From a virus: a DNA stretch of 59,301 nucleotides. The translations under genes and the position numbers were made by a program. The stretch spans positions 1 through 59,301 of the IMG/VR virus record IMGVR_UViG_3300033155_000832. One strand, 5' to 3'. The notes under the pieces were generated by a model, which worked only from the letters and a program-made list of their open reading frames with translations, did no database searches and was not told where the DNA came from. Each line of letters opens with the position of its first letter. Positions within the stretch are counted from its first letter, which is position 1. Shown piece by piece: positions 1 through 59,301 of the stretch.

Positions 1-176
1 AACCATGTCACACAAAACTGCTGTATTTCCTTGCGTACTCGGTACCTGCGGTAACCTGCGCTCACGGTCTCATACTTGGTGGCGAGGATAGACAGGTCGC
101 GTCCGAACATCGCCAGCTTATCTCCGCCCGCCATTGCGTTTTGGATTAACCGGTCTAGGTGTTCTTGTACGTTCAT
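1..176 (-). CDS. Hypothetical protein, 3' end cut by window edge
   Basis: An open reading frame starts at the ATG complementary to 174-176 and runs off the left edge after 58 codons without a stop. It begins MNVQEHLDRLIQNAM and has no recognisable domain. The start is supported by position: a strong promoter (-10 at 183-188) ends only six bases before the ATG, and there is no Shine-Dalgarno. Transcription would therefore begin at or next to the start codon, suggesting a leaderless mRNA. Function unknown. Confidence 0.6.
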   Translation of the reverse strand, partial: MNVQEHLDRLIQNAMAGGDKLAMFGRDLSILATKYETVSAGYRRYRVRKEIQQFCVTW

Positions 177-182
177 CCGTGT

Positions 183-211
183 ATTCTACACACTTGGATA
201 ACGGCTGTCAA
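183..211 (-). promoter_or_regulatory. Sigma70-like promoter, family member 1
   Basis: On the minus strand: -35 TTGACA (206-211), 17-nt spacer ending AAGTGTG, -10 TAGAAT (183-188). It belongs to the phage-wide promoter family whose spacer ends in AAGTGTG. The -35 overlaps the stop region of the preceding gene (208-537). It drives the gene at 1-176 with essentially no leader. Confidence 0.85.
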
Positions 212-537
212 GAGCCGTGTCGGCAGATTGTACAGATCCATTCTCCGAGGCTTACAAACAGTGCCTCACGCTCTTCAGCGCATCCACCATTGATAGCTCG
301 CAAGAAGTCCTCACAGGCGACGTCATGTATCTGTAGTAGGGCGTGCTTGGTTTTCAGGTACACCGAGCGCTTGGCGTCGCAATATCCGGCTGTAATAAAC
401 TTACCGGCGGTAACCGGTACCATGAAAACAGTACGCCCGTCTAAGAAGCGGGCGTAGGTGTAATAGGTATGGGAGAGGCGGTCTAGCACGCAGACGCCTT
501 CAACGCGTCCGCAATGGCAGATAGGGTGGTGATCCAT
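208..537 (-). CDS. Hypothetical protein, 109 aa
   Basis: Starts with ATG at 537, preceded by a good Shine-Dalgarno (AAGGA, eight bases upstream). The product begins MDHHPICHCGRVEGVCVLD and ends with EWICTICRHGS. Cysteine/histidine pairs near both termini (CHC at 8-10, CTIC-type near the C-terminus) hint at metal binding, but I recognise no family. It lies at the end of the small cluster 1135-208 and its stop overlaps the next promoter. Function unknown. Confidence 0.65.
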   Translation of the reverse strand: MDHHPICHCGRVEGVCVLDRLSHTYYTYARFLDGRTVFMVPVTAGKFITAGYCDAKRSVYLKTKHALLQIHDVACEDFLRAINGGCAEEREALFVSLGEWICTICRHGS

Positions 538-546
538 GATACATCC

Positions 547-747
547 TTAAGAAGTCTTATGCGTCAGCTGTGCCGTACACGTATCGGCCAGTTGGTTCAT
601 CTGCGTAGTCATCTCCTGCATACTGCCCTTATCGCATAACCTGCGAAGCGCGCGCAAGCCGTCACTGAGGTTTACCGTACAGGCGGTGGCGCGGTCGAGG
701 TCGTGGAGTACGACAATGCGTTTACGGGGGTCGTCTGCGTTAGGCAT
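547..747 (-). CDS. Small hypothetical protein, 66 aa
   Basis: ATG at 747 overlaps the stop of the upstream gene (740-1135) by 8 nt and has AAGGA upstream inside that gene, so translation is probably coupled. The product (MPNADDPRKRIVVLHDLDRA at the start) is soluble and mostly helical in composition, with two cysteines and no recognised motif. Ten bases separate its stop from the next start codon at 537. Unknown function. Confidence 0.55.
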   Translation of the reverse strand: MPNADDPRKRIVVLHDLDRATACTVNLSDGLRALRRLCDKGSMQEMTTQMNQLADTCTAQLTHKTS

Positions 748-1135
748 CGGTGGCGTCCTTCAGGGCTTGGGTTATGAGCGTCTGCATCGCAGGGGATATG
801 GTAACCGTATCTCCGTGCGTGTGTGCCTGTACTGTCAGCAGGGCAGTGTATAGTTGTATGCGGGTGGTGCGCTCTTGTCCGATCTCGGTCTGCAGTTTCG
901 TGATGTCGCGTTGCGCGCTTGCTAGCTCATCCTTCAGCACATCTGTTACGTTTAGTAGTCGGTCGAACCCTGCACGGAAGGCGTCAACGTCGGTCTGTTT
1001 ATCTTTGCTCTGCATGAGCCTGCGTGTGCGTAGGTAATGGAGCCCGTAACCTAGGATGGCGGTAACCGTGACCGCACCGGTAGTGGTCGGTGCTTGGTCT
1101 TTGAATGATTCGAAAATAGCGAGGAAGGACGACAT
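740..1135 (-). CDS. Small membrane-anchored coiled-coil protein, 131 aa
   Basis: Residues about 17-36 form a hydrophobic segment (TTTGAVTVTAILGYGLHYL) followed by positively charged RTRR, then a long charged heptad-like stretch (about 40-100) typical of a coiled coil. The plan (N-terminal membrane helix, then coiled coil) resembles another product of this window (42527-42889) and small phage holin-associated or DUF2746-type proteins, but there is no sequence motif to assign one. It lies just downstream of an intrinsic terminator and no promoter of the family precedes it, so its transcription is unclear. A lysis role is possible but not shown. Confidence 0.55.
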   Translation of the reverse strand: MSSFLAIFESFKDQAPTTTGAVTVTAILGYGLHYLRTRRLMQSKDKQTDVDAFRAGFDRLLNVTDVLKDELASAQRDITKLQTEIGQERTTRIQLYTALLTVQAHTHGDTVTISPAMQTLITQALKDATDA

Positions 1136-1172
1136 TAGTTACATTTTAACGTAGTCAAGGCCTGCACGCATG

Positions 1173-1195
1173 AAAAAAGACGGTTACCCGTCTTT
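1173..1195 (-). terminator. Intrinsic terminator after the 1214-1657 gene
   Basis: On the minus strand a perfect 8-bp stem (AAAGACGG / CCGTCTTT, 1188-1195 with 1176-1183) closes a 4-nt loop and runs into a TTTTTT tract. It lies 18 nt after the stop of the gene at 1214-1657, in the right orientation to end that transcript. Confidence 0.85.
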
Positions 1196-1213
1196 ATCGT
1201 TGTCAAGTGTGTT

Positions 1214-1657
1214 TTACAGGCTCTTGTATAGGTTCGTTAACACCCACTGGAACGCCAGCGCGTAGGCTTCGTCCCGCTTGCCTGTGTCCTTGAGGCTTCG
1301 GTACTCTGCGACCTTCTCCGTAGAGGCGAGCGCTTTGAACAAGTCTGCGGCGTGGCGTACGAGGCCACAAGCGATGGCCTCGCCTGCACGTACAGGCGAC
1401 CCGTGCTGTTCTCCGACCGCTGTGGCGAGCTGTTCGTTCTTCTCCCAGCATACCTCTGTTGCCTGCGGTGCCTGCGGTGCCTGTGCCTTGCCGGTTGAGG
1501 CGCTCGGTGAAAAACCTGCGGGCGCGTGTTCTAGCATGCACGCGGGAAGACTGACCTCTTTGCCGTCGTCCATCTGTACAAGGACACTGGTGCCAGTGAC
1601 CTCCTTTACAGTGCCTGCGATTCCTTCAAATACGATACGATCTTGTGCGTCAAACAT
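1214..1657 (-). CDS. Hypothetical protein with small beta-barrel-like N-terminus, 147 aa
   Basis: ATG at 1657 has the Shine-Dalgarno GGAGAACACC shared by six genes of this phage. Residues about 8-40 (IVFEGIAGTVKEVTGTSVLV then MDDGKEVSLP) read like an SH3/KOW-type small barrel. An Ala/Pro/Gln-rich linker (about 53-66) leads to a helical C-terminal half ending in FQWVLTNLYKSL. It is a single-gene transcription unit: strong promoter at 1698-1726, terminator at 1173-1195. No function is recognised. The promoter strength suggests an early, abundant product, possibly host-directed, which is inference only. Confidence 0.7.
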   Translation of the reverse strand: MFDAQDRIVFEGIAGTVKEVTGTSVLVQMDDGKEVSLPACMLEHAPAGFSPSASTGKAQAPQAPQATEVCWEKNEQLATAVGEQHGSPVRAGEAIACGLVRHAADLFKALASTEKVAEYRSLKDTGKRDEAYALAFQWVLTNLYKSL

Positions 1658-1697
1658 GGTGTTCTCCTTAAGAGAGGGGGAAGTGGTTTACCCCTTC

Positions 1698-1751
1698 ATT
1701 TTACACACTTCGATAACTGCTGTCAAGCGCTGTATATACTTTTTCGTATAT
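1698..1751 (-). promoter_or_regulatory. Sigma70-like promoter with AT-rich inverted repeat
   Basis: -35 TTGACA (1721-1726), 17-nt spacer ending GAAGTGTG, -10 TAAAAT (1698-1703). Upstream of the -35 is an inverted repeat ATATAC-GAAAAA-GTATAT (1734-1751), found at the same place in three other promoters of the window. The A/T-rich repeat could be an UP element or an operator. It drives 1214-1657. Confidence 0.9.
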
Positions 1752-1788
1752 TTTATGTCCGTTACGTAGTGATGCCGGTAGGCGTATA

Positions 1789-1822
1789 GAAAAACCGCCC
1801 ATCGTACTCGGAGGGGCGGTTT
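1789..1822 (-). terminator. Intrinsic terminator after the DUF932 gene
   Basis: On the minus strand, AAACCGCCC pairs with GGGCGGTTT (arms at about 1814-1822 and 1792-1800) around a 13-nt loop, followed by TTCT in a T-rich tract. It lies 22 nt after the stop of 1845-2918 and upstream of the next promoter, so it insulates two single-gene units. Confidence 0.85.
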
Positions 1823-1844
1823 AGGTTAACGGTCTGCGTAATGC

Positions 1845-2918
1845 TTACAGGGTAAGCTCGGACGCGAGTTGTTGTGCGATCGGGTCAAGTAAGAGACTGC
1901 CTGCGACGGCTAAGGCCTGCGACTTGATACGCGAGTCGGCTCCGTTGGGTAGGACGGTGGCATTGAACGCGCTCTCCGCTTGTATCCCTGTCGACTTGCC
2001 ACGACGGGGGCGACGGTCTAGTGTCTGTGTGACTGCGTTGAGTACGCCCCATGCTGTGCCGTAAGCGTCTGCAACCTGCGCACCCACGTCTTGATTATAC
2101 GTGTCACGGATTGCTTGGCGCATAGCCTCGATACGTGCCTGCGTGCCTGCCTTCTCTTCAGGCTTATCGCAGTCAGGGTACAAGTCTGCGATCACACGTT
2201 CCAAGTACGCCTCAGTCACCTGTGTGCCTGCCATACGCTCAGCCAACTGGCTATAACGCTGAAACGATTGTTGTGCCTGTTCGTACACTTGGGTTACCCG
2301 CGCGAGTTGTGTGGCATAGTTGCCGGTGTGGCGGATACTGAGTGTGTTGTTGCTGGAGCTGAACGCCAAGGCCAGCATATTCTGGCATACGATACGTAGT
2401 GACGTCGGGACGACCTTTGTACTGCCACTGCCGTCGTGGCTGGTGGCGATAAGAATGTATCGGTGGTTCGGGTCACCTGCCAATGGCGTATCGGTCTCGG
2501 GCATCTTAGCCAGCAACCAGATCCGACGTCCTCCGTGGGTAGCTCCGGCGGCTTCGTACTCGAGTTTGCCACCCTGCACGAGCTTGTCCATGAAGCGGAA
2601 TACTTCGCGGTTTTGGAACGGCTCATAACGGGAGCTGACGGCACCCAAGAACGCTCCGGTGTCGTCGCGATAGTTACCGACGACAGGTGTGTCGAGGAAC
2701 TTAGCGGGGCTCATTACAGAACCCTCGGGCGTTTCTATCTCACGTGGTGGTATGCCGATATACATAGGCGCCTGCTCAACCGACCAATCAAGACCCGCCT
2801 TCTGGCAGGCGTCTTCCCATGTGGCGGTACCGCGAACGTCCGCGCCAATACGACGCCATGCGGGTTGGAAAGTAGATGCAGGGGCAGGGGCAGGGGTTAC
2901 GGTGGCTGTGCTGGTCAT
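1845..2918 (-). CDS. DUF932 family protein, 357 aa
   Basis: The start is set by ATG at 2918 with the shared Shine-Dalgarno GGAGAACACC. The reading frame is open further upstream but crosses the promoter. The product matches the DUF932 / phage-plasmid-like protein family in features I recognise: an N-terminal WRRIGADV segment, GLDWSVEQAP near 45-55, YRDDTGAFLGAVSSRYEPFQN near 90-110, and GGRRIWLLAKMP near 130-145. Family members are common on phages and plasmids and their biochemical role is unknown; several lie near replication genes. It is a single-gene unit with its own promoter and terminator, implying strong expression. Confidence 0.85.
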   Translation of the reverse strand: MTSTATVTPAPAPASTFQPAWRRIGADVRGTATWEDACQKAGLDWSVEQAPMYIGIPPREIETPEGSVMSPAKFLDTPVVGNYRDDTGAFLGAVSSRYEPFQNREVFRFMDKLVQGGKLEYEAAGATHGGRRIWLLAKMPETDTPLAGDPNHRYILIATSHDGSGSTKVVPTSLRIVCQNMLALAFSSSNNTLSIRHTGNYATQLARVTQVYEQAQQSFQRYSQLAERMAGTQVTEAYLERVIADLYPDCDKPEEKAGTQARIEAMRQAIRDTYNQDVGAQVADAYGTAWGVLNAVTQTLDRRPRRGKSTGIQAESAFNATVLPNGADSRIKSQALAVAGSLLLDPIAQQLASELTL

Positions 2919-2967
2919 GGTGTTCTCCTTAAGAGAGGGGGTAGGGACACAGTATAGTACAGACTGC

Positions 2968-3021
2968 ATTTTACACACTTCGCGAACACCTGTCAAGAGC
3001 CTTGTATACTTTTTCGTATAT
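2968..3021 (-). promoter_or_regulatory. Sigma70-like promoter with AT-rich inverted repeat
   Basis: -35 TTGACA (2991-2996), 17-nt spacer ending GAAGTGTG, -10 TAAAAT (2968-2973). The upstream inverted repeat TATAC-N6-GTATA (3005-3020) starts directly after the ligase stop codon. It drives the DUF932 gene through the conserved leader. Confidence 0.9.
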
Positions 3022-3024
3022 TTT

Positions 3025-5001
3025 TTATTTGTCCTCGTACCCTGCGTAGTACAGCCCTGCTTGTTGCGCCTCATCGAGTAAGCGGTCTTCGTCCCATACG
3101 ATGACGTCCAGCTCGATTGCCCGCTCCAGCTTACTGCCTGCACCTATGCCTGCGACTAGGATGTCGGTTTTTCTGCTGACGGATTTACTTATCGCGCCTC
3201 CCATTTGTTTGATCATGTCATGCACTTCTTTGCGGGTATGCTGAAGGAGTGTGCCGGTTACGCAGACGCGCTTGCCTGTTACCTCGGTGTCCACGGTCTC
3301 GCGTACCTCTATGTCCTGCCCCACGCCTGCGGACGCCAACAAACGTAGTGAGCGTTGTCCGTACGCTTCCATGCCTGTACACAGCGACGCAAAGACTGCG
3401 TCCCCTAATATATCATGCGCGTGGTCTGCGTACGCGCTCAGGAACAAGCTAAATGATTTGTACGTATCGCCAAGGGTCTCGACCGCGCTGTTACCCACCA
3501 ATGGAATGCCTATCGCCCGTAAGAGGATCGTCCACTGTTTTTCTTTACTCTTCTCCAACGACGCATATACCTGCTCGCCCTTGCTGTCGCCAAGGAAGTC
3601 ACAGAAGGAGGCGCAACTGTAGTGATAGAGGTCTGCGGGTTGGGACACTCCGCATTCGATCAATATGGCTATGGCGCCCGGCCCTAACCCTTGTATATCC
3701 ATGTTGTCGCGTGATGTGAAGTAGATGAGACGTGCTTCTAATGCTCCGGCACATTGTCGGTTCACGCACTGAAGGTGTTTGCCTTGCTCGGCTATGCTTC
3801 CGGTACAGACGGGGCAGGCCTCCGGAGCTTTGCAATGCGCGCCTGCGTTGTTGCTCACGGCTATGTTGAGCACCTGCGGGATGATTTCGCCCGCTTTCGT
3901 GACTTCGATGTCGTCGCCTATGCACAGCTCACCAAGGCTCTCGAGGTAGGTGCGGTTATGTAGTGTAGCGTGCCGTACTTTCGTGCCCGACAGGTCGACT
4001 GCGTCAAAGGTTGCTCGCGGGGTCAGTCGTCCGGTGCGCCCGACCTGCCAGTCCACTTTGCGTAAGGTGGTGACTCCTCGCTCGCTTGGGAACTTGTACG
4101 CGAGTGCCCATGCGTGTTCGGTGCGCTTGTCGCCTATCTGTGCGATCTGCTTAGTGTTCGTAACCTTGATCACCACTCCGTCACATGCGTAGTCTAATGT
4201 GTCGCAGACGACGTGCATCGCCTCCACTGCGTCCCAGCATTCCTCCAAGTCGACCCCTGTGTCTGCGCAGGCGTCCACGGGTGCGTGTTGCGCTCCTAGG
4301 CGTGCGTCAGGGTAGGTGACGTGCTTGGCTCCGTTCGCGAGGACGGTTAGGTACGGTTGAAACTCCATACGCACGTCTTCAGGGTACGTACCATCAGCTA
4401 TCGGGCATTTTTTCCTGCGCAACCAACCTGCCACGGTGTTACGGGGGTTTGCGTACTCCGCGCCTCGCTCGACCAACAGATTGAACGCGGTATAGCTTAA
4501 GAGCGCTTCTCCACGTACTTCACCTGTAAAAGGTGTGCCTGTGTGGTAATTGACGTTAGAAAAACTATCAATCAGGTGTGACACGGTGTCCCCTGTCTTA
4601 CCGTTACCGCGCGTTACCGCCCGCATGAGCCGTCCGTTCTCGTAATGTAGTGACAGGGCACAACCGTCAAACTTAGGCTGAACCATCAGCTTCGTCTCGG
4701 GTGTGAAGCGGGTGAGCCAACGGGATAAGCTAGGCTTGTCGAACGCGTTGGCAAGCGACAACATAGGTGCGGGGTGGGTGTGCTTGGTGTGGGCGGAGGT
4801 CGTATGACATACCCGCTTGGTAGGGGAGTCGTCCAAGGTTCCGTGCTTCTCTTCGAGGTCTTGTAGCTCACGGTACCGGCAGTCGTACGCTTCGTCGGAC
4901 ATGATGGGGACGCCTTTGCAGTAGGCATCGTCCGCGCTGTTAAGCGCTTGGAGTAGTTGTAGCATACGGCGTTGGGGTTCGTTCCGGCGGATCAGAGGCA
5001 T
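3025..5001 (-). CDS. ligA: NAD-dependent DNA ligase
   Basis: The product (658 aa from ATG at 5001) has the full bacterial LigA plan. A helical NAD-binding N-terminus (SDEAYDCRYRELQDLE) is followed by the adenylation domain with catalytic lysine in PKFDG (K110) and RAVTRGNGKTGD. An OB-fold region, a four-cysteine zinc finger (CPVC...CVNRQC), helix-hairpin-helix repeats (MDIQGLGPGAIAIL) and a C-terminal BRCT domain (GKRVCVTGTLLQHTRKEV) follow. It seals nicks using NAD+, presumably joining Okazaki fragments and recombination intermediates. The frame is open past 5001, but the promoter -10 lies at 5036-5041, so the true start must be downstream. No strong Shine-Dalgarno precedes 5001, and an internal ATG 12 codons in is possible. 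Most T4-like phages use an ATP ligase, so LigA is notable. Confidence 0.95.
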   Translation of the reverse strand: MPLIRRNEPQRRMLQLLQALNSADDAYCKGVPIMSDEAYDCRYRELQDLEEKHGTLDDSPTKRVCHTTSAHTKHTHPAPMLSLANAFDKPSLSRWLTRFTPETKLMVQPKFDGCALSLHYENGRLMRAVTRGNGKTGDTVSHLIDSFSNVNYHTGTPFTGEVRGEALLSYTAFNLLVERGAEYANPRNTVAGWLRRKKCPIADGTYPEDVRMEFQPYLTVLANGAKHVTYPDARLGAQHAPVDACADTGVDLEECWDAVEAMHVVCDTLDYACDGVVIKVTNTKQIAQIGDKRTEHAWALAYKFPSERGVTTLRKVDWQVGRTGRLTPRATFDAVDLSGTKVRHATLHNRTYLESLGELCIGDDIEVTKAGEIIPQVLNIAVSNNAGAHCKAPEACPVCTGSIAEQGKHLQCVNRQCAGALEARLIYFTSRDNMDIQGLGPGAIAILIECGVSQPADLYHYSCASFCDFLGDSKGEQVYASLEKSKEKQWTILLRAIGIPLVGNSAVETLGDTYKSFSLFLSAYADHAHDILGDAVFASLCTGMEAYGQRSLRLLASAGVGQDIEVRETVDTEVTGKRVCVTGTLLQHTRKEVHDMIKQMGGAISKSVSRKTDILVAGIGAGSKLERAIELDVIVWDEDRLLDEAQQAGLYYAGYEDK

Positions 5002-5035
5002 ACGAGGGCTTTCGGTAAAAGTGGTTATGCCCTGT

Positions 5036-5064
5036 ATTCTACACACTTCATTCTGTATTGTCAA
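5036..5064 (-). promoter_or_regulatory. Sigma70-like promoter for ligA
   Basis: -35 TTGACA (5059-5064), 17-nt spacer ending GAAGTGTG, -10 TAGAAT (5036-5041). The -35 lies inside the 3' end of the upstream gene (5048-5443). The predicted leader before ATG 5001 is about 28 nt. Confidence 0.85.
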
Positions 5065-5443
5065 CACCTGTCTGCGAATTGCTGTCTTCTATTGTCTCCC
5101 ACAGCACAGACCACCCAAACAGGGTTACGATCGTAAAAATGAAGACGGCTGTACGTACTGAGAATTTGGAGCGCATTGTGTTGACGATGAACAGCAGATC
5201 CGCAATCAGCTTCATACGTAGTCGACGTACGAGCCCCTTTGTCCTGCGTATGTCGTCGTAATCGAGGTCGTGGGCGAACGCGGCGTGCATGAGCGCGAGT
5301 ACGAATGAGAAGCCTGTTACCCCGTCGCTGTAGAAGTCGGTGGCGCGCTCACGGTGAAAGGCTTTCGCGCATTTGATGCGTGCGATATGGTCGCCTGCAT
5401 GCTCTAGGTGTAGTGTTAAGCGTTCTGCAGTGTCGATAGGCAT
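5048..5443 (-). CDS. Hypothetical protein with C-terminal membrane helix, 131 aa
   Basis: ATG at 5443, one base after the stop of the upstream gene. A helical, charged N-terminal part (residues 1-90; HLEHAGDHIARIKCAKAFHR) is followed by a hydrophobic segment near 98-117 (TAVFIFTIVTLFGWSVLWET) and a short polar tail (EDSNSQTGVDNTE), consistent with one transmembrane helix. No family recognised. It follows the fibre genes; a structural, lysis or membrane role cannot be separated. Its last codons overlap the ligA promoter. Confidence 0.6.
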   Translation of the reverse strand: MPIDTAERLTLHLEHAGDHIARIKCAKAFHRERATDFYSDGVTGFSFVLALMHAAFAHDLDYDDIRRTKGLVRRLRMKLIADLLFIVNTMRSKFSVRTAVFIFTIVTLFGWSVLWETIEDSNSQTGVDNTE

Positions 5444-5444
5444 A

Positions 5445-6116
5445 TCAGGCTCCTAGGGGCTGTGTTAGGCTTTCCAGCATGTAGCTTCGGATAGTGTCGC
5501 TCTGGCTGATCGGGTTACCGAACCACGCCGTTACGGTGTCCGCGCTAACCGTATTATAGAGGTCTGCGGTGCCTGTGTGTTGGTAGGTCAGTAGGTCGGT
5601 CATAATGCCTGTGAGGTAGGTCTGACCGGCTGTGAGTGCTTCGCCCACGGTAGCGAAGGCGTTGGGGTGTCCAGATGACGGCCCTTGCGTCAGTACCAAC
5701 AGTCCCAGCACATCCATTTCGAGCTGGTTAACCACGTTCTCCCTGCGTTTCGCCGCCGCCTTTTTCGCGTTGGCTAGGTCGTACACCTTGTGGCGCGTTT
5801 TCTGATTAGCGGGGGTAGTGTCGAGCGTGCCGTCTGCGTGGTACCATGATATGACGGTGGTACGAGTAGCCGGAAAACCGTACACATCGTAGGTGTATGT
5901 AATGTCTTCGTGGACGATATGATCCGAGTGCGTCTTGGTGGGTGCGTCATAGTCCGCGCAGTAGTCGCGCTGAAGTATCTCGCCTTTAACCATGGTGATC
6001 TCCGCGTCCAGCCTTACGTCTAACTGTACGATATAGTTAATCGACTTAGGGGGTTGGTTGTAGTCGAACCGCCCGATGTCGTTATGGTCTTCGAGGTAGG
6101 TGTAAATACGGTACAT
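5445..6116 (-). CDS. Putative tail/virion-associated protein, 223 aa
   Basis: ATG at 6116 touches the stop of the upstream gene. The product is rich in Tyr, Thr and Asp with a beta-strand-like N-terminal half (MYRIYTYLEDHNDIGRFDYN) and a helical C-terminal half (LEMDVLGLLVLTQ). No family is recognised, but it is the last member of a run of fibre-type genes (8144-5445), so a role as a fibre accessory or chaperone is an inference from position. Confidence 0.6.
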   Translation of the reverse strand: MYRIYTYLEDHNDIGRFDYNQPPKSINYIVQLDVRLDAEITMVKGEILQRDYCADYDAPTKTHSDHIVHEDITYTYDVYGFPATRTTVISWYHADGTLDTTPANQKTRHKVYDLANAKKAAAKRRENVVNQLEMDVLGLLVLTQGPSSGHPNAFATVGEALTAGQTYLTGIMTDLLTYQHTGTADLYNTVSADTVTAWFGNPISQSDTIRSYMLESLTQPLGA

Positions 6117-6806
6117 TTATACGCTCGTCAGTTGTATGAGGTCGAGTGCCATGTCGGATCGTTTCCCGTTGCCTACTTCGAATACGAACCTGATCACCTC
6201 CGCGCCTAGTCCTACAGTGCTCACGACTTCTTCTGTGTATGCGTCCGTCTCGTCGGTCTGTAGTGCTCCGGAATGTACTGCAAGATCCGTCCAGATCGGG
6301 GACGTACGGTCAGTGGCGTACTGCAGGCGTACGGTTCCTGTTGCACTCCCGTACATGTGACGCCAATAACGTACTTCGGTGAGCGCCTTGAAATAAGACG
6401 TGGTTAGATAGCTCGTGTTGTTTTTATTGCCCGAGGCCTCGGTGTACACGTACCATGACCCGCTGTGCGCGGAGGCAGGGCCGGTATTGTTCGTAGGTGT
6501 ACCGCCTGTATCCCTACGTAGTGTGGTGCCTCCTGCGTCTTGGCTGTTATCGACCACCCACTCCCCTGTGTCGGTCTCGAAGTCCTCAACGTATATGCCT
6601 GCAGGACCTGTCCCTTCGTCCGGAGGGCTAAACGGTTCCCCTGTCTGCACAACCAACCACGTATCCGTGGCGGGGTCTCCGTAGTATAGGATCATATTCG
6701 CGCTGTCGTACGCGAAAAAGCCCACACGTACCTCGGCCTCTAGCTCTACGGCTGTAAGGTTGAGCACGACTCGAGTTAACTGTTCTGTTTCTATTCGTGT
6801 TGCCAT
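6117..6806 (-). CDS. Putative tail fibre/adhesin with MAM-like domain, 229 aa
   Basis: The middle of the protein (about 72-225) reads like a MAM/jelly-roll module: VEDFETDTGEWVVDNSQDAG, SGSWYVYTEASG, a strand with YWRHMYG, and a final VIRFVFEVGNG near the end. Such modules occur in extracellular adhesins and some phage tail proteins and bind carbohydrate or protein ligands. The first 60 residues look like an attachment segment. It sits between other fibre-type proteins, supporting a role in surface recognition. The MAM call is by eye. Confidence 0.6.
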   Translation of the reverse strand: MATRIETEQLTRVVLNLTAVELEAEVRVGFFAYDSANMILYYGDPATDTWLVVQTGEPFSPPDEGTGPAGIYVEDFETDTGEWVVDNSQDAGGTTLRRDTGGTPTNNTGPASAHSGSWYVYTEASGNKNNTSYLTTSYFKALTEVRYWRHMYGSATGTVRLQYATDRTSPIWTDLAVHSGALQTDETDAYTEEVVSTVGLGAEVIRFVFEVGNGKRSDMALDLIQLTSV

Positions 6807-6812
6807 AGTCGT

Positions 6813-7631
6813 TTACGCCTCTATCGAGGAAGCCATGACCTTACTGCCTGTACGCGGGGCGGAGGTGAATGTAATATCTGCACCACTGATGGTATAGTCG
6901 TCACCGGGGTCTTGTATGACTCCGTTGTAGGAGACTTCGACAGTACCTGTAATCGGGGTCGATGCGAGCTGGAACAAGGTATTCAGGCTGTTGATGATTC
7001 CCGTTGGGTGCTCATTGACCTTTAGCTTAGCAATAGCCAGCTTGCGCAATTCGAGGTCGTCAAGAAGCGCCTGTACGTTTGTGCCCGTCTGGTCGCCTGA
7101 AGGTGTTGCCGTAACCTGCGCCGCGGTGTAGTCACCTGCTTGTGCAGTAACCGTGCCTGTACGCCCGAATACGCTATTGACCGCGTCCGTGTTGTCGACC
7201 TTGTTCCACGCGCTGTTGACGAATACCAACCAGTCGCCTACTCCCCAGTCGTCAATACCGTCTAGGGTGGTGGTGCCTGCCACGCTCACAATATAATAAC
7301 TGTTCGCGTCTCCTACGCCTGACGCGAGGGTAGGTGTATTGGTGTTGGCATTCCACAGACCCTTAAACTCGAGCCCTGACGTGATCGCCAGCGCGAGGTT
7401 GTCCAGCGCGTCACTGACGGTAATGCCGGTTACGCCCGAATCGTTGCCGATGTTGTCGGACGTGGCGTCGACTGCGTCAAACTTATCATCCAGCGCCGCC
7501 TGTAGTAGGCTGATGGTCGAGATCGCCTGCGTGCCTGTATGGTTACCGCGCGCAAACGGGTCACTGGTGCCCTTCGCGGCGAGGTCAATCGTGTTGTCGC
7601 GTAACTGTGTGCCGTGAATAGAAGTAGCCAT
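6813..7631 (-). CDS. Putative tail fibre protein with HTGTQ motif, 272 aa
   Basis: The N-terminal part carries FARGNHTGTQAISTI, a motif widely seen in phage tail fibre attachment regions, and LQAALDDKFDAVDATSDNI resembling a trimerising segment. The C-terminal part (about 200-272) is beta-rich, with NGVIQDPGDDYTISGADITF matching the end of the neighbouring fibre protein (7647-8144), so the two share a terminal module. Probably a structural fibre component contacting the host. Confidence 0.75.
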   Translation of the reverse strand: MATSIHGTQLRDNTIDLAAKGTSDPFARGNHTGTQAISTISLLQAALDDKFDAVDATSDNIGNDSGVTGITVSDALDNLALAITSGLEFKGLWNANTNTPTLASGVGDANSYYIVSVAGTTTLDGIDDWGVGDWLVFVNSAWNKVDNTDAVNSVFGRTGTVTAQAGDYTAAQVTATPSGDQTGTNVQALLDDLELRKLAIAKLKVNEHPTGIINSLNTLFQLASTPITGTVEVSYNGVIQDPGDDYTISGADITFTSAPRTGSKVMASSIEA

Positions 7632-7646
7632 AGTATGTTCCTTGGG

Positions 7647-8144
7647 TTAGACGGGTACGTAGGTTGCGCGCAGACTGTCAGACGGGACAGGCACGGCTCC
7701 GAGTGTAAAAGTTATTGTAGCCGAGTTTGCGGGGCGCGTATAGTCGTCGCCTTGTTTCTGGACAACCCCGTTGCGGTCGAGCAAGAGGCTCCCGTCTGTA
7801 GCGCCTGCGCTCAATGTGAATATCGTATTCACTCCGTCGGTCGTACCTGCAGGCGTTTCGGTAACCTGAGGTGCCCGTTGTGTCTGCCAATCGGTACCGC
7901 CTAGCTCGCTGTTTACTGCCGACACCACTTCTGCGTCGAAGTCAGTGATGGATGACACCGGCTGTGTGCCTGTATGGTTACTGCGGTTAAAGGCGAAGCC
8001 TAAGATGGTGGCCACGGAAATAACAACCGTAGTGCCTCTTGGGGTCTCGGTCGGGTCTGTGGGGTCGTACCCCACGGCAAACGACCCTGCGGTGTTGCTT
8101 GTTAACGGGAAGGCGTCAACAGGTGTAGGTGTCTGCGCAGGCAT
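7647..8144 (-). CDS. Putative tail fibre protein, 165 aa
   Basis: Contains FNRSNHTGTQPVSSITDFDA, the fibre-type HTGTQ motif, and a C-terminal module (NGVVQKQGDDYTRPANSATI) like that of the downstream fibre gene at 6813-7631, suggesting duplication of a module. ATG at 8144 overlaps the stop of the upstream gene by one base. Probably part of the same fibre assembly. Confidence 0.7.
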   Translation of the reverse strand: MPAQTPTPVDAFPLTSNTAGSFAVGYDPTDPTETPRGTTVVISVATILGFAFNRSNHTGTQPVSSITDFDAEVVSAVNSELGGTDWQTQRAPQVTETPAGTTDGVNTIFTLSAGATDGSLLLDRNGVVQKQGDDYTRPANSATITFTLGAVPVPSDSLRATYVPV

Positions 8145-8461
8145 TAGAGCACCGGTGTTGGAGGAGTCTCGGGTCGCACCTGTAGCTTCACCTCGCGCTC
8201 ATGCGCCATGATCATTAGGCTCGCCTGTGCGCCTCCTGCTAGGCCTGTAACCCACATATAAGGGTAGAGCATGATCGCCTGTGCTTCGATAGGCTGTTCG
8301 GTATCCCTGCGCACCACGTGTATGTCGATGGCGTCTGTTGGGGCGGGGATCAGAGACCCGTACACTGTGACGGTGGTAGAACCTCCGAACAGTAGCTGGT
8401 AACGCCCGAGGTTCGTGCCGGGGTGTTGTACGCGGTACAGAATGTCAGCGGAGAGTTTCAT
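8144..8461 (-). CDS. Hypothetical protein in fibre cluster, 105 aa
   Basis: Beta-strand-rich small protein (LGRYQLLFGGSTTVTVYGSL) with a proline-rich end (RPETPPTPVL). It overlaps both neighbours by 1-4 nt, so it is translationally coupled with the fibre genes. No family recognised; a small virion or fibre-associated component is a guess from context. Confidence 0.6.
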   Translation of the reverse strand: MKLSADILYRVQHPGTNLGRYQLLFGGSTTVTVYGSLIPAPTDAIDIHVVRRDTEQPIEAQAIMLYPYMWVTGLAGGAQASLMIMAHEREVKLQVRPETPPTPVL

Positions 8462-8673
8462 CTTGTAGTGTCAAACCAGTTCTGCGGTCGTGGGAACGCC
8501 ATATTCGTATCTAGGTCGCGATACAATGGGCGCGAGAGGTCGAACGTGAGGGAGCGCTCTATCTGTGTCACAATAGCTCCGCAGTCCCACGCAAGATTCA
8601 CGAGGCACTTGGACATATCCATAGACACCACGCCTTTAGTCAGGTCGAGCGATACTAGGTATAGACATGCCAT
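8458..8673 (-). CDS. Small hypothetical protein, 71 aa
   Basis: ATG at 8673 has a strong Shine-Dalgarno (GGAGG, six bases upstream) and the stop overlaps the next start by four bases (ATGA). A TATAAT at 8693-8698 upstream lacks a good -35, so I do not call a promoter. The product (MACLYLVSLDLTKGVVSMDM at the start) has no recognised motif. Confidence 0.6.
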   Translation of the reverse strand: MACLYLVSLDLTKGVVSMDMSKCLVNLAWDCGAIVTQIERSLTFDLSRPLYRDLDTNMAFPRPQNWFDTTR

Positions 8674-8700
8674 AAAAGCCTCCGTAGTGCTTATTATACC

Positions 8701-9006
8701 TTAAAGGTCGGGTAACCCTTTTTTATTAGGAGGGTCATCGGCAGGCGGGGGTGGCGGTGGCGGTGCGAAGTGTTTCGACTCCACCTGCCCTATCGGAGAG
8801 ATTGACAAATCGGATAACTTGAATTTACTGCGCGCGTCTTCGAGCGCTGTCTCTTTTTCCACGTCGGGCGTCAGCCTGCGCATATCGTAATAATCCTGCA
8901 CATCGTCCTCGCTGGGCTTATAAGCCTCCACCAGACCGTGCGTCCACGCTTCGATAGGGGTAGGGGTCTGCTCTAACAGCCACGCGCGTATAAGTGTCTT
9001 GTCCAT
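8701..9006 (-). CDS. Hypothetical protein with poly-proline tail, 101 aa
   Basis: Start chosen at ATG 9006 (MDKTLIRAWLLEQTPTPIEA), two bases after the upstream stop and with GGAG upstream; a longer in-frame extension exists but overlaps the neighbour. A run of seven prolines sits near residues 82-88, followed by ADDPPNKKGLPDL. The first part is acidic and helical. No family recognised. Confidence 0.6.
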   Translation of the reverse strand: MDKTLIRAWLLEQTPTPIEAWTHGLVEAYKPSEDDVQDYYDMRRLTPDVEKETALEDARSKFKLSDLSISPIGQVESKHFAPPPPPPPADDPPNKKGLPDL

Positions 9007-9008
9007 TA

Positions 9009-9353
9009 TCAGGCTCCGGTTAATGTGCGTACGCGCTCCCGCAGGGAGTCTGTTATGGCGCGCCTCTGTAGTACATGATAACCGACTTTGGCAATGTACT
9101 CCGGCAATAACCAACCTAGGATTATATCCACGCCTGAGGGTTGATTACTGGGGCAGATCAAGAAGTCTTTGTCAGGGTCAAGTACGCGGGGCGTGAGCTC
9201 TGCGTACGCACGTTCGCGTGCTTCGTGGTGTGCGTGGCTTCCGTACACATAGGCATGCGGTATCCCGTTGTCGACCAACACCACCACCGACGTACTGGTT
9301 GTGATTCTACGAGCTGTGCGGGTTAGCGCCTGTTGTAGTAGTCGGGAAAGCAT
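9009..9353 (-). CDS. Hypothetical protein, 114 aa
   Basis: Start placed at ATG 9353 (MLSRLLQQALTRTARRITTS), which avoids overlap with the upstream gene; an in-frame start at 9413 would overlap it by 37 nt. Neither has a clear Shine-Dalgarno. The sequence contains SVVVLVDNGIPHAYVYGSHA, probably alternating strands, and a helical end (SLRERVRTLTGA). Function unknown. Confidence 0.55.
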   Translation of the reverse strand: MLSRLLQQALTRTARRITTSTSVVVLVDNGIPHAYVYGSHAHHEARERAYAELTPRVLDPDKDFLICPSNQPSGVDIILGWLLPEYIAKVGYHVLQRRAITDSLRERVRTLTGA

Positions 9354-9376
9354 AGGACGTCCGTGTCGGGTTAGCG

Positions 9377-10000
9377 TTAAAGGGGCGTGTGTGTCACGGT
9401 GACACACTGCCACTCGTGTTCTTTATTGACGGTTGTACCTGCTAGCAGTATGGTGTTGGCCAGCTCGGTTAGAACCGCAAACATGGTGGGGGTCGAGGCG
9501 AGGGTGGTGCACGTCCTGCCATGGTTAGATCCGGCCTCCACTCGGGCGTTGCATGCCCACAGCCATGCCTGTGTGATTGCTTCATTTGGACTGGGCGCGA
9601 GGAAGGATTCCTGTGCTATGATCCTGTCTCCTTCGGCACGGCTGACGGTGAGCGTGGCCGACGGTAGTGACATATCGCGTGTGATCCATTCCAGCGTGGC
9701 ATCCGACCGCACCGCTTCGTCCTGTGCCACGTCTGTGACCGCCTGTATGTTGTAGTAGTGGTCGACGATACCCGCTAGCCGACTCTCGTGCCTCTCCTCG
9801 ACCCGCACCGCAACGACAAACGGTACCACCGCTGTTATGCTGGCAGTACTGTACGTCCGCAGTAATTCAGTTTTATAATCGTAGGTGTCGAGAGGAGGTA
9901 CGCCCTGCTCTTGGGTGGGGGGCGTGACCGGGGGGGTCTGTGCTTTGCGCCTGCGTAAGTGCTTCCGTGTGAATAGAGCTGTTAACGTGCTAAGAAGCAT
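9377..10000 (-). CDS. Hypothetical protein, 207 aa
   Basis: A basic N-terminus (residues 11-19, RKHLRRRKA) precedes a Pro/Thr-rich linker and a mixed alpha/beta domain (about 40-207). The last codons contain a 19-bp perfect inverted repeat (9389-9407) that could fold at the 3' end of the message. ATG at 10000 overlaps the upstream gene by 19 nt. No family recognised. Confidence 0.6.
   Translation of the reverse strand: MLLSTLTALFTRKHLRRRKAQTPPVTPPTQEQGVPPLDTYDYKTELLRTYSTASITAVVPFVVAVRVEERHESRLAGIVDHYYNIQAVTDVAQDEAVRSDATLEWITRDMSLPSATLTVSRAEGDRIIAQESFLAPSPNEAITQAWLWACNARVEAGSNHGRTCTTLASTPTMFAVLTELANTILLAGTTVNKEHEWQCVTVTHTPL
9389..9407. repeat. Perfect 19-bp inverted repeat
   Basis: GTGTGTCAC-G-GTGACACAC, nine-base arms around one central base, in the final codons of 9377-10000. 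Its half-sites are the same letters as the dispersed GTGACA/TGTCAC palindrome but inside out. It could be an mRNA hairpin at a gene end or a protein-binding site. Confidence 0.5.
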
Positions 10001-10179
10001 GTGTACTCCCCCTTATCTACTAGAACGCCATCGCAGGTGATCGACAAGGGCGCACAGGCGCTAACCATTCTACGCCGGTACTCATCTTGTACCCGCCTGA
10101 CCGTTATTGCGGCCTTTTTAAGCGTAGTGGCGCGTGCGATACAGTCCGTGCCTTTGTATACGACGTAAGGCTTACTCAT
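9982..10179 (-). CDS. Small hypothetical protein, 65 aa
   Basis: Start at ATG 10179 (MSKPYVVYKGTDCIARATTL) overlapping the upstream stop by 8 nt; upstream extensions would sit fully inside the neighbour. Small, basic in the middle (VRRVQDEYRRR), three cysteines. No function recognised. Confidence 0.55.
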   Translation of the reverse strand: MSKPYVVYKGTDCIARATTLKKAAITVRRVQDEYRRRMVSACAPLSITCDGVLVDKGEYTCFLAR

Positions 10180-10459
10180 CTTCGTCACCGTCCTCGATCG
10201 CAGGCGCCTGCTCAGTCGGAGGCTCCTGCACGGGTTCCTTCGTCTCACGGAACAATAGTAAATCCACTATTACGTACAACAAGCCTACCGGCAGGAGTGC
10301 CATGATGTCCAGCAGGATGCTCGGAAGGAAACGTAGTTGTCTGCGCTTGCGTGCGAGCATAAGGTCGATCTTGGGGAGGGTATAGGCGGTCAACAAGGAG
10401 AGCAGTGACCATGCGAGCACGATCAGTCCTAGGTGCTGTAAAGTCGTAAGATTATTCAA
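10172..10459 (-). CDS. Small membrane protein with two predicted helices, about 95 aa
   Basis: Two hydrophobic segments (HLGLIVLAWSLLSLLTAYTL and FLPSILLDIMALLPVGLLYV, then IVDLLLF) are separated by a basic loop (ARKRRQLR). The C-terminus is very acidic (EQAPAIEDGDEDE). Start is uncertain: a TTG at 10459 has GGAG five bases upstream and overlaps the HNH-like gene by 8 nt, while a GTG at 10492 has no Shine-Dalgarno. The topology would suit a holin-like or membrane-anchoring protein, but no lysin is adjacent, so the role is open. Confidence 0.55.
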   Translation of the reverse strand: MNNLTTLQHLGLIVLAWSLLSLLTAYTLPKIDLMLARKRRQLRFLPSILLDIMALLPVGLLYVIVDLLLFRETKEPVQEPPTEQAPAIEDGDEDE

Positions 10460-10904
10460 CGTAACTCCATCGGGTTCGGTTTTGGACGGCACTGACGGTT
10501 GCCACTGCGATTCCGTAATCTACTGCTATTTCTTTGAGCGGGCGACGGTCAAGTCGGATTGCACGTACTTTGTCTTCGTTCAACTTGGCGCGGTTGTTGG
10601 CCACGCCACGGTTACACGAGAACCCTGCGGATGCGAATAGGTTCTCGAGTGCGCAGTTCTTAGGGTTGCCGTCGAGATACTTGACGTATCGTTTGCCTCT
10701 GCGCTGGTGGAACGCCCGCAGAATCAGGTGAGGTAACCTGCGGGGTGCGTAGTTCTTCCCGCGGGCGATTGTTACGTACATGACACGGTCTTGCTCACTG
10801 TATCGGGCTTCGACTAGGACGCCTCGGCAGTAGATGTTACCGTCTGTGTCGGCTGTGTAGTGTTTATAGCCGGGGATGCTGGCTGTTTTCAGATTCGTAG
10901 GCAT
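10452..10904 (-). CDS. HNH-like homing endonuclease family protein, catalytic His apparently lost, 150 aa
   Basis: Begins with a domain like those preceding HNH motifs in free-standing phage homing endonucleases (IPGYKHYTADTDGNIYCRG). The core LPHLILRAFHQRRGK...KYLDGNPKNCALENL aligns with the usual HRLVAEAF...NHIDGNKxNNxxENL, but the key His of NHIDGN is replaced by Tyr/Lys here. A C-terminal helix-turn-helix follows (LKEIAVDYGIAVATVSAVQN). ATG at 10904 has GAGG upstream. Either a degenerate homing endonuclease or a DNA-binding protein derived from one. It sits among accessory genes, consistent with mobile insertion. Confidence 0.7.
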   Translation of the reverse strand: MPTNLKTASIPGYKHYTADTDGNIYCRGVLVEARYSEQDRVMYVTIARGKNYAPRRLPHLILRAFHQRRGKRYVKYLDGNPKNCALENLFASAGFSCNRGVANNRAKLNEDKVRAIRLDRRPLKEIAVDYGIAVATVSAVQNRTRWSYVE

Positions 10905-10955
10905 TGTTGACCTCGGTATCTGTATACGGCGATTGCGTCGCTGAGGCTTGGTTTG

Positions 10956-11315
10956 TTATTCTTTGTACACCCACTCGGAGGCGTCTGCATAGGTTGCAAG
11001 GGCGGTCTGGGCGTTATAGATGGTCTCGTCGTCTATCGTCAGTCCTACGGAAGCGTCGCTCGCGTCGAACATAAGCACTTCGGTTACTGCCTCGGACGAC
11101 TCTGCTAGTTCGCGTAAGTTTATCGACACAGCCACTCCTTCTACTCCTGCGATACACACGCCTTTATCGTCAGCGTAATACGTAGGGACGGGGTCGGAAC
11201 CGCGTAAGGCCTTGGCTATTCCAGCTTCAGCACACTGTGGTAGGTCGAAGGCGTCTGCGAAGATCGCCGCTAGTATGTCTACTCCGCGTTGTCGGATGTC
11301 AAGGTCTGTGGTCAT
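10956..11315 (-). CDS. Hypothetical acidic protein, 119 aa
   Basis: ATG at 11315 with the phage-wide Shine-Dalgarno/leader (AGGAGAACACC). Acidic protein (MTTDLDIRQRGVDILAAIFA at the start) with alternating strand-like and helical stretches and no recognised motif. It is the first gene after the promoter at 11349-11377 and therefore one of the six genes expressed from the shared promoter-leader cassette. Such cassettes in phages often drive early host-interaction genes; that is inference. Confidence 0.65.
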   Translation of the reverse strand: MTTDLDIRQRGVDILAAIFADAFDLPQCAEAGIAKALRGSDPVPTYYADDKGVCIAGVEGVAVSINLRELAESSEAVTEVLMFDASDASVGLTIDDETIYNAQTALATYADASEWVYKE

Positions 11316-11348
11316 GGTGTTCTCCTGTGGAGGGTAAGGTGTTGCCAT

Positions 11349-11377
11349 AGTTTACACACTTGCCGTCACTTTGTCAA
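11349..11377 (-). promoter_or_regulatory. Sigma70-like promoter
   Basis: -35 TTGACA (11372-11377), 17-nt spacer ending CAAGTGTG, -10 TAAACT (11349-11354). Upstream of the -35 is a different A/T-rich inverted repeat (TTTGC-N8-GCAAA), in the position where four sister promoters have ATATAC/GTATAT. It drives 10956-11315. Confidence 0.85.
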
Positions 11378-11386
11378 GCGTTTTGC

Positions 11387-13297
11387 TTATTTTTGCAAAG
11401 TCTTCAGATACTCGCAATATCCGGCCACGTCTTTGAATACCACCACGGCACCGTGGTGCCCTGCCATCTTATGCGAGCTGTCAGGGTGTGTTAAGTAGTT
11501 ACCTTGGGCGGGCAACCATCCGTTTTGCTTAGCGCGGTCGAGCATAGCCGTGGACGTGCCTTGTGCGTTATGGATCGTTACTCCGTACTCAGGTAAGGTA
11601 CCTGCGGTAGCCGTCTGTGCCCCGTACACGACCCCGCTGTCTCCGTAGTAGTCGGTGGCGCGACCGTACCTATCGGCCATTTCCTCAAGCGCTGGATCCA
11701 GCTGTGCACGGACTTCTTCGATCTGGTTATCGCCGTTCAGGTTGAATTCCCGCTCACCGATCCGATACACCGTACGCATGACGTTCTCGATTCCCTCGCC
11801 TTCGAAGAGCCACCGCCCGTGCTGGTTCTCGAGCACCACGTCATTGCCCCGCTGGGTGACGCTGAACGTGTCTTGTAGGATCTGCGGGCAGGTGCGGAGT
11901 GCTTGCGCCTTGTCGTCGTCTAGCTCGTGCAGACTGTTGAAGTACGGGGAGTGCTCCACGCTGTCCGTAACCATGGGTATAGACAGTACTGTACCCTTTC
12001 GGTACCCGCCCCGTCCGCCCTTATGTAGTACGTCCTCGCGCAAGATCACAGTCGCAGTTCGCCTGCGTCCGCCTTGGGGCAGGGTGTGAATACGCACCAC
12101 GCCTGTGTGAACGCCCACGTGCGGGACATTCCAACACGCGATACAATCGTCTCCGTTCTCAAACTGTTGCACCACCGGAATCGTATTCTCATCGGTGCCC
12201 TGCCACTTCTTAGGGAGGGTGGCAACCACGACAGGGTCTTTGCGCAGTTTCTCCGCGGCGTCACGGAGCGCTTTCATCACCTGCTCACGTACCGCAGGGG
12301 TGAATGTCTGGTGCCAGACGCCTTTACCGCCTGACGCCTTGTAGTAGCCTCGCGCTCCGTTGGTGGTTATGTGACGCGCGAGTTTGTGGCCTTCCTCGTG
12401 CTTGTACGTCCCGCGGGCACTGTACAACGCAATAGGGCGGGCAACATTGCCTATGAATTCGTCGAACATGTTCTTAGCGATCCATGTCGCCGCTCGGCTA
12501 GCCAAGGCCTTTGCCTGCTTAGCGTCAGGCTCAGTGACCTTACCCTCGAGTAGGCTCACGTTTACCAGTCGCGCCTGCCACTCGTTTTCCTCGAGAGAGA
12601 GTTGTCGCGTGCCTGCGTTGGCAACCGTGGAATAGGTGATGCTGTCCTCTGATACGTGGCTTACGTAGTGATCGAGCGACATCGACAGAGCGGTTACCGC
12701 TTCCTCGAACGTCTTACCCTGTACCAGAGGTTCGTAATTCTCATCAGGTCGTACGTATATGAAATCTTGGCGGGGCGATAGCACGTACCCTTGGTAGGTC
12801 GCTGGAAGATCTTGCCCCTCTTTTAAGTTGACGGCCACGGCATCCCGTACGCAGGTAGATGTTCCGGTTACCGCGCCTAGCTCGTGCAACAACGACAACG
12901 CGGTCTTCGTCCGCTCGCTGGGGGTCATAGACTCCCACGCGCGTGACTGTCCTACCTGCGAAGTGTTGATACTGTTATTGACGTCTTTCGGCTGGCGCTC
13001 CGAGTCGTTGAGCAGTTCCGGAGGGACGTAGACGCCTGTATAGTCGCTGAAGACCTCTCCGTCTTCGAGCGGGTCTCCGTATTTAATGCGAAACTTCGCG
13101 TCTATCTGTTGACGCTTGAGTACCGTACGTAGTGATTCTGCGTTGAGGCGTAGGAACATCGCGACCGGTGTGCTCTTGTCGACAACCGTCGTGACGTACG
13201 CGGACTGAACGTAGTCATCGAGGGTGTGGAGCCACGCACGTACCTTGCGGAGGGTGGCGTCGTCTGCTGTATCTAGTTCGGTGGCGTCTGTTTGCAT
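11387..13297 (-). CDS. Large protein of unknown function with HEEGH metallopeptidase-like motif, 636 aa
   Basis: No family recognised over most of the length. Residues 299-309 read KHEEGHKLARH: HExxH (H300, E301, H304) is the zinc-binding and catalytic signature of many metallopeptidases, and H309 follows. It is preceded by LYSARGTYK and followed by a Gly-rich stretch (GARGYYKASGGKGVW). The C-terminal region (about 480-600) has LENQHGRWLFEGEGIENVMR and DRYGRATDYYGDSG. It is the third gene of a unit driven from 14241-14269, after a small helical protein and a zinc-ribbon protein. A chance HExxH in a 636-residue protein is possible, so peptidase activity is a hypothesis. It could equally be a large virion-internal or host-takeover protein. 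Confidence 0.65.
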   Translation of the reverse strand: MQTDATELDTADDATLRKVRAWLHTLDDYVQSAYVTTVVDKSTPVAMFLRLNAESLRTVLKRQQIDAKFRIKYGDPLEDGEVFSDYTGVYVPPELLNDSERQPKDVNNSINTSQVGQSRAWESMTPSERTKTALSLLHELGAVTGTSTCVRDAVAVNLKEGQDLPATYQGYVLSPRQDFIYVRPDENYEPLVQGKTFEEAVTALSMSLDHYVSHVSEDSITYSTVANAGTRQLSLEENEWQARLVNVSLLEGKVTEPDAKQAKALASRAATWIAKNMFDEFIGNVARPIALYSARGTYKHEEGHKLARHITTNGARGYYKASGGKGVWHQTFTPAVREQVMKALRDAAEKLRKDPVVVATLPKKWQGTDENTIPVVQQFENGDDCIACWNVPHVGVHTGVVRIHTLPQGGRRRTATVILREDVLHKGGRGGYRKGTVLSIPMVTDSVEHSPYFNSLHELDDDKAQALRTCPQILQDTFSVTQRGNDVVLENQHGRWLFEGEGIENVMRTVYRIGEREFNLNGDNQIEEVRAQLDPALEEMADRYGRATDYYGDSGVVYGAQTATAGTLPEYGVTIHNAQGTSTAMLDRAKQNGWLPAQGNYLTHPDSSHKMAGHHGAVVVFKDVAGYCEYLKTLQK

Positions 13298-13322
13298 AAT
13301 ATGCCGTAGGGTTAGCGTTACG

Positions 13323-13694
13323 TTATTTTACCGCTTTTTGCTCTTTCGCGAGGTCTTTGAGGGCTTTGCGCTCTTTATACTCCTCGTTTAGTTGCTTCCA
13401 TAGTGCATTATAGTGCGTACGCCCTTCGCGCATGTCGATAATATCCGTGCTTCCACTGTCCATCCAGTCAAGCATGGTAGCGAGCTCCCGTCCGAGCTCC
13501 TCGAGGATAGGCTGAGCGCATGCCGGACATAGGTTAGCCGTAGACCCGCTCTTCCCCTGTCCTTGGCACAGGCGGAGGCGGATATGAGGCATCGGTTGTT
13601 TACATGACGAACACGGGCTTCGGTGTCGTTTAGTGGTTTCTATCCACTCGACACGTACGCCCGCTAGCCATAGTCCTTTTTTTCGTACAGTCAT
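13323..13694 (-). CDS. Zinc-ribbon-like small protein, 123 aa
   Basis: Two CxxC knuckles, CSSC (C28, C31) and CPAC (C56, C59), with an extra Cys at 43, make a probable zinc ribbon in the first half. The second half is charged and helical (WKQLNEEYKERKALKDLAKE). Middle gene of the three-gene unit 14202-11387. A nucleic-acid-binding or adaptor role would be typical, but none can be assigned. Confidence 0.65.
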   Translation of the reverse strand: MTVRKKGLWLAGVRVEWIETTKRHRSPCSSCKQPMPHIRLRLCQGQGKSGSTANLCPACAQPILEELGRELATMLDWMDSGSTDIIDMREGRTHYNALWKQLNEEYKERKALKDLAKEQKAVK

Positions 13695-13704
13695 AATTTC
13701 CTAC

Positions 13705-14202
13705 TTACTTGAATGTGACGACGTCACTGACCGTCACCTTGCCGTATGTCGCGCGCCCGTCCTTGTCGATAGACGCCTTGCACAGGACGGTGACACTTTC
13801 CTCGAATTTAGACACGTCAACGCCTTTGAAATACTGAACGGTGTCCGATTTGGCGAACGCTATTGCTTTGCTCCGTAGTGCTAGCTTGAGCAGGCTGAGC
13901 GCCATCCCCTTCCAGTTTATTGTGTACTTGGCTGTGGGGCGAACCGCTAGGGTTACCACACCTTCTTCTACTTGACCACGGTTATAGGCGCACACCAACT
14001 GCGACTTGTATTGTTTCGTAATAGCCGTCAGTTGTTTCGCCTTGTCGTTGAGCGATTTGGTTGCCTGTATGTGGTGTTGAGAGGCGCGGTCGTCTGGGAG
14101 CGTCAGCTCAGGCAGGTCGTCGATCGCCTCTTGTAAGCGGTATAGGCGCGCCTGTAGGTCGTTGCGTTCGGTACGTATGGTCTGGTTCGGGATCTTGGGC
14201 AT
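13705..14202 (-). CDS. Hypothetical helical protein, 165 aa
   Basis: ATG at 14202 with the shared GGAGAACACC Shine-Dalgarno. Residues 10-75 form a probable coiled coil (RNDLQARLYRLQEAIDDLPE, then QLTAITKQYKSQL). A mixed region follows with VTLAVRPTAKYTINWKGMAL and a C-terminal strand-rich part. First gene of a unit that continues into the zinc-ribbon and HEEGH proteins. Unknown function. Confidence 0.65.
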   Translation of the reverse strand: MPKIPNQTIRTERNDLQARLYRLQEAIDDLPELTLPDDRASQHHIQATKSLNDKAKQLTAITKQYKSQLVCAYNRGQVEEGVVTLAVRPTAKYTINWKGMALSLLKLALRSKAIAFAKSDTVQYFKGVDVSKFEESVTVLCKASIDKDGRATYGKVTVSDVVTFK

Positions 14203-14240
14203 GGTGTTCTCCGTTGGAGGGTGAGGGGTTGTGTCCGTTC

Positions 14241-14294
14241 ATTTTACACACTTCGGTAACACGTGTCAAGCCCCGTATATACTTTTTCGTATAT
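14241..14294 (-). promoter_or_regulatory. Sigma70-like promoter with AT-rich inverted repeat
   Basis: -35 TTGACA (14264-14269), 17-nt spacer ending GAAGTGTG, -10 TAAAAT (14241-14246), and the ATATAC-N6-GTATAT repeat at 14277-14294. It drives the unit 14202-11387. Confidence 0.9.
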
Positions 14295-14301
14295 TTTTCT
14301 G

Positions 14302-14541
14302 TCAGGTCTGCGCGTCGTCTTCTAATGTATAGTCGGTACTGGTACCGGTTTCGATTGTGACGCGATGGCCTGTAGTGCGTACGTGACGTCGAACAGCGTT
14401 GCGCAGGCTCTGCGCAGTAGGGGTGACGTCTGTGTGTATCCCCTCGTACCACGAACATTCGGGGTCGGTGCACACTGCGTGGTGGTGTACTATGCCGTAT
14501 CGCGTCACTTTTACGTGTTTACGCTTCGTACGGTTGTTCAT
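14302..14541 (-). CDS. Small C2H2-type zinc-binding-like protein, 79 aa
   Basis: CTDPEC (C24, C29) and HVRTTGH (H53, H59) are spaced to bind one zinc, with a helical segment between (AQSLRNAVRRHVRTTGH). Small proteins of this C/C/H/H layout are frequent in phage accessory regions. The stop of the upstream gene overlaps its start by four bases (ATGA), so translation is probably coupled. Specific role unknown. Confidence 0.65.
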   Translation of the reverse strand: MNNRTKRKHVKVTRYGIVHHHAVCTDPECSWYEGIHTDVTPTAQSLRNAVRRHVRTTGHRVTIETGTSTDYTLEDDAQT

Positions 14542-15122
14542 GCGTTTTCGCGCTTGTCTGTGGCCTCGGTAACCGCGTCCGCTTTGCCGTTGACCTTTGG
14601 GCGGACAACGTCAGCGCCTGTGGTGACGTCAACGCCTCCCACGAGCGTGCTGTCTTCTACGAGCATACCATCGGACTCTTGTGCTTTGTCTTCTTCAGGA
14701 TGTAACATGTGCTTTTTCCTTCGTTTTATGCGACTGAACGCGAGATAGGGTTGAATACGTTCGAAGACACTCCATACAGTATGTAGCGACTCGATGTACG
14801 CGGGAGAGAGGTTGTCTTGTTGTGCCTGTCGGTGGCACTCGGACTTGAAGTTTGGGTAGGTGATCGCGGTGACCAGCGCACCCACGAGCGCGCGCATAAC
14901 CGGCACAGGTAGGATAAGGCGGTAAGCATAGTCGCGCCCTATGGTGGCATGTAACTGCGTGTGTTCGTCGATACCTTGGATGCCGTTGTCGATTGCGAAG
15001 TCGAGCAGGTTACGTAGTGCCTGCTCTTCCCGTGCACGGATGAGCGCGCACGGGCTCGGGTGCTCATCTTGGGGGTTTTTGACGACGATTGAATACATGC
15101 CTAAGTTGGTTTGTAACCACAT
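14538..15122 (-). CDS. Conserved phage/actinobacterial-type protein of unknown function, 194 aa
   Basis: Start fixed at ATG 15122 by the shared GGAGAACACC. The first 110 residues (MWLQTNLGMYSIVV, LIRAREEQALRNLLDF, YAYRLILPVPVMRAL, ITYPNFKSEC) follow a pattern I recognise from a widespread family of short proteins with unknown function in phages and actinobacteria. From about 125 there is a helical, then low-complexity acidic/Thr-rich tail unique to this copy (ending ATDKRENA). It begins a two-gene unit driven from 15165-15193. Confidence 0.65.
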   Translation of the reverse strand: MWLQTNLGMYSIVVKNPQDEHPSPCALIRAREEQALRNLLDFAIDNGIQGIDEHTQLHATIGRDYAYRLILPVPVMRALVGALVTAITYPNFKSECHRQAQQDNLSPAYIESLHTVWSVFERIQPYLAFSRIKRRKKHMLHPEEDKAQESDGMLVEDSTLVGGVDVTTGADVVRPKVNGKADAVTEATDKRENA

Positions 15123-15164
15123 GGTGTTCTCCTTAAGAGAGGGTAAGTTTTGGTTGGTCGGTTC

Positions 15165-15193
15165 AGTATACACACTTCGGTAACTGTTGTCAA
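15165..15193 (-). promoter_or_regulatory. Sigma70-like promoter
   Basis: -35 TTGACA (15188-15193), 17-nt spacer ending GAAGTGTG, -10 TATACT (15165-15170). The -35 overlaps the stop region of the upstream gene (15190-15900). It lacks the ATATAC/GTATAT repeat. Leader ends in GGAGAACACC-ATG. Confidence 0.85.
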
Positions 15194-15900
15194 GCGGTCT
15201 CAGGCTTGGTGGCTCGAGGCATCGGCATAAGGATGGCGATACGCCCGTCCGTGAAGTCTAATCGGATCGAACCGCTCGCAGATGTTTGGCGCATACTAGA
15301 CGGCAGTCCTTGACTGGTTGCAAAGTCGTACGACCGTTTCGGGATGGCGTACCGCCAGTGTTCCTGTGTCTCATTTGATTCGATAATGCCGTACGCGTAC
15401 TCGGGCTTAAGTTTCGGGTCAGGGCTGGCAGGTTCTATCAATACAAGTGCCCCGCACGTGATCGTATGGGTGTACGAACCGCCTGTGATCCGTTCCCATG
15501 GCGGGAAACTAACGGACTCATCGGGTAGGTGCTCGCCCGTCTTCGGGCAGTAGTAGCCTACCTCGTGTTCCTCTTCGGCTTTGGCGACAAACAATATGTT
15601 ACCGTTGGTTGCCACCCACAGAGCGCCTGTGCAGTATACGTGTCGAATGCTGTACCTGCTAGTCGCTTCGGCAGTTGCTTGCGCCACCCACTGAAACGCG
15701 GTTTTAGGCTTGCGGGGTTGTTTGGGTACGAACGACCGCGCGAGTAGCGAGATAGCCTTGCAGGTCTCGCTGTCTTCGTCGGCGCGAGCTTTGGCGTACA
15801 GGTCGGCTAAGGTCTTCCACTGTTCCCTGTCGGGAGTCTTACCTCGCCCGTCTTGGAAGTAATGGTTTGACGTTATGTTAACGGGGATAGGTCTGGTCAT
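15190..15900 (-). CDS. Hypothetical protein, possibly clamp-like, 236 aa
   Basis: ATG at 15900 with a variant of the shared leader (GAGAACACC). Residues about 85-105 (VYCTGALWVATNGNILFVAK) resemble the strand-turn-strand ATDGHRLH segment of DNA sliding-clamp-like phage proteins, and the C-terminus ends in a strand IRLDFTDGRIAILMPM. A beta-clamp-like fold is a speculative suggestion. Single-gene unit between two promoters of the family. Confidence 0.55.
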   Translation of the reverse strand: MTRPIPVNITSNHYFQDGRGKTPDREQWKTLADLYAKARADEDSETCKAISLLARSFVPKQPRKPKTAFQWVAQATAEATSRYSIRHVYCTGALWVATNGNILFVAKAEEEHEVGYYCPKTGEHLPDESVSFPPWERITGGSYTHTITCGALVLIEPASPDPKLKPEYAYGIIESNETQEHWRYAIPKRSYDFATSQGLPSSMRQTSASGSIRLDFTDGRIAILMPMPRATKPETA

Positions 15901-15939
15901 GGTGTTCTCGGTTGGAGGGTGAAAGCTGTTTACCCTCGC

Positions 15940-15993
15940 AGTTTACACACTTCGATAACAGTTGTCAAGCGCTTTATATACTTTTTCGTATAT
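15940..15993 (-). promoter_or_regulatory. Sigma70-like promoter with AT-rich inverted repeat
   Basis: -35 TTGACA (15963-15968), 17-nt spacer ending GAAGTGTG, -10 TAAACT (15940-15945). The inverted repeat TATAC-N6-GTATA lies at 15977-15992. It drives 15190-15900. Confidence 0.9.
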
Positions 15994-16016
15994 TTTTCTG
16001 TAAGCCGTAAGTTCGG

Positions 16017-16031
16017 GTGACAAACTGTCAC
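16017..16031. repeat. Dispersed 15-bp palindrome, copy A
   Basis: GTGACAAACTGTCAC: 6-bp arms around AAC. Overlaps the stop codon of the MuF-like gene. Three more exact copies (in the opposite orientation) lie at 41893, 42172 and 47658, all near ends of units. Confidence 0.75.
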
Positions 16032-16876
16032 GCTTTCCGCTTCGTCCTGATGCGCTGTAGTGCTCGGATGTGTCGCTCCCGTTCTTTGAGGGGGTCGCCG
16101 CTCATCTTCAACCACTCTGCGTACGGCACCACACTTAACAAAAGCCTATCTCTGCAACGTGTAAGGCAAATTGTAGCCCCACTTCGCGGCTGGGTTGGTA
16201 AAGTATACTTCGTGTACGGGCTGTTCTTGATGAGGTAGCGACAGCTCTCACATGTGTTGCCGTCGTTCGGCCCTACCCAATATATCTTAATATTATCGGG
16301 CATACCGATAACCCTGCCCGCTTGGAAGATAGCCTCGAGCGCGTCTGAATACATGTCGAGACGTCTGCGGTATCCCATGCGACCTTTGCCTGCTGTTATA
16401 TCGTTCATAAACTTGTTGAAATATCGCATTTCGTGGGAGATCGCGCTCTTCAGGTACGCGGAGTCTTTCGCGCTGAGCTGAGTGGTTACCTTTTTACCGC
16501 TGGCGCGTACTCCCGCAGTAAAGGCTTGCTCCATGGCATGCCGTTGTTGCTTCTGCATATCGGCCTTGAAGCGTACAGGGTTCTTGGTCTTGGCCTGCTC
16601 GTACGTAGTAAGCAGTGCCCGCATCATTAGTTTCCTGTTGCGTACGAGCTTGGCCTGTTCCTTGCGCGCCTTGATAAGGGAGGACGTGCGATACTTCTTG
16701 AGGTTCACACCTGCTGGGGTCTTCATTAAGAGCTTCTTAGCGATACTCAGATCCCCGCCCTTTACTGTGCCTATGCCTTTTCCTTCGTACAGCCACGGGC
16801 GGTCGTACGCATCGTACGTGGGTGCGTACACGAATAGGTCATCTGCGTATATCGTGGTAGTGCTGTCGTCTTGCAT
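16028..16876 (-). CDS. MuF-like phage head morphogenesis (minor capsid) protein, 282 aa
   Basis: The C-terminal third has the SPP1 gp7/Mu F signature: ND-G-NTCESC (C209, C212), then a Pro/Thr-rich spacer and a second Cys pair (C237, C241) in CLTRCRDRL. A basic helical N-terminal half (IKARKEQAKLVRNRKLMMRA) precedes it. Family members sit inside or at the vertex of the procapsid next to the portal and help assembly or are ejected with DNA. Two genes after the portal is the expected place. The 15-bp palindrome overlaps its stop. Confidence 0.75.
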   Translation of the reverse strand: MQDDSTTTIYADDLFVYAPTYDAYDRPWLYEGKGIGTVKGGDLSIAKKLLMKTPAGVNLKKYRTSSLIKARKEQAKLVRNRKLMMRALLTTYEQAKTKNPVRFKADMQKQQRHAMEQAFTAGVRASGKKVTTQLSAKDSAYLKSAISHEMRYFNKFMNDITAGKGRMGYRRRLDMYSDALEAIFQAGRVIGMPDNIKIYWVGPNDGNTCESCRYLIKNSPYTKYTLPTQPRSGATICLTRCRDRLLLSVVPYAEWLKMSGDPLKERERHIRALQRIRTKRKA

Positions 16877-17231
16877 TGTTGTATCGGCACCAAAGGGCGT
16901 GAAGAGCTTTGTGGGCGCGGGTAGGTGAGTACGGGAAGTTGAACAGTTGCGCTAAAAGCGTCGCCCTTGGTAGTAGCGTCAAAAATGGGCGGTCTTTGTA
17001 TCCGGACACGACGACTCGGCCAATGTACGGTATCTCACAGTCATGCCCCTGTGCGAGGCTTTGATACATCGCGTCACAGTACGCTTGCACCACCGCCTCC
17101 GTCTGTTCGTACGATACTCCGGTGTTGATGGACGCGGTTATGATGACATGGTCGAGCTCCTTGTTGGCGCCTATGTCACTCCCTCTTATCCTGTGGTTAT
17201 TATTTTGCAATACTGCGCCAGCTTTCGTCAA
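16839..17231 (-). CDS. HU/IHF-like DNA-binding protein, about 130 aa
   Basis: The central region (YEQTEAVVQAYCDAMYQSLA then QGHDCEIPYIGRVVVSGY) matches the helix-helix-strand opening of HU/IHF proteins, where the usual text is an A-x-x-A-V-x-A helix followed by G-x-x-V-x-L-P-x-G-x-F. The typical Pro-tipped DNA-binding arms are short or absent. Start uncertain: no in-frame ATG, TTG candidates at 17231 and 17210 overlap the portal gene by 32 or 11 nt, and a good Shine-Dalgarno further on faces an out-of-frame ATG. Likely a DNA-bending or virion nucleoid protein. Confidence 0.6.
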   Translation of the reverse strand: MTKAGAVLQNNNHRIRGSDIGANKELDHVIITASINTGVSYEQTEAVVQAYCDAMYQSLAQGHDCEIPYIGRVVVSGYKDRPFLTLLPRATLLAQLFNFPYSPTRAHKALHALWCRYNNARRQHYHDIRR

Positions 17232-18828
17232 GGTCTTTATCGACCTCGATAGAGTGGCTCTTACCGCGGGCGGAGGCGATAGAGCACATCGACTGGTCGC
17301 GTTGTAGTTGGGCTTCGGACTTCAGATCACCCATGAGCTCGCACTTCATCAGAGACTTCGTTAACTCCGCTCCTGTGCCTGCGTCCCATATACGGTCTAG
17401 CGCTTCTTTGTTTTCGTTTGTCAGCATCGAAGCGACGTCCTGCTCTCCGGACTCGACCGCGTCACCTGCGCCGGCTTCGTTCGCAAACTTACGAGTGGCT
17501 CGGTATATCAGGTTAGACGGTAGCTTGAGGTGGTGGATCATCACATATAGTGACCATACTTTCGGGTCGACGCCTAAGCCTTCGCCCACACGTAGTAACG
17601 ACTCGGTGGTCTCATTGCGTAACCGTAAAATCTCTGCGCGGTCGAGCTCTTCTAAGTACGAGGGTGGCGCCATCTTAACAGCCCATTCGAGGGACGACGC
17701 TTCGTCGCCCATACCCATTAAGTGCATGTTCACCTCAAGTGTGGTACGTATCCCTGTTTTGAGGGAGCGCTGTACGCGCTTAACCGAACGCGCAAACCGC
17801 ATGTCCTGCTGGGACAGTGAAGTCTTCCCGTTCAGGTCGCCTTCGAATCCGAAATATGCCTTAGGTGCTCGTGCGGCGCCAAAGAACTTATTCGTGTAAT
17901 ATTCTAAATCGAACATCTGCCCCATGTCACCACTGCCGGGCAGGGTGTCTATGCGCGTCTGTGTGTTCTCGTACATAGGCAGGAACAAGTGTTCGAGCGG
18001 TTGTAGTGGGTTCCACTTCTGTCGGTACGTGCCTGTGGCAGGGTCTGCGTATTCGTGCCTGTTAAATCGGCTTCGCCACCTATTCAACTGGCGAGCAACG
18101 CGCTCAGGCGGGGTCGCCTGCATATCCACCCAAACCGCATAACGGTCGGGAGCTCTCTGCATACGGTAGGTTAGCGCCGCGTCTTCGGTGAGTACGAGCT
18201 GACGCCATGCGCGGAACATAGGTGCGAGGAGGCTGGTGCCGTACATACTGTCTTCGTCGCGCCCTAAGAGGCGAAAGTGTGCGTAGTCCCATGGGTACGA
18301 TGTCTTAGATTTGCGCATTTCACGGAACTTCTGTCCTGTCTGCTTGAAGCCTACGAGCCTATCCAGTGCGTCTTCTACTCGGAACGTCTTCGACGGAGGT
18401 GCGGTACGCCATCCGATGACCCCTAGTTTGTTCGAATACGCTAAACGCCGGAAATGGTCGCCACGTTTGCTCATGTTATATGCGATTGCCGTTATACGGT
18501 CTTCTATCTTCAGGTGGTCTAAGCACTTATGAGAAGCCTCTACGATCTTAGGATCGGAGGACTCTACCCACGCGGTTCGGCCTTGTTCAGGGTCGGGCTG
18601 TGTAGCGTCCTCTGCGTACGCCTCTAAAACGGACGCCACGAGGTCGAAGTCCGCCATGTGGTCGAATATGCGGTACGACTGCGGGCGTGATGTGCGAGAC
18701 AGTAGTCGATCACCTGCCAAAGTGTCGTCGTCTTCGTCTATGTCGTTGGCAGGGTGCACCACCTCACGCGCGTTCTCAGGTGAGGCGCCCCATTGGTATC
18801 GTGAAAATAGTCGTAGAATCGGGTTCAT
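17200..18828 (-). CDS. Portal protein, 542 aa
   Basis: Start set at ATG 18828, whose ATGA overlaps the terminase stop; an in-frame ATG at 18852 would lie inside the terminase gene. Recognisable portal segments: LLGRDEDSMYGTSLLAPMFR (about 200-215), GTSLL-type wing residues, QPLEHLFLPMYENTQTRIDT and then the crown/clip passage LPGSGDMGQMFDLEYYTNKF followed by FGFEGDLNGKTSLSQQDMRF, all typical of T4 gp20-type portals. It forms the dodecameric vertex channel, docks the terminase and later the neck. Located directly downstream of the large terminase, and probably also expressed from a promoter inside that gene (19011-19039). Confidence 0.9.
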   Translation of the reverse strand: MNPILRLFSRYQWGASPENAREVVHPANDIDEDDDTLAGDRLLSRTSRPQSYRIFDHMADFDLVASVLEAYAEDATQPDPEQGRTAWVESSDPKIVEASHKCLDHLKIEDRITAIAYNMSKRGDHFRRLAYSNKLGVIGWRTAPPSKTFRVEDALDRLVGFKQTGQKFREMRKSKTSYPWDYAHFRLLGRDEDSMYGTSLLAPMFRAWRQLVLTEDAALTYRMQRAPDRYAVWVDMQATPPERVARQLNRWRSRFNRHEYADPATGTYRQKWNPLQPLEHLFLPMYENTQTRIDTLPGSGDMGQMFDLEYYTNKFFGAARAPKAYFGFEGDLNGKTSLSQQDMRFARSVKRVQRSLKTGIRTTLEVNMHLMGMGDEASSLEWAVKMAPPSYLEELDRAEILRLRNETTESLLRVGEGLGVDPKVWSLYVMIHHLKLPSNLIYRATRKFANEAGAGDAVESGEQDVASMLTNENKEALDRIWDAGTGAELTKSLMKCELMGDLKSEAQLQRDQSMCSIASARGKSHSIEVDKDLDESWRSIAK

Positions 18829-21800
18829 ATATTTTCTCGTAGTGTCTGCCATCCATTATACGACGCACGAGGTTCTGCGTGTTGGACGGTCTGGTCGGTT
18901 ACTTGGTCGGTTACTTGGTCGGTTACTTGGTCGGTTACTTGGTCGGTCACCGGTGCGGGGTCACGCACAGGCGCTGATAGCGCTGTTACCGCCTCAGGAT
19001 GTGTAAGTGCATTATACACACTTCCACAAGCGCTGTCAGCCACGTCTTTAGAGCCTTTACCGCCCTTCGAGGATAGTGCGGGGTGATCAACCTTATAGCG
19101 CGCGCCTCCTCCTACGCCTCCCGAAGTTACGTGGTGTCGCTGTAGGTCAACCATTTCGTTCTCGAACCACGAGTGGTGTGCATACCGCACGCGCCGCTCA
19201 AAGAGTGCGTTACGTAGTGTCATGTACTGCGTGTCGTCTCTATCCACCGACAGGATCTCTGCGGAGAAGCCCGCGCGCTTCAGGAGCTGGACGCTGTCTC
19301 GCGACTGGAAACCGTCATACGTCGTATGTGCGATGCGGTAGAACTGTGCGAGGTACTGTATCAGGTCGCGTAACTTCCATAGTGCGATCTCGCCTGCGTT
19401 GGGGGGCACCACCCGAAGCATGAAGTCGATTTCCACGATGGGCTTGTTTAGGTACGTCTGTGTGCCGTCAGGCAAGCGCGCCTGCGTGCGTAGCGTGCCG
19501 ACAGGGTGTGCCATGGATATGCCGAGGGCGTCACCTGTCAGGCCGATGTCGATGTGAATGAAACGTGGTTTGTCTGGGTGCCGTTTCGGGGTGTAAAGCC
19601 CGTCGACAATGTCGCAGACGCGCAACGGTCGGAAATAATGGCTCAGCGGTTCTTCGTCTAACGTAGTGATCGACACCTCCTCGTGTGCCCACGGGCTAAT
19701 CACATCAGGGTCGACGCAGTCTAAGAGAGACTGACGGTCAGGTACTAGCGGGCTGACGTTGAATGTGGCGATGCCTGCGATGTCACGTAAGGACTGGTCA
19801 GGGTCGCGTTCGAAGTCCTTGCGAAACTCGGAAGGGACGTCGATGATCTTAGCCGACGCGCGTGCTTCTTCGTCCTTGCCCATGATACGAGTAGGGTGCA
19901 TCCGGTCACCCACTTCCACGCGAAAGCGCGCTTTACCGAACTTATGTGCGCCTTTTATCTCCCACAGCCTGTAGTCACTGACGTACATATTCTTGCCGAC
20001 CTGCCCTCGAATACCCTCCACCATTCGTGTGCCCGCCTCTTCCTGTATCCTCTGCTCTAGGAATGACGTCTGTGCGTTCTTAGAGGACATGAGCATGCAG
20101 AGTCCGGGAACTTCTCCGCCGGGGCGTGCGAACCGGCTCCGAATACGGGTTGACGTACTCGAGTAAAGATCATACGCCTGTCCGACTTGCTTACCCGCGG
20201 CGACGTCGCGCTTACTGCGCATGAAGTTTACTTCGTCCATGGCGTAGGAGTAAATGTTGAGGCCTATCGCGTGCAGGTTTGAAGAACCACTTACCACCCT
20301 CACAGGTATGTGCGTAGTGTTCGTCCATGACATCACAGAGTCGATCTTGCGGTTTCGTGGAAAGACTTCACGGAAGTACGGGGAGCGGTCGACGTTGCCC
20401 ATCATCATAGGGTAGCCGGAGCCTCCGACCTGCCCTTTCGTGATCGAGTACAGGCCTAAAACAAACATGGAGTTACTCGGTAGCCCGTAATAATCAGCTG
20501 GGGACTTAAGGCACGACAGCCGGTAAAGGATGTAGGTCATAGCCAGCATAGCCAACGTGGTTTTGCCGACGCCAATAGCCCCCGTATTCCCTGAGATAAT
20601 ACCGTCGCGACCGTTCGTCGAGATCGCGAAATTACCGTAGTCAGGGACGGTTAGGCAGTATACGTGGTCTATTTCAGCTTTCCTTATGGATACGACCTTA
20701 TGGTTGCGATAACCATGCCTAACGTCGCGGATCGTGAGTCCTGCGTCGCGAAGTATCCGCACCACTGCGTTACGCGAGATCTCAAGCGCGGTATAAACGG
20801 CACTTAGGTTTCCGTGGGTGTCGTAACTGTCGTATATATCACGCACAGAGACGTCCCTCCGTACCTTACTTGTATCCTTGCCCCACGTGTTCCCTATGCT
20901 CCGTAACGAGCATCGTAGTGACGCCTCACGGTGCTGTTCTGGGTCTGACCAGCGAACGGCATTGCCCTTCTTACCTGCCACGGAACAAGATAGAGGTGTA
21001 TTAACCTTCTGCGCGTGTTCGAGATTACTGATCGCAAGAGCACGCCCCTTGGCTGTGTTCATGTACTTCTTGTGGCCTTTTCGTATCGGAGAGTGGGGGT
21101 CGTTGCATGCTATTGTCTGCCGTAGTGATGCTCGTTTTCGCGAGGCTTCTGTCGGCCCTGCCTGTCGGTGTAGCTCTCTGTGGTCGCCCCACCCCATCCA
21201 ACGAAGATTTTCGGGACTGTTGTTTCGTTTGTCGAAATCTACGTGGTGGCAGACGGCACGGTCGTACCCGTCCGACCCTTCCCACGTCTTAGGACACGTA
21301 CCGCCTGTGTGTTCCGACGCCACCATCCTGTGCGTGTACTCCCAAGCCTTTGTCCCTGTGCTATAGACCTGCTCATACCCTTGCAAGCGTTGTCCTGTCT
21401 GTTTCTTGTCCCTTGTCAGGAACGGCATGAGGGCGTCGCCTTCCTTTAAGTCACGTAGTCTGCGCTTGGTGCCGTCGTGGCACACAAACTCGTGGTCTGC
21501 GTTCGCCTTGACGGTACTGCCGTCATCCAACGTCAGCTCGTACAGTTGGTCTTTTGCGAACTTAGTGACGCGTGTGCACTTCCCTGAGCGCATGTTACCT
21601 GCGGTGTCTGCGGAATACACCCAAAAGTCGTCACCCTTGTCTCCGTACTCAGCGTAAAGCTCTTTGAGTGTGCGCGTACGCCCGTCGAGCAAAGGAACAC
21701 GAGTGTCTCCGTGCAGACAGAGTATCCATTCTGATATGGTGGAGCCGGGTGCGAAGATGTGCTCTAGGTCGCGTATCCAAGGATCGGCCAGAATATCGAG

Positions 21801-22145
21801 AGAACTGCTGTCCTTGGTGTCGACGAACAACCCGCCTGCGTAGTAGTGGTCTTCTAGGAACGGAACGATCTGTACCGGCTTCCGGAGGTAATCGACTTCC
21901 CAAAGTATATCCGCGGACGCGTTATCTGCGTCCCCTGTCTGTAGTGCTTCGCGCATCCATTTCAGTACGTACGCCCGTTCGCCGGTCTTCAGTGTGTCGA
22001 ACAGGTCACGACGGTCATGCAGTACCTCTGCCAACACCTTGTCGTACAGCGCTTTATCGTCTGACGTGCGGACGCTAGCAGGGCGAACGGGGTCTGCTTG
22101 TAAATCTGCGGGTACTGCTATCTTAGGTCGTCTGCGTACTGGCAT
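18825..22145 (-). CDS. terL: Terminase large subunit precursor with intein in Walker A, 1106 aa
   Basis: Extein N-part 1-142, intein 143-520, extein C-part 521-1106; spliced product about 728 aa. After splicing the P-loop reads L-TGAIGVGKTT, with Walker B AMDEVNF near 635-641 and the RNase H-like nuclease start FIHIDIGLTGDALG near 862-875 (D866, D872). It drives ATP-powered packaging and cuts concatemers, docking on the portal encoded next. The C-terminal tail (about 1066-1090) is a short tandem repeat of VTDQ. ATG at 22145 overlaps the upstream stop (TAATG). The intein splits the ATP site exactly, so packaging depends on splicing. A family promoter lies within the 3' part. Confidence 0.92.
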   Translation of the reverse strand: MPVRRRPKIAVPADLQADPVRPASVRTSDDKALYDKVLAEVLHDRRDLFDTLKTGERAYVLKWMREALQTGDADNASADILWEVDYLRKPVQIVPFLEDHYYAGGLFVDTKDSSSLDILADPWIRDLEHIFAPGSTISEWILCLHGDTRVPLLDGRTRTLKELYAEYGDKGDDFWVYSADTAGNMRSGKCTRVTKFAKDQLYELTLDDGSTVKANADHEFVCHDGTKRRLRDLKEGDALMPFLTRDKKQTGQRLQGYEQVYSTGTKAWEYTHRMVASEHTGGTCPKTWEGSDGYDRAVCHHVDFDKRNNSPENLRWMGWGDHRELHRQAGPTEASRKRASLRQTIACNDPHSPIRKGHKKYMNTAKGRALAISNLEHAQKVNTPLSCSVAGKKGNAVRWSDPEQHREASLRCSLRSIGNTWGKDTSKVRRDVSVRDIYDSYDTHGNLSAVYTALEISRNAVVRILRDAGLTIRDVRHGYRNHKVVSIRKAEIDHVYCLTVPDYGNFAISTNGRDGIISGNTGAIGVGKTTLAMLAMTYILYRLSCLKSPADYYGLPSNSMFVLGLYSITKGQVGGSGYPMMMGNVDRSPYFREVFPRNRKIDSVMSWTNTTHIPVRVVSGSSNLHAIGLNIYSYAMDEVNFMRSKRDVAAGKQVGQAYDLYSSTSTRIRSRFARPGGEVPGLCMLMSSKNAQTSFLEQRIQEEAGTRMVEGIRGQVGKNMYVSDYRLWEIKGAHKFGKARFRVEVGDRMHPTRIMGKDEEARASAKIIDVPSEFRKDFERDPDQSLRDIAGIATFNVSPLVPDRQSLLDCVDPDVISPWAHEEVSITTLDEEPLSHYFRPLRVCDIVDGLYTPKRHPDKPRFIHIDIGLTGDALGISMAHPVGTLRTQARLPDGTQTYLNKPIVEIDFMLRVVPPNAGEIALWKLRDLIQYLAQFYRIAHTTYDGFQSRDSVQLLKRAGFSAEILSVDRDDTQYMTLRNALFERRVRYAHHSWFENEMVDLQRHHVTSGGVGGGARYKVDHPALSSKGGKGSKDVADSACGSVYNALTHPEAVTALSAPVRDPAPVTDQVTDQVTDQVTDQVTDQTVQHAEPRASYNGWQTLRENI
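18893..18952 (-). repeat. 12-bp tandem repeat near the terminase 3' end
   Basis: Four exact copies of a 12-bp unit (plus strand GGTCGGTTACTT) and a partial fifth with two changes. It encodes VTDQ repeated five times in the C-terminal tail of the terminase, keeping frame. Slippage-prone, so copy number may vary between relatives. Confidence 0.85.
19011..19039 (-). promoter_or_regulatory. Promoter inside the terminase gene
   Basis: -35 CTGACA (19034-19039), 17-nt spacer ending GAAGTGTG, -10 TATAAT (19011-19016). Only the first -35 base departs from the family. It lies in the last 200 nt of the terminase coding sequence and would drive the portal, HU-like and MuF-like genes independently of terminase. 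Confidence 0.75.
20586..21719 (-). mobile_element. HNH intein in TerL (378 aa)
   Basis: Residues 143-520 of the precursor. Block A begins at C143 (CLHGDTRVPLLDGRTRTLKE). Block B has the NADH variant of TxxH. The endonuclease core CHHVDFDKRNNSPENL with a downstream WGDHRELH has intact H-N-H residues. A helix-turn-helix (LSAVYTALEISRNAVVRILR) may aid target binding. Block F is VYCLTVPDYGNFAI and the C-terminus is SGN followed by extein Thr. The usual penultimate His of HN is Gly. Insertion is immediately before TGAIGVGKTT. Confidence 0.92.
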
Positions 22146-22864
22146 TATTTACGCCCCTTCTTCGTCTGCTTTTTGGTGCCTGCGGTTCGTCCTATACGTG
22201 TCCGCACTTTAGACGCCACTTTTTTCGCCACTTTAGATGACTGCACCTTTTTGCGTTTCGCGTTCTTCTCCGCGCTCGCTTTGACCTTTTTCTTCTGTGC
22301 GTCGACCAGTGCCACCACATCCCCGTGCACCTTCTCTATCGCTGTGCGAGTCCGCTCCCTGCTTATCGCCTTAGTCTCATATGTATGCGCATCGTCTTCG
22401 TCATAATCAAACTCAAGCGTAGTCTCTCTGCCACCCACGAGGATCTTCAGGTTCAGCTCACGGACGCCCGCCACTTCGGCCTGTTTGGTGTCAATGCCTA
22501 TCTGCTCGATAACATTCTCGGCTGTGCGTAACTGCATAGCCGAAGGTGCCTGCGGAGGCATAGGATCACCTGCCTCTATGATCTTCGCTAATTCTGCGTG
22601 CTCGGGTACGTCGTCCAGCGACCTATCGAGGATGTCCAGCGCCTTAGGTAGCATAGAGGTGACGCGCCTGCGTGCCCAGTGCTTAGCACGTGCCTCGGTC
22701 TGCTCACGTTCAGTAAAGTCAAGCGCGAGCAACCGTAGGTACTCCTGCACTTCCTTCTGTTGTTGGAAGCCTTTGAGGCGCTCCACCGTCCAGCCACTGT
22801 GTAGTAGCCCCATCGGTCCTTGCGCGAACAGTACATCAGCGTATTTCTTGTCAGATTCGGTCAT
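22145..22864 (-). CDS. Probable terminase small subunit, 239 aa
   Basis: Lies directly upstream of the large terminase with a TAATG overlap, the classic TerS position. Helical N-terminal half (VERLKGFQQQKEVQEYLRLL, RRVTSMLPKALDILDRSLDD) with a possible DNA-binding helix pair, central AENVIEQIGI, and a very lysine-rich C-terminus (about 190-239; KVKASAEKNAKRKKVQSSK). TerS recognises the packaging start site and stimulates TerL. No motif proves it, so the call rests mostly on position and composition. Confidence 0.65.
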   Translation of the reverse strand: MTESDKKYADVLFAQGPMGLLHSGWTVERLKGFQQQKEVQEYLRLLALDFTEREQTEARAKHWARRRVTSMLPKALDILDRSLDDVPEHAELAKIIEAGDPMPPQAPSAMQLRTAENVIEQIGIDTKQAEVAGVRELNLKILVGGRETTLEFDYDEDDAHTYETKAISRERTRTAIEKVHGDVVALVDAQKKKVKASAEKNAKRKKVQSSKVAKKVASKVRTRIGRTAGTKKQTKKGRK

Positions 22865-23135
22865 GTGCTCTGATTCTCTTGAGTAACTTGCGGGATAACT
22901 TCATTCGTACGTGTGTGCGTGCTCCTACAGTACGTACGGCGCCTGCACGGGCAAAGCGTGTAGGCTTCTTGGTGTACGGCTCTAGCTTGGCGACGCCCGT
23001 CAGTTGTACGCTGTGTCCACGTGCCAGCTCATCACTGATCGTATGCAGGTAGGTTGTGATTACCTTGGCAACGACTGCGACCGGTACGCCTGTGTCTGCG
23101 GTTACGCGTCCTCGTATGTTTAGCTTACTGCTCAC
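22851..23135 (-). CDS. HU-like DNA-binding protein, 94 aa
   Basis: GTG start at 23135 overlaps the upstream stop as GTGA and has GAGG upstream. VAKVITTYLHTISDELARGH then SVQLTGVAKLEPYTKKPTRF follows the HU/IHF text (helix, G-x-x-V-x-L-x-G-x-x-x-L-x-P), and the basic end (RMKLSRKLLKRI) would face DNA. About the length of a normal HU subunit (about 90 aa). Probably bends DNA in packaging-site choice or recombination; an IHF-like role next to the terminase genes is attractive but inferred. Second HU-like gene of the window. Confidence 0.75.
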   Translation of the reverse strand: MSSKLNIRGRVTADTGVPVAVVAKVITTYLHTISDELARGHSVQLTGVAKLEPYTKKPTRFARAGAVRTVGARTHVRMKLSRKLLKRIRAHDRI

Positions 23136-23671
23136 GATGTACCTCGCGCATGTGCCCAACGTAGTGTCTGTACGTCTTGTAATATGTAAAAAGAACGGGG
23201 TTTGTTGTCTACCCATATAGTAACAGGTGGGGATGTCGTTTGACAAATGATTTGTGTGTCTATCTGCCCTCCGTCACGTTGGAAGTAGTTTTTGGTCTCT
23301 AGCACCAACAACTTCGGAAAGCGTGCGCGCCCTAGGATCAGCAACCAAGGCAAGTCTGCTCGCGCGCCTTGTTCGGACGCTTGCTGGATGTGCGCGCGTA
23401 GTGTCGGCTTGCTCTGTGTAAGCAGACCATCGAGTGTGAATTTCTCATCTTTTTTGCATTCTACTGCGTACGGGAACGGTCGATCGGGGCGTGACATGAT
23501 GTCGCCTTCCCCTTCCCAGTGCCCCTCGGTGGGTACGATACTGGTCGAGCGCCTGCGAAAAGGTAGGTGTGCCATCGTAGGTGTAACCGCCTCCGCGCCA
23601 TACACAATACGCGTTAGCTCAATACAGCACTCATTCTCAAACCGGTTGCCTATTGCGCGTCCGTTCTTCAT
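23132..23671 (-). CDS. PD-(D/E)XK-type nuclease, possibly Holliday junction resolvase, 179 aa
   Basis: GDIMSRPDRPFPYAVECKKD gives the D...ExK catalytic trio (D57, E71, K73) of the restriction-nuclease fold, with an earlier helix FENECCIELTRIVYG supplying a probable Glu. Size and plan fit phage resolvase/endonuclease families. Located between the gp46/47 genes and the terminase, it could resolve branched DNA before packaging. Branch specificity cannot be told from sequence. Confidence 0.75.
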   Translation of the reverse strand: MKNGRAIGNRFENECCIELTRIVYGAEAVTPTMAHLPFRRRSTSIVPTEGHWEGEGDIMSRPDRPFPYAVECKKDEKFTLDGLLTQSKPTLRAHIQQASEQGARADLPWLLILGRARFPKLLVLETKNYFQRDGGQIDTQIICQTTSPPVTIWVDNKPRSFYILQDVQTLRWAHARGTS

Positions 23672-23681
23672 ATTATAATCC

Positions 23682-25538
23682 TTACTCGGTGTGGATGGTG
23701 GCGGATGTGCCGTCGTGACAGACGGTTATGATTTGATCTGCGGATGATTTAATCTCGGATCTATGTGAGATAACGATAACAGGCGTCTCTTCGGACAGCT
23801 CGCACAAGAGCGCTGAGACTGCGTCGACTCCTGTAGCGTCAACCCCGTCAAACAGCTCATCTGCGAATAACTGCATACTGGCGTCGCCTATCACCGTCTG
23901 CCTGATACTCAACAGTAGTGCCAGCATAACACGCGTGCGTTGCCCTGTGGACGACATAGCGAAGCTGGTGGCCGAGTGTGGTATCTGCAGATGAATGTCG
24001 ATCTTCTCTCGCGTCTCGCCTGACGCAGTCTTGGAGGTGGCCGACAGCGATAACTGCGTCCCCGCTCCTACGAGTCGCTGTGCGTAATAGGCACAATGCC
24101 TGTTAATGGTGGCAAGGTGTGCGTCCAGCAGGTGCGACCGCAAGCCGGTCGGGTGGAACACCTGTACGAGGTAATCGACTTGTTCTTTCAGTGCTAAGGT
24201 GTCTGCGCTGTCTGCGTTGGCGGTCACGATACGAGCCTCTGCGTCTGTGATACCTTGTTTTAGGCGTGTACAGGTTTTGGCGTACAGCGCGGTGGCCTGT
24301 TGGAGCGCCTTGAGCTCGACGTTCAATGTCTTCACGTCCGAACGTAGTACCTGTAACTCCCGCTCGGCCACTCCGAGCACGTCGAACAACTCTGTGAACT
24401 CTGCAGATTCTTCGTGTGGGGGTCGCACCGGCTTGTCCTGCAGGCCTGCGTGCAACTTCTTGTGCGTTTCGGTGGCCTGTTGCGTATCGTCTTCTGCTTC
24501 TGTGAGCTTCCTCTCCGCCTGTTCTACAAGGTCGGTGCTCACTCCTGACACCTCTTGCCCGCACGTAGGACAATGCTTCGCATGCTTCGCGTCTTCGACG
24601 GCGCGCTCGGCTGTCTGTACAGTACGTGACAGTCTGTCACATTCGCGCTCTGCTGTGCGTACATCGGACGCCTGTGCAGACCACTTATCCAAGGCCTGTG
24701 TGTACACTTTTTCAGCTTTTTCAGCTTTACGGGAGTCCGCTTCCTCGAGCTCGAGCGTCTCCGCCTTGACCTGTTTGACATCCTCGGCCAGACTCGTACC
24801 CTCTTCGGTGAGTCGGTCACGCTCTTGCTCTTGTTCGCGGTGGTACTCTTCGTCAGGGGCGTCCTGTGCGTGCTCGTCTAGCTCGTGTTTGTAGTGCTCT
24901 ATGTCTTTTTGTGCCTGCCACACGGTGTTCTCGTGCTCGGACAGCTCTTTGCTGAGCGCCAGCGCGTCGGACTTGGCCTGTGAGTAGGCGGTGGTGAATC
25001 TGTCGTAATCCAAGAGGGACTCGAGCAGGTTCTTACGTTCCGCATCCGTGGCGGTTAAGAAGTTACTCGCCGCAGAACGCACGCCAAACATGTAAGTCGA
25101 TAAGAACGTGTTCTTACTCATGCCTAAGTGGTTCTCTAGCTGTGCTTGCGCCATGTCCGTACGACCGGGCGTCATGTCTTCGCCACCCACGTGCAGGGAT
25201 AGTCCTGTGGTACGCCCTTGGCACTTACGTACACGGTTGACCACGACCTCGACACCGTCACGTAGTAACACCACTGTGACGCTCGTGCCCTTGCCCGCTT
25301 CGTTACGAATAATATCATCGGCTTTGATGTCCTTGGCAGGACCGCGCATAAGGCTTCCGTAGAGCGCCCAGACGATTGCCTCGAATATCATAGACTTGCC
25401 CGCACCGTTGCCGTCGGCTAACAGCGCGTGCGTTACCTTACCTTGGATAACGGTAAGCCCTTCGTCAAAGTCTAGCTCGACGTCTTCGAACGGTCCGAAT
25501 TGTTGTGCGCGTACGCTCTTAATGTAAAGCACTTTCAC
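23682..25538 (-). CDS. Recombination endonuclease subunit gp46/SbcC-like ATPase, 618 aa
   Basis: SMC-type ATPase: Walker A GNGAGKS (43-49), long coiled coil (about 190-450) with zinc hook CPTC (C323, C326) at its middle, ABC signature SSTGQR near 535, Walker B and D-loop LFADELFDGVD near 562. Pairs with the nuclease at 25519-26550 to resect DNA ends for RecA-dependent recombination. The signature departs from the common LSGGQ. Start is GTG: 25538 or, with better Shine-Dalgarno spacing (AGAGG), 25532. The coding overlap with its partner is 14-20 nt. Confidence 0.93.
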   Translation of the reverse strand: MKVLYIKSVRAQQFGPFEDVELDFDEGLTVIQGKVTHALLADGNGAGKSMIFEAIVWALYGSLMRGPAKDIKADDIIRNEAGKGTSVTVVLLRDGVEVVVNRVRKCQGRTTGLSLHVGGEDMTPGRTDMAQAQLENHLGMSKNTFLSTYMFGVRSAASNFLTATDAERKNLLESLLDYDRFTTAYSQAKSDALALSKELSEHENTVWQAQKDIEHYKHELDEHAQDAPDEEYHREQEQERDRLTEEGTSLAEDVKQVKAETLELEEADSRKAEKAEKVYTQALDKWSAQASDVRTAERECDRLSRTVQTAERAVEDAKHAKHCPTCGQEVSGVSTDLVEQAERKLTEAEDDTQQATETHKKLHAGLQDKPVRPPHEESAEFTELFDVLGVAERELQVLRSDVKTLNVELKALQQATALYAKTCTRLKQGITDAEARIVTANADSADTLALKEQVDYLVQVFHPTGLRSHLLDAHLATINRHCAYYAQRLVGAGTQLSLSATSKTASGETREKIDIHLQIPHSATSFAMSSTGQRTRVMLALLLSIRQTVIGDASMQLFADELFDGVDATGVDAVSALLCELSEETPVIVISHRSEIKSSADQIITVCHDGTSATIHTE

Positions 25539-26550
25539 CTCTCATATATTGTTCTGCGATTGTTAATACCGACGCCAGCTCTTCTCCTGCCATGGTAGGG
25601 CAGTCAGAGGCTATGTAGGTTGCGATAATGTCTCGATCTGTATTCTGTGCGGTAAGCTCCGGCATACGTGCCAGCTCGGTATCCAGCTTAGGCGTAGTGT
25701 AGTCTGCGGTAACCGACACGTCTTGGAATAGTTGCTCACCGTCTTCGACCTCGAAATCCACACGCACGAAATCGTCGTCCATCACAGCCTTAACCGCCTT
25801 GCGGTCTTTGCACCTGTGGAAACGCGGTGAGATAGTGTTGTCGACGAACGTCTCGGAGAGCTCATCGTCTATTAGCATGTACCCGCGGTCACCGTCCGAG
25901 TCCCCGAAATTAAGCTGGAGGGGTGCGCCCACGTACTGAATAGGGTCGCCTGTACTTGTGTGGATAGTGGTTCGGTCGTGTACGTCGCCTAAGACAACCA
26001 TGTCCGCGCCACCTGATGTGAACAGGTCAGGGTCGACCCCTTTGGTTCCTGCGACACCCTTGAGTAGTGCGTGCCCGAACAGTAGGTCGACATCTTTTAC
26101 TTTACGCACGCCCTCCTGCATTTGAGCCACGTCGTCTGACCACGGTACAAAGCCTACCGACAGACCGCCTATGATTATCCGCGTAGGCTGAAGGTGTACC
26201 GTTAGGTTGTGGTCGTTGCCGACATCGAACATTGACAGTGCTGTGATCGAGGTGTCGCGTAGATACGCATCATGGTTACCTGCGAGGACGTGCACGCCCT
26301 CGGTGAATCGCGTATTGGCGAATCGGAGACAGTGGGCAACCGCCTGTAGTACCGGTACTTCGATCTTATCTCGGTTGTCGAACAGGTCACCTGCTATTAC
26401 GCCTGTGGTGGCTCCGCGCTCAATAGAGTCCGTCACCCACCATTCGAACGCCTCAACAACGTCGGCTAAGCGGGACGTGATCCAGCGTGCGTTAGGCTTG
26501 GAGCGAGACGCGTACATTGCGAACTGCCAGTCTGCTGTTACTGTGAGCAT
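25519..26550 (-). CDS. Recombination endonuclease subunit gp47/SbcD-like nuclease, 343 aa
   Basis: Calcineurin-like phosphoesterase motifs in order: TADWQF (Asp of motif 1), VIAGDLFDNRD (GD-x-x-D), LAGNHDAYL (GNHD), FGHALLKG and later VLGDVHDRTT. Length (343) is close to T4 gp47 (339). Start at ATG 26550 (MLTVTADWQF); a longer open frame upstream overlaps two genes. Acts with the SMC-like partner downstream as an Mn-dependent end-resecting nuclease. Confidence 0.93.
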   Translation of the reverse strand: MLTVTADWQFAMYASRSKPNARWITSRLADVVEAFEWWVTDSIERGATTGVIAGDLFDNRDKIEVPVLQAVAHCLRFANTRFTEGVHVLAGNHDAYLRDTSITALSMFDVGNDHNLTVHLQPTRIIIGGLSVGFVPWSDDVAQMQEGVRKVKDVDLLFGHALLKGVAGTKGVDPDLFTSGGADMVVLGDVHDRTTIHTSTGDPIQYVGAPLQLNFGDSDGDRGYMLIDDELSETFVDNTISPRFHRCKDRKAVKAVMDDDFVRVDFEVEDGEQLFQDVSVTADYTTPKLDTELARMPELTAQNTDRDIIATYIASDCPTMAGEELASVLTIAEQYMRGESALH

Positions 26551-26792
26551 GGATCGTCTCCTGTCGGCTTGCCATAGCGTGCCGTACGTGCCATCTGGTT
26601 GATAGACTGGATCAGTAGCTCTGTGTATCGCTGTTGCGCTTCGTTGATGCAACCGTCGTGGCTCAGCTCGACAATCTCCTCTGCGTCCATCTGTGACAGC
26701 TCGGGATATTCCTTGCGTAGTGCTAAGGCGACGTTCTCGACCGCGCAGGTGATGACACCTTTTAATTTTCGAGACTTGGGCGGGTACTTCAT
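26538..26792 (-). CDS. Small hypothetical protein, 84 aa
   Basis: ATG overlaps the exonuclease stop (ATGA) and its own 3' end overlaps the gp47-like start by 13 nt, so it is embedded in the recombination operon. Helical (VENVALALRKEYPELSQMDA, EAQQRYTELLIQSINQMART). No motif. Probably a small accessory factor of recombination or replication. Confidence 0.65.
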   Translation of the reverse strand: MKYPPKSRKLKGVITCAVENVALALRKEYPELSQMDAEEIVELSHDGCINEAQQRYTELLIQSINQMARTARYGKPTGDDPCSQ

Positions 26793-27784
26793 GCTTCGAT
26801 CCTTCGGTATAATTGGAAAAACTGCTTGTCATTTATCAGAGACTTGAACGACCATTCGCGGAACTTATCGACCACGTACGCCTTGTCGTATTTATGCCTA
26901 GAGTCCTGCCACGCCTGTTGTAACGCAGGTTTCAGGATTTCCTCGTGGTAGCGGGTGCGCAGGCTAATACCTGTTGTGTTTGACGTCAGTAAGTACGGTT
27001 CGTCGATAACAGTCTGTGCTATTTTAGACACCAGCCCTTTCGATGTCTTGTGCTTCTTCAGCCATTTCGACATACGTACCGCTTGGTTGTGTTCAGACGT
27101 ATCTAAATCAACGCCGTCACATACGGCCTCTATTATCAGCTTCATGCCCGTCTTCGTGCCGACACCTCGCACGCCCTGCACGTTGTCCGATTTGTCACCG
27201 GTCATCGCGCGTAGTAACGTCCACATGGCTAGCGGGAGCCCCTCGGGCTTTGCGCGGTCTCCGTACGCTTCGAAGTCATCGTACGTCAGGTACGGTTCGT
27301 TCCCGCCTAAGAACTGGATCTCCGCGCCCCACTCTAAGCACTGCCACAGGTCACGGTCGCCACTTACGATAACCGGTACCTCATCTTCGTCTAAGACGAT
27401 GTCAACCGCCTCCGCTAGCAGATCGTCAGCCTCCCAGCCTGATATGGATATTGTGCGGACACCTAGGTGAGGCAGAATGTCCTGCAGGAGCTTCATCTGT
27501 TGCTTAGCGCGTTGATAGTCTTCATCGGGTACGTCTTGTCGGGAGGGCCGTTGCGCCTTGTACTCGGGAAGAGCAAGGTCACGGTGTGCAGGTGTCCCTG
27601 CGTCAAAGAAGACCGTCATCTGGCTCACACACGGGGTGTCGCGTATAAGACAGCTTAACTTGCGTAGTGCTGTGAACAACCCGCCTGTATACACTCCGCC
27701 CGCCTTAAGGTCGTCGCGAAGTGTCGCCATGATACAGCGCATAGCTAAGTTGTTCCCGTCAATAAGTAGGTGGTACTCCGCCAT
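26789..27784 (-). CDS. 5'-3' exonuclease / flap endonuclease, 331 aa
   Basis: FEN/PIN-type metal-site motifs: LIDGNNLAMR at the N-terminus, SGWEADDLLAEA, VSGDRDLWQCL and MTGDKSDNVQGV, followed by the helix-hairpin-helix GVRGVGTKTGMKLI. Comparable to T4 RNase H, T5 D15 and the Pol I N-terminal exonuclease. The polymerase of this phage lacks that domain, so this enzyme would remove RNA primers before LigA seals the nick. Confidence 0.93.
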   Translation of the reverse strand: MAEYHLLIDGNNLAMRCIMATLRDDLKAGGVYTGGLFTALRKLSCLIRDTPCVSQMTVFFDAGTPAHRDLALPEYKAQRPSRQDVPDEDYQRAKQQMKLLQDILPHLGVRTISISGWEADDLLAEAVDIVLDEDEVPVIVSGDRDLWQCLEWGAEIQFLGGNEPYLTYDDFEAYGDRAKPEGLPLAMWTLLRAMTGDKSDNVQGVRGVGTKTGMKLIIEAVCDGVDLDTSEHNQAVRMSKWLKKHKTSKGLVSKIAQTVIDEPYLLTSNTTGISLRTRYHEEILKPALQQAWQDSRHKYDKAYVVDKFREWSFKSLINDKQFFQLYRRIEA

Positions 27785-27785
27785 A

Positions 27786-28892
27786 TTACCGAACGCTCTC
27801 TAAGTATGTCCAGAACGCTTTATGGTCGCGTAGCGTGCTCGCCTCGGCTTCTTTGCGTGCGATATTCGACGGGCGCTCTACCACATCACCATCGCTGTCG
27901 TACACCGTAATCAGAGTCAGGTCGACGTCAGGTCGGTTGGTCTTCTTAACCTGCGCACCTGTGTATGCAGGGGCAAAGGGATTACGCACAAGACCACGAA
28001 CCCACGCTAGCCCCCATGCGGTACCCAAAGTCACCAAGAATTCGTCAGTGTAATAGTCTTCGTCACCGTCTAGGATATGGCACAGGACGCGACCGAGGCT
28101 GTGTAGTACCTCAGCTTGCTCACTCTTACTGCACCATACTGCGAGAGGTTGTTGGCGGGTGGGGCGAGGTGTCTGCGGTACATCGACTTGCCCTTCTCCC
28201 TCCTCTTCTTCTTCCCATTCCGAGGCGTCTGCGTCCGCGTCTTCAGCGTCGTTGCGCTTGTCAATTTCGTCAGAGGCTAGCTTACGGATGTCGAGCGCGG
28301 TAGTGGTGGACGTCACCTTCGAGGTGATCGACTCTTGTACAGCCTCCGACAGTCTGCTCATTTCGACCGCGGCGTGCACGGTTAGGGATCCCTCTTCTAC
28401 CTTGGCAGTTATATCGGCAGGCAGATCTTCAACCAGCGCCATGTAGCGACGTACTTGCTGTGCGTGATGCCCCGTACGCTCCGCAATCTTGGGTGCGGAC
28501 AGTCCTTGGTCTTTGTAACGCAGGAACGCGCGCGCAAGGTCGACAGGGTTAGGGATCGTACGACTGTCTTCGCTGTTCTCGACCATGGCGATGTCAAAGG
28601 CCACCCAGATGTCTTCTGCGTCCGCCCGTACCACCACAGGTATCGAAATGTACTTCAGGTTCTTACAGGCGGTTAGGCGTCGGGCACCGCAGACAAGGTA
28701 ATACTTGCCCTTCTTTCCCGTAGGCGCCACGGTAATCGGAGCTAAGAGCCCGTGGTCTTTGATGGTTTCTTGGAGACGTTCGACACAGCCGATGTCCGAC
28801 CGCGGGTTGAAGTCGCTCCCGTCCTCCCACTTGCGGTTCTGAATGCTGGTTATCTTGATATTCGTGATTTGAATAGGTGCGGGCGTAGTCAT
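27786..28892 (-). CDS. ParB/Srx-like domain protein, 368 aa
   Basis: N-terminal ParB-type nucleotide-binding fold with the signature YYLVCGARRLTACKNL (GARRLTA at 69-75), then a KorB-like helix-turn-helix region (LSAPKIAERTGHHAQQVRRY) and an acidic linker (about 218-235, run of Glu). The C-terminal part has no recognised domain. ATG at 28892 with AAGGAG. In phages such proteins can be DNA-binding regulators, nucleases or CTPases. Located inside the replication/recombination operon, so a DNA-centred role is likely. Confidence 0.8.
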   Translation of the reverse strand: MTTPAPIQITNIKITSIQNRKWEDGSDFNPRSDIGCVERLQETIKDHGLLAPITVAPTGKKGKYYLVCGARRLTACKNLKYISIPVVVRADAEDIWVAFDIAMVENSEDSRTIPNPVDLARAFLRYKDQGLSAPKIAERTGHHAQQVRRYMALVEDLPADITAKVEEGSLTVHAAVEMSRLSEAVQESITSKVTSTTTALDIRKLASDEIDKRNDAEDADADASEWEEEEEGEGQVDVPQTPRPTRQQPLAVWCSKSEQAEVLHSLGRVLCHILDGDEDYYTDEFLVTLGTAWGLAWVRGLVRNPFAPAYTGAQVKKTNRPDVDLTLITVYDSDGDVVERPSNIARKEAEASTLRDHKAFWTYLESVR

Positions 28893-28924
28893 CGTTAAAA
28901 GCTCCTTAAGAGGCTAGGGTAGAA

Positions 28925-30055
28925 TTATTCGGTATCGTCGTCTGCGTCGTGGGTGTTCTCGGTGCGTACCGCAGTGTTGTACATATCGAGTGCTCGGGCG
29001 CGGAAATCATCGTCACGCCATACGCGGAGCCACATTGCGCGTCTTATCCGCAAATCAGACCACGGTACTGCGTAGTACGACCCGCTTATCGTCATCAGCT
29101 TATGCGTGCGGAGGTATTCGAATACCGTCCACGCGAGTGACGGTCCGCGCTTAAAGTTGATCACAAACTTGCCTGTCGTCTGCGGGACGGCCAAGCGTGC
29201 CTTGTATCCCCGCACGGTGCAGAGCAGTCCGACTTGTTTCGCGGTATCTCCTGATCCGCGCTTGTACTTGGCCGCCGTGACGCGTACGCGTTGGCTAGAG
29301 TAGAACTTGACCGCACGACCTCCGGGCGTGTGTGGTGTCTTGAAACGTCCTGTGTCTTTTAGGTTCTCACGTTCTTGATTCACCAGCGCAAAGTGTACAT
29401 TCGCTCTCTGTAGTGGCTTCATCAGGATAGGGAGCCATTCGGAGAGTGTACGAGCTTTAGGGCCGAACGTGTTATTGCCTTCTTCGTCCAGTGCCACTCG
29501 CGGAGGGGCGGACGCAAGGGAGTCGAGCACCACCAGAATCGGGATGTTGGCTTTCCTTTTTTTCGTCATGTCCTTACATATCTGAAGAAGCGCGTCAAAG
29601 GCGTCCTCAATAGCATCAGGTCGGGCGTAGATTAGAGACGACATATCTATGCCGACGTTGTCTATACGGGCAGGGTCTAAGGCGCCTTCGAAGTCGAACA
29701 ATACGGCAACCCCGCCCATGTCTTGTACGTTCTTAATCGCCATGTGCATGAGCGCGGACTTCCCTGCCCCTTCAGGTCCGAAGATTTCGCTTATCCGTCC
29801 GCCTGCGAACCCGCCTCCGAATACTGCGTCCACGCCTGCGAAGCCTGTACTCACCCACGTAGTGACCGTGGAGAGCAGGTTCGGATCGTCACCGAACGTC
29901 ACGTCATCCTCTCCCAGCACTTTCGCCATGTTCGTGCGAAGCATGGAGGCTATCTTATTGCGACCGTCTGACGAGCTTTTTCTTGCCTTTTTTATTACTT
30001 TTTTCGCGGGCTTCTTGCGCGGGGCTGGTTGTGTCGTCTTCTTGGTAACAGGCAT
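28925..30055 (-). CDS. recA: RecA/UvsX-like recombinase, 376 aa
   Basis: Core begins near residue 35. STGFAGVDAVFGGGFAGGRI is followed by Walker A GPEGAGKS (93-100), LFDFEGALDP, Walker B ILVVLDSLA, and a loop region ARTLSEWLPILMKPLQRANV. HFALVNQERENLKDTGRFKT matches the RecA NQ-R region, and TPGGRAVKFYSSQRVRV follows. ATP-dependent strand exchange enzyme for recombination-dependent replication. Start at 30055 (AGGAAG upstream) preferred over 30079. The lysine-rich first 30 residues are encoded in a stretch that overlaps the upstream gene in another frame for 101 nt. Confidence 0.95.
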   Translation of the reverse strand: MPVTKKTTQPAPRKKPAKKVIKKARKSSSDGRNKIASMLRTNMAKVLGEDDVTFGDDPNLLSTVTTWVSTGFAGVDAVFGGGFAGGRISEIFGPEGAGKSALMHMAIKNVQDMGGVAVLFDFEGALDPARIDNVGIDMSSLIYARPDAIEDAFDALLQICKDMTKKRKANIPILVVLDSLASAPPRVALDEEGNNTFGPKARTLSEWLPILMKPLQRANVHFALVNQERENLKDTGRFKTPHTPGGRAVKFYSSQRVRVTAAKYKRGSGDTAKQVGLLCTVRGYKARLAVPQTTGKFVINFKRGPSLAWTVFEYLRTHKLMTISGSYYAVPWSDLRIRRAMWLRVWRDDDFRARALDMYNTAVRTENTHDADDDTE

Positions 30056-30311
30056 ATAGGGCTTCCTTGATTTCGTCAAATGAGTCGGCAGTTTCTCCGA
30101 CAGTGGCTAGGTTGTCTAATACGTTGATCTCTGTGGCGATACTTACCACCAGTTGCTTGTACAGGCTTGCGCGTAACGTCTGTAGCTCCGTAACAGGGTC
30201 GACCCCTAGTGTACGGGTCACCGACACCGTAGGGTTAATCGACGAATACGATGGCATCCCTATTTTAGGGCTGTACGTTACTGTGATTTGGTCGCCTTCT
30301 TTTAATGACAT
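29955..30311 (-). CDS. Hypothetical protein overlapping recA, 118 aa
   Basis: MSLKEGDQITVTYSPKIGMP opens a strand-rich half, then a helical half (LQTLRASLYKQLVVSIATEI) and a lysine-rich tail (REKSNKKGKKKLVRRSQ) that lies entirely in the recA overlap. Weak Shine-Dalgarno (GAG). Lies between SSB and recA, after a very stable hairpin, so it may be made at lower levels than SSB. No function recognised. Confidence 0.6.
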   Translation of the reverse strand: MSLKEGDQITVTYSPKIGMPSYSSINPTVSVTRTLGVDPVTELQTLRASLYKQLVVSIATEINVLDNLATVGETADSFDEIKEALYACYQEDDTTSPAQEAREKSNKKGKKKLVRRSQ

Positions 30312-30331
30312 AATATTTCTCGTGGTGTAAA

Positions 30332-30361
30332 GGTACTGCGGGCGTTTCCGCCCGCGGTACC
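30332..30361 (-). terminator. Very stable hairpin (partial terminator or attenuator) after SSB
   Basis: On the minus strand, GGTACCGCGGGCG and CGCCCGCAGTACC (13-bp stem with one C-A mismatch) close a GAAA tetraloop, followed by only TTT. Ten bases after the ssDNA-binding protein stop. Strong stem but a short U-run suggests attenuation or mRNA 3'-end protection rather than complete termination. Confidence 0.7.
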
Positions 30362-30370
30362 GTGTTGTCG

Positions 30371-31786
30371 TTATTTACCTGCGCGTGCGCGTAGTCGCGC
30401 GCTTGCTGTGCTTCCTGTGCTTCCGGCTCCTCCGCCTCTTGACCTGCGTCGCGCAGGGGCAGGGGCGTCATCGTCGTCTTCGTCCGGCTCGGGCGCCTTG
30501 GTTTTACGGCCTCGGGTGGCGCTTCGTGCTCGTGTAGTCACAGGCGCCTCTTCTTCCTCTTCTTCGGCAGGCGCTTCGCCTTCGGGCGTCGCCACGAGTG
30601 TAGCCTCTTCGAGCGGTACTTCGAAGTCACCGTCTTCGGTGCTGAACACCACAATGACTCCGTCTTCCGTCTCCAACAGCTCCAGTACTTCGCCTTCGGT
30701 TACGTCGTCAGGGTCGTCTTCATCTTCGTAGCGGATGATAGAGCCGACCTCGATCTCAGGTGCCTTCGCTTTGGCTTTAGCTTTAGGCTTACGACTGCGA
30801 GGTGCAGGCTTGGCTTTGGCTTTAGGCTTGCGAGGGGCAGGGGCTTCTTCCTCTTCCTCTTCTTCCTCTACGACCTTCTTCTTAGGCGCGCGCGCAGGCT
30901 TACCCGCCTTCTTCTTCTTGGCCTTGGGTGTTGGCGCTGGTGTCTGTTCTCCGCCTTCCGACGGCATCGACAAGCCAAGATCTTCGAGGCGTTCCGTGCG
31001 GACAGCTAAGGAGGCGATTTCGGCCACATCGTCCGGTAGTGGGTAGTCCGCGTCCATGTAATTTTCAGGCATATCTTCGCCTGTGATCAGGTTATACGCG
31101 TCAGCTAGGTGCGTCCTGTCCACAGCAGGCACGAGCTTGTTCAGTGAGAAGGCGTAAGCGGCGACCGTCATAGCGTCGTTGATAGTGTCAGGGTCGACAT
31201 CATAATCGGACAACGCGTCCACGAGAGGCTCCGCGTCATAGAATCGCACCTTATACCGCGTATCGAAACCGGTACCTGTTTTCGTCATTTTAAAGTTACG
31301 GCCCGTTTCCAAATGCGAAATATCATTGACGTCTTCGTCCTCGAACACATAGTCATCTATCGCGTCGTGCGCAGACACCTTCGATTCGATGATCTTGATA
31401 ATCAACTTACCGTCGTCGTCAAACGCGTCCTGTACATCAACGACTGGTATGTAGTAGGAGGTTGCCCGTCCGAGGTACGTATCAAGGTCTGCCGAGAATT
31501 CTTTCCATGTCTCGCCTTTGGCCTTACTCGAAGCCCACGCACGCTTAAGCTCACGTTCAACAGGGCAAGCACAATTGAATGTCTCAGGCGAGGTAACCCA
31601 TTGCTTCGTGTCGCGAATGATAAAGCGCTTAACGCAGTACCCTATCACACCTGTGATGTCGATAGGCAGTAGTCGGTAGGTTCCTTTTTTGAAATCCTTC
31701 ATGTAGATGAATTTGAAGTTTCCTGCAGACTGGCGGTCTTCTTGGCGTTGTTGGTGGCGACGGCGCATACGGTCGTATGTGGACAT
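30371..31786 (-). CDS. gp32-like single-stranded DNA-binding protein, 471 aa
   Basis: N-terminal half: YDRMRRRHQQRQEDRQSA, then FKKGTYRLLPIDITGVIGY, FIIRDTKQWVTSPETFNCAC and PVERELKRAW, resembling the OB-fold and Cys-containing subdomain of T4 gp32-type proteins. The second half is an unusually long low-complexity tail with alternating lysine/alanine/proline blocks and runs of glutamate, a short barrel-like insert (VGSIIRYEDEDDPDDVTEGE), and an RRRSRGGG end. gp32 has a short acidic tail for partner binding; this one is far longer. ATG at 31786 with AAGGAG. Coats ssDNA and recruits polymerase, recombinase and mediator encoded beside it. Confidence 0.82.
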   Translation of the reverse strand: MSTYDRMRRRHQQRQEDRQSAGNFKFIYMKDFKKGTYRLLPIDITGVIGYCVKRFIIRDTKQWVTSPETFNCACPVERELKRAWASSKAKGETWKEFSADLDTYLGRATSYYIPVVDVQDAFDDDGKLIIKIIESKVSAHDAIDDYVFEDEDVNDISHLETGRNFKMTKTGTGFDTRYKVRFYDAEPLVDALSDYDVDPDTINDAMTVAAYAFSLNKLVPAVDRTHLADAYNLITGEDMPENYMDADYPLPDDVAEIASLAVRTERLEDLGLSMPSEGGEQTPAPTPKAKKKKAGKPARAPKKKVVEEEEEEEEAPAPRKPKAKAKPAPRSRKPKAKAKAKAPEIEVGSIIRYEDEDDPDDVTEGEVLELLETEDGVIVVFSTEDGDFEVPLEEATLVATPEGEAPAEEEEEEAPVTTRARSATRGRKTKAPEPDEDDDDAPAPARRRSRGGGAGSTGSTASARLRARAGK

Positions 31787-31806
31787 AAGGGGCTCCTTAT
31801 CGGGGG

Positions 31807-32280
31807 TTAAAAGTTGCGCGCGCCCTTGAGCACGGCAGTAAGTAGTTGGTTTCGTTGTCGTACGGACTCTGCGAGACTCCGGAGGCATTCGTATTCGTGT
31901 GCACACTCTGCGGATTGTTCGCGAGCTCGCTGTACTTTGTCGTTTCCGTCGACCATGCGGGTAATCAGACCGAAGTCTTTCGACGACCATCCGTACGCGC
32001 GGGCGTCTGCTGACTGCCCTCCGTCCACCACGGAACGGTATGCGATGTCGGTGTCGGATATGGTTTGATCGAGTTGCCTGCGTGACGCCTCTGAGCGTCT
32101 TCGGGCTCGGCTCGCGTGATACGCCCAGAACGCGTAATCCTCGGACGCGGTACTCGCCATTTCGTGTTGCTGTTGTTCGCTGTCAGGGATACGTAGTAAC
32201 TCGGCAACATGCTCGCGCACTCTTTCCCCGTTATCCATTAGGAGGGTGACAGTCATTGCGTCGTCACTTACGGTTACCAT
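31807..32280 (-). CDS. UvsY-like recombination mediator (putative), 157 aa
   Basis: Almost all helix: YAFWAYHASRARRRSEASRR early, then a Lys-containing turn SSKDFGLITRMVDGNDKVQR and a final helix YECLRSLAESVRQRNQLLTA. This order (W-x-x-x-x-A-x-A helix, K-x-T/E-like turn, L-x-x-x-x-x-A-x-x-x-R-x-x-L end) is the one I associate with phage UvsY-type mediators, and it lies between SSB and polymerase as such genes often do. It would load RecA on SSB-coated DNA. Start at ATG 32280 with GAGCACC upstream; an ATG at 32301 lies only seven bases from the -10 and would be leaderless. Confidence 0.55.
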   Translation of the reverse strand: MVTVSDDAMTVTLLMDNGERVREHVAELLRIPDSEQQQHEMASTASEDYAFWAYHASRARRRSEASRRQLDQTISDTDIAYRSVVDGGQSADARAYGWSSKDFGLITRMVDGNDKVQRAREQSAECAHEYECLRSLAESVRQRNQLLTAVLKGARNF

Positions 32281-32308
32281 GGTGCTCGATTTGAGGGTCA
32301 TAGGCAAG

Positions 32309-32337
32309 ATTGTACAGTACCGTACAGTCTTTGTCAA
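32309..32337 (-). promoter_or_regulatory. Sigma70-like promoter with palindromic spacer
   Basis: -35 TTGACA (32332-32337), 17-nt spacer, -10 TACAAT (32309-32314). The spacer lacks the family AAGTGTG next to the -10 but contains GTACGGTAC; a GAAGTGTGT copy sits just upstream of the -35 inside the last codons of the polymerase. The -35 overlaps the polymerase stop. It drives the UvsY-like gene, SSB and onwards. Confidence 0.75.
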
Positions 32338-35300
32338 CACACTTCATTATATTTGTCAGATAATTCTAATAACTCTTCGAGGGATTGAGGTTCGCGGGAT
32401 TTCAGCGCGCCTTCTTCGTACCAGTAAAGGTCGTCATCTCCTCCGGTACCTTGTACGGTGTCCGGATGAAAGCCTACCATGGCACCCCACGTTCTCCCTG
32501 CCTCCACGTCCGCCACAATGGGGCACTTCAGCCAGTCCCACTCCGCTAGTGGGAGTAGGTCGCCTGCGAGGTGCATCACCGTCTCCATAATCGTCGTCAC
32601 TATTTTCGCAACATCGGTTACTTCGTGTTCAGGGCAGTCTAGGATTATCGAGTCGTGTACCGTGAGGATTAAGATAGATTTGAACCCGCCCTCGCGTAGT
32701 GCGTCGTCAATCAGCACCAGCGACAAGAGTGTCATATCCGAAGCGCCTGACTGTATTGGGAAGTTAGTCGACTGTCGAAGTGCTCGGCTCACGACACCGC
32801 GGTCAGAGCTCTTCACAGCCGGTAAGCGTCTGCGTCGGCCTGTGTAAGTCTCAAGGTACCCTTGCGCCTGTGCGAGGTCTTGTGTACCGTCCAAACCGCG
32901 TTTAAGTGCTTTACGTGCGGCAAAGTAATCACGGATAAGGCGTTGTGCCTCTTTTTCGGTGATGTGCACTCCGTCTTTTTTGAGCGTCTTGCGCAGTGCT
33001 GGCGGTCCGGCACCGTACAGGATACCGAAGTTGATCCGCTTAGCGCGTGTACGCCACCCTTTGCGTTCCTTCTCCGGCAACTTAGCAAACGCTTCCGGAG
33101 ACAGCTTACTTATGTCGATAGCCGTAAGCATGTGCAGGTCTTCGCAGTCGACATACGCCTTCAACATTTCCGGCTCATTGAACCAACTTGCGGCGATACG
33201 GAGCTCAACCTGTGAATAGTCCGCCTGTAGTAGCATGCCGGTCTTGCCGTGGCGACTTACGTACGCGTGTTTAGCAGACCCCGGGATATTTTGCAGGTTC
33301 GGCTGGCTAGAGCTGAGGCGACCCGTAGCGGCGCCTGTGGGGTTGAAACGCCCGTGGATCCGGCTGTCAGCGTCGCGCATGGTTAGCATCGGCTCCACGT
33401 AGGTACCAAGCAACTTAGTGAGCTTCCGGTATTCGAGTATGAGCTCGACAAGGCCTTCGTCGCCCCCGTCTTCACTGATCTCTTCGAGAGCGGCGGCATC
33501 GGTTGCGAAGTGTCTCCACTCCTTTTTGTTCACTGCGTCAATCACCACGTCACTGAATTCCACCGTGGCGTCTGCTTTACTCTTCTGCTGGTAACGGTAG
33601 GTAAGCGTATCCTCGCCCGTCTTCGTGAGCGAATAAGGCGGAATATCTAAGTGCCCGTAGAACAGCTTCTGCAACTGCGTGGGACTGTTGGGGTTGAAGT
33701 CAGGGACGGTACGTGTTACCTCGCCCGTACGCTTGTGTGTCTTCTCGACTGCGTTCTCCATCCGGAAACGTAGTACCACAGGGTGCCCCGCCAAGTCCGC
33801 CTCTAACTGCCTAACTTGTGGCTCCAGCTCCGCCTGCATGCGTAATACCACCGACTCGTCGACCGTGGCGCCTGCGTACTCCATCCGCATGAGCACATCG
33901 GATAACCGCGGTAAGAACGACTCAGCGAGGTCGTGCAGTTTTAGGTTATCGACATACTCTGCGTCTTCCTGCATCTGGTGGTAACATTGCAACGTGCAGT
34001 CGGTGTCCGCCGCCGCATACGGAAACAAGACGTCTGCGGGGAAGCATGCGTATGACCCGCCCTTGCGCGGATCGCACAGCGGTTGTTCTTTTTTGTACCT
34101 GTCGAGGTCGCTGTCGTACCCGCCCATGTCGGTGTATTTATACGCTAGGAGCTTCAGCCCGTGATTGCCCGGCACTTCGTCGATCGTCATGTGCGTGAGC
34201 ATCGTATCCAACGGGTCGGGCGGGTAGGTGCCGATCGCACGTAGTATGTGCTGTTGATCAAACTTAGCGTTCTGGGCGAGGAACGGCACGTCTGCGTTAA
34301 ACAATCGAACTAGCGCCGCAGTTACGCGCGCCCTGTCGTCTTCGCGTTGTTCAACATCTTCGGTTAGGTACGCGTGTTGCTCTGTGTACCACGCCACATG
34401 TTTCATAGCGGCGTCGTACGCGATGGCACCCGCTGTGAGTGTGGTCTTCTCTTTGTCCTTGTACCTGCGCTTAGGCTCCGAAGGTATTTGGAATGATGGA
34501 AGAGCCTGCGGTAACGCCCACGGACTCTGTACATGGTCGTACGGTATGCAGTAACCGTATCCTACTTCGTTGGTGAATGTAAAACAGAGCAAGGAAGGGA
34601 ACCCGTTAGGAACATGCGAATTCAACCTACCTGTCTCAGTGTCGTAGGCCACCAACATCCGGTCTTCGATAAAAGCATCTACCATGTCCTCGACTTCTTC
34701 AGGCGTAGTGAGAACCGTATACTCCCCCATCTTACTGCCTATCTCACCTCCGTCACAGACATCGTCTATCGTACTTATGGCGGTCAGCCAATCCTCGGTA
34801 AACTGGTCAGCGAATATGATGTACTCTGCCGTGTTTAACGCCAGCACCGGTACGTCTTCGTACCCTTCGAGGATACACGACAGTACCGCTCCGTGTAAGC
34901 TGGTTATGCCTTTTTGCCCTGTCAGTACTTCAAGAGACGTAGCACCCACAGCGACAAACATTTCAGGCGCGAAGTGTTCTACCTGCTCTAAGAAGCCTTC
35001 GGCACACGCCTTGACCACTGTCTTTGTCGGGTTCTTAGACCGGAACGTACGACAGCCCGCGACGTACGCAAAGGCGTGTGTGTGTTTGACGCGTGCCCTT
35101 GCCTCACGTTCTAGGAGCTTGCCGGGTCGTCCCGCATTCGGCTTACCTGTGCCGTCTTCGTTGCCGTTCGGAGCGGGCAGGACAAACAGCACTTCAACAG
35201 GGTCGGGATACTTGTCCATAGCCGTGAATCCGTGCGTGCGGACTTCGTGCGGATCCTTAAGTGCTGATATGATTTTCTTCGCGTCACGCTTGTACCTGTA

Positions 35301-35447
35301 GTCACCTTGCCCCGCCTCGTGGTCGGCCTTGGCGCCTTGTTGGTACTCCGCGAAGTCTGCGTGAAGAGGGAACAACGGGCAGTACGCGCAACCTGTACTC
35401 TTCGCAGGGTCAGGGTCAATTACGTTTAAGTGTAGATCGTTACTCAT
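32334..35447 (-). CDS. Family A DNA polymerase fused to an N-terminal family-4-like UDG domain, 1037 aa
   Basis: Residues about 15-225 match 4Fe-4S uracil-DNA glycosylases: CAYC (C20, C23), a GEAPG-like loop PNGNEDGTGKPNAGRPGKLL, then two further Cys (C132, C148) spaced as in the cluster, and PEMFVAVGATSLEVLTG. The usual HPxxLL-type histidine near the domain end reads NTAEYII (Asn for His). A 3'-5' exonuclease domain follows (YDTETG, QNAKFD, YAAADTD), then the polymerase: motif A LLQADYSQVELR (about 740-750), motif B KRINFGILYG, motif C LTVHDSIILD. ATG 35447 has GGAGG. This is the phage replicase; the UDG-like part could sense or exclude uracil. Confidence 0.93.
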   Translation of the reverse strand: MSNDLHLNVIDPDPAKSTGCAYCPLFPLHADFAEYQQGAKADHEAGQGDYRYKRDAKKIISALKDPHEVRTHGFTAMDKYPDPVEVLFVLPAPNGNEDGTGKPNAGRPGKLLEREARARVKHTHAFAYVAGCRTFRSKNPTKTVVKACAEGFLEQVEHFAPEMFVAVGATSLEVLTGQKGITSLHGAVLSCILEGYEDVPVLALNTAEYIIFADQFTEDWLTAISTIDDVCDGGEIGSKMGEYTVLTTPEEVEDMVDAFIEDRMLVAYDTETGRLNSHVPNGFPSLLCFTFTNEVGYGYCIPYDHVQSPWALPQALPSFQIPSEPKRRYKDKEKTTLTAGAIAYDAAMKHVAWYTEQHAYLTEDVEQREDDRARVTAALVRLFNADVPFLAQNAKFDQQHILRAIGTYPPDPLDTMLTHMTIDEVPGNHGLKLLAYKYTDMGGYDSDLDRYKKEQPLCDPRKGGSYACFPADVLFPYAAADTDCTLQCYHQMQEDAEYVDNLKLHDLAESFLPRLSDVLMRMEYAGATVDESVVLRMQAELEPQVRQLEADLAGHPVVLRFRMENAVEKTHKRTGEVTRTVPDFNPNSPTQLQKLFYGHLDIPPYSLTKTGEDTLTYRYQQKSKADATVEFSDVVIDAVNKKEWRHFATDAAALEEISEDGGDEGLVELILEYRKLTKLLGTYVEPMLTMRDADSRIHGRFNPTGAATGRLSSSQPNLQNIPGSAKHAYVSRHGKTGMLLQADYSQVELRIAASWFNEPEMLKAYVDCEDLHMLTAIDISKLSPEAFAKLPEKERKGWRTRAKRINFGILYGAGPPALRKTLKKDGVHITEKEAQRLIRDYFAARKALKRGLDGTQDLAQAQGYLETYTGRRRRLPAVKSSDRGVVSRALRQSTNFPIQSGASDMTLLSLVLIDDALREGGFKSILILTVHDSIILDCPEHEVTDVAKIVTTIMETVMHLAGDLLPLAEWDWLKCPIVADVEAGRTWGAMVGFHPDTVQGTGGDDDLYWYEEGALKSREPQSLEELLELSDKYNEVC

Positions 35448-36522
35448 CGCTCCTCCCACAGATCGTAGAGACCGTGTCTTCTATGTTCTTATAACTCAAG
35501 CGCGAAGCGCCCACACGTTGTGTGCGTCTCTTTATGTTCGTCACAGCGCGTTGAACACCTGCCAGCAGGGTCAACGGTGCTCGGGCATCCCACAGGCGTG
35601 CGAGGTTGTCGCGCTCATCCCACGGGTCACCCTCTTCTAACGGTAACCGTGTGATCGGTACGTCAAGGGTGGTGAGCGGGGACGCCACTTTCGCTTCGTC
35701 TGCGTCCACATCGGTCGCTATTACTATCTCGGTGGTGCCTTCGTCGACCAGTTGTCGCATGAGCTGAACTTGTGCGTTACTGACTCGCTTACCTAAGAGC
35801 GCCACCGCAGGGATACCGATAGAGTCGAAGGCCATCATATCGAAGGCGCCTTCTACGACAACCACGACAGGCGCCTTGCGTGCGAGGTCAAAGCCCAGTA
35901 AGCATTCGTCTTTTGTGTAGTGCCCTGCATCGTTAGGAGGGTTGAGGGATTTCTGGTCGTGCTGTCCACAGTACCTGTTCGTCCAGTACACCAGCTCGCG
36001 ATTCTGCCATACGGGGAATATTAACCGCTTCCTGTATACCCCTCGCATGCACAGCCCTATGTCGTGACGCGCCACATGCTGATCGTCCGCGCCCCGTCTT
36101 TCCAAGTATCGCCAGCCTGATCGGTTTCGGATCGTCTTACGTTCTCGGTTCAACCACACAATCCCCTCCGGTAACGGTACGGGTCGCAAGGCACCTCGCA
36201 AAACGGACAGCGGATACAGTGTGTTGATTACGGACTCGGACAGGCGTGCCACCTTGTCGGCTCGTGCTTCTACTCCTAGATCCTCGATGTCTGCGTCCGA
36301 ATACCGCCTGCCCGTCACGTCGGATAGAATACGGCGAACAGATGACGACGCGTACTCACAGCGAAAGCAAATCGCTTTGCCTTTTTTCGCGTTGATGCGT
36401 AGTGTCTGTTTCGACGATTCTGAACCCTTACGATCAAGGCAGAACGGGCATTGGAACTGGTACTCAGGTGCGTTACCGCCTGCGGTACCTAAAATATCTT
36501 CGACAGTGTAAATCCACGACAT
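35440..36522 (-). CDS. DnaG-like DNA primase, 360 aa
   Basis: N-terminal zinc-binding CPFC (C25, C28) and CFRC (C52, C55), a linker with WRYLERRGADDQHVA, then the Toprim domain: VVVVEGAFDMMAF with E224 and ATDVDAD with D271 and D273. Synthesises RNA primers for the lagging strand. The stop overlaps the polymerase start by 8 nt and its ATG touches the helicase stop, so primase, helicase and polymerase form one block. It lacks a clear helicase-binding C-terminal domain, consistent with its short length. Confidence 0.92.
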   Translation of the reverse strand: MSWIYTVEDILGTAGGNAPEYQFQCPFCLDRKGSESSKQTLRINAKKGKAICFRCEYASSSVRRILSDVTGRRYSDADIEDLGVEARADKVARLSESVINTLYPLSVLRGALRPVPLPEGIVWLNRERKTIRNRSGWRYLERRGADDQHVARHDIGLCMRGVYRKRLIFPVWQNRELVYWTNRYCGQHDQKSLNPPNDAGHYTKDECLLGFDLARKAPVVVVVEGAFDMMAFDSIGIPAVALLGKRVSNAQVQLMRQLVDEGTTEIVIATDVDADEAKVASPLTTLDVPITRLPLEEGDPWDERDNLARLWDARAPLTLLAGVQRAVTNIKRRTQRVGASRLSYKNIEDTVSTICGRSDE

Positions 36523-38231
36523 TAGCTAGCCTCCCTGCTCTGTGCGAACGACCTGCGTTTAGGTTCCTGCGCAGGGGTCGAGGCCTTCGCTTTGCCACCC
36601 AAACGCGCCCGTGTGCTCGCTTTTGGCTTCTTCGTCTTCGTCTTCGTGCCCTTGCCTAAAGTCTTACGAGGCTCTTTAGGTACGCTCCGCTTCTTGCGCG
36701 GTTCCTTGGTCTTCGCATGCTCTCTCGTGATAGAACTGACGTCACGTGTCGGCTCGGTTTTACGCGATCCGTGGTGGTGTGCGTTACCGCGGTCGTTCGG
36801 TATAGGATCCGTACGCAGGTCGCTTGCTGTGTACTCGGCCTGTCCTTTGTCGGCGTCCGGTATATCGAGTCGGTCGTCACACACGGGTAAGCCTGCCACA
36901 TCGTAGTAGCCTACAGACTGCATGAGCGACATATTCCTGCGCATGACGCACTTGATCGCTCCTCCGTCTTCTGCGTTACGCAACGCCGCGAGTACGAGGC
37001 GCGACTCCTGCGCTTCGACTTCTTCTTTCGTCTGGCACATCGCAATAAGTGCGTCTGCTATCGCCGCCTTTTCGAATGACTCTGCGAGGTCGCCTATGTT
37101 CAGCGTGGGCTTATCCATTGACGATCTGTTTGCCTGTGACCCCGTCCATACTGCGCAGTTGTAATCATGTGCAATCGTACGCAAGTCTTCGTAAATACCT
37201 GCCTGTGCGTGTCGCATGTCTTCCGTCCTACGCTCAGCCTTCATAATATCTGCGTAATCGACGATCAGTAAGTCAGGCGCCCACCCATCGGACTGTAACA
37301 GAGACAGGTGCGTACGTAGTAAGCTAGGGGTCATTGTACGCGTCGGATAATGTTTGATGAACAGCTCACCGTGGATGTGCTGTTTACGTCTCTCGGTTAC
37401 GATCTCCACAAACTTCTCAGGCGCGGACGCACGGTAATCAAGGTACTGACCGCACAAGCGGGCATCGAAGCGCATGGCCAGCCGTTCGAGGTTCATTTCG
37501 AGTGTGTAGTAGGCGACACGTAACGGGCGTAATTCTGCGGTGACAGGGTCGATTATGCCGTTGGAGCATAACGCACCGTACGCCATGTTGATCAACGCCA
37601 TCGACTTGCCCCGTTTCGGAGGGCCGAAGATAACTCCCAGCTCGCCTCGGCCTAACCCTCCTCCGAGAGCGTGGTCTAGGTGTGGGATGCCGGACGTGAT
37701 CAGTCTGCTCGGGTTGAGGGATTCGTTGTACCAGCTTAGGCATACCTCAGGACTGACCGTATCCCACGACATACCCATGTCGGTGATGTCTTGTCCAACC
37801 AGCGTAGCCTCTTGTATTAACGGCATGATCGTATGGTCGCCGCGCTGGATCCGCTCGGCGGCCTTCATCACAGCATTACACATCGCCTGCTGTTTGCCGA
37901 ACTCGATCGCGCGTGCCATAACAGCCTGCGTGTCAGGGATCTCGCGCTTGTACGCCTTCGATATGTATTTACGACACAGCGCATAAACCTCGGAGTCTTT
38001 CGCGTAGTCATCGGTGGCTTCTTTGAGCAACTCTTTCGACGGCAAGCCTGCGAACTTGTCTATGTGTGCGAACAACGCGCGGGCGACCGTGCGGTGTATT
38101 ACGTTCGTAAAGTATTCGTGGGATAAAGCACTTCGGTATTTGAGGACAAAGCCCGGCGTACGGCAGGCGACTGCGAGCAGGTGTGCCTGAAAAGATTCTT
38201 GAAACTGTGTTGCGTAGGAGAAGTCGTTCAT
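36522..38231 (-). CDS. DnaB-like replicative helicase, 569 aa
   Basis: RecA-fold helicase core: Walker A GPPKRGKS (203-210), ALGGGLGRGELGVIFG before it, Walker B LLIVDYAD (321-328), a Gln motif VWTGSQANR and an arginine-finger region. The N-terminal helical domain (1-140) fits the DnaB collar. The last about 130 residues are a disordered basic tail (KTEPTRDVSS, then many Lys/Arg/Pro), reminiscent of the SSB tail. Unwinds the fork 5'-3' with the primase encoded next. No clear Shine-Dalgarno at ATG 38231. A hairpin lies in its 5' leader. Confidence 0.9.
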   Translation of the reverse strand: MNDFSYATQFQESFQAHLLAVACRTPGFVLKYRSALSHEYFTNVIHRTVARALFAHIDKFAGLPSKELLKEATDDYAKDSEVYALCRKYISKAYKREIPDTQAVMARAIEFGKQQAMCNAVMKAAERIQRGDHTIMPLIQEATLVGQDITDMGMSWDTVSPEVCLSWYNESLNPSRLITSGIPHLDHALGGGLGRGELGVIFGPPKRGKSMALINMAYGALCSNGIIDPVTAELRPLRVAYYTLEMNLERLAMRFDARLCGQYLDYRASAPEKFVEIVTERRKQHIHGELFIKHYPTRTMTPSLLRTHLSLLQSDGWAPDLLIVDYADIMKAERRTEDMRHAQAGIYEDLRTIAHDYNCAVWTGSQANRSSMDKPTLNIGDLAESFEKAAIADALIAMCQTKEEVEAQESRLVLAALRNAEDGGAIKCVMRRNMSLMQSVGYYDVAGLPVCDDRLDIPDADKGQAEYTASDLRTDPIPNDRGNAHHHGSRKTEPTRDVSSITREHAKTKEPRKKRSVPKEPRKTLGKGTKTKTKKPKASTRARLGGKAKASTPAQEPKRRSFAQSREAS

Positions 38232-38327
38232 AAAGCCGATACATGTGTGTGCGAAAATAAGTGCTCGAGGATTCGCAATGGAGTATACAAAATAGTATCC
38301 AGCGGGACGTTACCGTCACCACAATCC

Positions 38328-38350
38328 CCGAGACACTTAAGTGTTCTCGG
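38328..38350 (-). promoter_or_regulatory. Hairpin in the dnaB-like leader
   Basis: CCGAG-A-ACACTTAAGTGT-CTCGG on the minus strand: 11-bp near-perfect inverted repeat with one bulged A. It lies between the possible promoter at 38387-38414 and the helicase start, with no U-run, so a regulatory leader structure is likelier than a terminator. The rest of 38232-38420 holds nothing else I can support. Confidence 0.55.
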
Positions 38351-38386
38351 CTTTAATGTTATCTGTTGTATTTCCAATGCTCTTCT

Positions 38387-38414
38387 ATTCTAGTGATTTT
38401 TCTACTCACGTCAA
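38387..38414 (-). promoter_or_regulatory. Possible promoter before the dnaB-like gene
   Basis: -35 TTGACG (38409-38414), 16-nt spacer, -10 TAGAAT (38387-38392). It lacks the AAGTGTG element of the phage family and its spacing is suboptimal, so it may belong to a different expression class. Would give about 150 nt of leader before the helicase. Confidence 0.5.
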
Positions 38415-38420
38415 GTGCCT

Positions 38421-39239
38421 TCACCATAAATCGGCATATTTGTTGATAATAGTGGTAGGCACCCGCGGGCTAGGTTGTGTGCGTGGGGTTTCCTTCTGCT
38501 GGATGTATGCCACGTAGTCGTCCCATTTCGTCCCTAAGTCAGGCACCGAGGCTCCGACGTGCGGGGTAAGTACCTGCACAGAAGCGTTCCAGAATACCGC
38601 ACGTTCCAGCTCGCCCGCGTCGAAGGTTTTCAGAGTCTGCAGAACCTGCCTATCTGCTAGCACCCCTGCACGCGCTTGCGATAAGAAGCGCCGGTACACT
38701 CGCCACTCAGGACTTCGCAACTCTTGCGCGTACAGGAACGGGCGTGGGTTATCTCCGAGAGCTGTGCACACGTAGTCGAGCGCCGCTTGTCCCTCATCGT
38801 ATATGATCGCCTGTAGGAACGTGCCCGACTGTGTGCGACGTGCTAAACCATCAGACCGGTCGGTCTTCGTGTGGTCTTTTTGGCGCCTATTGTAATTACT
38901 TGCGCGCTCAGCGCCTCCTGCGCTCGACAAGTAGACGGTCTGGAAACCGTACTTACGTACGCGGGGAGCCTGTCGCAGGTACTCCATATTTGCACGGCAG
39001 TATACGCCAAAGTCGATACCAAGGTCGTGTGATGTGTGCGTCGCACGTGCCAATGATTCTATGTCTTTAGGTGCGGGAACCCATGTGCCACGCCCGCGGA
39101 CGCCTCGAGGCGGGCGACCGAAGACCTCGCTGTGCGCTCGTATGTAAACGTCTAAAGGGTCGGACGTGATCTCCTGTGCCACTGCGGTTGCGCCTAATAA
39201 AGCGAGCGTCTGTGTGGCTGTCGCTATGATGTTCACCAT
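38421..39239 (-). CDS. Hypothetical protein in replication operon, 272 aa
   Basis: ATG at 39239 overlaps the UvsW-like stop (ATGGTGA). The start is hydrophobic (MVNIIATATQTLALLGATAV then AQE), which could be a signal peptide or short membrane anchor. The remainder is mixed helical with YGFQTVYLSSAGGAERASNY and a basic patch QKDHTKTDRSDGLARR. No family recognised. The position between two helicases suggests a replication link, but a signal-like N-terminus would argue for export. Confidence 0.6.
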   Translation of the reverse strand: MVNIIATATQTLALLGATAVAQEITSDPLDVYIRAHSEVFGRPPRGVRGRGTWVPAPKDIESLARATHTSHDLGIDFGVYCRANMEYLRQAPRVRKYGFQTVYLSSAGGAERASNYNRRQKDHTKTDRSDGLARRTQSGTFLQAIIYDEGQAALDYVCTALGDNPRPFLYAQELRSPEWRVYRRFLSQARAGVLADRQVLQTLKTFDAGELERAVFWNASVQVLTPHVGASVPDLGTKWDDYVAYIQQKETPRTQPSPRVPTTIINKYADLW

Positions 39240-41845
39240 GCGTTGAACTCCAGCGGGTCGTCGCATTTAACGGTGGTGATCGCCACCGAATATTCCTCGC
39301 GTTCGTAGTGCTCCGCACGATCCGCCGCTTGGTCTATCAACATAGGACTGCCTGTGGGTACCATGTCCACCACCAACACATCGTCTTTCCCTCCAGCTTC
39401 GAGCCTGCGACCACGCCCTATGCGTTGGATCGTTGACTGTACGCGACGAACACCATCGGCTAGGATAACCGCTTCTATCGCGTCCACGCTCTCGCCTTCG
39501 TCGAATACAGTACTCGCGAGAATGATGGGTACGACCTTGTCTTCAAAGTCCTGTTTGCTTTGTGTACGTTCTGCCATCGGTACCTTGCCGTCCACGCGCC
39601 TGAAGTCTAGCTCGTAACGCCTAAGGTATCGCGCGATATTATCAAGGTGGTCGTGTCTGCGGGCAATGATTAGCGTAGGTCGACCCTGCTCTTCAACCAT
39701 GTACTGTGCAATCCGTGCGATACAATCGTTATAGTGCGGGCACTTGACCACATAGGTTGCATACGCGTCTTGATACGCGGACACCCCTTGTTTTTTCGAT
39801 ACCATTTTCGCCGCGTAGTGCGCACGTAATAAACTGATCTTGTTCTCTTTCGGGAGGGCTTTGACCGGTGGCTCGTATAACAACATCTGTATGCGTTCGT
39901 TTGCGACAAGGCCTAGGCGCTTCAGCTCTGCGTCTTTGACTTCGTACACAATGTCACCACAAGCGGCGATCAGTTTCGCGTCCTGCAGTGTGTCGTACCG
40001 TAGGGGCGTTCCGCTCATTCCGATACGCAGGCGCGCGCTCTTAGCTCGCTGGAGCGTGAGCTTATAGTACGTATTCGCAGAGAGGTGGTGCACTTCGTCG
40101 TTGATTAACATGCAGGCGTTTTGCACCAAATTTACGATAGGCCTGTACTTCTTCTTCATCTTGTTTTTAAACGCAACATCGAGCGAGGCGGAGGTGGCCA
40201 CAACAATGTCGCCGGGTATGAACACACCTCCTGCGATAGATCCGACCGTGGGCTCGCCTTGTTCGTAGTAACTAGATAGCGCGTTAACCGTCTGCGTCAC
40301 CAGCCCCTTTTTCGGAACCACCACGAGGATAGGCTGTTGCCACTCGCAATAGACCTTCAGACACAGTAACCCAATCATAGAAGTTTTACCTGAGTTATGT
40401 GTAACTGTGAAGTCGGGCAAAAGGTAACGGTGGTCTTTGTCAACTGTGAACCCTACGAACGCGCCAGCACCCACAGGCGTTACTGTAAAGGCCGACCGTA
40501 GTACGTCCGTGCGCCGCACATAGGGTGTGATTCGTTTCCTTGGGATCCGAACTGGGATGTCCCATATAGCACCCGATATATACACCCGATAATACTTACG
40601 CCCGTGGACGTATTTGGCGGTGCTAGCGGCGTAGAACCCTACACTGCGGGCAACGAAAACGACATCATCCGCTAGCTGTTTCGACACACTGCTGAACTCG
40701 TACGTACTGCACCTGTCACGTATATTCGCGGAACCGTCTGTGTCTATTAAACCTGCTAACACTGCCAAACGATTAGCACGTGTTGCGTATTTATACTGTT
40801 CAGGTATGTATTTATGTGAGCACGTAAACGAAGGTATGCCTGCGTCTAATAGCTTCTTCTTCAGTTTATTAGGCACACGTGCGTTTCGCGTAGGGTTGAC
40901 GATACTGAAATAGGACGCGCGGTTGCCTCTGCTATCTTCTCTGCGATTCACCTTCATACCGAGGTCGTTGGCTAAGGCATAGACCGCTTGGGATATTTCG
41001 TCGTCCATCGTAGTAACCATAGGTGTACCGCTTCCTAGGCTTCCGTCCCCTAGCAGGACGCCCATCATATAAGCGGGGATAGGTTGCGTACTTTGCGGGC
41101 GATGGAAGGTGTCGACAGGCACCTTGAAGAGTTTATGTATGTGCTTCTGTGTCTTACTCCACTTTATGTAGTCAACAACCGGCACATCTAATACGCTGTT
41201 GTCCAGACAGTTCTTAAACACGCGGAGGCGTTTCTTGCACGGGGTACGGACGAGTGTGAGAGGGTGTGTGCCTGTTACTGTGAACGGGTCACCGCGTTGT
41301 GGTGTAACCTTGTACAGATCTGCGACCCCTTCATGGCGTACTAATACACGTCGTGGTGTACCGTCAGGCCCCATTAGGAGATCGCCTAACTGAACATCTT
41401 CCACGTACGCGATACGCCCGCAGGCGCGCATAACTCGCTCCCCGTACGCGTGACAAGATGTTGGGCTCTTCACGATACCACCGCCCGCTTCTAATACAGC
41501 ACGAGTCGCATCGTAGATATGGTCATAAACCGGCACACGCTTGTCTCCTACGGGTACAGTCATGTAGTCGACAGTCAGGTCGTCTAGGTTAATATCAACA
41601 CGGTCGCTGTTGCTGATTTCTGTAGTATGTCCAGCGTCTTCTAAATACTGAACAACCTGCGGTACCATCCCATGCGGGACACCATGCTCATCGTCGTACA
41701 GACTGATTAGACCGTCCACACGGCCTTCCGCATACGCTGTAGTCGACTCCACGTTCTTATCGAAGAAGCACAGACAATCCTCGTATAACGCTAGATCACA
41801 ACCCACACGGGCGTATCCTTGTTTAATTCGTATCTTAATGTGCAT
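39233..41845 (-). CDS. UvsW-like SF2 helicase precursor with intein in Walker A, 870 aa
   Basis: N-terminal part (MHIKIRIKQGYARVG, EGRVDGLISLYDDEHGVPHG) resembles the T4 UvsW substrate-binding domain. The intein (131-484) splits the P-loop, which after splicing reads KSPTS-SGKTSM. Later motifs: LVVVPKKGLV, DEVHH (583-587), MSGTPLR, LIIARRHDHL, STVFDEGESVDAI and IQRIGRGRR. Spliced helicase about 516 aa. UvsW unwinds branched and R-loop DNA and drives fork regression. ATG at 41845 follows the -10 by six bases with no Shine-Dalgarno, predicting a leaderless message. Confidence 0.92.
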   Translation of the reverse strand: MHIKIRIKQGYARVGCDLALYEDCLCFFDKNVESTTAYAEGRVDGLISLYDDEHGVPHGMVPQVVQYLEDAGHTTEISNSDRVDINLDDLTVDYMTVPVGDKRVPVYDHIYDATRAVLEAGGGIVKSPTSCHAYGERVMRACGRIAYVEDVQLGDLLMGPDGTPRRVLVRHEGVADLYKVTPQRGDPFTVTGTHPLTLVRTPCKKRLRVFKNCLDNSVLDVPVVDYIKWSKTQKHIHKLFKVPVDTFHRPQSTQPIPAYMMGVLLGDGSLGSGTPMVTTMDDEISQAVYALANDLGMKVNRREDSRGNRASYFSIVNPTRNARVPNKLKKKLLDAGIPSFTCSHKYIPEQYKYATRANRLAVLAGLIDTDGSANIRDRCSTYEFSSVSKQLADDVVFVARSVGFYAASTAKYVHGRKYYRVYISGAIWDIPVRIPRKRITPYVRRTDVLRSAFTVTPVGAGAFVGFTVDKDHRYLLPDFTVTHNSGKTSMIGLLCLKVYCEWQQPILVVVPKKGLVTQTVNALSSYYEQGEPTVGSIAGGVFIPGDIVVATSASLDVAFKNKMKKKYRPIVNLVQNACMLINDEVHHLSANTYYKLTLQRAKSARLRIGMSGTPLRYDTLQDAKLIAACGDIVYEVKDAELKRLGLVANERIQMLLYEPPVKALPKENKISLLRAHYAAKMVSKKQGVSAYQDAYATYVVKCPHYNDCIARIAQYMVEEQGRPTLIIARRHDHLDNIARYLRRYELDFRRVDGKVPMAERTQSKQDFEDKVVPIILASTVFDEGESVDAIEAVILADGVRRVQSTIQRIGRGRRLEAGGKDDVLVVDMVPTGSPMLIDQAADRAEHYEREEYSVAITTVKCDDPLEFNAW
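40394..41455 (-). mobile_element. LAGLIDADG intein in the UvsW-like helicase (354 aa)
   Basis: Block A starts with Cys (CHAYGERVMRACGRI). Block B FTVTGTHPLTL has the TxxH form. Two dodecapeptide motifs AYMMGVLLGDGSLG and LAVLAGLIDTDGSA mark an intact LAGLIDADG homing endonuclease. Block F is GFTVDKDHRYLLPDF and the C-terminus VTHN is followed by extein Ser. All splice-site residues look canonical. Insertion point PTS/SGKT is in the Walker A loop. Confidence 0.95.
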
Positions 41846-41851
41846 CCCGTT

Positions 41852-41879
41852 ATTATACACACTTCGTATACGTTGTCAA
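41852..41879 (-). promoter_or_regulatory. Promoter for the UvsW-like gene
   Basis: -35 TTGACA (41874-41879), 16-nt spacer containing CGTATACG and ending GAAGTGTG, -10 TATAAT (41852-41857). Consensus in both hexamers. Transcription should begin at or next to the ATG at 41845. Confidence 0.9.
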
Positions 41880-41892
41880 GGTATATTATAAC

Positions 41893-41907
41893 GTGACAGT
41901 TTGTCAC
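41893..41907. repeat. Dispersed 15-bp palindrome, copy B
   Basis: GTGACAGTTTGTCAC, 14 nt upstream of the -35 of the UvsW-like promoter and downstream of the structured stretch 41934-42062. Same sequence as copies C and D. Confidence 0.75.
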
Positions 41908-42062
41908 CCACACTTCGTCCTAAAATCAAGGATTGAGCGCCTGCGCTCACGTTGCGGAGCAACCTCGGCTAAAACCCCGTTTCTCCGTACGCATTCGCTT
42001 CGCTCATGCGTAATCAAAACAGATAGAAACAGTAGAGACAGTCAGTGCCGTCATCGCTTCGC
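41908..42062 (-). ncRNA. Candidate structured non-coding RNA or origin-like hairpin cluster
   Basis: A promoter at 42069-42098 fires into a stretch with no credible long gene. In order it holds GAGCGAAGCGA (42056-42066), a hairpin ACGCAT/ATGCGT (41989-42011) whose loop is a second GAGCGAAGCGA, a hairpin GTTGC-GGA-GCAAC (41951-41963) and a hairpin TGAGCGC-CT-GCGCTCA (41934-41949), then TTGATTTT. The GCGAAGC core is known as an unusually stable DNA mini-hairpin. Four tiny reading frames (16, 12, 15 and 24 codons) chain through ATGA and GTGA overlaps but have no convincing ribosome sites. Either a small RNA or a DNA structural site. Confidence 0.45.
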
Positions 42063-42068
42063 TCAAGT

Positions 42069-42098
42069 ATTCTACACACCTACTTCCGTACCTGTCAA
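42069..42098 (-). promoter_or_regulatory. Promoter into the gene-poor stretch
   Basis: -35 TTGACA (42093-42098), 18-nt spacer ending GGTGTG (degenerate family element), -10 TAGAAT (42069-42074). No sizeable gene starts within 200 nt downstream, so its product is the candidate RNA or a read-through into the UvsW-like gene. Bases 42099-42171 hold nothing else I can support, apart from a degenerate AAGTGTG copy near 42130. Confidence 0.75.
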
Positions 42099-42171
42099 GT
42101 CCTTTTTCGCAGTTTTACGAAAATTACACACACTTAGGGTACTGTTCGCGTAATCTTAGTCAGGTGTTCGG

Positions 42172-42186
42172 GTGACAGTTTGTCAC
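42172..42186. repeat. Dispersed 15-bp palindrome, copy C
   Basis: GTGACAGTTTGTCAC, nine bases after the stop of 42196-42489, i.e. at the end of the whole late tail operon. On the minus strand it is followed by CCGAAC, as is copy A. Confidence 0.75.
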
Positions 42187-42195
42187 ATTGGCGGT

Positions 42196-42489
42196 CTATC
42201 GCTTGAATACGTACGGGGCGAGGGCTTCGAGGAGGTCGCCTTTTATATCAGGCGGTAAGTCTGCGCATTCGAGGAACACCTGCGGGGTGTCTATGTGGGA
42301 GCTTTCGCTTAAGAACGCGTCTAGGTCTCCGTCTGCCTTTTTCTTCGGTCGTTGGTCGTTGATACTTTGGTAAGCGTGGCTGTGCTGTGCACACCACTGT
42401 AGTGCGCACAGGCGCGCAGGCACCGGTGCTTTGGTATGTCCGTAGGCTCGGAGAGCTGTAAAGGTGCTGAGAAATGTGCCGTTGTTCAT
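42196..42489 (-). CDS. Small hypothetical protein, 97 aa
   Basis: ATG at 42489 with AAGGA upstream. The Shine-Dalgarno lies in the 3' arm of a small perfect hairpin (42496-42510), so initiation may be controlled. The product (ARLCALQWCAQHSHAYQSIN, then ECADLPPDIKGDLLEALAPY) is helical with no recognised motif. Last gene of the tail module. Confidence 0.6.
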   Translation of the reverse strand: MNNGTFLSTFTALRAYGHTKAPVPARLCALQWCAQHSHAYQSINDQRPKKKADGDLDAFLSESSHIDTPQVFLECADLPPDIKGDLLEALAPYVFKR

Positions 42490-42495
42490 AGGGAT

Positions 42496-42510
42496 CCTTA
42501 CGTTGTAAGG
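42496..42510 (-). promoter_or_regulatory. Hairpin covering the ribosome-binding site of 42196-42489
   Basis: CCTTAC-AAC-GTAAGG on the minus strand, with the AAGG of the Shine-Dalgarno in the 3' arm and the ATG six bases further on. This would hide the ribosome site unless melted or read through by coupled ribosomes. Confidence 0.55.
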
Positions 42511-42526
42511 TTAGAGTAGGCCGGAG

Positions 42527-42889
42527 TTATTCCGGAGGGGCGGGAGCTTCGGGTTTTCGTTCTTCGAGGATACCCCGCAGGCGCTCGACCATGGAGAGCT
42601 CACGGCTATCGGTGGCCATGCTGTCGATAGACTTCTGCATGTAGGTTAGCTTGGTCTCGATACTGCTAAGACGCTGTCGATCCGTGTCGTTACGGTGCTC
42701 GGTATGTAGTGTACTGATCTCAGATTTCAGCTCGACGATGGTGGCGTCGTTGTCGGATATTTGCTCGGTAAGTTTGGCGGTCTTCCACACCCCGCCAAAG
42801 ATCGTACCGCCCATCGAAGCCACGAGGGCTAGCGGGATAACGAGGTTGTTATTGCGTATCTGGATCGCAGGTTTGTCTTCGTCGGGCAT
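42527..42889 (-). CDS. Small membrane-anchored coiled-coil protein, 120 aa
   Basis: Hydrophobic segment near 15-34 (NLVIPLALVASMGGTIFGGV) followed by a heptad-rich region (LTEQISDNDATIVELKSEIS, QRLSSIETKLTYMQKSI) and a Pro/Glu-rich tail. Same plan as the protein at 740-1135 and as DUF2746/holin-type small phage proteins. Being at the end of the tail module fits a lysis or spanin-like role, but there is no adjacent lysin. Confidence 0.6.
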   Translation of the reverse strand: MPDEDKPAIQIRNNNLVIPLALVASMGGTIFGGVWKTAKLTEQISDNDATIVELKSEISTLHTEHRNDTDRQRLSSIETKLTYMQKSIDSMATDSRELSMVERLRGILEERKPEAPAPPE

Positions 42890-42902
42890 GATGTGTCTTT
42901 CG

Positions 42903-45900
42903 TTAGCGGGCTAGGTATTGTGTGAGTAAATCGCGTCCTGTGTCTCCGACTGTTACGCCTGATTCTATACTGCGTACCGACGTTCCGACAGGGAACAAGT
43001 GTGCCACGCCTCGCATAAGCTCCTCAGACATCCGGTCGATTTCCGTGCGACTGTTGGTGGTAAACACCTGCCCACGTGCTGTCCGTAGGTCGACATGGAC
43101 TTGTCGCATAGGGCGCGCACTTGCGGGCGGGTTCGTGGGGTCGGTGTCTGCGACAACCCAATCGAGGGTCTTGGTGCCTGCGGGCAGTGTGTTGGTTGCT
43201 CCGAGGGTGTCGAGGAGCGCTTGGTCGGCTGGAGGTGCGCTTGTGTAGTCATCCCACTCAGTCGCAGAGTCAGGTACATAAATGGGGTGGACTATAGCCT
43301 GTATATTCATCGCAGACGCAACCGAGGACACTGCATCCGTCAGGCCTCGATACTGTACTGCGCGCTGTGAGAGGGCGGTGCCAGACCGTAGATCAGGTAC
43401 GTCGACGTGGTTGTACGTTTGCGCGAGGCGGTTGAGCACGGCTGTGGGAGCGCTCAGCGCGCCACGTACGTCGAGAACAGCGCGGTTGTCGTGTTGGGTG
43501 CGTGCGGTGTAGGCCGACAACAAGCGCGCAAGGTATTTATAGACCCCATCACGATCTAACGCGTCGAATACGCGCATATCCACGATCGTACGCTCGAACG
43601 CGGATACCCAAGGGAACCAGCGCGGAGCCTTCCAGCGGTATAGTCCGCCATCGGACGGTACGCCTGCGGGCGTGATAGGGATAAGCCAGACCACCTCAGA
43701 GAGCTCAGGGTATCGGAACACCCACGCGCCTGATGCTTGCATCACGCCCACCATATCAGCGCGGGCGCCATAGCGCTTCAGCCCGTCACCATCGGTAGGT
43801 ATGTAGTCGGCAGGTATCACCACTGCCTCGCCTGCCTGATAATTAACAGCCACGCTGGCTTCTCCGTACGTACGCGCGGTTACGGATCGTACAAGTAACG
43901 GGAAGAGCGGGCGGTGTCCGTCTGTGTCGTACCGATTCTCCGTGCTTCCGTCGTTAAGAGGGCTCAACTGCAACTGTCCGCCCATGGTAAGCAACGCATT
44001 GATCGACGTCCGATCTGGCTCGACATAAAGACTGCCTCCGAGGGTCGAGGTCGCAGTGAGGTCGGGTGTCTTGGTGACGACCGCCACGATCCATGTTACA
44101 GTGAGCGTGGCGGTACTGGTTATAGCGCCTTCGACGAATTCGTCGACTAAGAACGCGCCACCGACCGTGGCGGTCTCTGCGACATCCCCTGCGATTTGAT
44201 CAATCAGCTCCAGCGCGCCTGCGAGTGTTGCGGTTTCTACGGTGTCTCCTGTGAGGAGGGAGGCAATGTCAAACGCACCTGCTAAGGCTTCGGTTTCAGT
44301 TACAGCGCCTTCGACGGGGTACGTAGTGGGCAAAGTACCTGACAAGGCCTCGGTTTCTGTGACCGCGCCTGTTATGTCGGTGTTGAGGGTAAGCGCTCCG
44401 GTGAGTGCCTCAGCTTCGGTTATGTCGCCCGTTATTTCGGAGGCGGTCGCGAAAGCTCCGGCAAGCGTAGCGGTCTCGGCCACAGCACCTGTTATGTCGG
44501 TGTTGATGTCGAATGCACCTGCAAGCGTCTCGGTCTCAGCCACAGCACCCATAAGGAGCGAGGCAATCGTGAGCGCACCCGACAGTGCTTCGGTTCCTGT
44601 GATGTCGCCTGTCATTTGTATTGAGCTCTCCACTTCACCGCCCGACACAGCCGTTTCGGTGATGCCTCCCACTATGTCCGCGTTGACGTCGAACGTGCCT
44701 GACAGCGTCTCGGTCTCTGTAACCGCGCCTGCAATCGGGTAGATTACGGGTAACGAACCAGCAAGTGCCTCGGTCTCAGCAACCGCGCCCGCTATGTCGG
44801 TGTTGACCGCCACTCCGCCTGCCAGCGTCTCGGTTTCTGTGACGTCACCGGCTATGTCGGTGTTGATGTCGAAGGCGCCGGCAAGGGATTCAGCTTCCGT
44901 TACCGCCCCTGCTATCGTAGAGGTGATGTCGAACGCACCTGCGAGTGCTTCAGTCTCGGTGACTTCGCCTGCCACGTCGGTGTTGACCGCCACTCCGCCC
45001 GCAAGTGCTTCAGCCTCGCTCACATCACCTGTTATGTAGTGCCCTAATCCTACCTCACCACCCATAACCGCGTTTTTGCTGATGCTTCCTGATACTTGCT
45101 CTTCGAAGGACTCGGTCAACTCTTCGACCGTGGCGAGCGTACCTATCCGGTAAGAGCTGAGGTTGCTGTTTGCTAGAGGTACGAACGCGATCTCGGTGTC
45201 GACAGCGGGCGTGAACACGTGGTCGATCCCGTGAGTGTTCCATTCCCCACTGCTGTTCATTGTGTAGTTTAACGTCTGCATCAGGTTGACATCCGCAGTG
45301 ATGTCGTGGAGCTTTGTTTGGGTGTACCCAGTAGTCGTATATGCTCCGCGCTCTTCGAACCGCATACGGTACGTCTTACCTGCGGTCAACGACCACTGTC
45401 CTGTGACGGGGTCGTAAGGGATGGTTCCTAACCCTGCGGGGAATTTAATAGCCTCGCCTATGACGGGCACATGGGCGACCGTCAGCTCTTGGTACGCGAA
45501 CGCCTCGCGTAGCTTGCGCACGGTCATAAACGATGCGGTGGTGTACACCGACAGTGAGCTGTTCAGTGACGGGCGCAATCCTATATGTGTATCGACGGTC
45601 GGTTGTATTATCTTAGACACAGCACTTTCGCTGTGCCTGTTTGTGACGTTTGCGATTACGGCACGGACGTTCTGCTCTGCACCAATATAGGCGGATGCCG
45701 TGTGGTTGTATAGTCCCCACTGTGTACGTGCGGCGGAGCTGGTGGTTGTAAACGTACAGCCTAGTTGTGCCTCTATGATGTACGCCCCTCCGGCTTTGAG
45801 TAGTACTCTGCGCCGGTCATTGTCGGGTACGATGTCGACCCCGTGTGTACCTTTGAACGCCTCCCACGGGACAGACTGCCCTGACGGGTGGGTGGATTGG

Positions 45901-47081
45901 TTCACGAGGATCGAGAGCGTCAACGTCTCTTCGGTACCCGCCTGTCGCACCATAGCACGCGTCTCGCCTGCGTTAATAGTAGTGAGCCCGCCACGTGTGT
46001 CTAATATGAAGCCTATCTCCGCGTCCGCGCTCGGGATGACAGGTGCGTGTAGTATCTCCGCGCTGGCGCCTAGAGACGAGTACGACACCTCGCGGGGTAC
46101 CCCGTACTCGCTTGAATTCACGGAGGTCGTGTAGTTGCGCACACGCGTTACGATATAAGCGGCGTCGGCGCGTTCGGACAGGCGACAGAGGTAGTACTCG
46201 TAGGCCTTGACCTCCCAGCGGTATGTTCCTGCATTGAACCCTAAATTACCGTCGTCGGCAGTGTTAAACCGAAAAGGATCTCCGGGGTTGATACCTGTCG
46301 TCTGGTCGACCGACATAACCGCCTGCATGTGCAGGTTCTGGTTGGTACGCGCCCACGTGAGCTTGCGGTCTGCCTGTTGCATATCTGCAAGAGACATGGC
46401 GCTTGCGTGCAGGGCGGACACGTGCATAAGACCGTCGACAGCTTCTCCTGCGGGGGCTCCGGCACCTGCCATGACGTAGAACGAAGTTACCGCGGGTGTG
46501 AACCCTAGGTCGGCAATACCGCTGATTGTGTTCGTGAGATCAACCCCGTCCACAAACAGGCGTCTGTCCGCAGATAAGCGCGCAAATGACGCACTTAGTC
46601 GCATAGGAACACCCAGAGGCGGAGCGTCAAAGACCGCGGACACTTCGAGGACGTCGTCTATGTAAATGGCGTACAGTAACTTGGTATCATCGGAGTCGTG
46701 CTCACGGATACCTGCGTAGTCGTTCGTCCCTATGTCCGAGTATGACACCCACCCATCTAGGTCGGCTATCTTACGCGTGAACACTATTGTGTGTGCGAAG
46801 TCGGATGTATGAGTCGGATTAGCAACCCCGTGGTCATCGACTCCGTCGTACGCAGAGGAGAAGAACCCGTCCGCAGGCTTGTATATCTGCGAGTCTATGA
46901 CCGCGCCACTGGTGAGCGTCATATCGTCCGAGCCGATAGCGTCAACCAGCGTGGTACCGGTCGAGCCCGCGCCTCCGTATGCGTGGTCGTACCCTAAGAT
47001 AAGAAACTCATTCAAGAGCGTCGTCTCGAGCGAGCCTGCCATGGCGGTTAGGGGGGCGATGGCGCCTGTGATCGTTTCCAT
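42903..47081 (-). CDS. Large tail protein with LamG-like N-terminus and 16 tandem repeats, 1392 aa
   Basis: Residues about 30-250 resemble a LamG/concanavalin-like domain (YDGVDDHGVANP, FARLSADRRLFVDGVDLTN). Two or more related beta modules follow with WEVKAYEYYLCRL, AYIVTRVRNYTTSVN and TYRMRFEERGAYTTT. Then come 16 units of exactly 20 residues (about 683-1002; consensus xTGxVTETEALAGAFDIxTD), and a C-terminal part (about 1100-1392) with WVSAFERTIVDMRVFDALDR and LTDAVSSVASAMNIQAIVHP that resembles gpI-type tail proteins attaching to the baseplate. Probably a host-binding tail fibre or spike. It overlaps the upstream gene by one base. Confidence 0.8.
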   Translation of the reverse strand: METITGAIAPLTAMAGSLETTLLNEFLILGYDHAYGGAGSTGTTLVDAIGSDDMTLTSGAVIDSQIYKPADGFFSSAYDGVDDHGVANPTHTSDFAHTIVFTRKIADLDGWVSYSDIGTNDYAGIREHDSDDTKLLYAIYIDDVLEVSAVFDAPPLGVPMRLSASFARLSADRRLFVDGVDLTNTISGIADLGFTPAVTSFYVMAGAGAPAGEAVDGLMHVSALHASAMSLADMQQADRKLTWARTNQNLHMQAVMSVDQTTGINPGDPFRFNTADDGNLGFNAGTYRWEVKAYEYYLCRLSERADAAYIVTRVRNYTTSVNSSEYGVPREVSYSSLGASAEILHAPVIPSADAEIGFILDTRGGLTTINAGETRAMVRQAGTEETLTLSILVNQSTHPSGQSVPWEAFKGTHGVDIVPDNDRRRVLLKAGGAYIIEAQLGCTFTTTSSAARTQWGLYNHTASAYIGAEQNVRAVIANVTNRHSESAVSKIIQPTVDTHIGLRPSLNSSLSVYTTASFMTVRKLREAFAYQELTVAHVPVIGEAIKFPAGLGTIPYDPVTGQWSLTAGKTYRMRFEERGAYTTTGYTQTKLHDITADVNLMQTLNYTMNSSGEWNTHGIDHVFTPAVDTEIAFVPLANSNLSSYRIGTLATVEELTESFEEQVSGSISKNAVMGGEVGLGHYITGDVSEAEALAGGVAVNTDVAGEVTETEALAGAFDITSTIAGAVTEAESLAGAFDINTDIAGDVTETETLAGGVAVNTDIAGAVAETEALAGSLPVIYPIAGAVTETETLSGTFDVNADIVGGITETAVSGGEVESSIQMTGDITGTEALSGALTIASLLMGAVAETETLAGAFDINTDITGAVAETATLAGAFATASEITGDITEAEALTGALTLNTDITGAVTETEALSGTLPTTYPVEGAVTETEALAGAFDIASLLTGDTVETATLAGALELIDQIAGDVAETATVGGAFLVDEFVEGAITSTATLTVTWIVAVVTKTPDLTATSTLGGSLYVEPDRTSINALLTMGGQLQLSPLNDGSTENRYDTDGHRPLFPLLVRSVTARTYGEASVAVNYQAGEAVVIPADYIPTDGDGLKRYGARADMVGVMQASGAWVFRYPELSEVVWLIPITPAGVPSDGGLYRWKAPRWFPWVSAFERTIVDMRVFDALDRDGVYKYLARLLSAYTARTQHDNRAVLDVRGALSAPTAVLNRLAQTYNHVDVPDLRSGTALSQRAVQYRGLTDAVSSVASAMNIQAIVHPIYVPDSATEWDDYTSAPPADQALLDTLGATNTLPAGTKTLDWVVADTDPTNPPASARPMRQVHVDLRTARGQVFTTNSRTEIDRMSEELMRGVAHLFPVGTSVRSIESGVTVGDTGRDLLTQYLAR
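44076..45035 (-). repeat. Sixteen 60-bp tandem coding repeats
   Basis: Sixteen in-frame 60-bp units encode 20-residue repeats of the form I-A/T-G-x-V-x-E-T-E-x-L-A-G plus eight variable residues ending NTD in many units. Units 7, 8 and 16 are the most diverged. No indels break the 20-residue period, arguing for a solenoid fold under selection. Confidence 0.92.
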
Positions 47082-47611
47082 TACGCGCCACCGTTCGGTA
47101 CGATATTGTTTGCAGGGTCTTTAAGCCATGCCTTGAATTCCCGCTTAGCCAGCCCTAGCAACGGAGACAGGATAATACCATTCGGTACTTGGTCGAGCAC
47201 AGCCTGTGTGTGCGGGTCAAGTACTTTCACCGGTGTAGTGACCTGTACCGTACCGTCCAAGACCTCGCCCCCGTTGCCGTCGTCTATCCAGTTATCGACC
47301 GTATCTACGACATCCACGTACGTGCTTACGATATACGCTTCTACGATCGTCACTGTACCGTTATTGAACAACGCCTCGCCCACCACAGCTTTGACCTCTG
47401 CGTCCGTTTTGCCGACAGCCCACGCCATTGCGTCTGCGATGTCCTGTACGTCGTCCGAGTCGTTGGTGCGATTGACAACCCGACCTAGCGCGCGCTCCTG
47501 TGCGGGGCACGTCAGTTCGAGTACCAAGCGTAGTAACGCGGAGTATGCAGGGTCGTTCTCAGGTGGTACGGATACCGCCCAGAACAGACGGTCGTCGGGT
47601 AAGGTAGGCAT
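47081..47611 (-). CDS. Putative baseplate/tail protein, 176 aa
   Basis: Start at ATG 47611 (MPTLPDDRLFWAVSVPPEND). Helical first part (YSALLRLVLELTCPAQERAL) and a beta-rich middle (TVTIVEAYIVSTYVDVVDTV), ending ALKREFKAWLKD-like FKAWLKDPANNIVPNG. Unknown family; flanked by structural genes on both sides, so a virion component is likely. Confidence 0.6.
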   Translation of the reverse strand: MPTLPDDRLFWAVSVPPENDPAYSALLRLVLELTCPAQERALGRVVNRTNDSDDVQDIADAMAWAVGKTDAEVKAVVGEALFNNGTVTIVEAYIVSTYVDVVDTVDNWIDDGNGGEVLDGTVQVTTPVKVLDPHTQAVLDQVPNGIILSPLLGLAKREFKAWLKDPANNIVPNGGA

Positions 47612-47657
47612 AGCGTTTAACCCAAACCCCCGCAAGGGGTGAGGAGCGACGAACGAT

Positions 47658-47672
47658 GTGACAGTTTGTCAC
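47658..47672. repeat. Dispersed 15-bp palindrome, copy D
   Basis: GTGACAGTTTGTCAC, directly after the stop of 47674-48126 and 46 nt before the next start. Extended by TGT/ACA on each side (TGTGACA...TGTCACA), making the longest arm of the four copies. Confidence 0.75.
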
Positions 47673-47673
47673 A

Positions 47674-48126
47674 TTATGAGATAGCGATAGACAATGCGGC
47701 GGCGGTAATAGTCTGACCGTCAGCGACATTAACCGATGCACGATCCCAGTACGCGAGTACCACGCCTGCTTCGTCGACTGCAATTGCGCCTGCGACGTTG
47801 CTGATGGCACCACCGGCGGCAGTCCATACTTGGTTGTCGAGTGTGATCTTACCTGTAGGAGCGTCAAACGTCCAGTCGGCGGCTCCTGTGGTGATGCCAC
47901 CAGTGGTGTAGCCGTTTCCGGTGGCAACTTCGATAAAGTCGTTACCTGACGCGATAGCACCGACCGCATCCACGGTTGGGTTATCAGTAACCACGGTTGT
48001 GTCGTGCAGGAGAATAAGAGCGACCGCGCTGTTAGCGAATCCTGTCTCATTTGCGGCCAAGGCCGCAATGCGGTTAGTGTTTTTCAAGAGCGTTTCGCGC
48101 CCTTTACGTGTTAGTGATGCCGCCAT
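47674..48126 (-). CDS. Putative tail fibre-associated structural protein, 150 aa
   Basis: MAASLTRKGRETLLKNTNRI opens a short helix; the remainder is Gly/Ala/Thr-rich beta structure (DFIEVATGNGYTTGGITTGA, GKITLDNQVWTAAGGAIS) typical of fibre or fibre-cap proteins. ATG with GAGG upstream. Between baseplate wedge and large tail protein genes. Confidence 0.65.
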   Translation of the reverse strand: MAASLTRKGRETLLKNTNRIAALAANETGFANSAVALILLHDTTVVTDNPTVDAVGAIASGNDFIEVATGNGYTTGGITTGAADWTFDAPTGKITLDNQVWTAAGGAISNVAGAIAVDEAGVVLAYWDRASVNVADGQTITAAALSIAIS

Positions 48127-48176
48127 GATGATAACCTCGAGTAGAGTGAAAAGAAGATAGGTACATTGTACACTTT

Positions 48177-50207
48177 TTAGGGTGTTAATTCTACGTAGCG
48201 TAACCGTAACGCACTAGACGGGCGGTCAACGGCTGTGTATCTGAATTGATTGTTCGCTATGGACGACCGGTTCCATATATCAGCAGGGTCGTCTTGATAT
48301 GTTTGTAAGTCCTCTAACGGCAGATAAGGCGCAACACCGGCTATCTGCGGGGTGGTGTTTAACGTGCCCGCAACTGTGTCCGGAGGGTACAGATCGTCGA
48401 CCGTGTTGAGTACTGTAGGGTCGAGGCGTCTGTCCAAGTGCACGAGCGAAGCGGTATTAGCTCCCCCTGCCATGGCACCACTGCTGACGATCTCCGCGCT
48501 GGATATTCCGATAGGTTGGTTATAGCTGGTGCCGAGGTTGCGGGCAGTGAGGTCAACCGTAGTGCCGGTTCGTGCTCCTATTACGATAGGGGACGCGCCT
48601 AAAATACTGACGAAATTGTCCGCGGTGGCTGTCGCGTCCGCGCCCAAAGCCACGACAATACTGTCAGGCACAGTGCCCGCTCCGTTGGTGAATTCGTAAA
48701 CGGTGGGGAACCCTGTAGAGTCGTATAACGTAACCGTACTGCCGGTGGCGGGGACGGCATTAAAGGTTACCGTACCTGTGGCGGGTGTCCAGTCCTCTTT
48801 CGATTCTAGGGTACGAATCACGGTACATTGTTGAACACGGGTTAGCGCCTCGACCGCCTGTACGATCGACAACACTGTGACGTTCAGCGCGTCCTGTTCG
48901 AACAGCGAAGACACGGCTGTGCCCACGGATTCGCGCAAGTCGGCCAACACCACACCCAACACGGGTACGATGCGGAGGTACACGTCACAGTACGCGAGAC
49001 CGGCTTCGGGCGTAGTAGCCACAATCCCGACGGCTGACTTGTCGGCAAGGTAGGTCAGGATGTTCTCACGGCTTAGCGTGGGATTGACGGTGGCCACGAT
49101 CGCAGACGTTAGCACACTGCTTCCCCTGTTCACAGCCACCGGTATTGTATCGGTGGTGCCTGCCCACGTCCGTAAGTCGACTGCGAGCGCTTGGTCGGTG
49201 GAGAACGCCCACACAGCGGTGGCGTATGTGGCAAAGCCTGTGCTTACCGCACCTCGGGCATAGTCGTCGCGCGTGATCAACTGTGTGCCTGTCGTTTGCG
49301 CACGTACCACTTGATTGCGCAGTATTTCTAAGTCGGATGTGTTGGTACCTCCGGTCGCGCTGGTAACGGACGTAGCGGGAGCCACTGCCGTGTCATTACT
49401 GGATGTGAACGTGCGGGAGTAGATCAGCGAGGGTATGGACAGCGTAGGAGCGTTACCGCCCACGCCTCGTGTGCTCTCGTACGCCACCACCATATTGCCC
49501 GCAGGAGGTGCCGTCCCGTGGATCCCGTCTCCGAATATCAGTGCGACCGCGCGGTCGTTTGGGGTTCGTATCTCGTAGTGCAGGTCATCAGGTGCCGAGT
49601 TCGCCAAGGTGTCCACGCGTTCCCACACATCACTGGAGGGTGTATGGGTTACCACGACCGTGCTGAGCAGGGTTGACCGTGTGTTACTGACAAACGGGAG
49701 CTCGAGCTGGACATTGGGTTGCCCGTCTACGAAGAATGAGCGTGTCTCCGGCTTGACCTGTCGAGCGCTGAACACCAGAAGGCTTTCGCCTGCGGATACG
49801 TCAATGCTCGCGTCGTCTGCGATTACCCACGGGACAAGTCGGCTGTCTGTGAATGCAGTATCTTTAAGCACTTCGGCAGTAAGTAGGCCGGTGCCGGGGT
49901 CGGGTACAGTAATTGAAAAGTCACAGACCGCGGGTGATCCTAAGGCGGGTTGCAGGCCTTCGGAGGTCGCGATACGTAGTAGGCTGTTAAAGTTTTGAGC
50001 GGTGGCGGGTATCAGTTCGTTGACCGCCACGTCCGTACCGTTGGCGCTCACGTCCATAGCATAGGCGATTAGGTCGAGAAGTAACCCCCCTAGGCCGTTG
50101 ATGTCGTCAAAAGACGCTCCGAGGTCGGGACGTGTCACCTCGATATGGGCACGCAAAGCGGTGCGCGCAGTGTCGAAGTCACGTGCTGTGTAGTCGATAC
50201 TCGCCAT
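48177..50207 (-). CDS. Baseplate wedge protein, gp6/gpJ-like, 676 aa
   Basis: N-terminal DYTARDFDTARTALRAHIEV and GGLLLDLIAYAMDVSANGTD, the signature FGDGIHGTAPPAGNMVVAYE with RGVGGN, and RDDYARGAVSTGFATYATAV are characteristic of baseplate J / T4 gp6 proteins. A 90-residue beta insert (TGTVTFNAVPATGSTVTLYD) sits near 460-560. Forms the inner ring of the baseplate with the gp25 protein encoded next upstream. Start touches the gp25 stop. Confidence 0.93.
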   Translation of the reverse strand: MASIDYTARDFDTARTALRAHIEVTRPDLGASFDDINGLGGLLLDLIAYAMDVSANGTDVAVNELIPATAQNFNSLLRIATSEGLQPALGSPAVCDFSITVPDPGTGLLTAEVLKDTAFTDSRLVPWVIADDASIDVSAGESLLVFSARQVKPETRSFFVDGQPNVQLELPFVSNTRSTLLSTVVVTHTPSSDVWERVDTLANSAPDDLHYEIRTPNDRAVALIFGDGIHGTAPPAGNMVVAYESTRGVGGNAPTLSIPSLIYSRTFTSSNDTAVAPATSVTSATGGTNTSDLEILRNQVVRAQTTGTQLITRDDYARGAVSTGFATYATAVWAFSTDQALAVDLRTWAGTTDTIPVAVNRGSSVLTSAIVATVNPTLSRENILTYLADKSAVGIVATTPEAGLAYCDVYLRIVPVLGVVLADLRESVGTAVSSLFEQDALNVTVLSIVQAVEALTRVQQCTVIRTLESKEDWTPATGTVTFNAVPATGSTVTLYDSTGFPTVYEFTNGAGTVPDSIVVALGADATATADNFVSILGASPIVIGARTGTTVDLTARNLGTSYNQPIGISSAEIVSSGAMAGGANTASLVHLDRRLDPTVLNTVDDLYPPDTVAGTLNTTPQIAGVAPYLPLEDLQTYQDDPADIWNRSSIANNQFRYTAVDRPSSALRLRYVELTP

Positions 50208-50614
50208 TATGGTGCTCCTAACAACGCGGATCGTTGTATGTTCAGTTCGTAGGTGTTAGTTGTCTCGGATCCACGCACGCGGTAACGTATCTTTACTTCC
50301 GGTGTCGTCTCGTTGGCGACCACAGACACGTCCTCGAGTAGGACGTCCGTAACCTGCGCTGTGATCTCCCCGGCAATGCGGAACGCTGTTGACTGTGCCG
50401 TGAGTTCTGCGGTTGTACTGAACAAACGTCCATAGGCGTACCCACCACGGTTCCTGCGCATCAAGCGTGAGCCCACAGGCGCACCTACCGTAAGGGCGAT
50501 GGCACCCCACTTAGAGTCTTCAACGGCTCGTGCGTTAAAGGGGGCTTGGTTTGCGTCGTCGACGGCAATGGGGAGTCCAAGCCCGTAGGGTTGAAAATGT
50601 GTCAGCAGTGGCAT
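50207..50614 (-). CDS. gp25-like baseplate wedge protein, 135 aa
   Basis: AIALTVGAPVGSRLMRRNRG then GYAYGRLFSTTAELT, EITAQVTDVLLEDVSVVANE and TPEVKIRYRV follow the gpW/gp25 pattern. It is a core wedge component that binds the gp6-like protein; the two genes overlap by one base. No Shine-Dalgarno; a TAAAAT six bases before the ATG lacks a good -35. Confidence 0.88.
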   Translation of the reverse strand: MPLLTHFQPYGLGLPIAVDDANQAPFNARAVEDSKWGAIALTVGAPVGSRLMRRNRGGYAYGRLFSTTAELTAQSTAFRIAGEITAQVTDVLLEDVSVVANETTPEVKIRYRVRGSETTNTYELNIQRSALLGAP

Positions 50615-50660
50615 GTTTCTATTTTACGCGAGAACGGGTTGGAGGTGTCGTACTTTTATC

Positions 50661-51518
50661 TTACGGTGTTGCTGGCATGTCCCAGCGCAGGACTTCTGCG
50701 TCTTGTAGTGGGAGTAACTCTCCTGCGCCTGCTCCGTGATAGCTCGGGTCGGAGCCCGCGCCCTGCATAGCCGTGCGGATACTGTCGAGGGCGTCCCAGA
50801 GCTGTTGAATGAAGACCAACGCCTCGTACACCACGGAAGGGACTTCGGTAGGCTCGGTTTCTAACTCTTTGCGGAACAAGGAGAGGTTGCCTGCCCAAGG
50901 GTCAGACGGGGCTCCTTGTAGTGCGCCAGAGCCTGCGTGGGTGGTCAGGGCGAGTGGTGAGCCTGCGTCGATCACGCGACCTGTCATAGTAATATCTCGC
51001 GCCTCGAATAAGAGCGCTTTGTATTGCGGTGTCTTCGCGGCGAGGCGTTTCATCTTGGTTAGCTCATCCGCATCCATACCGATACGGCATAAGTCCCCGT
51101 AGAGCTTCCACGCCGCTTCGAAAGTAAGCCACGAAAACGAGTCTTGTATCTGTCGGCAGGTGACACCCCAGACAGCCTCTGCTGTTAACCTGTGGTGGCG
51201 AGCTAGGCGGAATAAGCGCACAGCTTCCGAGGCGCCTGACAAGGACTGATCAATCGGGTCGGTCAGTGTGTATTTATCGTCTAAGTCTTCGGTTTCGAAC
51301 CACGTGGCGTCAGGCACCGGTAATTGTAAGCCCATGGCGTCAATAACCGTAGTGTCAGGGGCTGTCCACGCGACCTCTGCGTTTTTGAGTCCTACGCCTT
51401 TCATCGCTTTGATAGCCGAGCACATCACGAGCTTGGTGGTGCGTAAACGATGGAGCGCGTCATCAAGGCGCGCCAGTCGGGAATATTCAGCAGATTCGGT
51501 GACTGTTGCTATTTTCAT
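50661..51518 (-). CDS. Hypothetical baseplate-module protein, 285 aa
   Basis: Helical protein (RLARLDDALHRLRTTKLVMC, SEAVRLFRLARHHRLTAEAV, LLFEARDITMTGRVIDAGS) located between the spike and gp25 genes. No family recognised. Position suggests a wedge-hub connector or assembly factor. Confidence 0.65.
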   Translation of the reverse strand: MKIATVTESAEYSRLARLDDALHRLRTTKLVMCSAIKAMKGVGLKNAEVAWTAPDTTVIDAMGLQLPVPDATWFETEDLDDKYTLTDPIDQSLSGASEAVRLFRLARHHRLTAEAVWGVTCRQIQDSFSWLTFEAAWKLYGDLCRIGMDADELTKMKRLAAKTPQYKALLFEARDITMTGRVIDAGSPLALTTHAGSGALQGAPSDPWAGNLSLFRKELETEPTEVPSVVYEALVFIQQLWDALDSIRTAMQGAGSDPSYHGAGAGELLPLQDAEVLRWDMPATP

Positions 51519-51521
51519 ATC

Positions 51522-54158
51522 TTAATCCGTGCAGGCTCCTGTTTCCGCAACTTCTGCGGGGTCGTATAATTGGAAGACGCCGTCCGCGTCACGATAAGCA
51601 GTACCGATCTCCCCGTCGCCTGAGACCATGGCGCCGTTCCTGCGAGGCTGTTTAGGCTCCGCACCGGAAAGTAGCGGTGTATCGGTGTTACCTAACAAGA
51701 AGACGTCGTACGTATAACTCGCAGGAGTGGTACTGGTGCCCGCGGTTCCGCTTATTTCTACGAGCTCGACCGCGAACATGGTGTGGTTAAGTACGCCCGC
51801 GGGTGGTCCTACGAAGAGAATGTCCTTGCCTGCCCCTATGTACAGGGTGTCTTGTGCAACCAAGCAACTCGACTTGTCCAGCTCCTCGACATACGGCAAC
51901 CGGCCTAAGGTGTCGGTTGTAGTGACGTATGAGTGTGGATTGGTTCCGTCCATGCCCCAGTTCCGGCCTTTACCTAACGCTTCGTCTGCGAGGGGAGCGT
52001 CTTCGCCTGCGTAACAGAACCAGTAACTGCTTACCCAGTGCTCTTCGCGCTCTGTCAGTAAATCCACGAAATCAGGGTCGTCATGGTGTATCTGCGGTAC
52101 GAGCAGGCTACCGTACGGTACTTGTTCCTCTGCGTCATAAGCATCAAAAGCGGTGGTGGTCGTAATCGGTACGGCTTCGTTGCTGAATTCGTCCATCAGC
52201 CCTGTCGCATCGTACGTACGCAGGTTCTGGAGCGGAGGTCGACCGAATAAGGCGTTCTTTGTTCCGTACAACCCGAGCGTGGTCTGGTGGGTTGTAGACG
52301 CGTCTAACGGGTTGCCGTCAGGATCCACGTCAGGGTACAACGGCACGTCGGTTCGCGTGGCGTACCTGCGCTCCATACCCAGCACCAAGACATCGTCAGG
52401 TACTATTTTGTGGTACGACCCGCCGGTGTGCTCGTGCCCGGCACCCCGCAACAACGTGGGCGACGGTACGTGTTGCAGGTCGGTGAATTGGTACGCGACG
52501 TCCGCCATGAGCGCGGCGCGTAGTGCCGGAGGTATGAGCTGTCGTGGGGTCGCACCTTCGCCCCCTGCGGTTCCTCCCTCTTCAAACACCTCGACCAACT
52601 TCTCGAGCACCAGCCGTTCGTGTCCCCGATAAGGGTCGGCATCGTAATCGTAATCGACTTCAGGGTCGCCCGAAGTGAGGACGAAGTCGCCTGCGGTTAT
52701 CGTACCGAGCTTGGCTAGTACCTCTTCTATCGACGGGAGTTCGCCCTCACATAAAATCTTATCCGCCGTAAGCTCGGGCGCGCCGTGGAGACGTAGTGTG
52801 GTCTCTACCAAGGCACGATAATAGGCACCACGATCAGAGAGGCGGATGTGTGATAACGCGTACGCCTCGGTGTGGAACGAACAACCGAACACCTTACGCA
52901 GTTCGGTCTGTCTGTCGACCTCTGTCTGCCAGTCTTCGTCGGTCGTGAGCAGTTCTACCAGCTCCGCACCTTCGAGGGAGTCTATCGAGGCGGTGGCTTC
53001 CTCTTCTTCGCTCTCCGCTATCTGCGTTGCGCGTATTTTGTCGTAAATAGGACGGGCGTCGACATAGATACCGCGGTCGTTGATCAAGCGCGATACCGCG
53101 TCGCCCATCCGCACTTCGAGCCCTGCAAGTTGGGTATGGTTGGCTTTCGTATCGGAGGCACCTAGCAGTGTGTATACGCCTCCTCCTATCTCAGCCATAT
53201 CAGGCGCGAGTACCATCTTACCGAAACCGCCGGTTACTCCTAAGGTAGGCTCCGGAGCGGGTTCTTCGCCTTCTGCGACACAGACGTCTTTTACGTACCC
53301 GCCCTCTCGCGCCTCTAACGTGACGACAGGTTCTTCCCCTTCTTCCAGCTCTTCGCCTTCTTCCAGCTCCTCAGTTATTTCTGCGAACCCTGACTGGTAT
53401 GCGTAGTGGGACGACCAGCCTTGGGGCTGTGCCAAAAGGCCTGCGAAGTCTGCCGGGGTACTCCCACGAGCGGACACGAGGTGTAGATTACGTGCTGAAA
53501 TCACCCCAGTATTGATAGCGTGCAGGCCAAACGAGCCAAACTCGTAGTCTGCGCGCCCTTCGAGTGCAGAAGTGTGCAGGGCGTTACCGGCGCCAAAGGT
53601 GGTGACCGTGAGCGGTCCGTCAGTCAGTTGTGTTCGCTCCCGTTCGGGCGTCCCATCCTGCATTAGCGAGCTCATCCCACGCCCGACCGTCAGGTCACGT
53701 GCTGTGTTTATGTGACTGTCGAGCAGTTGGTCGCCTCTCCGCGCGGTCAGATGCCCCATGTTGTTGTCCCAGCGCCCCATAATCACAGGATACTGCGGGT
53801 CTCCGTTCTCAAACGATACGTAAACGCTATCACCCACGCGAAAACAGTCCATGACCGCAGTACCGTTGTCACCCCGCTCTGCCCACGGTAGCCACTGCCA
53901 GCGCTGTACTCTTGCCGTTGCCTCCTCCTGTTCTTCCTCTTCCGCGCCTTCCTCTTCTAAGACGCTTTCGTACAAGGACGGCATAGCCGTAGGGTAGATG
54001 CCCTGTGAGAAGGTGTCGATTCCGCCCATATCCGAGCGTAGTGCGCCTGTGCGGGTGCCTGTGGCGTGCACTTGGTACACGAACACGCGCGCCCGACCGC
54101 GCCTCTGCGGGTCGATGACGTCTGCGACAATGCCTCGATATAGTCGGTTTAGTTCCAT
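51522..54158 (-). CDS. Baseplate spike / central hub protein, gp5/VgrG-like, 878 aa
   Basis: The start has an OB-fold: LYRGIVADVIDPQRRGRARV, WLPWAERG, FRVGDSVYVSFENGDPQYPV and MGRWDNNMGH, as in T4 gp5 and VgrG N-termini. Low-complexity acidic stretches interrupt it (run of Glu near 66-78; EELEEGEELEEGEEP near 265). The middle is mixed; C-terminal half has QDTLYIGAGKDILFVGPPAG. I see no lysozyme motif, unlike T4 gp5. It follows the hub gene directly and would form the puncturing tip. Confidence 0.8.
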   Translation of the reverse strand: MELNRLYRGIVADVIDPQRRGRARVFVYQVHATGTRTGALRSDMGGIDTFSQGIYPTAMPSLYESVLEEEGAEEEEQEEATARVQRWQWLPWAERGDNGTAVMDCFRVGDSVYVSFENGDPQYPVIMGRWDNNMGHLTARRGDQLLDSHINTARDLTVGRGMSSLMQDGTPERERTQLTDGPLTVTTFGAGNALHTSALEGRADYEFGSFGLHAINTGVISARNLHLVSARGSTPADFAGLLAQPQGWSSHYAYQSGFAEITEELEEGEELEEGEEPVVTLEAREGGYVKDVCVAEGEEPAPEPTLGVTGGFGKMVLAPDMAEIGGGVYTLLGASDTKANHTQLAGLEVRMGDAVSRLINDRGIYVDARPIYDKIRATQIAESEEEEATASIDSLEGAELVELLTTDEDWQTEVDRQTELRKVFGCSFHTEAYALSHIRLSDRGAYYRALVETTLRLHGAPELTADKILCEGELPSIEEVLAKLGTITAGDFVLTSGDPEVDYDYDADPYRGHERLVLEKLVEVFEEGGTAGGEGATPRQLIPPALRAALMADVAYQFTDLQHVPSPTLLRGAGHEHTGGSYHKIVPDDVLVLGMERRYATRTDVPLYPDVDPDGNPLDASTTHQTTLGLYGTKNALFGRPPLQNLRTYDATGLMDEFSNEAVPITTTTAFDAYDAEEQVPYGSLLVPQIHHDDPDFVDLLTEREEHWVSSYWFCYAGEDAPLADEALGKGRNWGMDGTNPHSYVTTTDTLGRLPYVEELDKSSCLVAQDTLYIGAGKDILFVGPPAGVLNHTMFAVELVEISGTAGTSTTPASYTYDVFLLGNTDTPLLSGAEPKQPRRNGAMVSGDGEIGTAYRDADGVFQLYDPAEVAETGACTD

Positions 54159-55739
54159 TTACGCGAAGGGGTTAAGGAGGTCTAGGAGCCCTGACAGGCC
54201 TTTGAAGAATGAGAGCACGGTCTCAAGCATTATACGATAAGGGTCGACTAAATCGCGCTCTAACTGTGCGAGTGCGATAGATTCGAAGTAATCATTGCCC
54301 CCGTGGCGGTGTAGCTCGAATTCAGTTGACCAGCCACTGCCATCAACCGCATGCTTCACGCGAATCACCATGTAAATACCTGACAACGGGTGTTTACGCT
54401 CGGTTCGATGATCAGCGTACACCACTTCCAGCAGGTCTCCGTTCGTGATGTCGTGCGTCCCTTTAACACGGAGCGTAGCTTGTTGGTTCACCGAACGCGC
54501 GACGTTGTGGTGCAGGCTCGAGCGGTGGAACGTAGTTAACGCAGATCGCCCGGGCACCGGAAGTGATACATGTGTTTCGCTGTTCGAAGGCGTCACGTCC
54601 GCCACTGCGGTTACGTCAGGCACGGTTGCGGGTGTCCCCGTCCCTGTCTCGACATGTGCGTGTGTGGTATCGTTTTCTTGTACGCCTGTGGCCGGTTCCG
54701 CGGCGTGAGTGATAGGCGTACCGTTCTCACTATCTACCCCGTGAAAATAAGCACTGAAGCCTCCTGCGGTGGCCTGCATGTACGTATTATCGGTGGGTGA
54801 GAATTCATATACATCACCCATGGAGTCCCTGTGCACGATATAACTGCGCTTAACTGCGTGATCCTCCGGAGCGTCTGCATCGGTCTCACCGGTTACGAAC
54901 GGTTGGGGTGCGCCTTTCGGTACGAACCGCCAACGCCCGCTATCTACTGCGCTGTAGAACATCATAGGCGTGGAATCAGGCGTCATAGACATAGGCACCA
55001 GCGTACGGATAACCCAGTCATACGCGGTTTGGCCGACAGGTATGTTAAGGTTTTCAATATCGTCAGGAAAGGGGGCGGTTGCGACCGCGTCTAAGTCCCA
55101 GCCCCAGTATTCTGCGAGGCGCTGTAGTACGTGCGTGGGCGTCCACTCTGCGGGCGTGAGCCCAATCGGAGTAAAATCCACGGACGGTACAGGCGCGTGC
55201 GGGTCGTCTGAGTCCTGCTCTCCATCGGCTGATGCGTCTGCGTCGTCGACAGGCGCCTCGGCCTGTGTTTGTGCCTGTTCATCGGATAGTCTGTAAAACT
55301 GACGCGGACCGGCTGTAACCATGTCCGCACCTTTGCCGTCGCCCCCACTGGCTCCTGCATATACAAAGTCTATCGCGATAGATACGCCTTCCACTGCGTA
55401 CTGTGGCTCTATCTTGGTCAACATGCCCTTATACGTAGGAGGCGGTTTTTGCTCTTCATTGTTCGTGTGCCAGCCGAACGATACTTCCACGCGCTTGCGT
55501 CCGTGGGGTACGAGCGCAAGGTTATCGTGTAGCTTCCTATCCACGTCAAACAGCTCGAGCGATCCTAGCCACGCACCTACACCCGGCTGTTCGATCGACA
55601 ACGACTGTAGTACGTCATTAGACTGTACAGGCAAGTCCACGACCTCGAACGAGTCGAACGCGCTCATTGCTATCCGGACGTAAAACCCCGCATAAGAGTC
55701 GCGTTGTTCTTTGGGTGTTCGTGTTCCTAGGAGCTCCAT
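54159..55739 (-). CDS. Baseplate hub protein, gp27/gpD-like, 526 aa
   Basis: ATG 55739 overlaps the upstream stop (TAATG). GSLELFDVDRKLHDNLALVP and KRVEVSFGWHTNN, then TYKGMLTKIEPQYAVEGVSI match the first barrels of late-control-D/gp27 proteins; PAEWTPTHVLQRLAEYWGWD and LNIPVGQTAYDWVIRTLVP follow, as in other hub proteins; SGIYMVIRVKHAVDGSGWST ends the beta part. A C-terminal helix LETVLSFFKGLSGLLDLLN could insert in the tail tube or membrane. Hub trimer connects tube and spike. Confidence 0.85.
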   Translation of the reverse strand: MELLGTRTPKEQRDSYAGFYVRIAMSAFDSFEVVDLPVQSNDVLQSLSIEQPGVGAWLGSLELFDVDRKLHDNLALVPHGRKRVEVSFGWHTNNEEQKPPPTYKGMLTKIEPQYAVEGVSIAIDFVYAGASGGDGKGADMVTAGPRQFYRLSDEQAQTQAEAPVDDADASADGEQDSDDPHAPVPSVDFTPIGLTPAEWTPTHVLQRLAEYWGWDLDAVATAPFPDDIENLNIPVGQTAYDWVIRTLVPMSMTPDSTPMMFYSAVDSGRWRFVPKGAPQPFVTGETDADAPEDHAVKRSYIVHRDSMGDVYEFSPTDNTYMQATAGGFSAYFHGVDSENGTPITHAAEPATGVQENDTTHAHVETGTGTPATVPDVTAVADVTPSNSETHVSLPVPGRSALTTFHRSSLHHNVARSVNQQATLRVKGTHDITNGDLLEVVYADHRTERKHPLSGIYMVIRVKHAVDGSGWSTEFELHRHGGNDYFESIALAQLERDLVDPYRIMLETVLSFFKGLSGLLDLLNPFA

Positions 55740-56041
55740 TATGCTAATCTCGCACTGGTTACAGGGATAGCTTGTCCGTCGTCTAGGTCTTCGGGGTCTA
55801 TCACACCGTTGACGCCCGCGATAGCCCACCACAGGCGCTCATCGCCGTGCGCGGCGCGGGATGCTGTGTCTAACGCTCCGACGTCGGTTCGCTCCAGCAG
55901 GAACATGCGCGTGCTGTCGGACTCCAGCACGAAACTTGGGTAGGTGTACGGTTGCAGTACCGTACGCCCGCGAAACGTATAAGTGGCGCGTAGTGGCTGG
56001 TACCTTATGTGGTACCGAGAGACAGAGGTGTAAGTTGCCAT
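55739..56041 (-). CDS. LysM-like baseplate protein (gp53/gpX type), 100 aa
   Basis: Residues about 45-95 follow the LysM plan seen in T4 gp53 and tail protein X: LERTDVGALDTASRAAHGDE, RLWWAIAGVNGVIDPEDLDD, then GQAIPVTSA. WW-x-IA-x-x-N-G and the final GQ-x-IPV are the telltale parts. It would brace the wedge around the hub. One-base overlaps with both neighbours. Confidence 0.85.
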   Translation of the reverse strand: MATYTSVSRYHIRYQPLRATYTFRGRTVLQPYTYPSFVLESDSTRMFLLERTDVGALDTASRAAHGDERLWWAIAGVNGVIDPEDLDDGQAIPVTSARLA

Positions 56042-56589
56042 TAGAAGCTCAAGAAGGAGTTTAAGTTATTCTGCGAGCCTGACGCGCTTGCCCTGCGCAC
56101 CACCGTAAACTCTAGGTTGAGGTCTGCGTGGTGCGGGAGAAGGGTGCCGGGCTCGTGCACTTCGCCCCACGTTACCTGTACAGACTCCAGCACGCAACGT
56201 GCCACTGCGAGTGTGCCTATCGTAATAATCATAGGCGGTGGCGGGAAGTCGAAGCCGTTCTCACCTCTGACAGGCTCACAGCACGCCTGTAGGGTTCTGA
56301 TAGCTCGCACCATGTCGCGCGCCTGCGCTTCATCATTTGCGGCCATAGACGCGGTCAACGGGTACCTGCGGTTCTGTGTCCCTGTGTACGACATGTAATC
56401 CTCTGCGCGTCCAATGACTGAGCTCGAAGCGTACGTCGCGTTAATGTTCTCTACCAGCGCTTCTGTGCGTAGTCCCGTCAGGTTGATAGGCTCAAAGCCT
56501 GCGGGCGCGGGAAAGCCGTCATCGACCTCTATCAGACAACGTACGCTGTTATTCTCTCCTGTAGGATGGGCAAATATATCGTCGCTCAT
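56041..56589 (-). CDS. Baseplate/tail tube initiator-like protein (gp48-type), 182 aa
   Basis: TYASSSVIGRAEDYMSYTGT, NRRYPLTASMAANDEAQARD and VRAIRTLQACCEPV, then FDFPPPPMIITIGTLAVARC and LPHHADLNLEFTVV follow a pattern of tail tube-baseplate connecting proteins that precede LysM/gp53 genes in myoviruses. Between tape measure and LysM protein, which fits. Ends three bases before the LysM protein start. Confidence 0.7.
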   Translation of the reverse strand: MSDDIFAHPTGENNSVRCLIEVDDGFPAPAGFEPINLTGLRTEALVENINATYASSSVIGRAEDYMSYTGTQNRRYPLTASMAANDEAQARDMVRAIRTLQACCEPVRGENGFDFPPPPMIITIGTLAVARCVLESVQVTWGEVHEPGTLLPHHADLNLEFTVVRRASASGSQNNLNSFLSF

Positions 56590-56591
56590 GT

Positions 56592-59301
56592 TTAATGCCC
56601 TCCGTCATATTTGTTACGCACGTCCGAAGCAATCGGGCGCGCTTTGTTGGTGTTCGTCTGCGTAGTGCGAGCAGACGTCCCTGAGGGGCGTGATTGTTGC
56701 AGTCCGATGAGGGTGCTCAAGAGCTCGTGCGTGCGCTTATCCGAAGAGTCGACGCGTCCGCGTACAGTAAGCGCGGTTGTGTTCTCGATCTGCTGGCGCG
56801 ACAGTATGTCACTTGTGACTGCACCGAACCCTTCGGCTCCTAGCGCCTCCATATCCGTAGGTAACTGCAGAGCCGAGGCGCCTGACGTTGCGCCTAGTTG
56901 TGTGTACTTACCTTGAACGATCAACGCACGGTCTAGTAGGTTGCCGATCTGCTCATAACGTGTGACCGCTTCTGCGTATTCTATACCCTTGCCCACGTTT
57001 GATAAGGCTTTGACCACTGTGCTTGACATCCGCGCGTACGCGAGCGCCGAAGTTATAGAACCCTCAGCGTCTCCGCCTTTGCTGGTTAGCTGTGACAGCT
57101 TCGTATTCGTACGCACGGCACCGTATAAGAAATCGGCAATAGCCTCGGAACCTTCTGTAGCGGAGGCTAGCGACGTCTTCTGGTCGTCCGTCAGCGCGTA
57201 GGCCTCTGCCAACTTAAGGGCACCGTCGATAGGGTTGCTCGACCCTCCGAACAGTTTGCTTACCAGTCCGCCTATGGCTCCGAACACGTCGGCCATCGCT
57301 CCGATAGCCTTCGAGGCGCCTGCCCACATACTCCCGCCTGCTTTGGCGGACTCTGCACCTGCGACGGCTAGCATGAACGCGGATAGCGCCATGGCGTTCA
57401 CGGCGGCGGTCTTAAGAACAGACAGATCGACCTTGGCGGAGGAAAAAGCCTTCGCCTTGTCCATCGTAGCCTTAATACCGTCCTCGGTTAGGTTGATACC
57501 GGCAAACGCCATGATAGCGTTGCCGACCGCGGATAGCGTAGTCGTAATACCAGCAAACAGTCCTACCATTCCCGACCCTGTCTTAACCGCGTCATGCGCC
57601 GCAAGTGCCGTCATAAACAGGGTGAGTGATATAGCATTCTTGCTAGCTGTGTCTAAGGTCTCAGCGTTGACCGATTCGTCCGCGAACACCTCCGCGGTCT
57701 TCATTGTGCCCTTTATGCTAGCACGGGTAAGTGCCACAGTAGCGAACGATGTAATAGCGCTCGCGATTGTTAACGGGGCGGACAACAGCGAAGCCATGGT
57801 TCCCGCGAAGTTACCGCTTACAATTAGCGCCATTCCCGCGGACGCTTCCCATGCGAACGCGCCTAACGCAAGTACGTTAATAGCGGCCTTTTTCAGTACG
57901 TTGGGAGCCACTGCAGATGCGAATACGAATGCCTTGCCCATGGTTGTAGTTACGGCTTTACGTGTGCTAGCCACCGGATCCGAGTCGGCCATTCCTGCTA
58001 ACAGCTCTTCGAGTTGTACAAAACCGCTGGCGCTGGCGCTTACGAGAGCATTCGCCCCTATACCTGCGAGAGCAACCGCGGATCCGACTGCGAATATTCC
58101 GATGGCGAAGGCTCCCGCCGCCGCTTTCAACATCATCGTAGCATTCACGCCCTGAAATGCCTCGGCCTTCTCGGTTACGGCGTCGACCATCCCTTTAGTT
58201 ACGGACGAAGAACCTCCGCTCATATCCATGATCAACTCCCCCAGCATGTGTAGTCCCGACCCTGCTGTTGCCAACAGAGAACCGATACCGCTGGCCATGC
58301 CGAACACACCGAACGCGAGCATAAACAGGGCGAGACTTCCGACACCTGCGGACGCCTTCATAACCATACCCGCGTCGATGCCTGCCATAGTCGAGGCTAG
58401 TGCTGTAACGCCTTTAACCATGCCCTGCATTTGCGATATGCCTGTGTCTGCGAGCGACTTCCCAAACTCTGCAATCTTGTCGAAGTACCCGCGTTCTCGG
58501 AAATGATCAAGCGCTGTGATAGCTAGGATGGCGTACGGAGTGGCGACTGCCATGGCAACCAAGCCTGCGGAGCCTGCGAGGGCTGTGACGCCTGCGACTG
58601 CAACCGCACCTAAGACGACTGCGAGGCTGGCGATACCTTTCGCCGCCTGTAGTGCGGTAGGTATGTCGATCATGCTCAACGCGCCTGTTATCTTATTGCT
58701 GAACGCAACCAAGTCTATGAGCGTGTCACCGCGTGTTACTAGATATACTCCGAGAGCTATCAGACCTCCGATGACAAGCGTCGCGACACCTAAACCTGCG
58801 AGGGTTGCGGGGTTGCCGAGCGCTGTGAGTCCGGACGCGAGCCCGCGGAGTGCCCCACCTGAGGCGACGCCCGCACCGCTGACCGACGCGTTCTTTTTGC
58901 CGAGGCTCACCATACTCGTGAGCATACCCATGGCCTTCTTACCGCCACCGGTCGCCATCTTGAGCAGGCCTGCGTGCCCGAATAGTGCGGTTTTGCCTAT
59001 GGACAACAGGCCTAAAGCGGCGATAGCAGTAGTGCTGTTCATTTCTTTCATCGTGTCAACACCCTCGCCCAGACTTACGCCGAAGATACTCACGCCCGCT
59101 AGGCTGTTGGTTATATTGCGCTGAAGTTTCTCGCCCCATGTCACCTGATTCTCCACCGTGTCTGTGAGCACGCCCATCGCGTCCGCAGACGACACCACCA
59201 TGCTGTTCAGGCTCGCGCTAGACTTCAGAACCCCGTCTGAGTGTTTGATCATCTTGGCCATACTCTCGGCGCTCATGCCGATAGCCTCGCCCATCTTCTG
59301 T
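56592..59301 (-). CDS. Tape measure protein, 5' end cut by window edge
   Basis: At least 902 codons, open to the right edge; the first in-window ATG at 59294 is probably internal. Long Ala/Gly/Met-rich hydrophobic segments in tandem (about residues 100-600; for example VLGAVAVAGVTALAGSAGLV), characteristic of tape measure proteins that set tail length and cross the membrane. A coiled-coil-like end (LSTLIGLQQSRPSG) precedes the stop. It is the first tail gene of the window and its 3' end abuts the gp48-like gene. Confidence 0.85.
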   Translation of the reverse strand, partial: QKMGEAIGMSAESMAKMIKHSDGVLKSSASLNSMVVSSADAMGVLTDTVENQVTWGEKLQRNITNSLAGVSIFGVSLGEGVDTMKEMNSTTAIAALGLLSIGKTALFGHAGLLKMATGGGKKAMGMLTSMVSLGKKNASVSGAGVASGGALRGLASGLTALGNPATLAGLGVATLVIGGLIALGVYLVTRGDTLIDLVAFSNKITGALSMIDIPTALQAAKGIASLAVVLGAVAVAGVTALAGSAGLVAMAVATPYAILAITALDHFRERGYFDKIAEFGKSLADTGISQMQGMVKGVTALASTMAGIDAGMVMKASAGVGSLALFMLAFGVFGMASGIGSLLATAGSGLHMLGELIMDMSGGSSSVTKGMVDAVTEKAEAFQGVNATMMLKAAAGAFAIGIFAVGSAVALAGIGANALVSASASGFVQLEELLAGMADSDPVASTRKAVTTTMGKAFVFASAVAPNVLKKAAINVLALGAFAWEASAGMALIVSGNFAGTMASLLSAPLTIASAITSFATVALTRASIKGTMKTAEVFADESVNAETLDTASKNAISLTLFMTALAAHDAVKTGSGMVGLFAGITTTLSAVGNAIMAFAGINLTEDGIKATMDKAKAFSSAKVDLSVLKTAAVNAMALSAFMLAVAGAESAKAGGSMWAGASKAIGAMADVFGAIGGLVSKLFGGSSNPIDGALKLAEAYALTDDQKTSLASATEGSEAIADFLYGAVRTNTKLSQLTSKGGDAEGSITSALAYARMSSTVVKALSNVGKGIEYAEAVTRYEQIGNLLDRALIVQGKYTQLGATSGASALQLPTDMEALGAEGFGAVTSDILSRQQIENTTALTVRGRVDSSDKRTHELLSTLIGLQQSRPSGTSARTTQTNTNKARPIASDVRNKYDGGH

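Follow-up and report, generated by a model that had tools for sequence, protein, structure and literature searches.

The intein of known structure closest to the one described here, in structure as well as in sequence, is PI-SceI, the Sce VMA1 intein (PDB IDs 1vde, 1dfa, and 1jva). Both combine a Hint domain with a two-motif LAGLIDADG endonuclease, start with Cys1, and end with a His-Asn pair. The present intein, encoded in the 59,301-base virus record IMGVR_UViG_3300033155_000832 of IMG/VR (positions 1-59,301, the whole stretch analyzed, termed here the window), is however 100 residues shorter, exhibits ~20% identity with PI-SceI, and is inserted in the P-loop of a phage SF2 helicase, whereas PI-SceI resides in subunit A of the V-ATPase.

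The preference of inteins for ATP sites is established (Kelley et al., 2016, PMC5050341), and ATP-binding proteins host 70% of the inteins of prokaryotes according to a figure quoted in another study (PMC5784728), in agreement with the general preference invoked by the initial annotation of this DNA. In mycobacteriophages, the TerL1-a and TerL1-b inteins occupy two P-loop positions one residue apart, and terminase inteins have been reported to be splicing-competent and endonuclease-active (Kelley et al., 2016, PMC5050341). Like the family described below, they use neighboring P-loop positions of a phage ATPase; unlike the helicase intein of the window, they are hosted by a terminase and sit at other positions. 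The standing question is whether inteins crowd ATP sites for splicing-based regulation or owing to the conserved DNA of these sites: a single case such as the present one is ordinary, while the family, as a set, makes the question testable.

Helicase P-loops of several sequenced phages (Salmonella FSL SP-031, Klebsiella YX3973, E. coli PJ16, Pseudomonas Touem01, and Vibrio 1.009.O) harbor full-length inteins of the same family, 35-36% identical to that of the window, some records being already annotated “intein containing helicase precursor”. Those of PJ16 and YX3973 share its insertion position, PTG/SGK (the slash marks the insertion point), while several others are found at GxGK/T, unlike in the window, and the host helicases belong to other SF2 families or are far from UvsW. 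Closest among the matches listed are the helicase inteins of phage contigs L096-L104, with 40-43% identity and the same position, PTG/SGKT; the helicase carrying them has no pairwise BLAST match with that of the window, both matching the broad PHROG 16 family. In the part of the literature covered, nothing direct was found on an intein in UvsW or in motif VI.

The split helicase gene

The host gene is an ORF on the minus strand (39233..41860, 875 amino acids when counted from GTG 41860) that contains the intein in frame. Judging from the starts of its orthologues, ATG 41845 is the likelier start codon. The N-extein (41456..41845, minus strand) ends, by reading of the junction, with GGGIVKSPTS, the first half of Walker A, while the C-extein (39236..40393, minus strand) starts with SGKT, providing Ser at position +1, and carries the helicase motifs to the C-terminus. 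A Pfam search of the ORF places ResIII and Helicase_C domains on either side of the insert. The helicase matches PHROG 16 “DNA helicase”, and the profile of its family has T4 UvsW as best PDB match (2oca, E 2e-38, positions 23-503), followed by XPB/RAD25. The similarity of the profile with 2oca extends over the whole length of the helicase, and UvsW of phage KVP40 is also matched (tblastn, E 4e-8). Since T4 UvsW is the top PDB match of the profile, the label “UvsW-like” given to this helicase at the outset is right.

The gene stands at the head of a replication block, followed by DnaB, primase, and PolA homologues in an order shared with relatives. In front of it lies a sigma-70-like promoter, TTGACA-16-TATAAT (12/12; 41852..41879, minus strand), one of the 12 copies of TTGACA-N-GAAGTGTGTADAAT found in the window against 0.74 expected, which span 183-42136 and are all on the minus strand. 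Gene position and promoter class suggest that the helicase is expressed with the replication block. The expected +1 of the promoter at 41852 is the A of ATG 41845. To note, a start codon also falls at the expected +1 of the promoter at 183, which suggests that the mRNAs issued from these two promoters may be leaderless.

The intein and its empty site

The insert (40394..41455, minus strand) comprises residues 136-489 of the 875-residue ORF and runs from TGT (Cys1) to AAC (Asn354), the +1 codon being TCA (Ser). The junctions read KSPTS/CHAYGER on the upstream side and FTVTHN/SGKTS on the downstream side. The 354-residue LAGLIDADG intein that the initial annotation saw splitting PTS/SGKT is thus exact to the residue, as judged by the junctions, the reading frame, and Pfam, whose matches within the insert are all above cut-offs (Hom_end_hint, 1.4e-14; LAGLIDADG_3, 5e-11; Hom_end, 1e-8). 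From the N- to the C-terminus, it is formed by a Hint splicing part with Cys1 and the block B motif TGTH, ending at His64 (41141..41455, minus strand; PF05203, amino acids 1-105), a first LAGLIDADG motif, YMMGVLLGDG, with catalytic Asp137 (41042..41071, minus strand), a second, LAGLIDTDG, identified by Pfam, with catalytic Asp240 (40733..40759, minus strand), and the splicing blocks F/G terminated by VGFTVDKDHRYLLPDFTVTHN, with His353-Asn354 (40394..40489, minus strand), assigned by junction reading and homologue alignment. C1, H64, D137, D240, H353, and N354 are invariant across 70 aligned homologues. Block B position 61 is a Thr in the window intein and an Asn in 68 of the 70 homologues; TxxH is the textbook form of this block. 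All the hallmarks of class 1 (Cys1, T61-G-T-H64, H353-N354, and Ser+1) being present, the insert is, by its sequence, a class 1 bifunctional intein with every known catalytic residue.

A search of the PDB with the intein sequence retrieves PI-SceI (E 3e-12). The AlphaFold model displays a mean pLDDT of 94.6 and a pTM of 0.92, and PI-SceI accounts for each of its 11 best Foldseek matches in the PDB, with TM values of 0.71-0.80 over the query and a best E of 6e-24 (TM 0.76). A PI-SceI fold is therefore confidently predicted.

The orthologues of the helicase were reached through the polymerase gene, L013 first and then the others. Once joined, the exteins align end to end with the uninterrupted 527-residue L013 protein (31% identity), whose gene precedes DnaB, primase, and PolA homologues in an order identical to that of the window. 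In total, 12 syntenic orthologues span the site without an insert of such size (L013, L015, L016, L017, L021, L022, L024, L025, L026, L028, L030, and L033), and the partial orthologue L018 is likewise devoid of an insert of intein size. The empty site reads KSPTGSGKT in L013 and KSPTSSGKT in L016, KLPTGSGKT being also found among orthologues. The joined P-loop, SPT[GS]SGKT, aligns without gaps with those of L013, L015, L016, and L017, and L016 contains, unbroken, IVKSPTSSGKT, identical to the joined site of the window. The C-extein alone, used as query, found no relative among the viral contigs searched. Base composition was also considered as a sign of recent arrival, with 51.7% GC in the intein, 48.9% in the N-extein, and 53.0% in the C-extein, and is uninformative.

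A PI-SceI (VMA/HO)-type bifunctional class 1 intein has thus very probably invaded, by homing, a UvsW-type helicase gene of a phage at its Walker A codons. This reading is carried by the exact junctions, the intact splicing and endonuclease residues, the confident PI-SceI fold, the empty sites of the orthologues, and lineages that mostly keep one P-loop sub-position, while the precursor and the splicing and homing steps that follow are modeled on knowledge of the family. The helicase would be translated as a single precursor unable to bind ATP, as its P-loop is split, and helicase activity would have to wait for splicing. Cys1 would undergo an N-S shift, Ser+1 would then accept the N-extein, and Asn354 would cyclize, aided by His353, joining the exteins as KSPTSSGKT to yield a normal helicase of 516-521 amino acids. 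Once freed, the intein would, in co-infected cells, cleave the joined P-loop codons of helicase alleles devoid of an intein, and recombination would then allow it to spread.

Endonuclease decay is common among inteins, and the present one could be a fixed passenger that still splices with a dead endonuclease. The best relatives of the window intein, among the matches listed, are 43-44% identical to it, too distant to establish recent or ongoing homing. Decay is nonetheless unlikely: both catalytic Asp residues are intact, as are Lys215 and Lys307, common to most of the family, and the model, of high confidence, contains an endonuclease domain of full length. As the two catalytic LAGLIDADG Asp residues are invariant in the 70 homologues, the intein is probably competent for both splicing and homing, bearing in mind that intact catalytic residues may also occur in an inactive protein.

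Insertion position and lineage

The window intein belongs to a large family found in P-loop ATPases of phages and bacteria, with PT[GS]/SGKT or GxGK/T as insertion sites. A relative is encoded in 425 phage records, including phages of Salmonella, Klebsiella, Vibrio, E. coli, and Pseudomonas in which it interrupts a helicase P-loop, and matching stretches number at least 500 in viral contigs and at least 460 in genome contigs. Among 83 distinct full-length inteins, 50 are inserted at xxG/xGK[ST], 31 at GK/[ST], and two a few residues upstream; both main classes fall within Walker A, the sites of a few members of the GK/T class resembling a P-loop only loosely. Bacterial and archaeal members reside in P-loops that, named by motif only, resemble those of DnaB (ARPGMGK/TAF) and of AAA ATPases (GPVG/SGKT).

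On the tree of these 83 inteins, the insertion position changes 7 times, versus 27 with shuffled labels. For the 59 rows with related SF2 helicases, the intein tree requires three changes of position, as opposed to 10 for the extein (helicase) tree. The trees are quick and contain long branches, the window intein itself being a long branch with unsure placement within the intein tree, and it is with moderate confidence that intein lineage can be said to track insertion position better than host gene. In contrast to L096-L104, with the closest inteins in an unlike helicase, helicases of the same kind as that of the window (L152, L154, L175, L139, and L172) have inteins that are less related to its own and inserted elsewhere. 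Grouping all inteins of UvsW-type helicases as one clade was marginally rejected (p-AU 0.04), a result given little weight owing to the long branches involved and to the choice of the group after viewing the extein tree.

One member of the family departs from the P-loop. In viral contig IMGVR_UViG_3300025117_001303 (L095, 4859-5860), a LAGLIDADG intein of the same family interrupts helicase motif VI at ACGGK/SVIAALQRIGRG. It groups with the GK/T inteins of L148 and L174 (support 99), and the stretch hit, unbroken in L077, L092, and L094, mimics a P-loop. Together with insertion positions that follow lineage and nearest inteins residing in unlike helicases, this insertion favors, with moderate confidence and from sequence comparison, homing to a DNA target common to P-loops, rather than a role played by the intein at the ATP site; the DNA target is also favored by the retention of one sub-position within lineages across a change of host gene, and by the jump to motif VI. 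The quick trees and their long branches limit the confidence to that level. A fuller scenario is plausible, albeit tentative: each lineage would be tied to one Walker A sub-position and hop between ATPase genes by means of an endonuclease reading P-loop DNA, with misfires into look-alikes such as GGK/S in the motif VI of L095, and the window intein would have hopped into the uvsW-type gene from another helicase.

Two of the contigs in which motif VI is unbroken exhibit endonuclease-free mini-inteins in motif II of their UvsW-type helicases, at DE/CH and DESH/C (L077, 788-3181, and L092, 3890-5716).

Regulation and the second intein

The same genome encodes an unrelated 378-residue HNH-type intein in the large terminase (20586..21719, minus strand; SEWIL/TGAIGVGKT), which matches HNH and intein_Nterm and has few phage relatives. 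The second intein of a different endonuclease class proposed at the outset is thus real. Its suggested location at a P-loop, like that of the helicase intein, needs correction: the helicase intein lies inside Walker A, while the terminase one, when aligned with the uninterrupted TerL of phage SIO-2, falls next to the P-loop, one residue before its first Gly.

From this pair, the initial annotation suggested that effects of redox, temperature, or stress on splicing could coordinate late functions. In the corresponding switch, the intein would be kept because splicing of the helicase, and of the terminase, senses such conditions and thereby times late functions. Conditional splicing has precedents: oxidative stress and zinc influence mycobacterial DnaB inteins (PMC6195587, PMC7360933), and a P. 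horikoshii RadA intein is under the control of its extein (PMC5790916). The split P-loop also ties helicase activity to splicing, and the predicted dependence of the helicase on splicing, also part of that proposal, follows from it. Coordination of late functions, in contrast, runs against the position of the gene in the replication block, not in a late block, and its strong sigma-70-like promoter, no sign of late control being seen around the helicase in either gene position or promoter. No conserved redox device was seen either, as C12, C73, and C249, the intein cysteines checked beside Cys1, are not conserved. The helicase and terminase inteins are unrelated, and their comparison revealed no shared feature linking them. 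Finally, absence of the intein from the 12 site-spanning syntenic orthologues indicates that its effect is dispensable to the lineage. Taken together, such a switch is very improbable, and the presence of the intein at an ATP site is best read as the result of a conserved DNA target and the difficulty of loss, rather than of regulation. A chimeric contig joining a LAGLIDADG gene to a helicase, an assembly error conceivable a priori for an IMG/VR record, is largely refuted and hardly credible given that the insert is in frame, occupies precisely the codon boundary at which dozens of relatives are inserted, and has termini coinciding exactly with both junctions.

Phages with several inteins are not special. 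Contigs L078 (1799-4750) and L089 (1865-4783) each encode one UvsW-type helicase with two inteins, a LAGLIDADG intein at Walker A (GK/T) and a mini-intein at motif II (DE/CH), and L089 harbors a further intein in the adjoining DnaB-like gene.

Two other genes of the window, both on the minus strand, deserve mention. A UDG-PolA fusion (32334-35459) joins a uracil-DNA glycosylase-like domain (PF03167, TIGR00758), at the N-terminus, to a family A DNA polymerase, and a long structural protein (42903-47081) contains numerous tandem repeats of the form ITGAVTETEALAGA.
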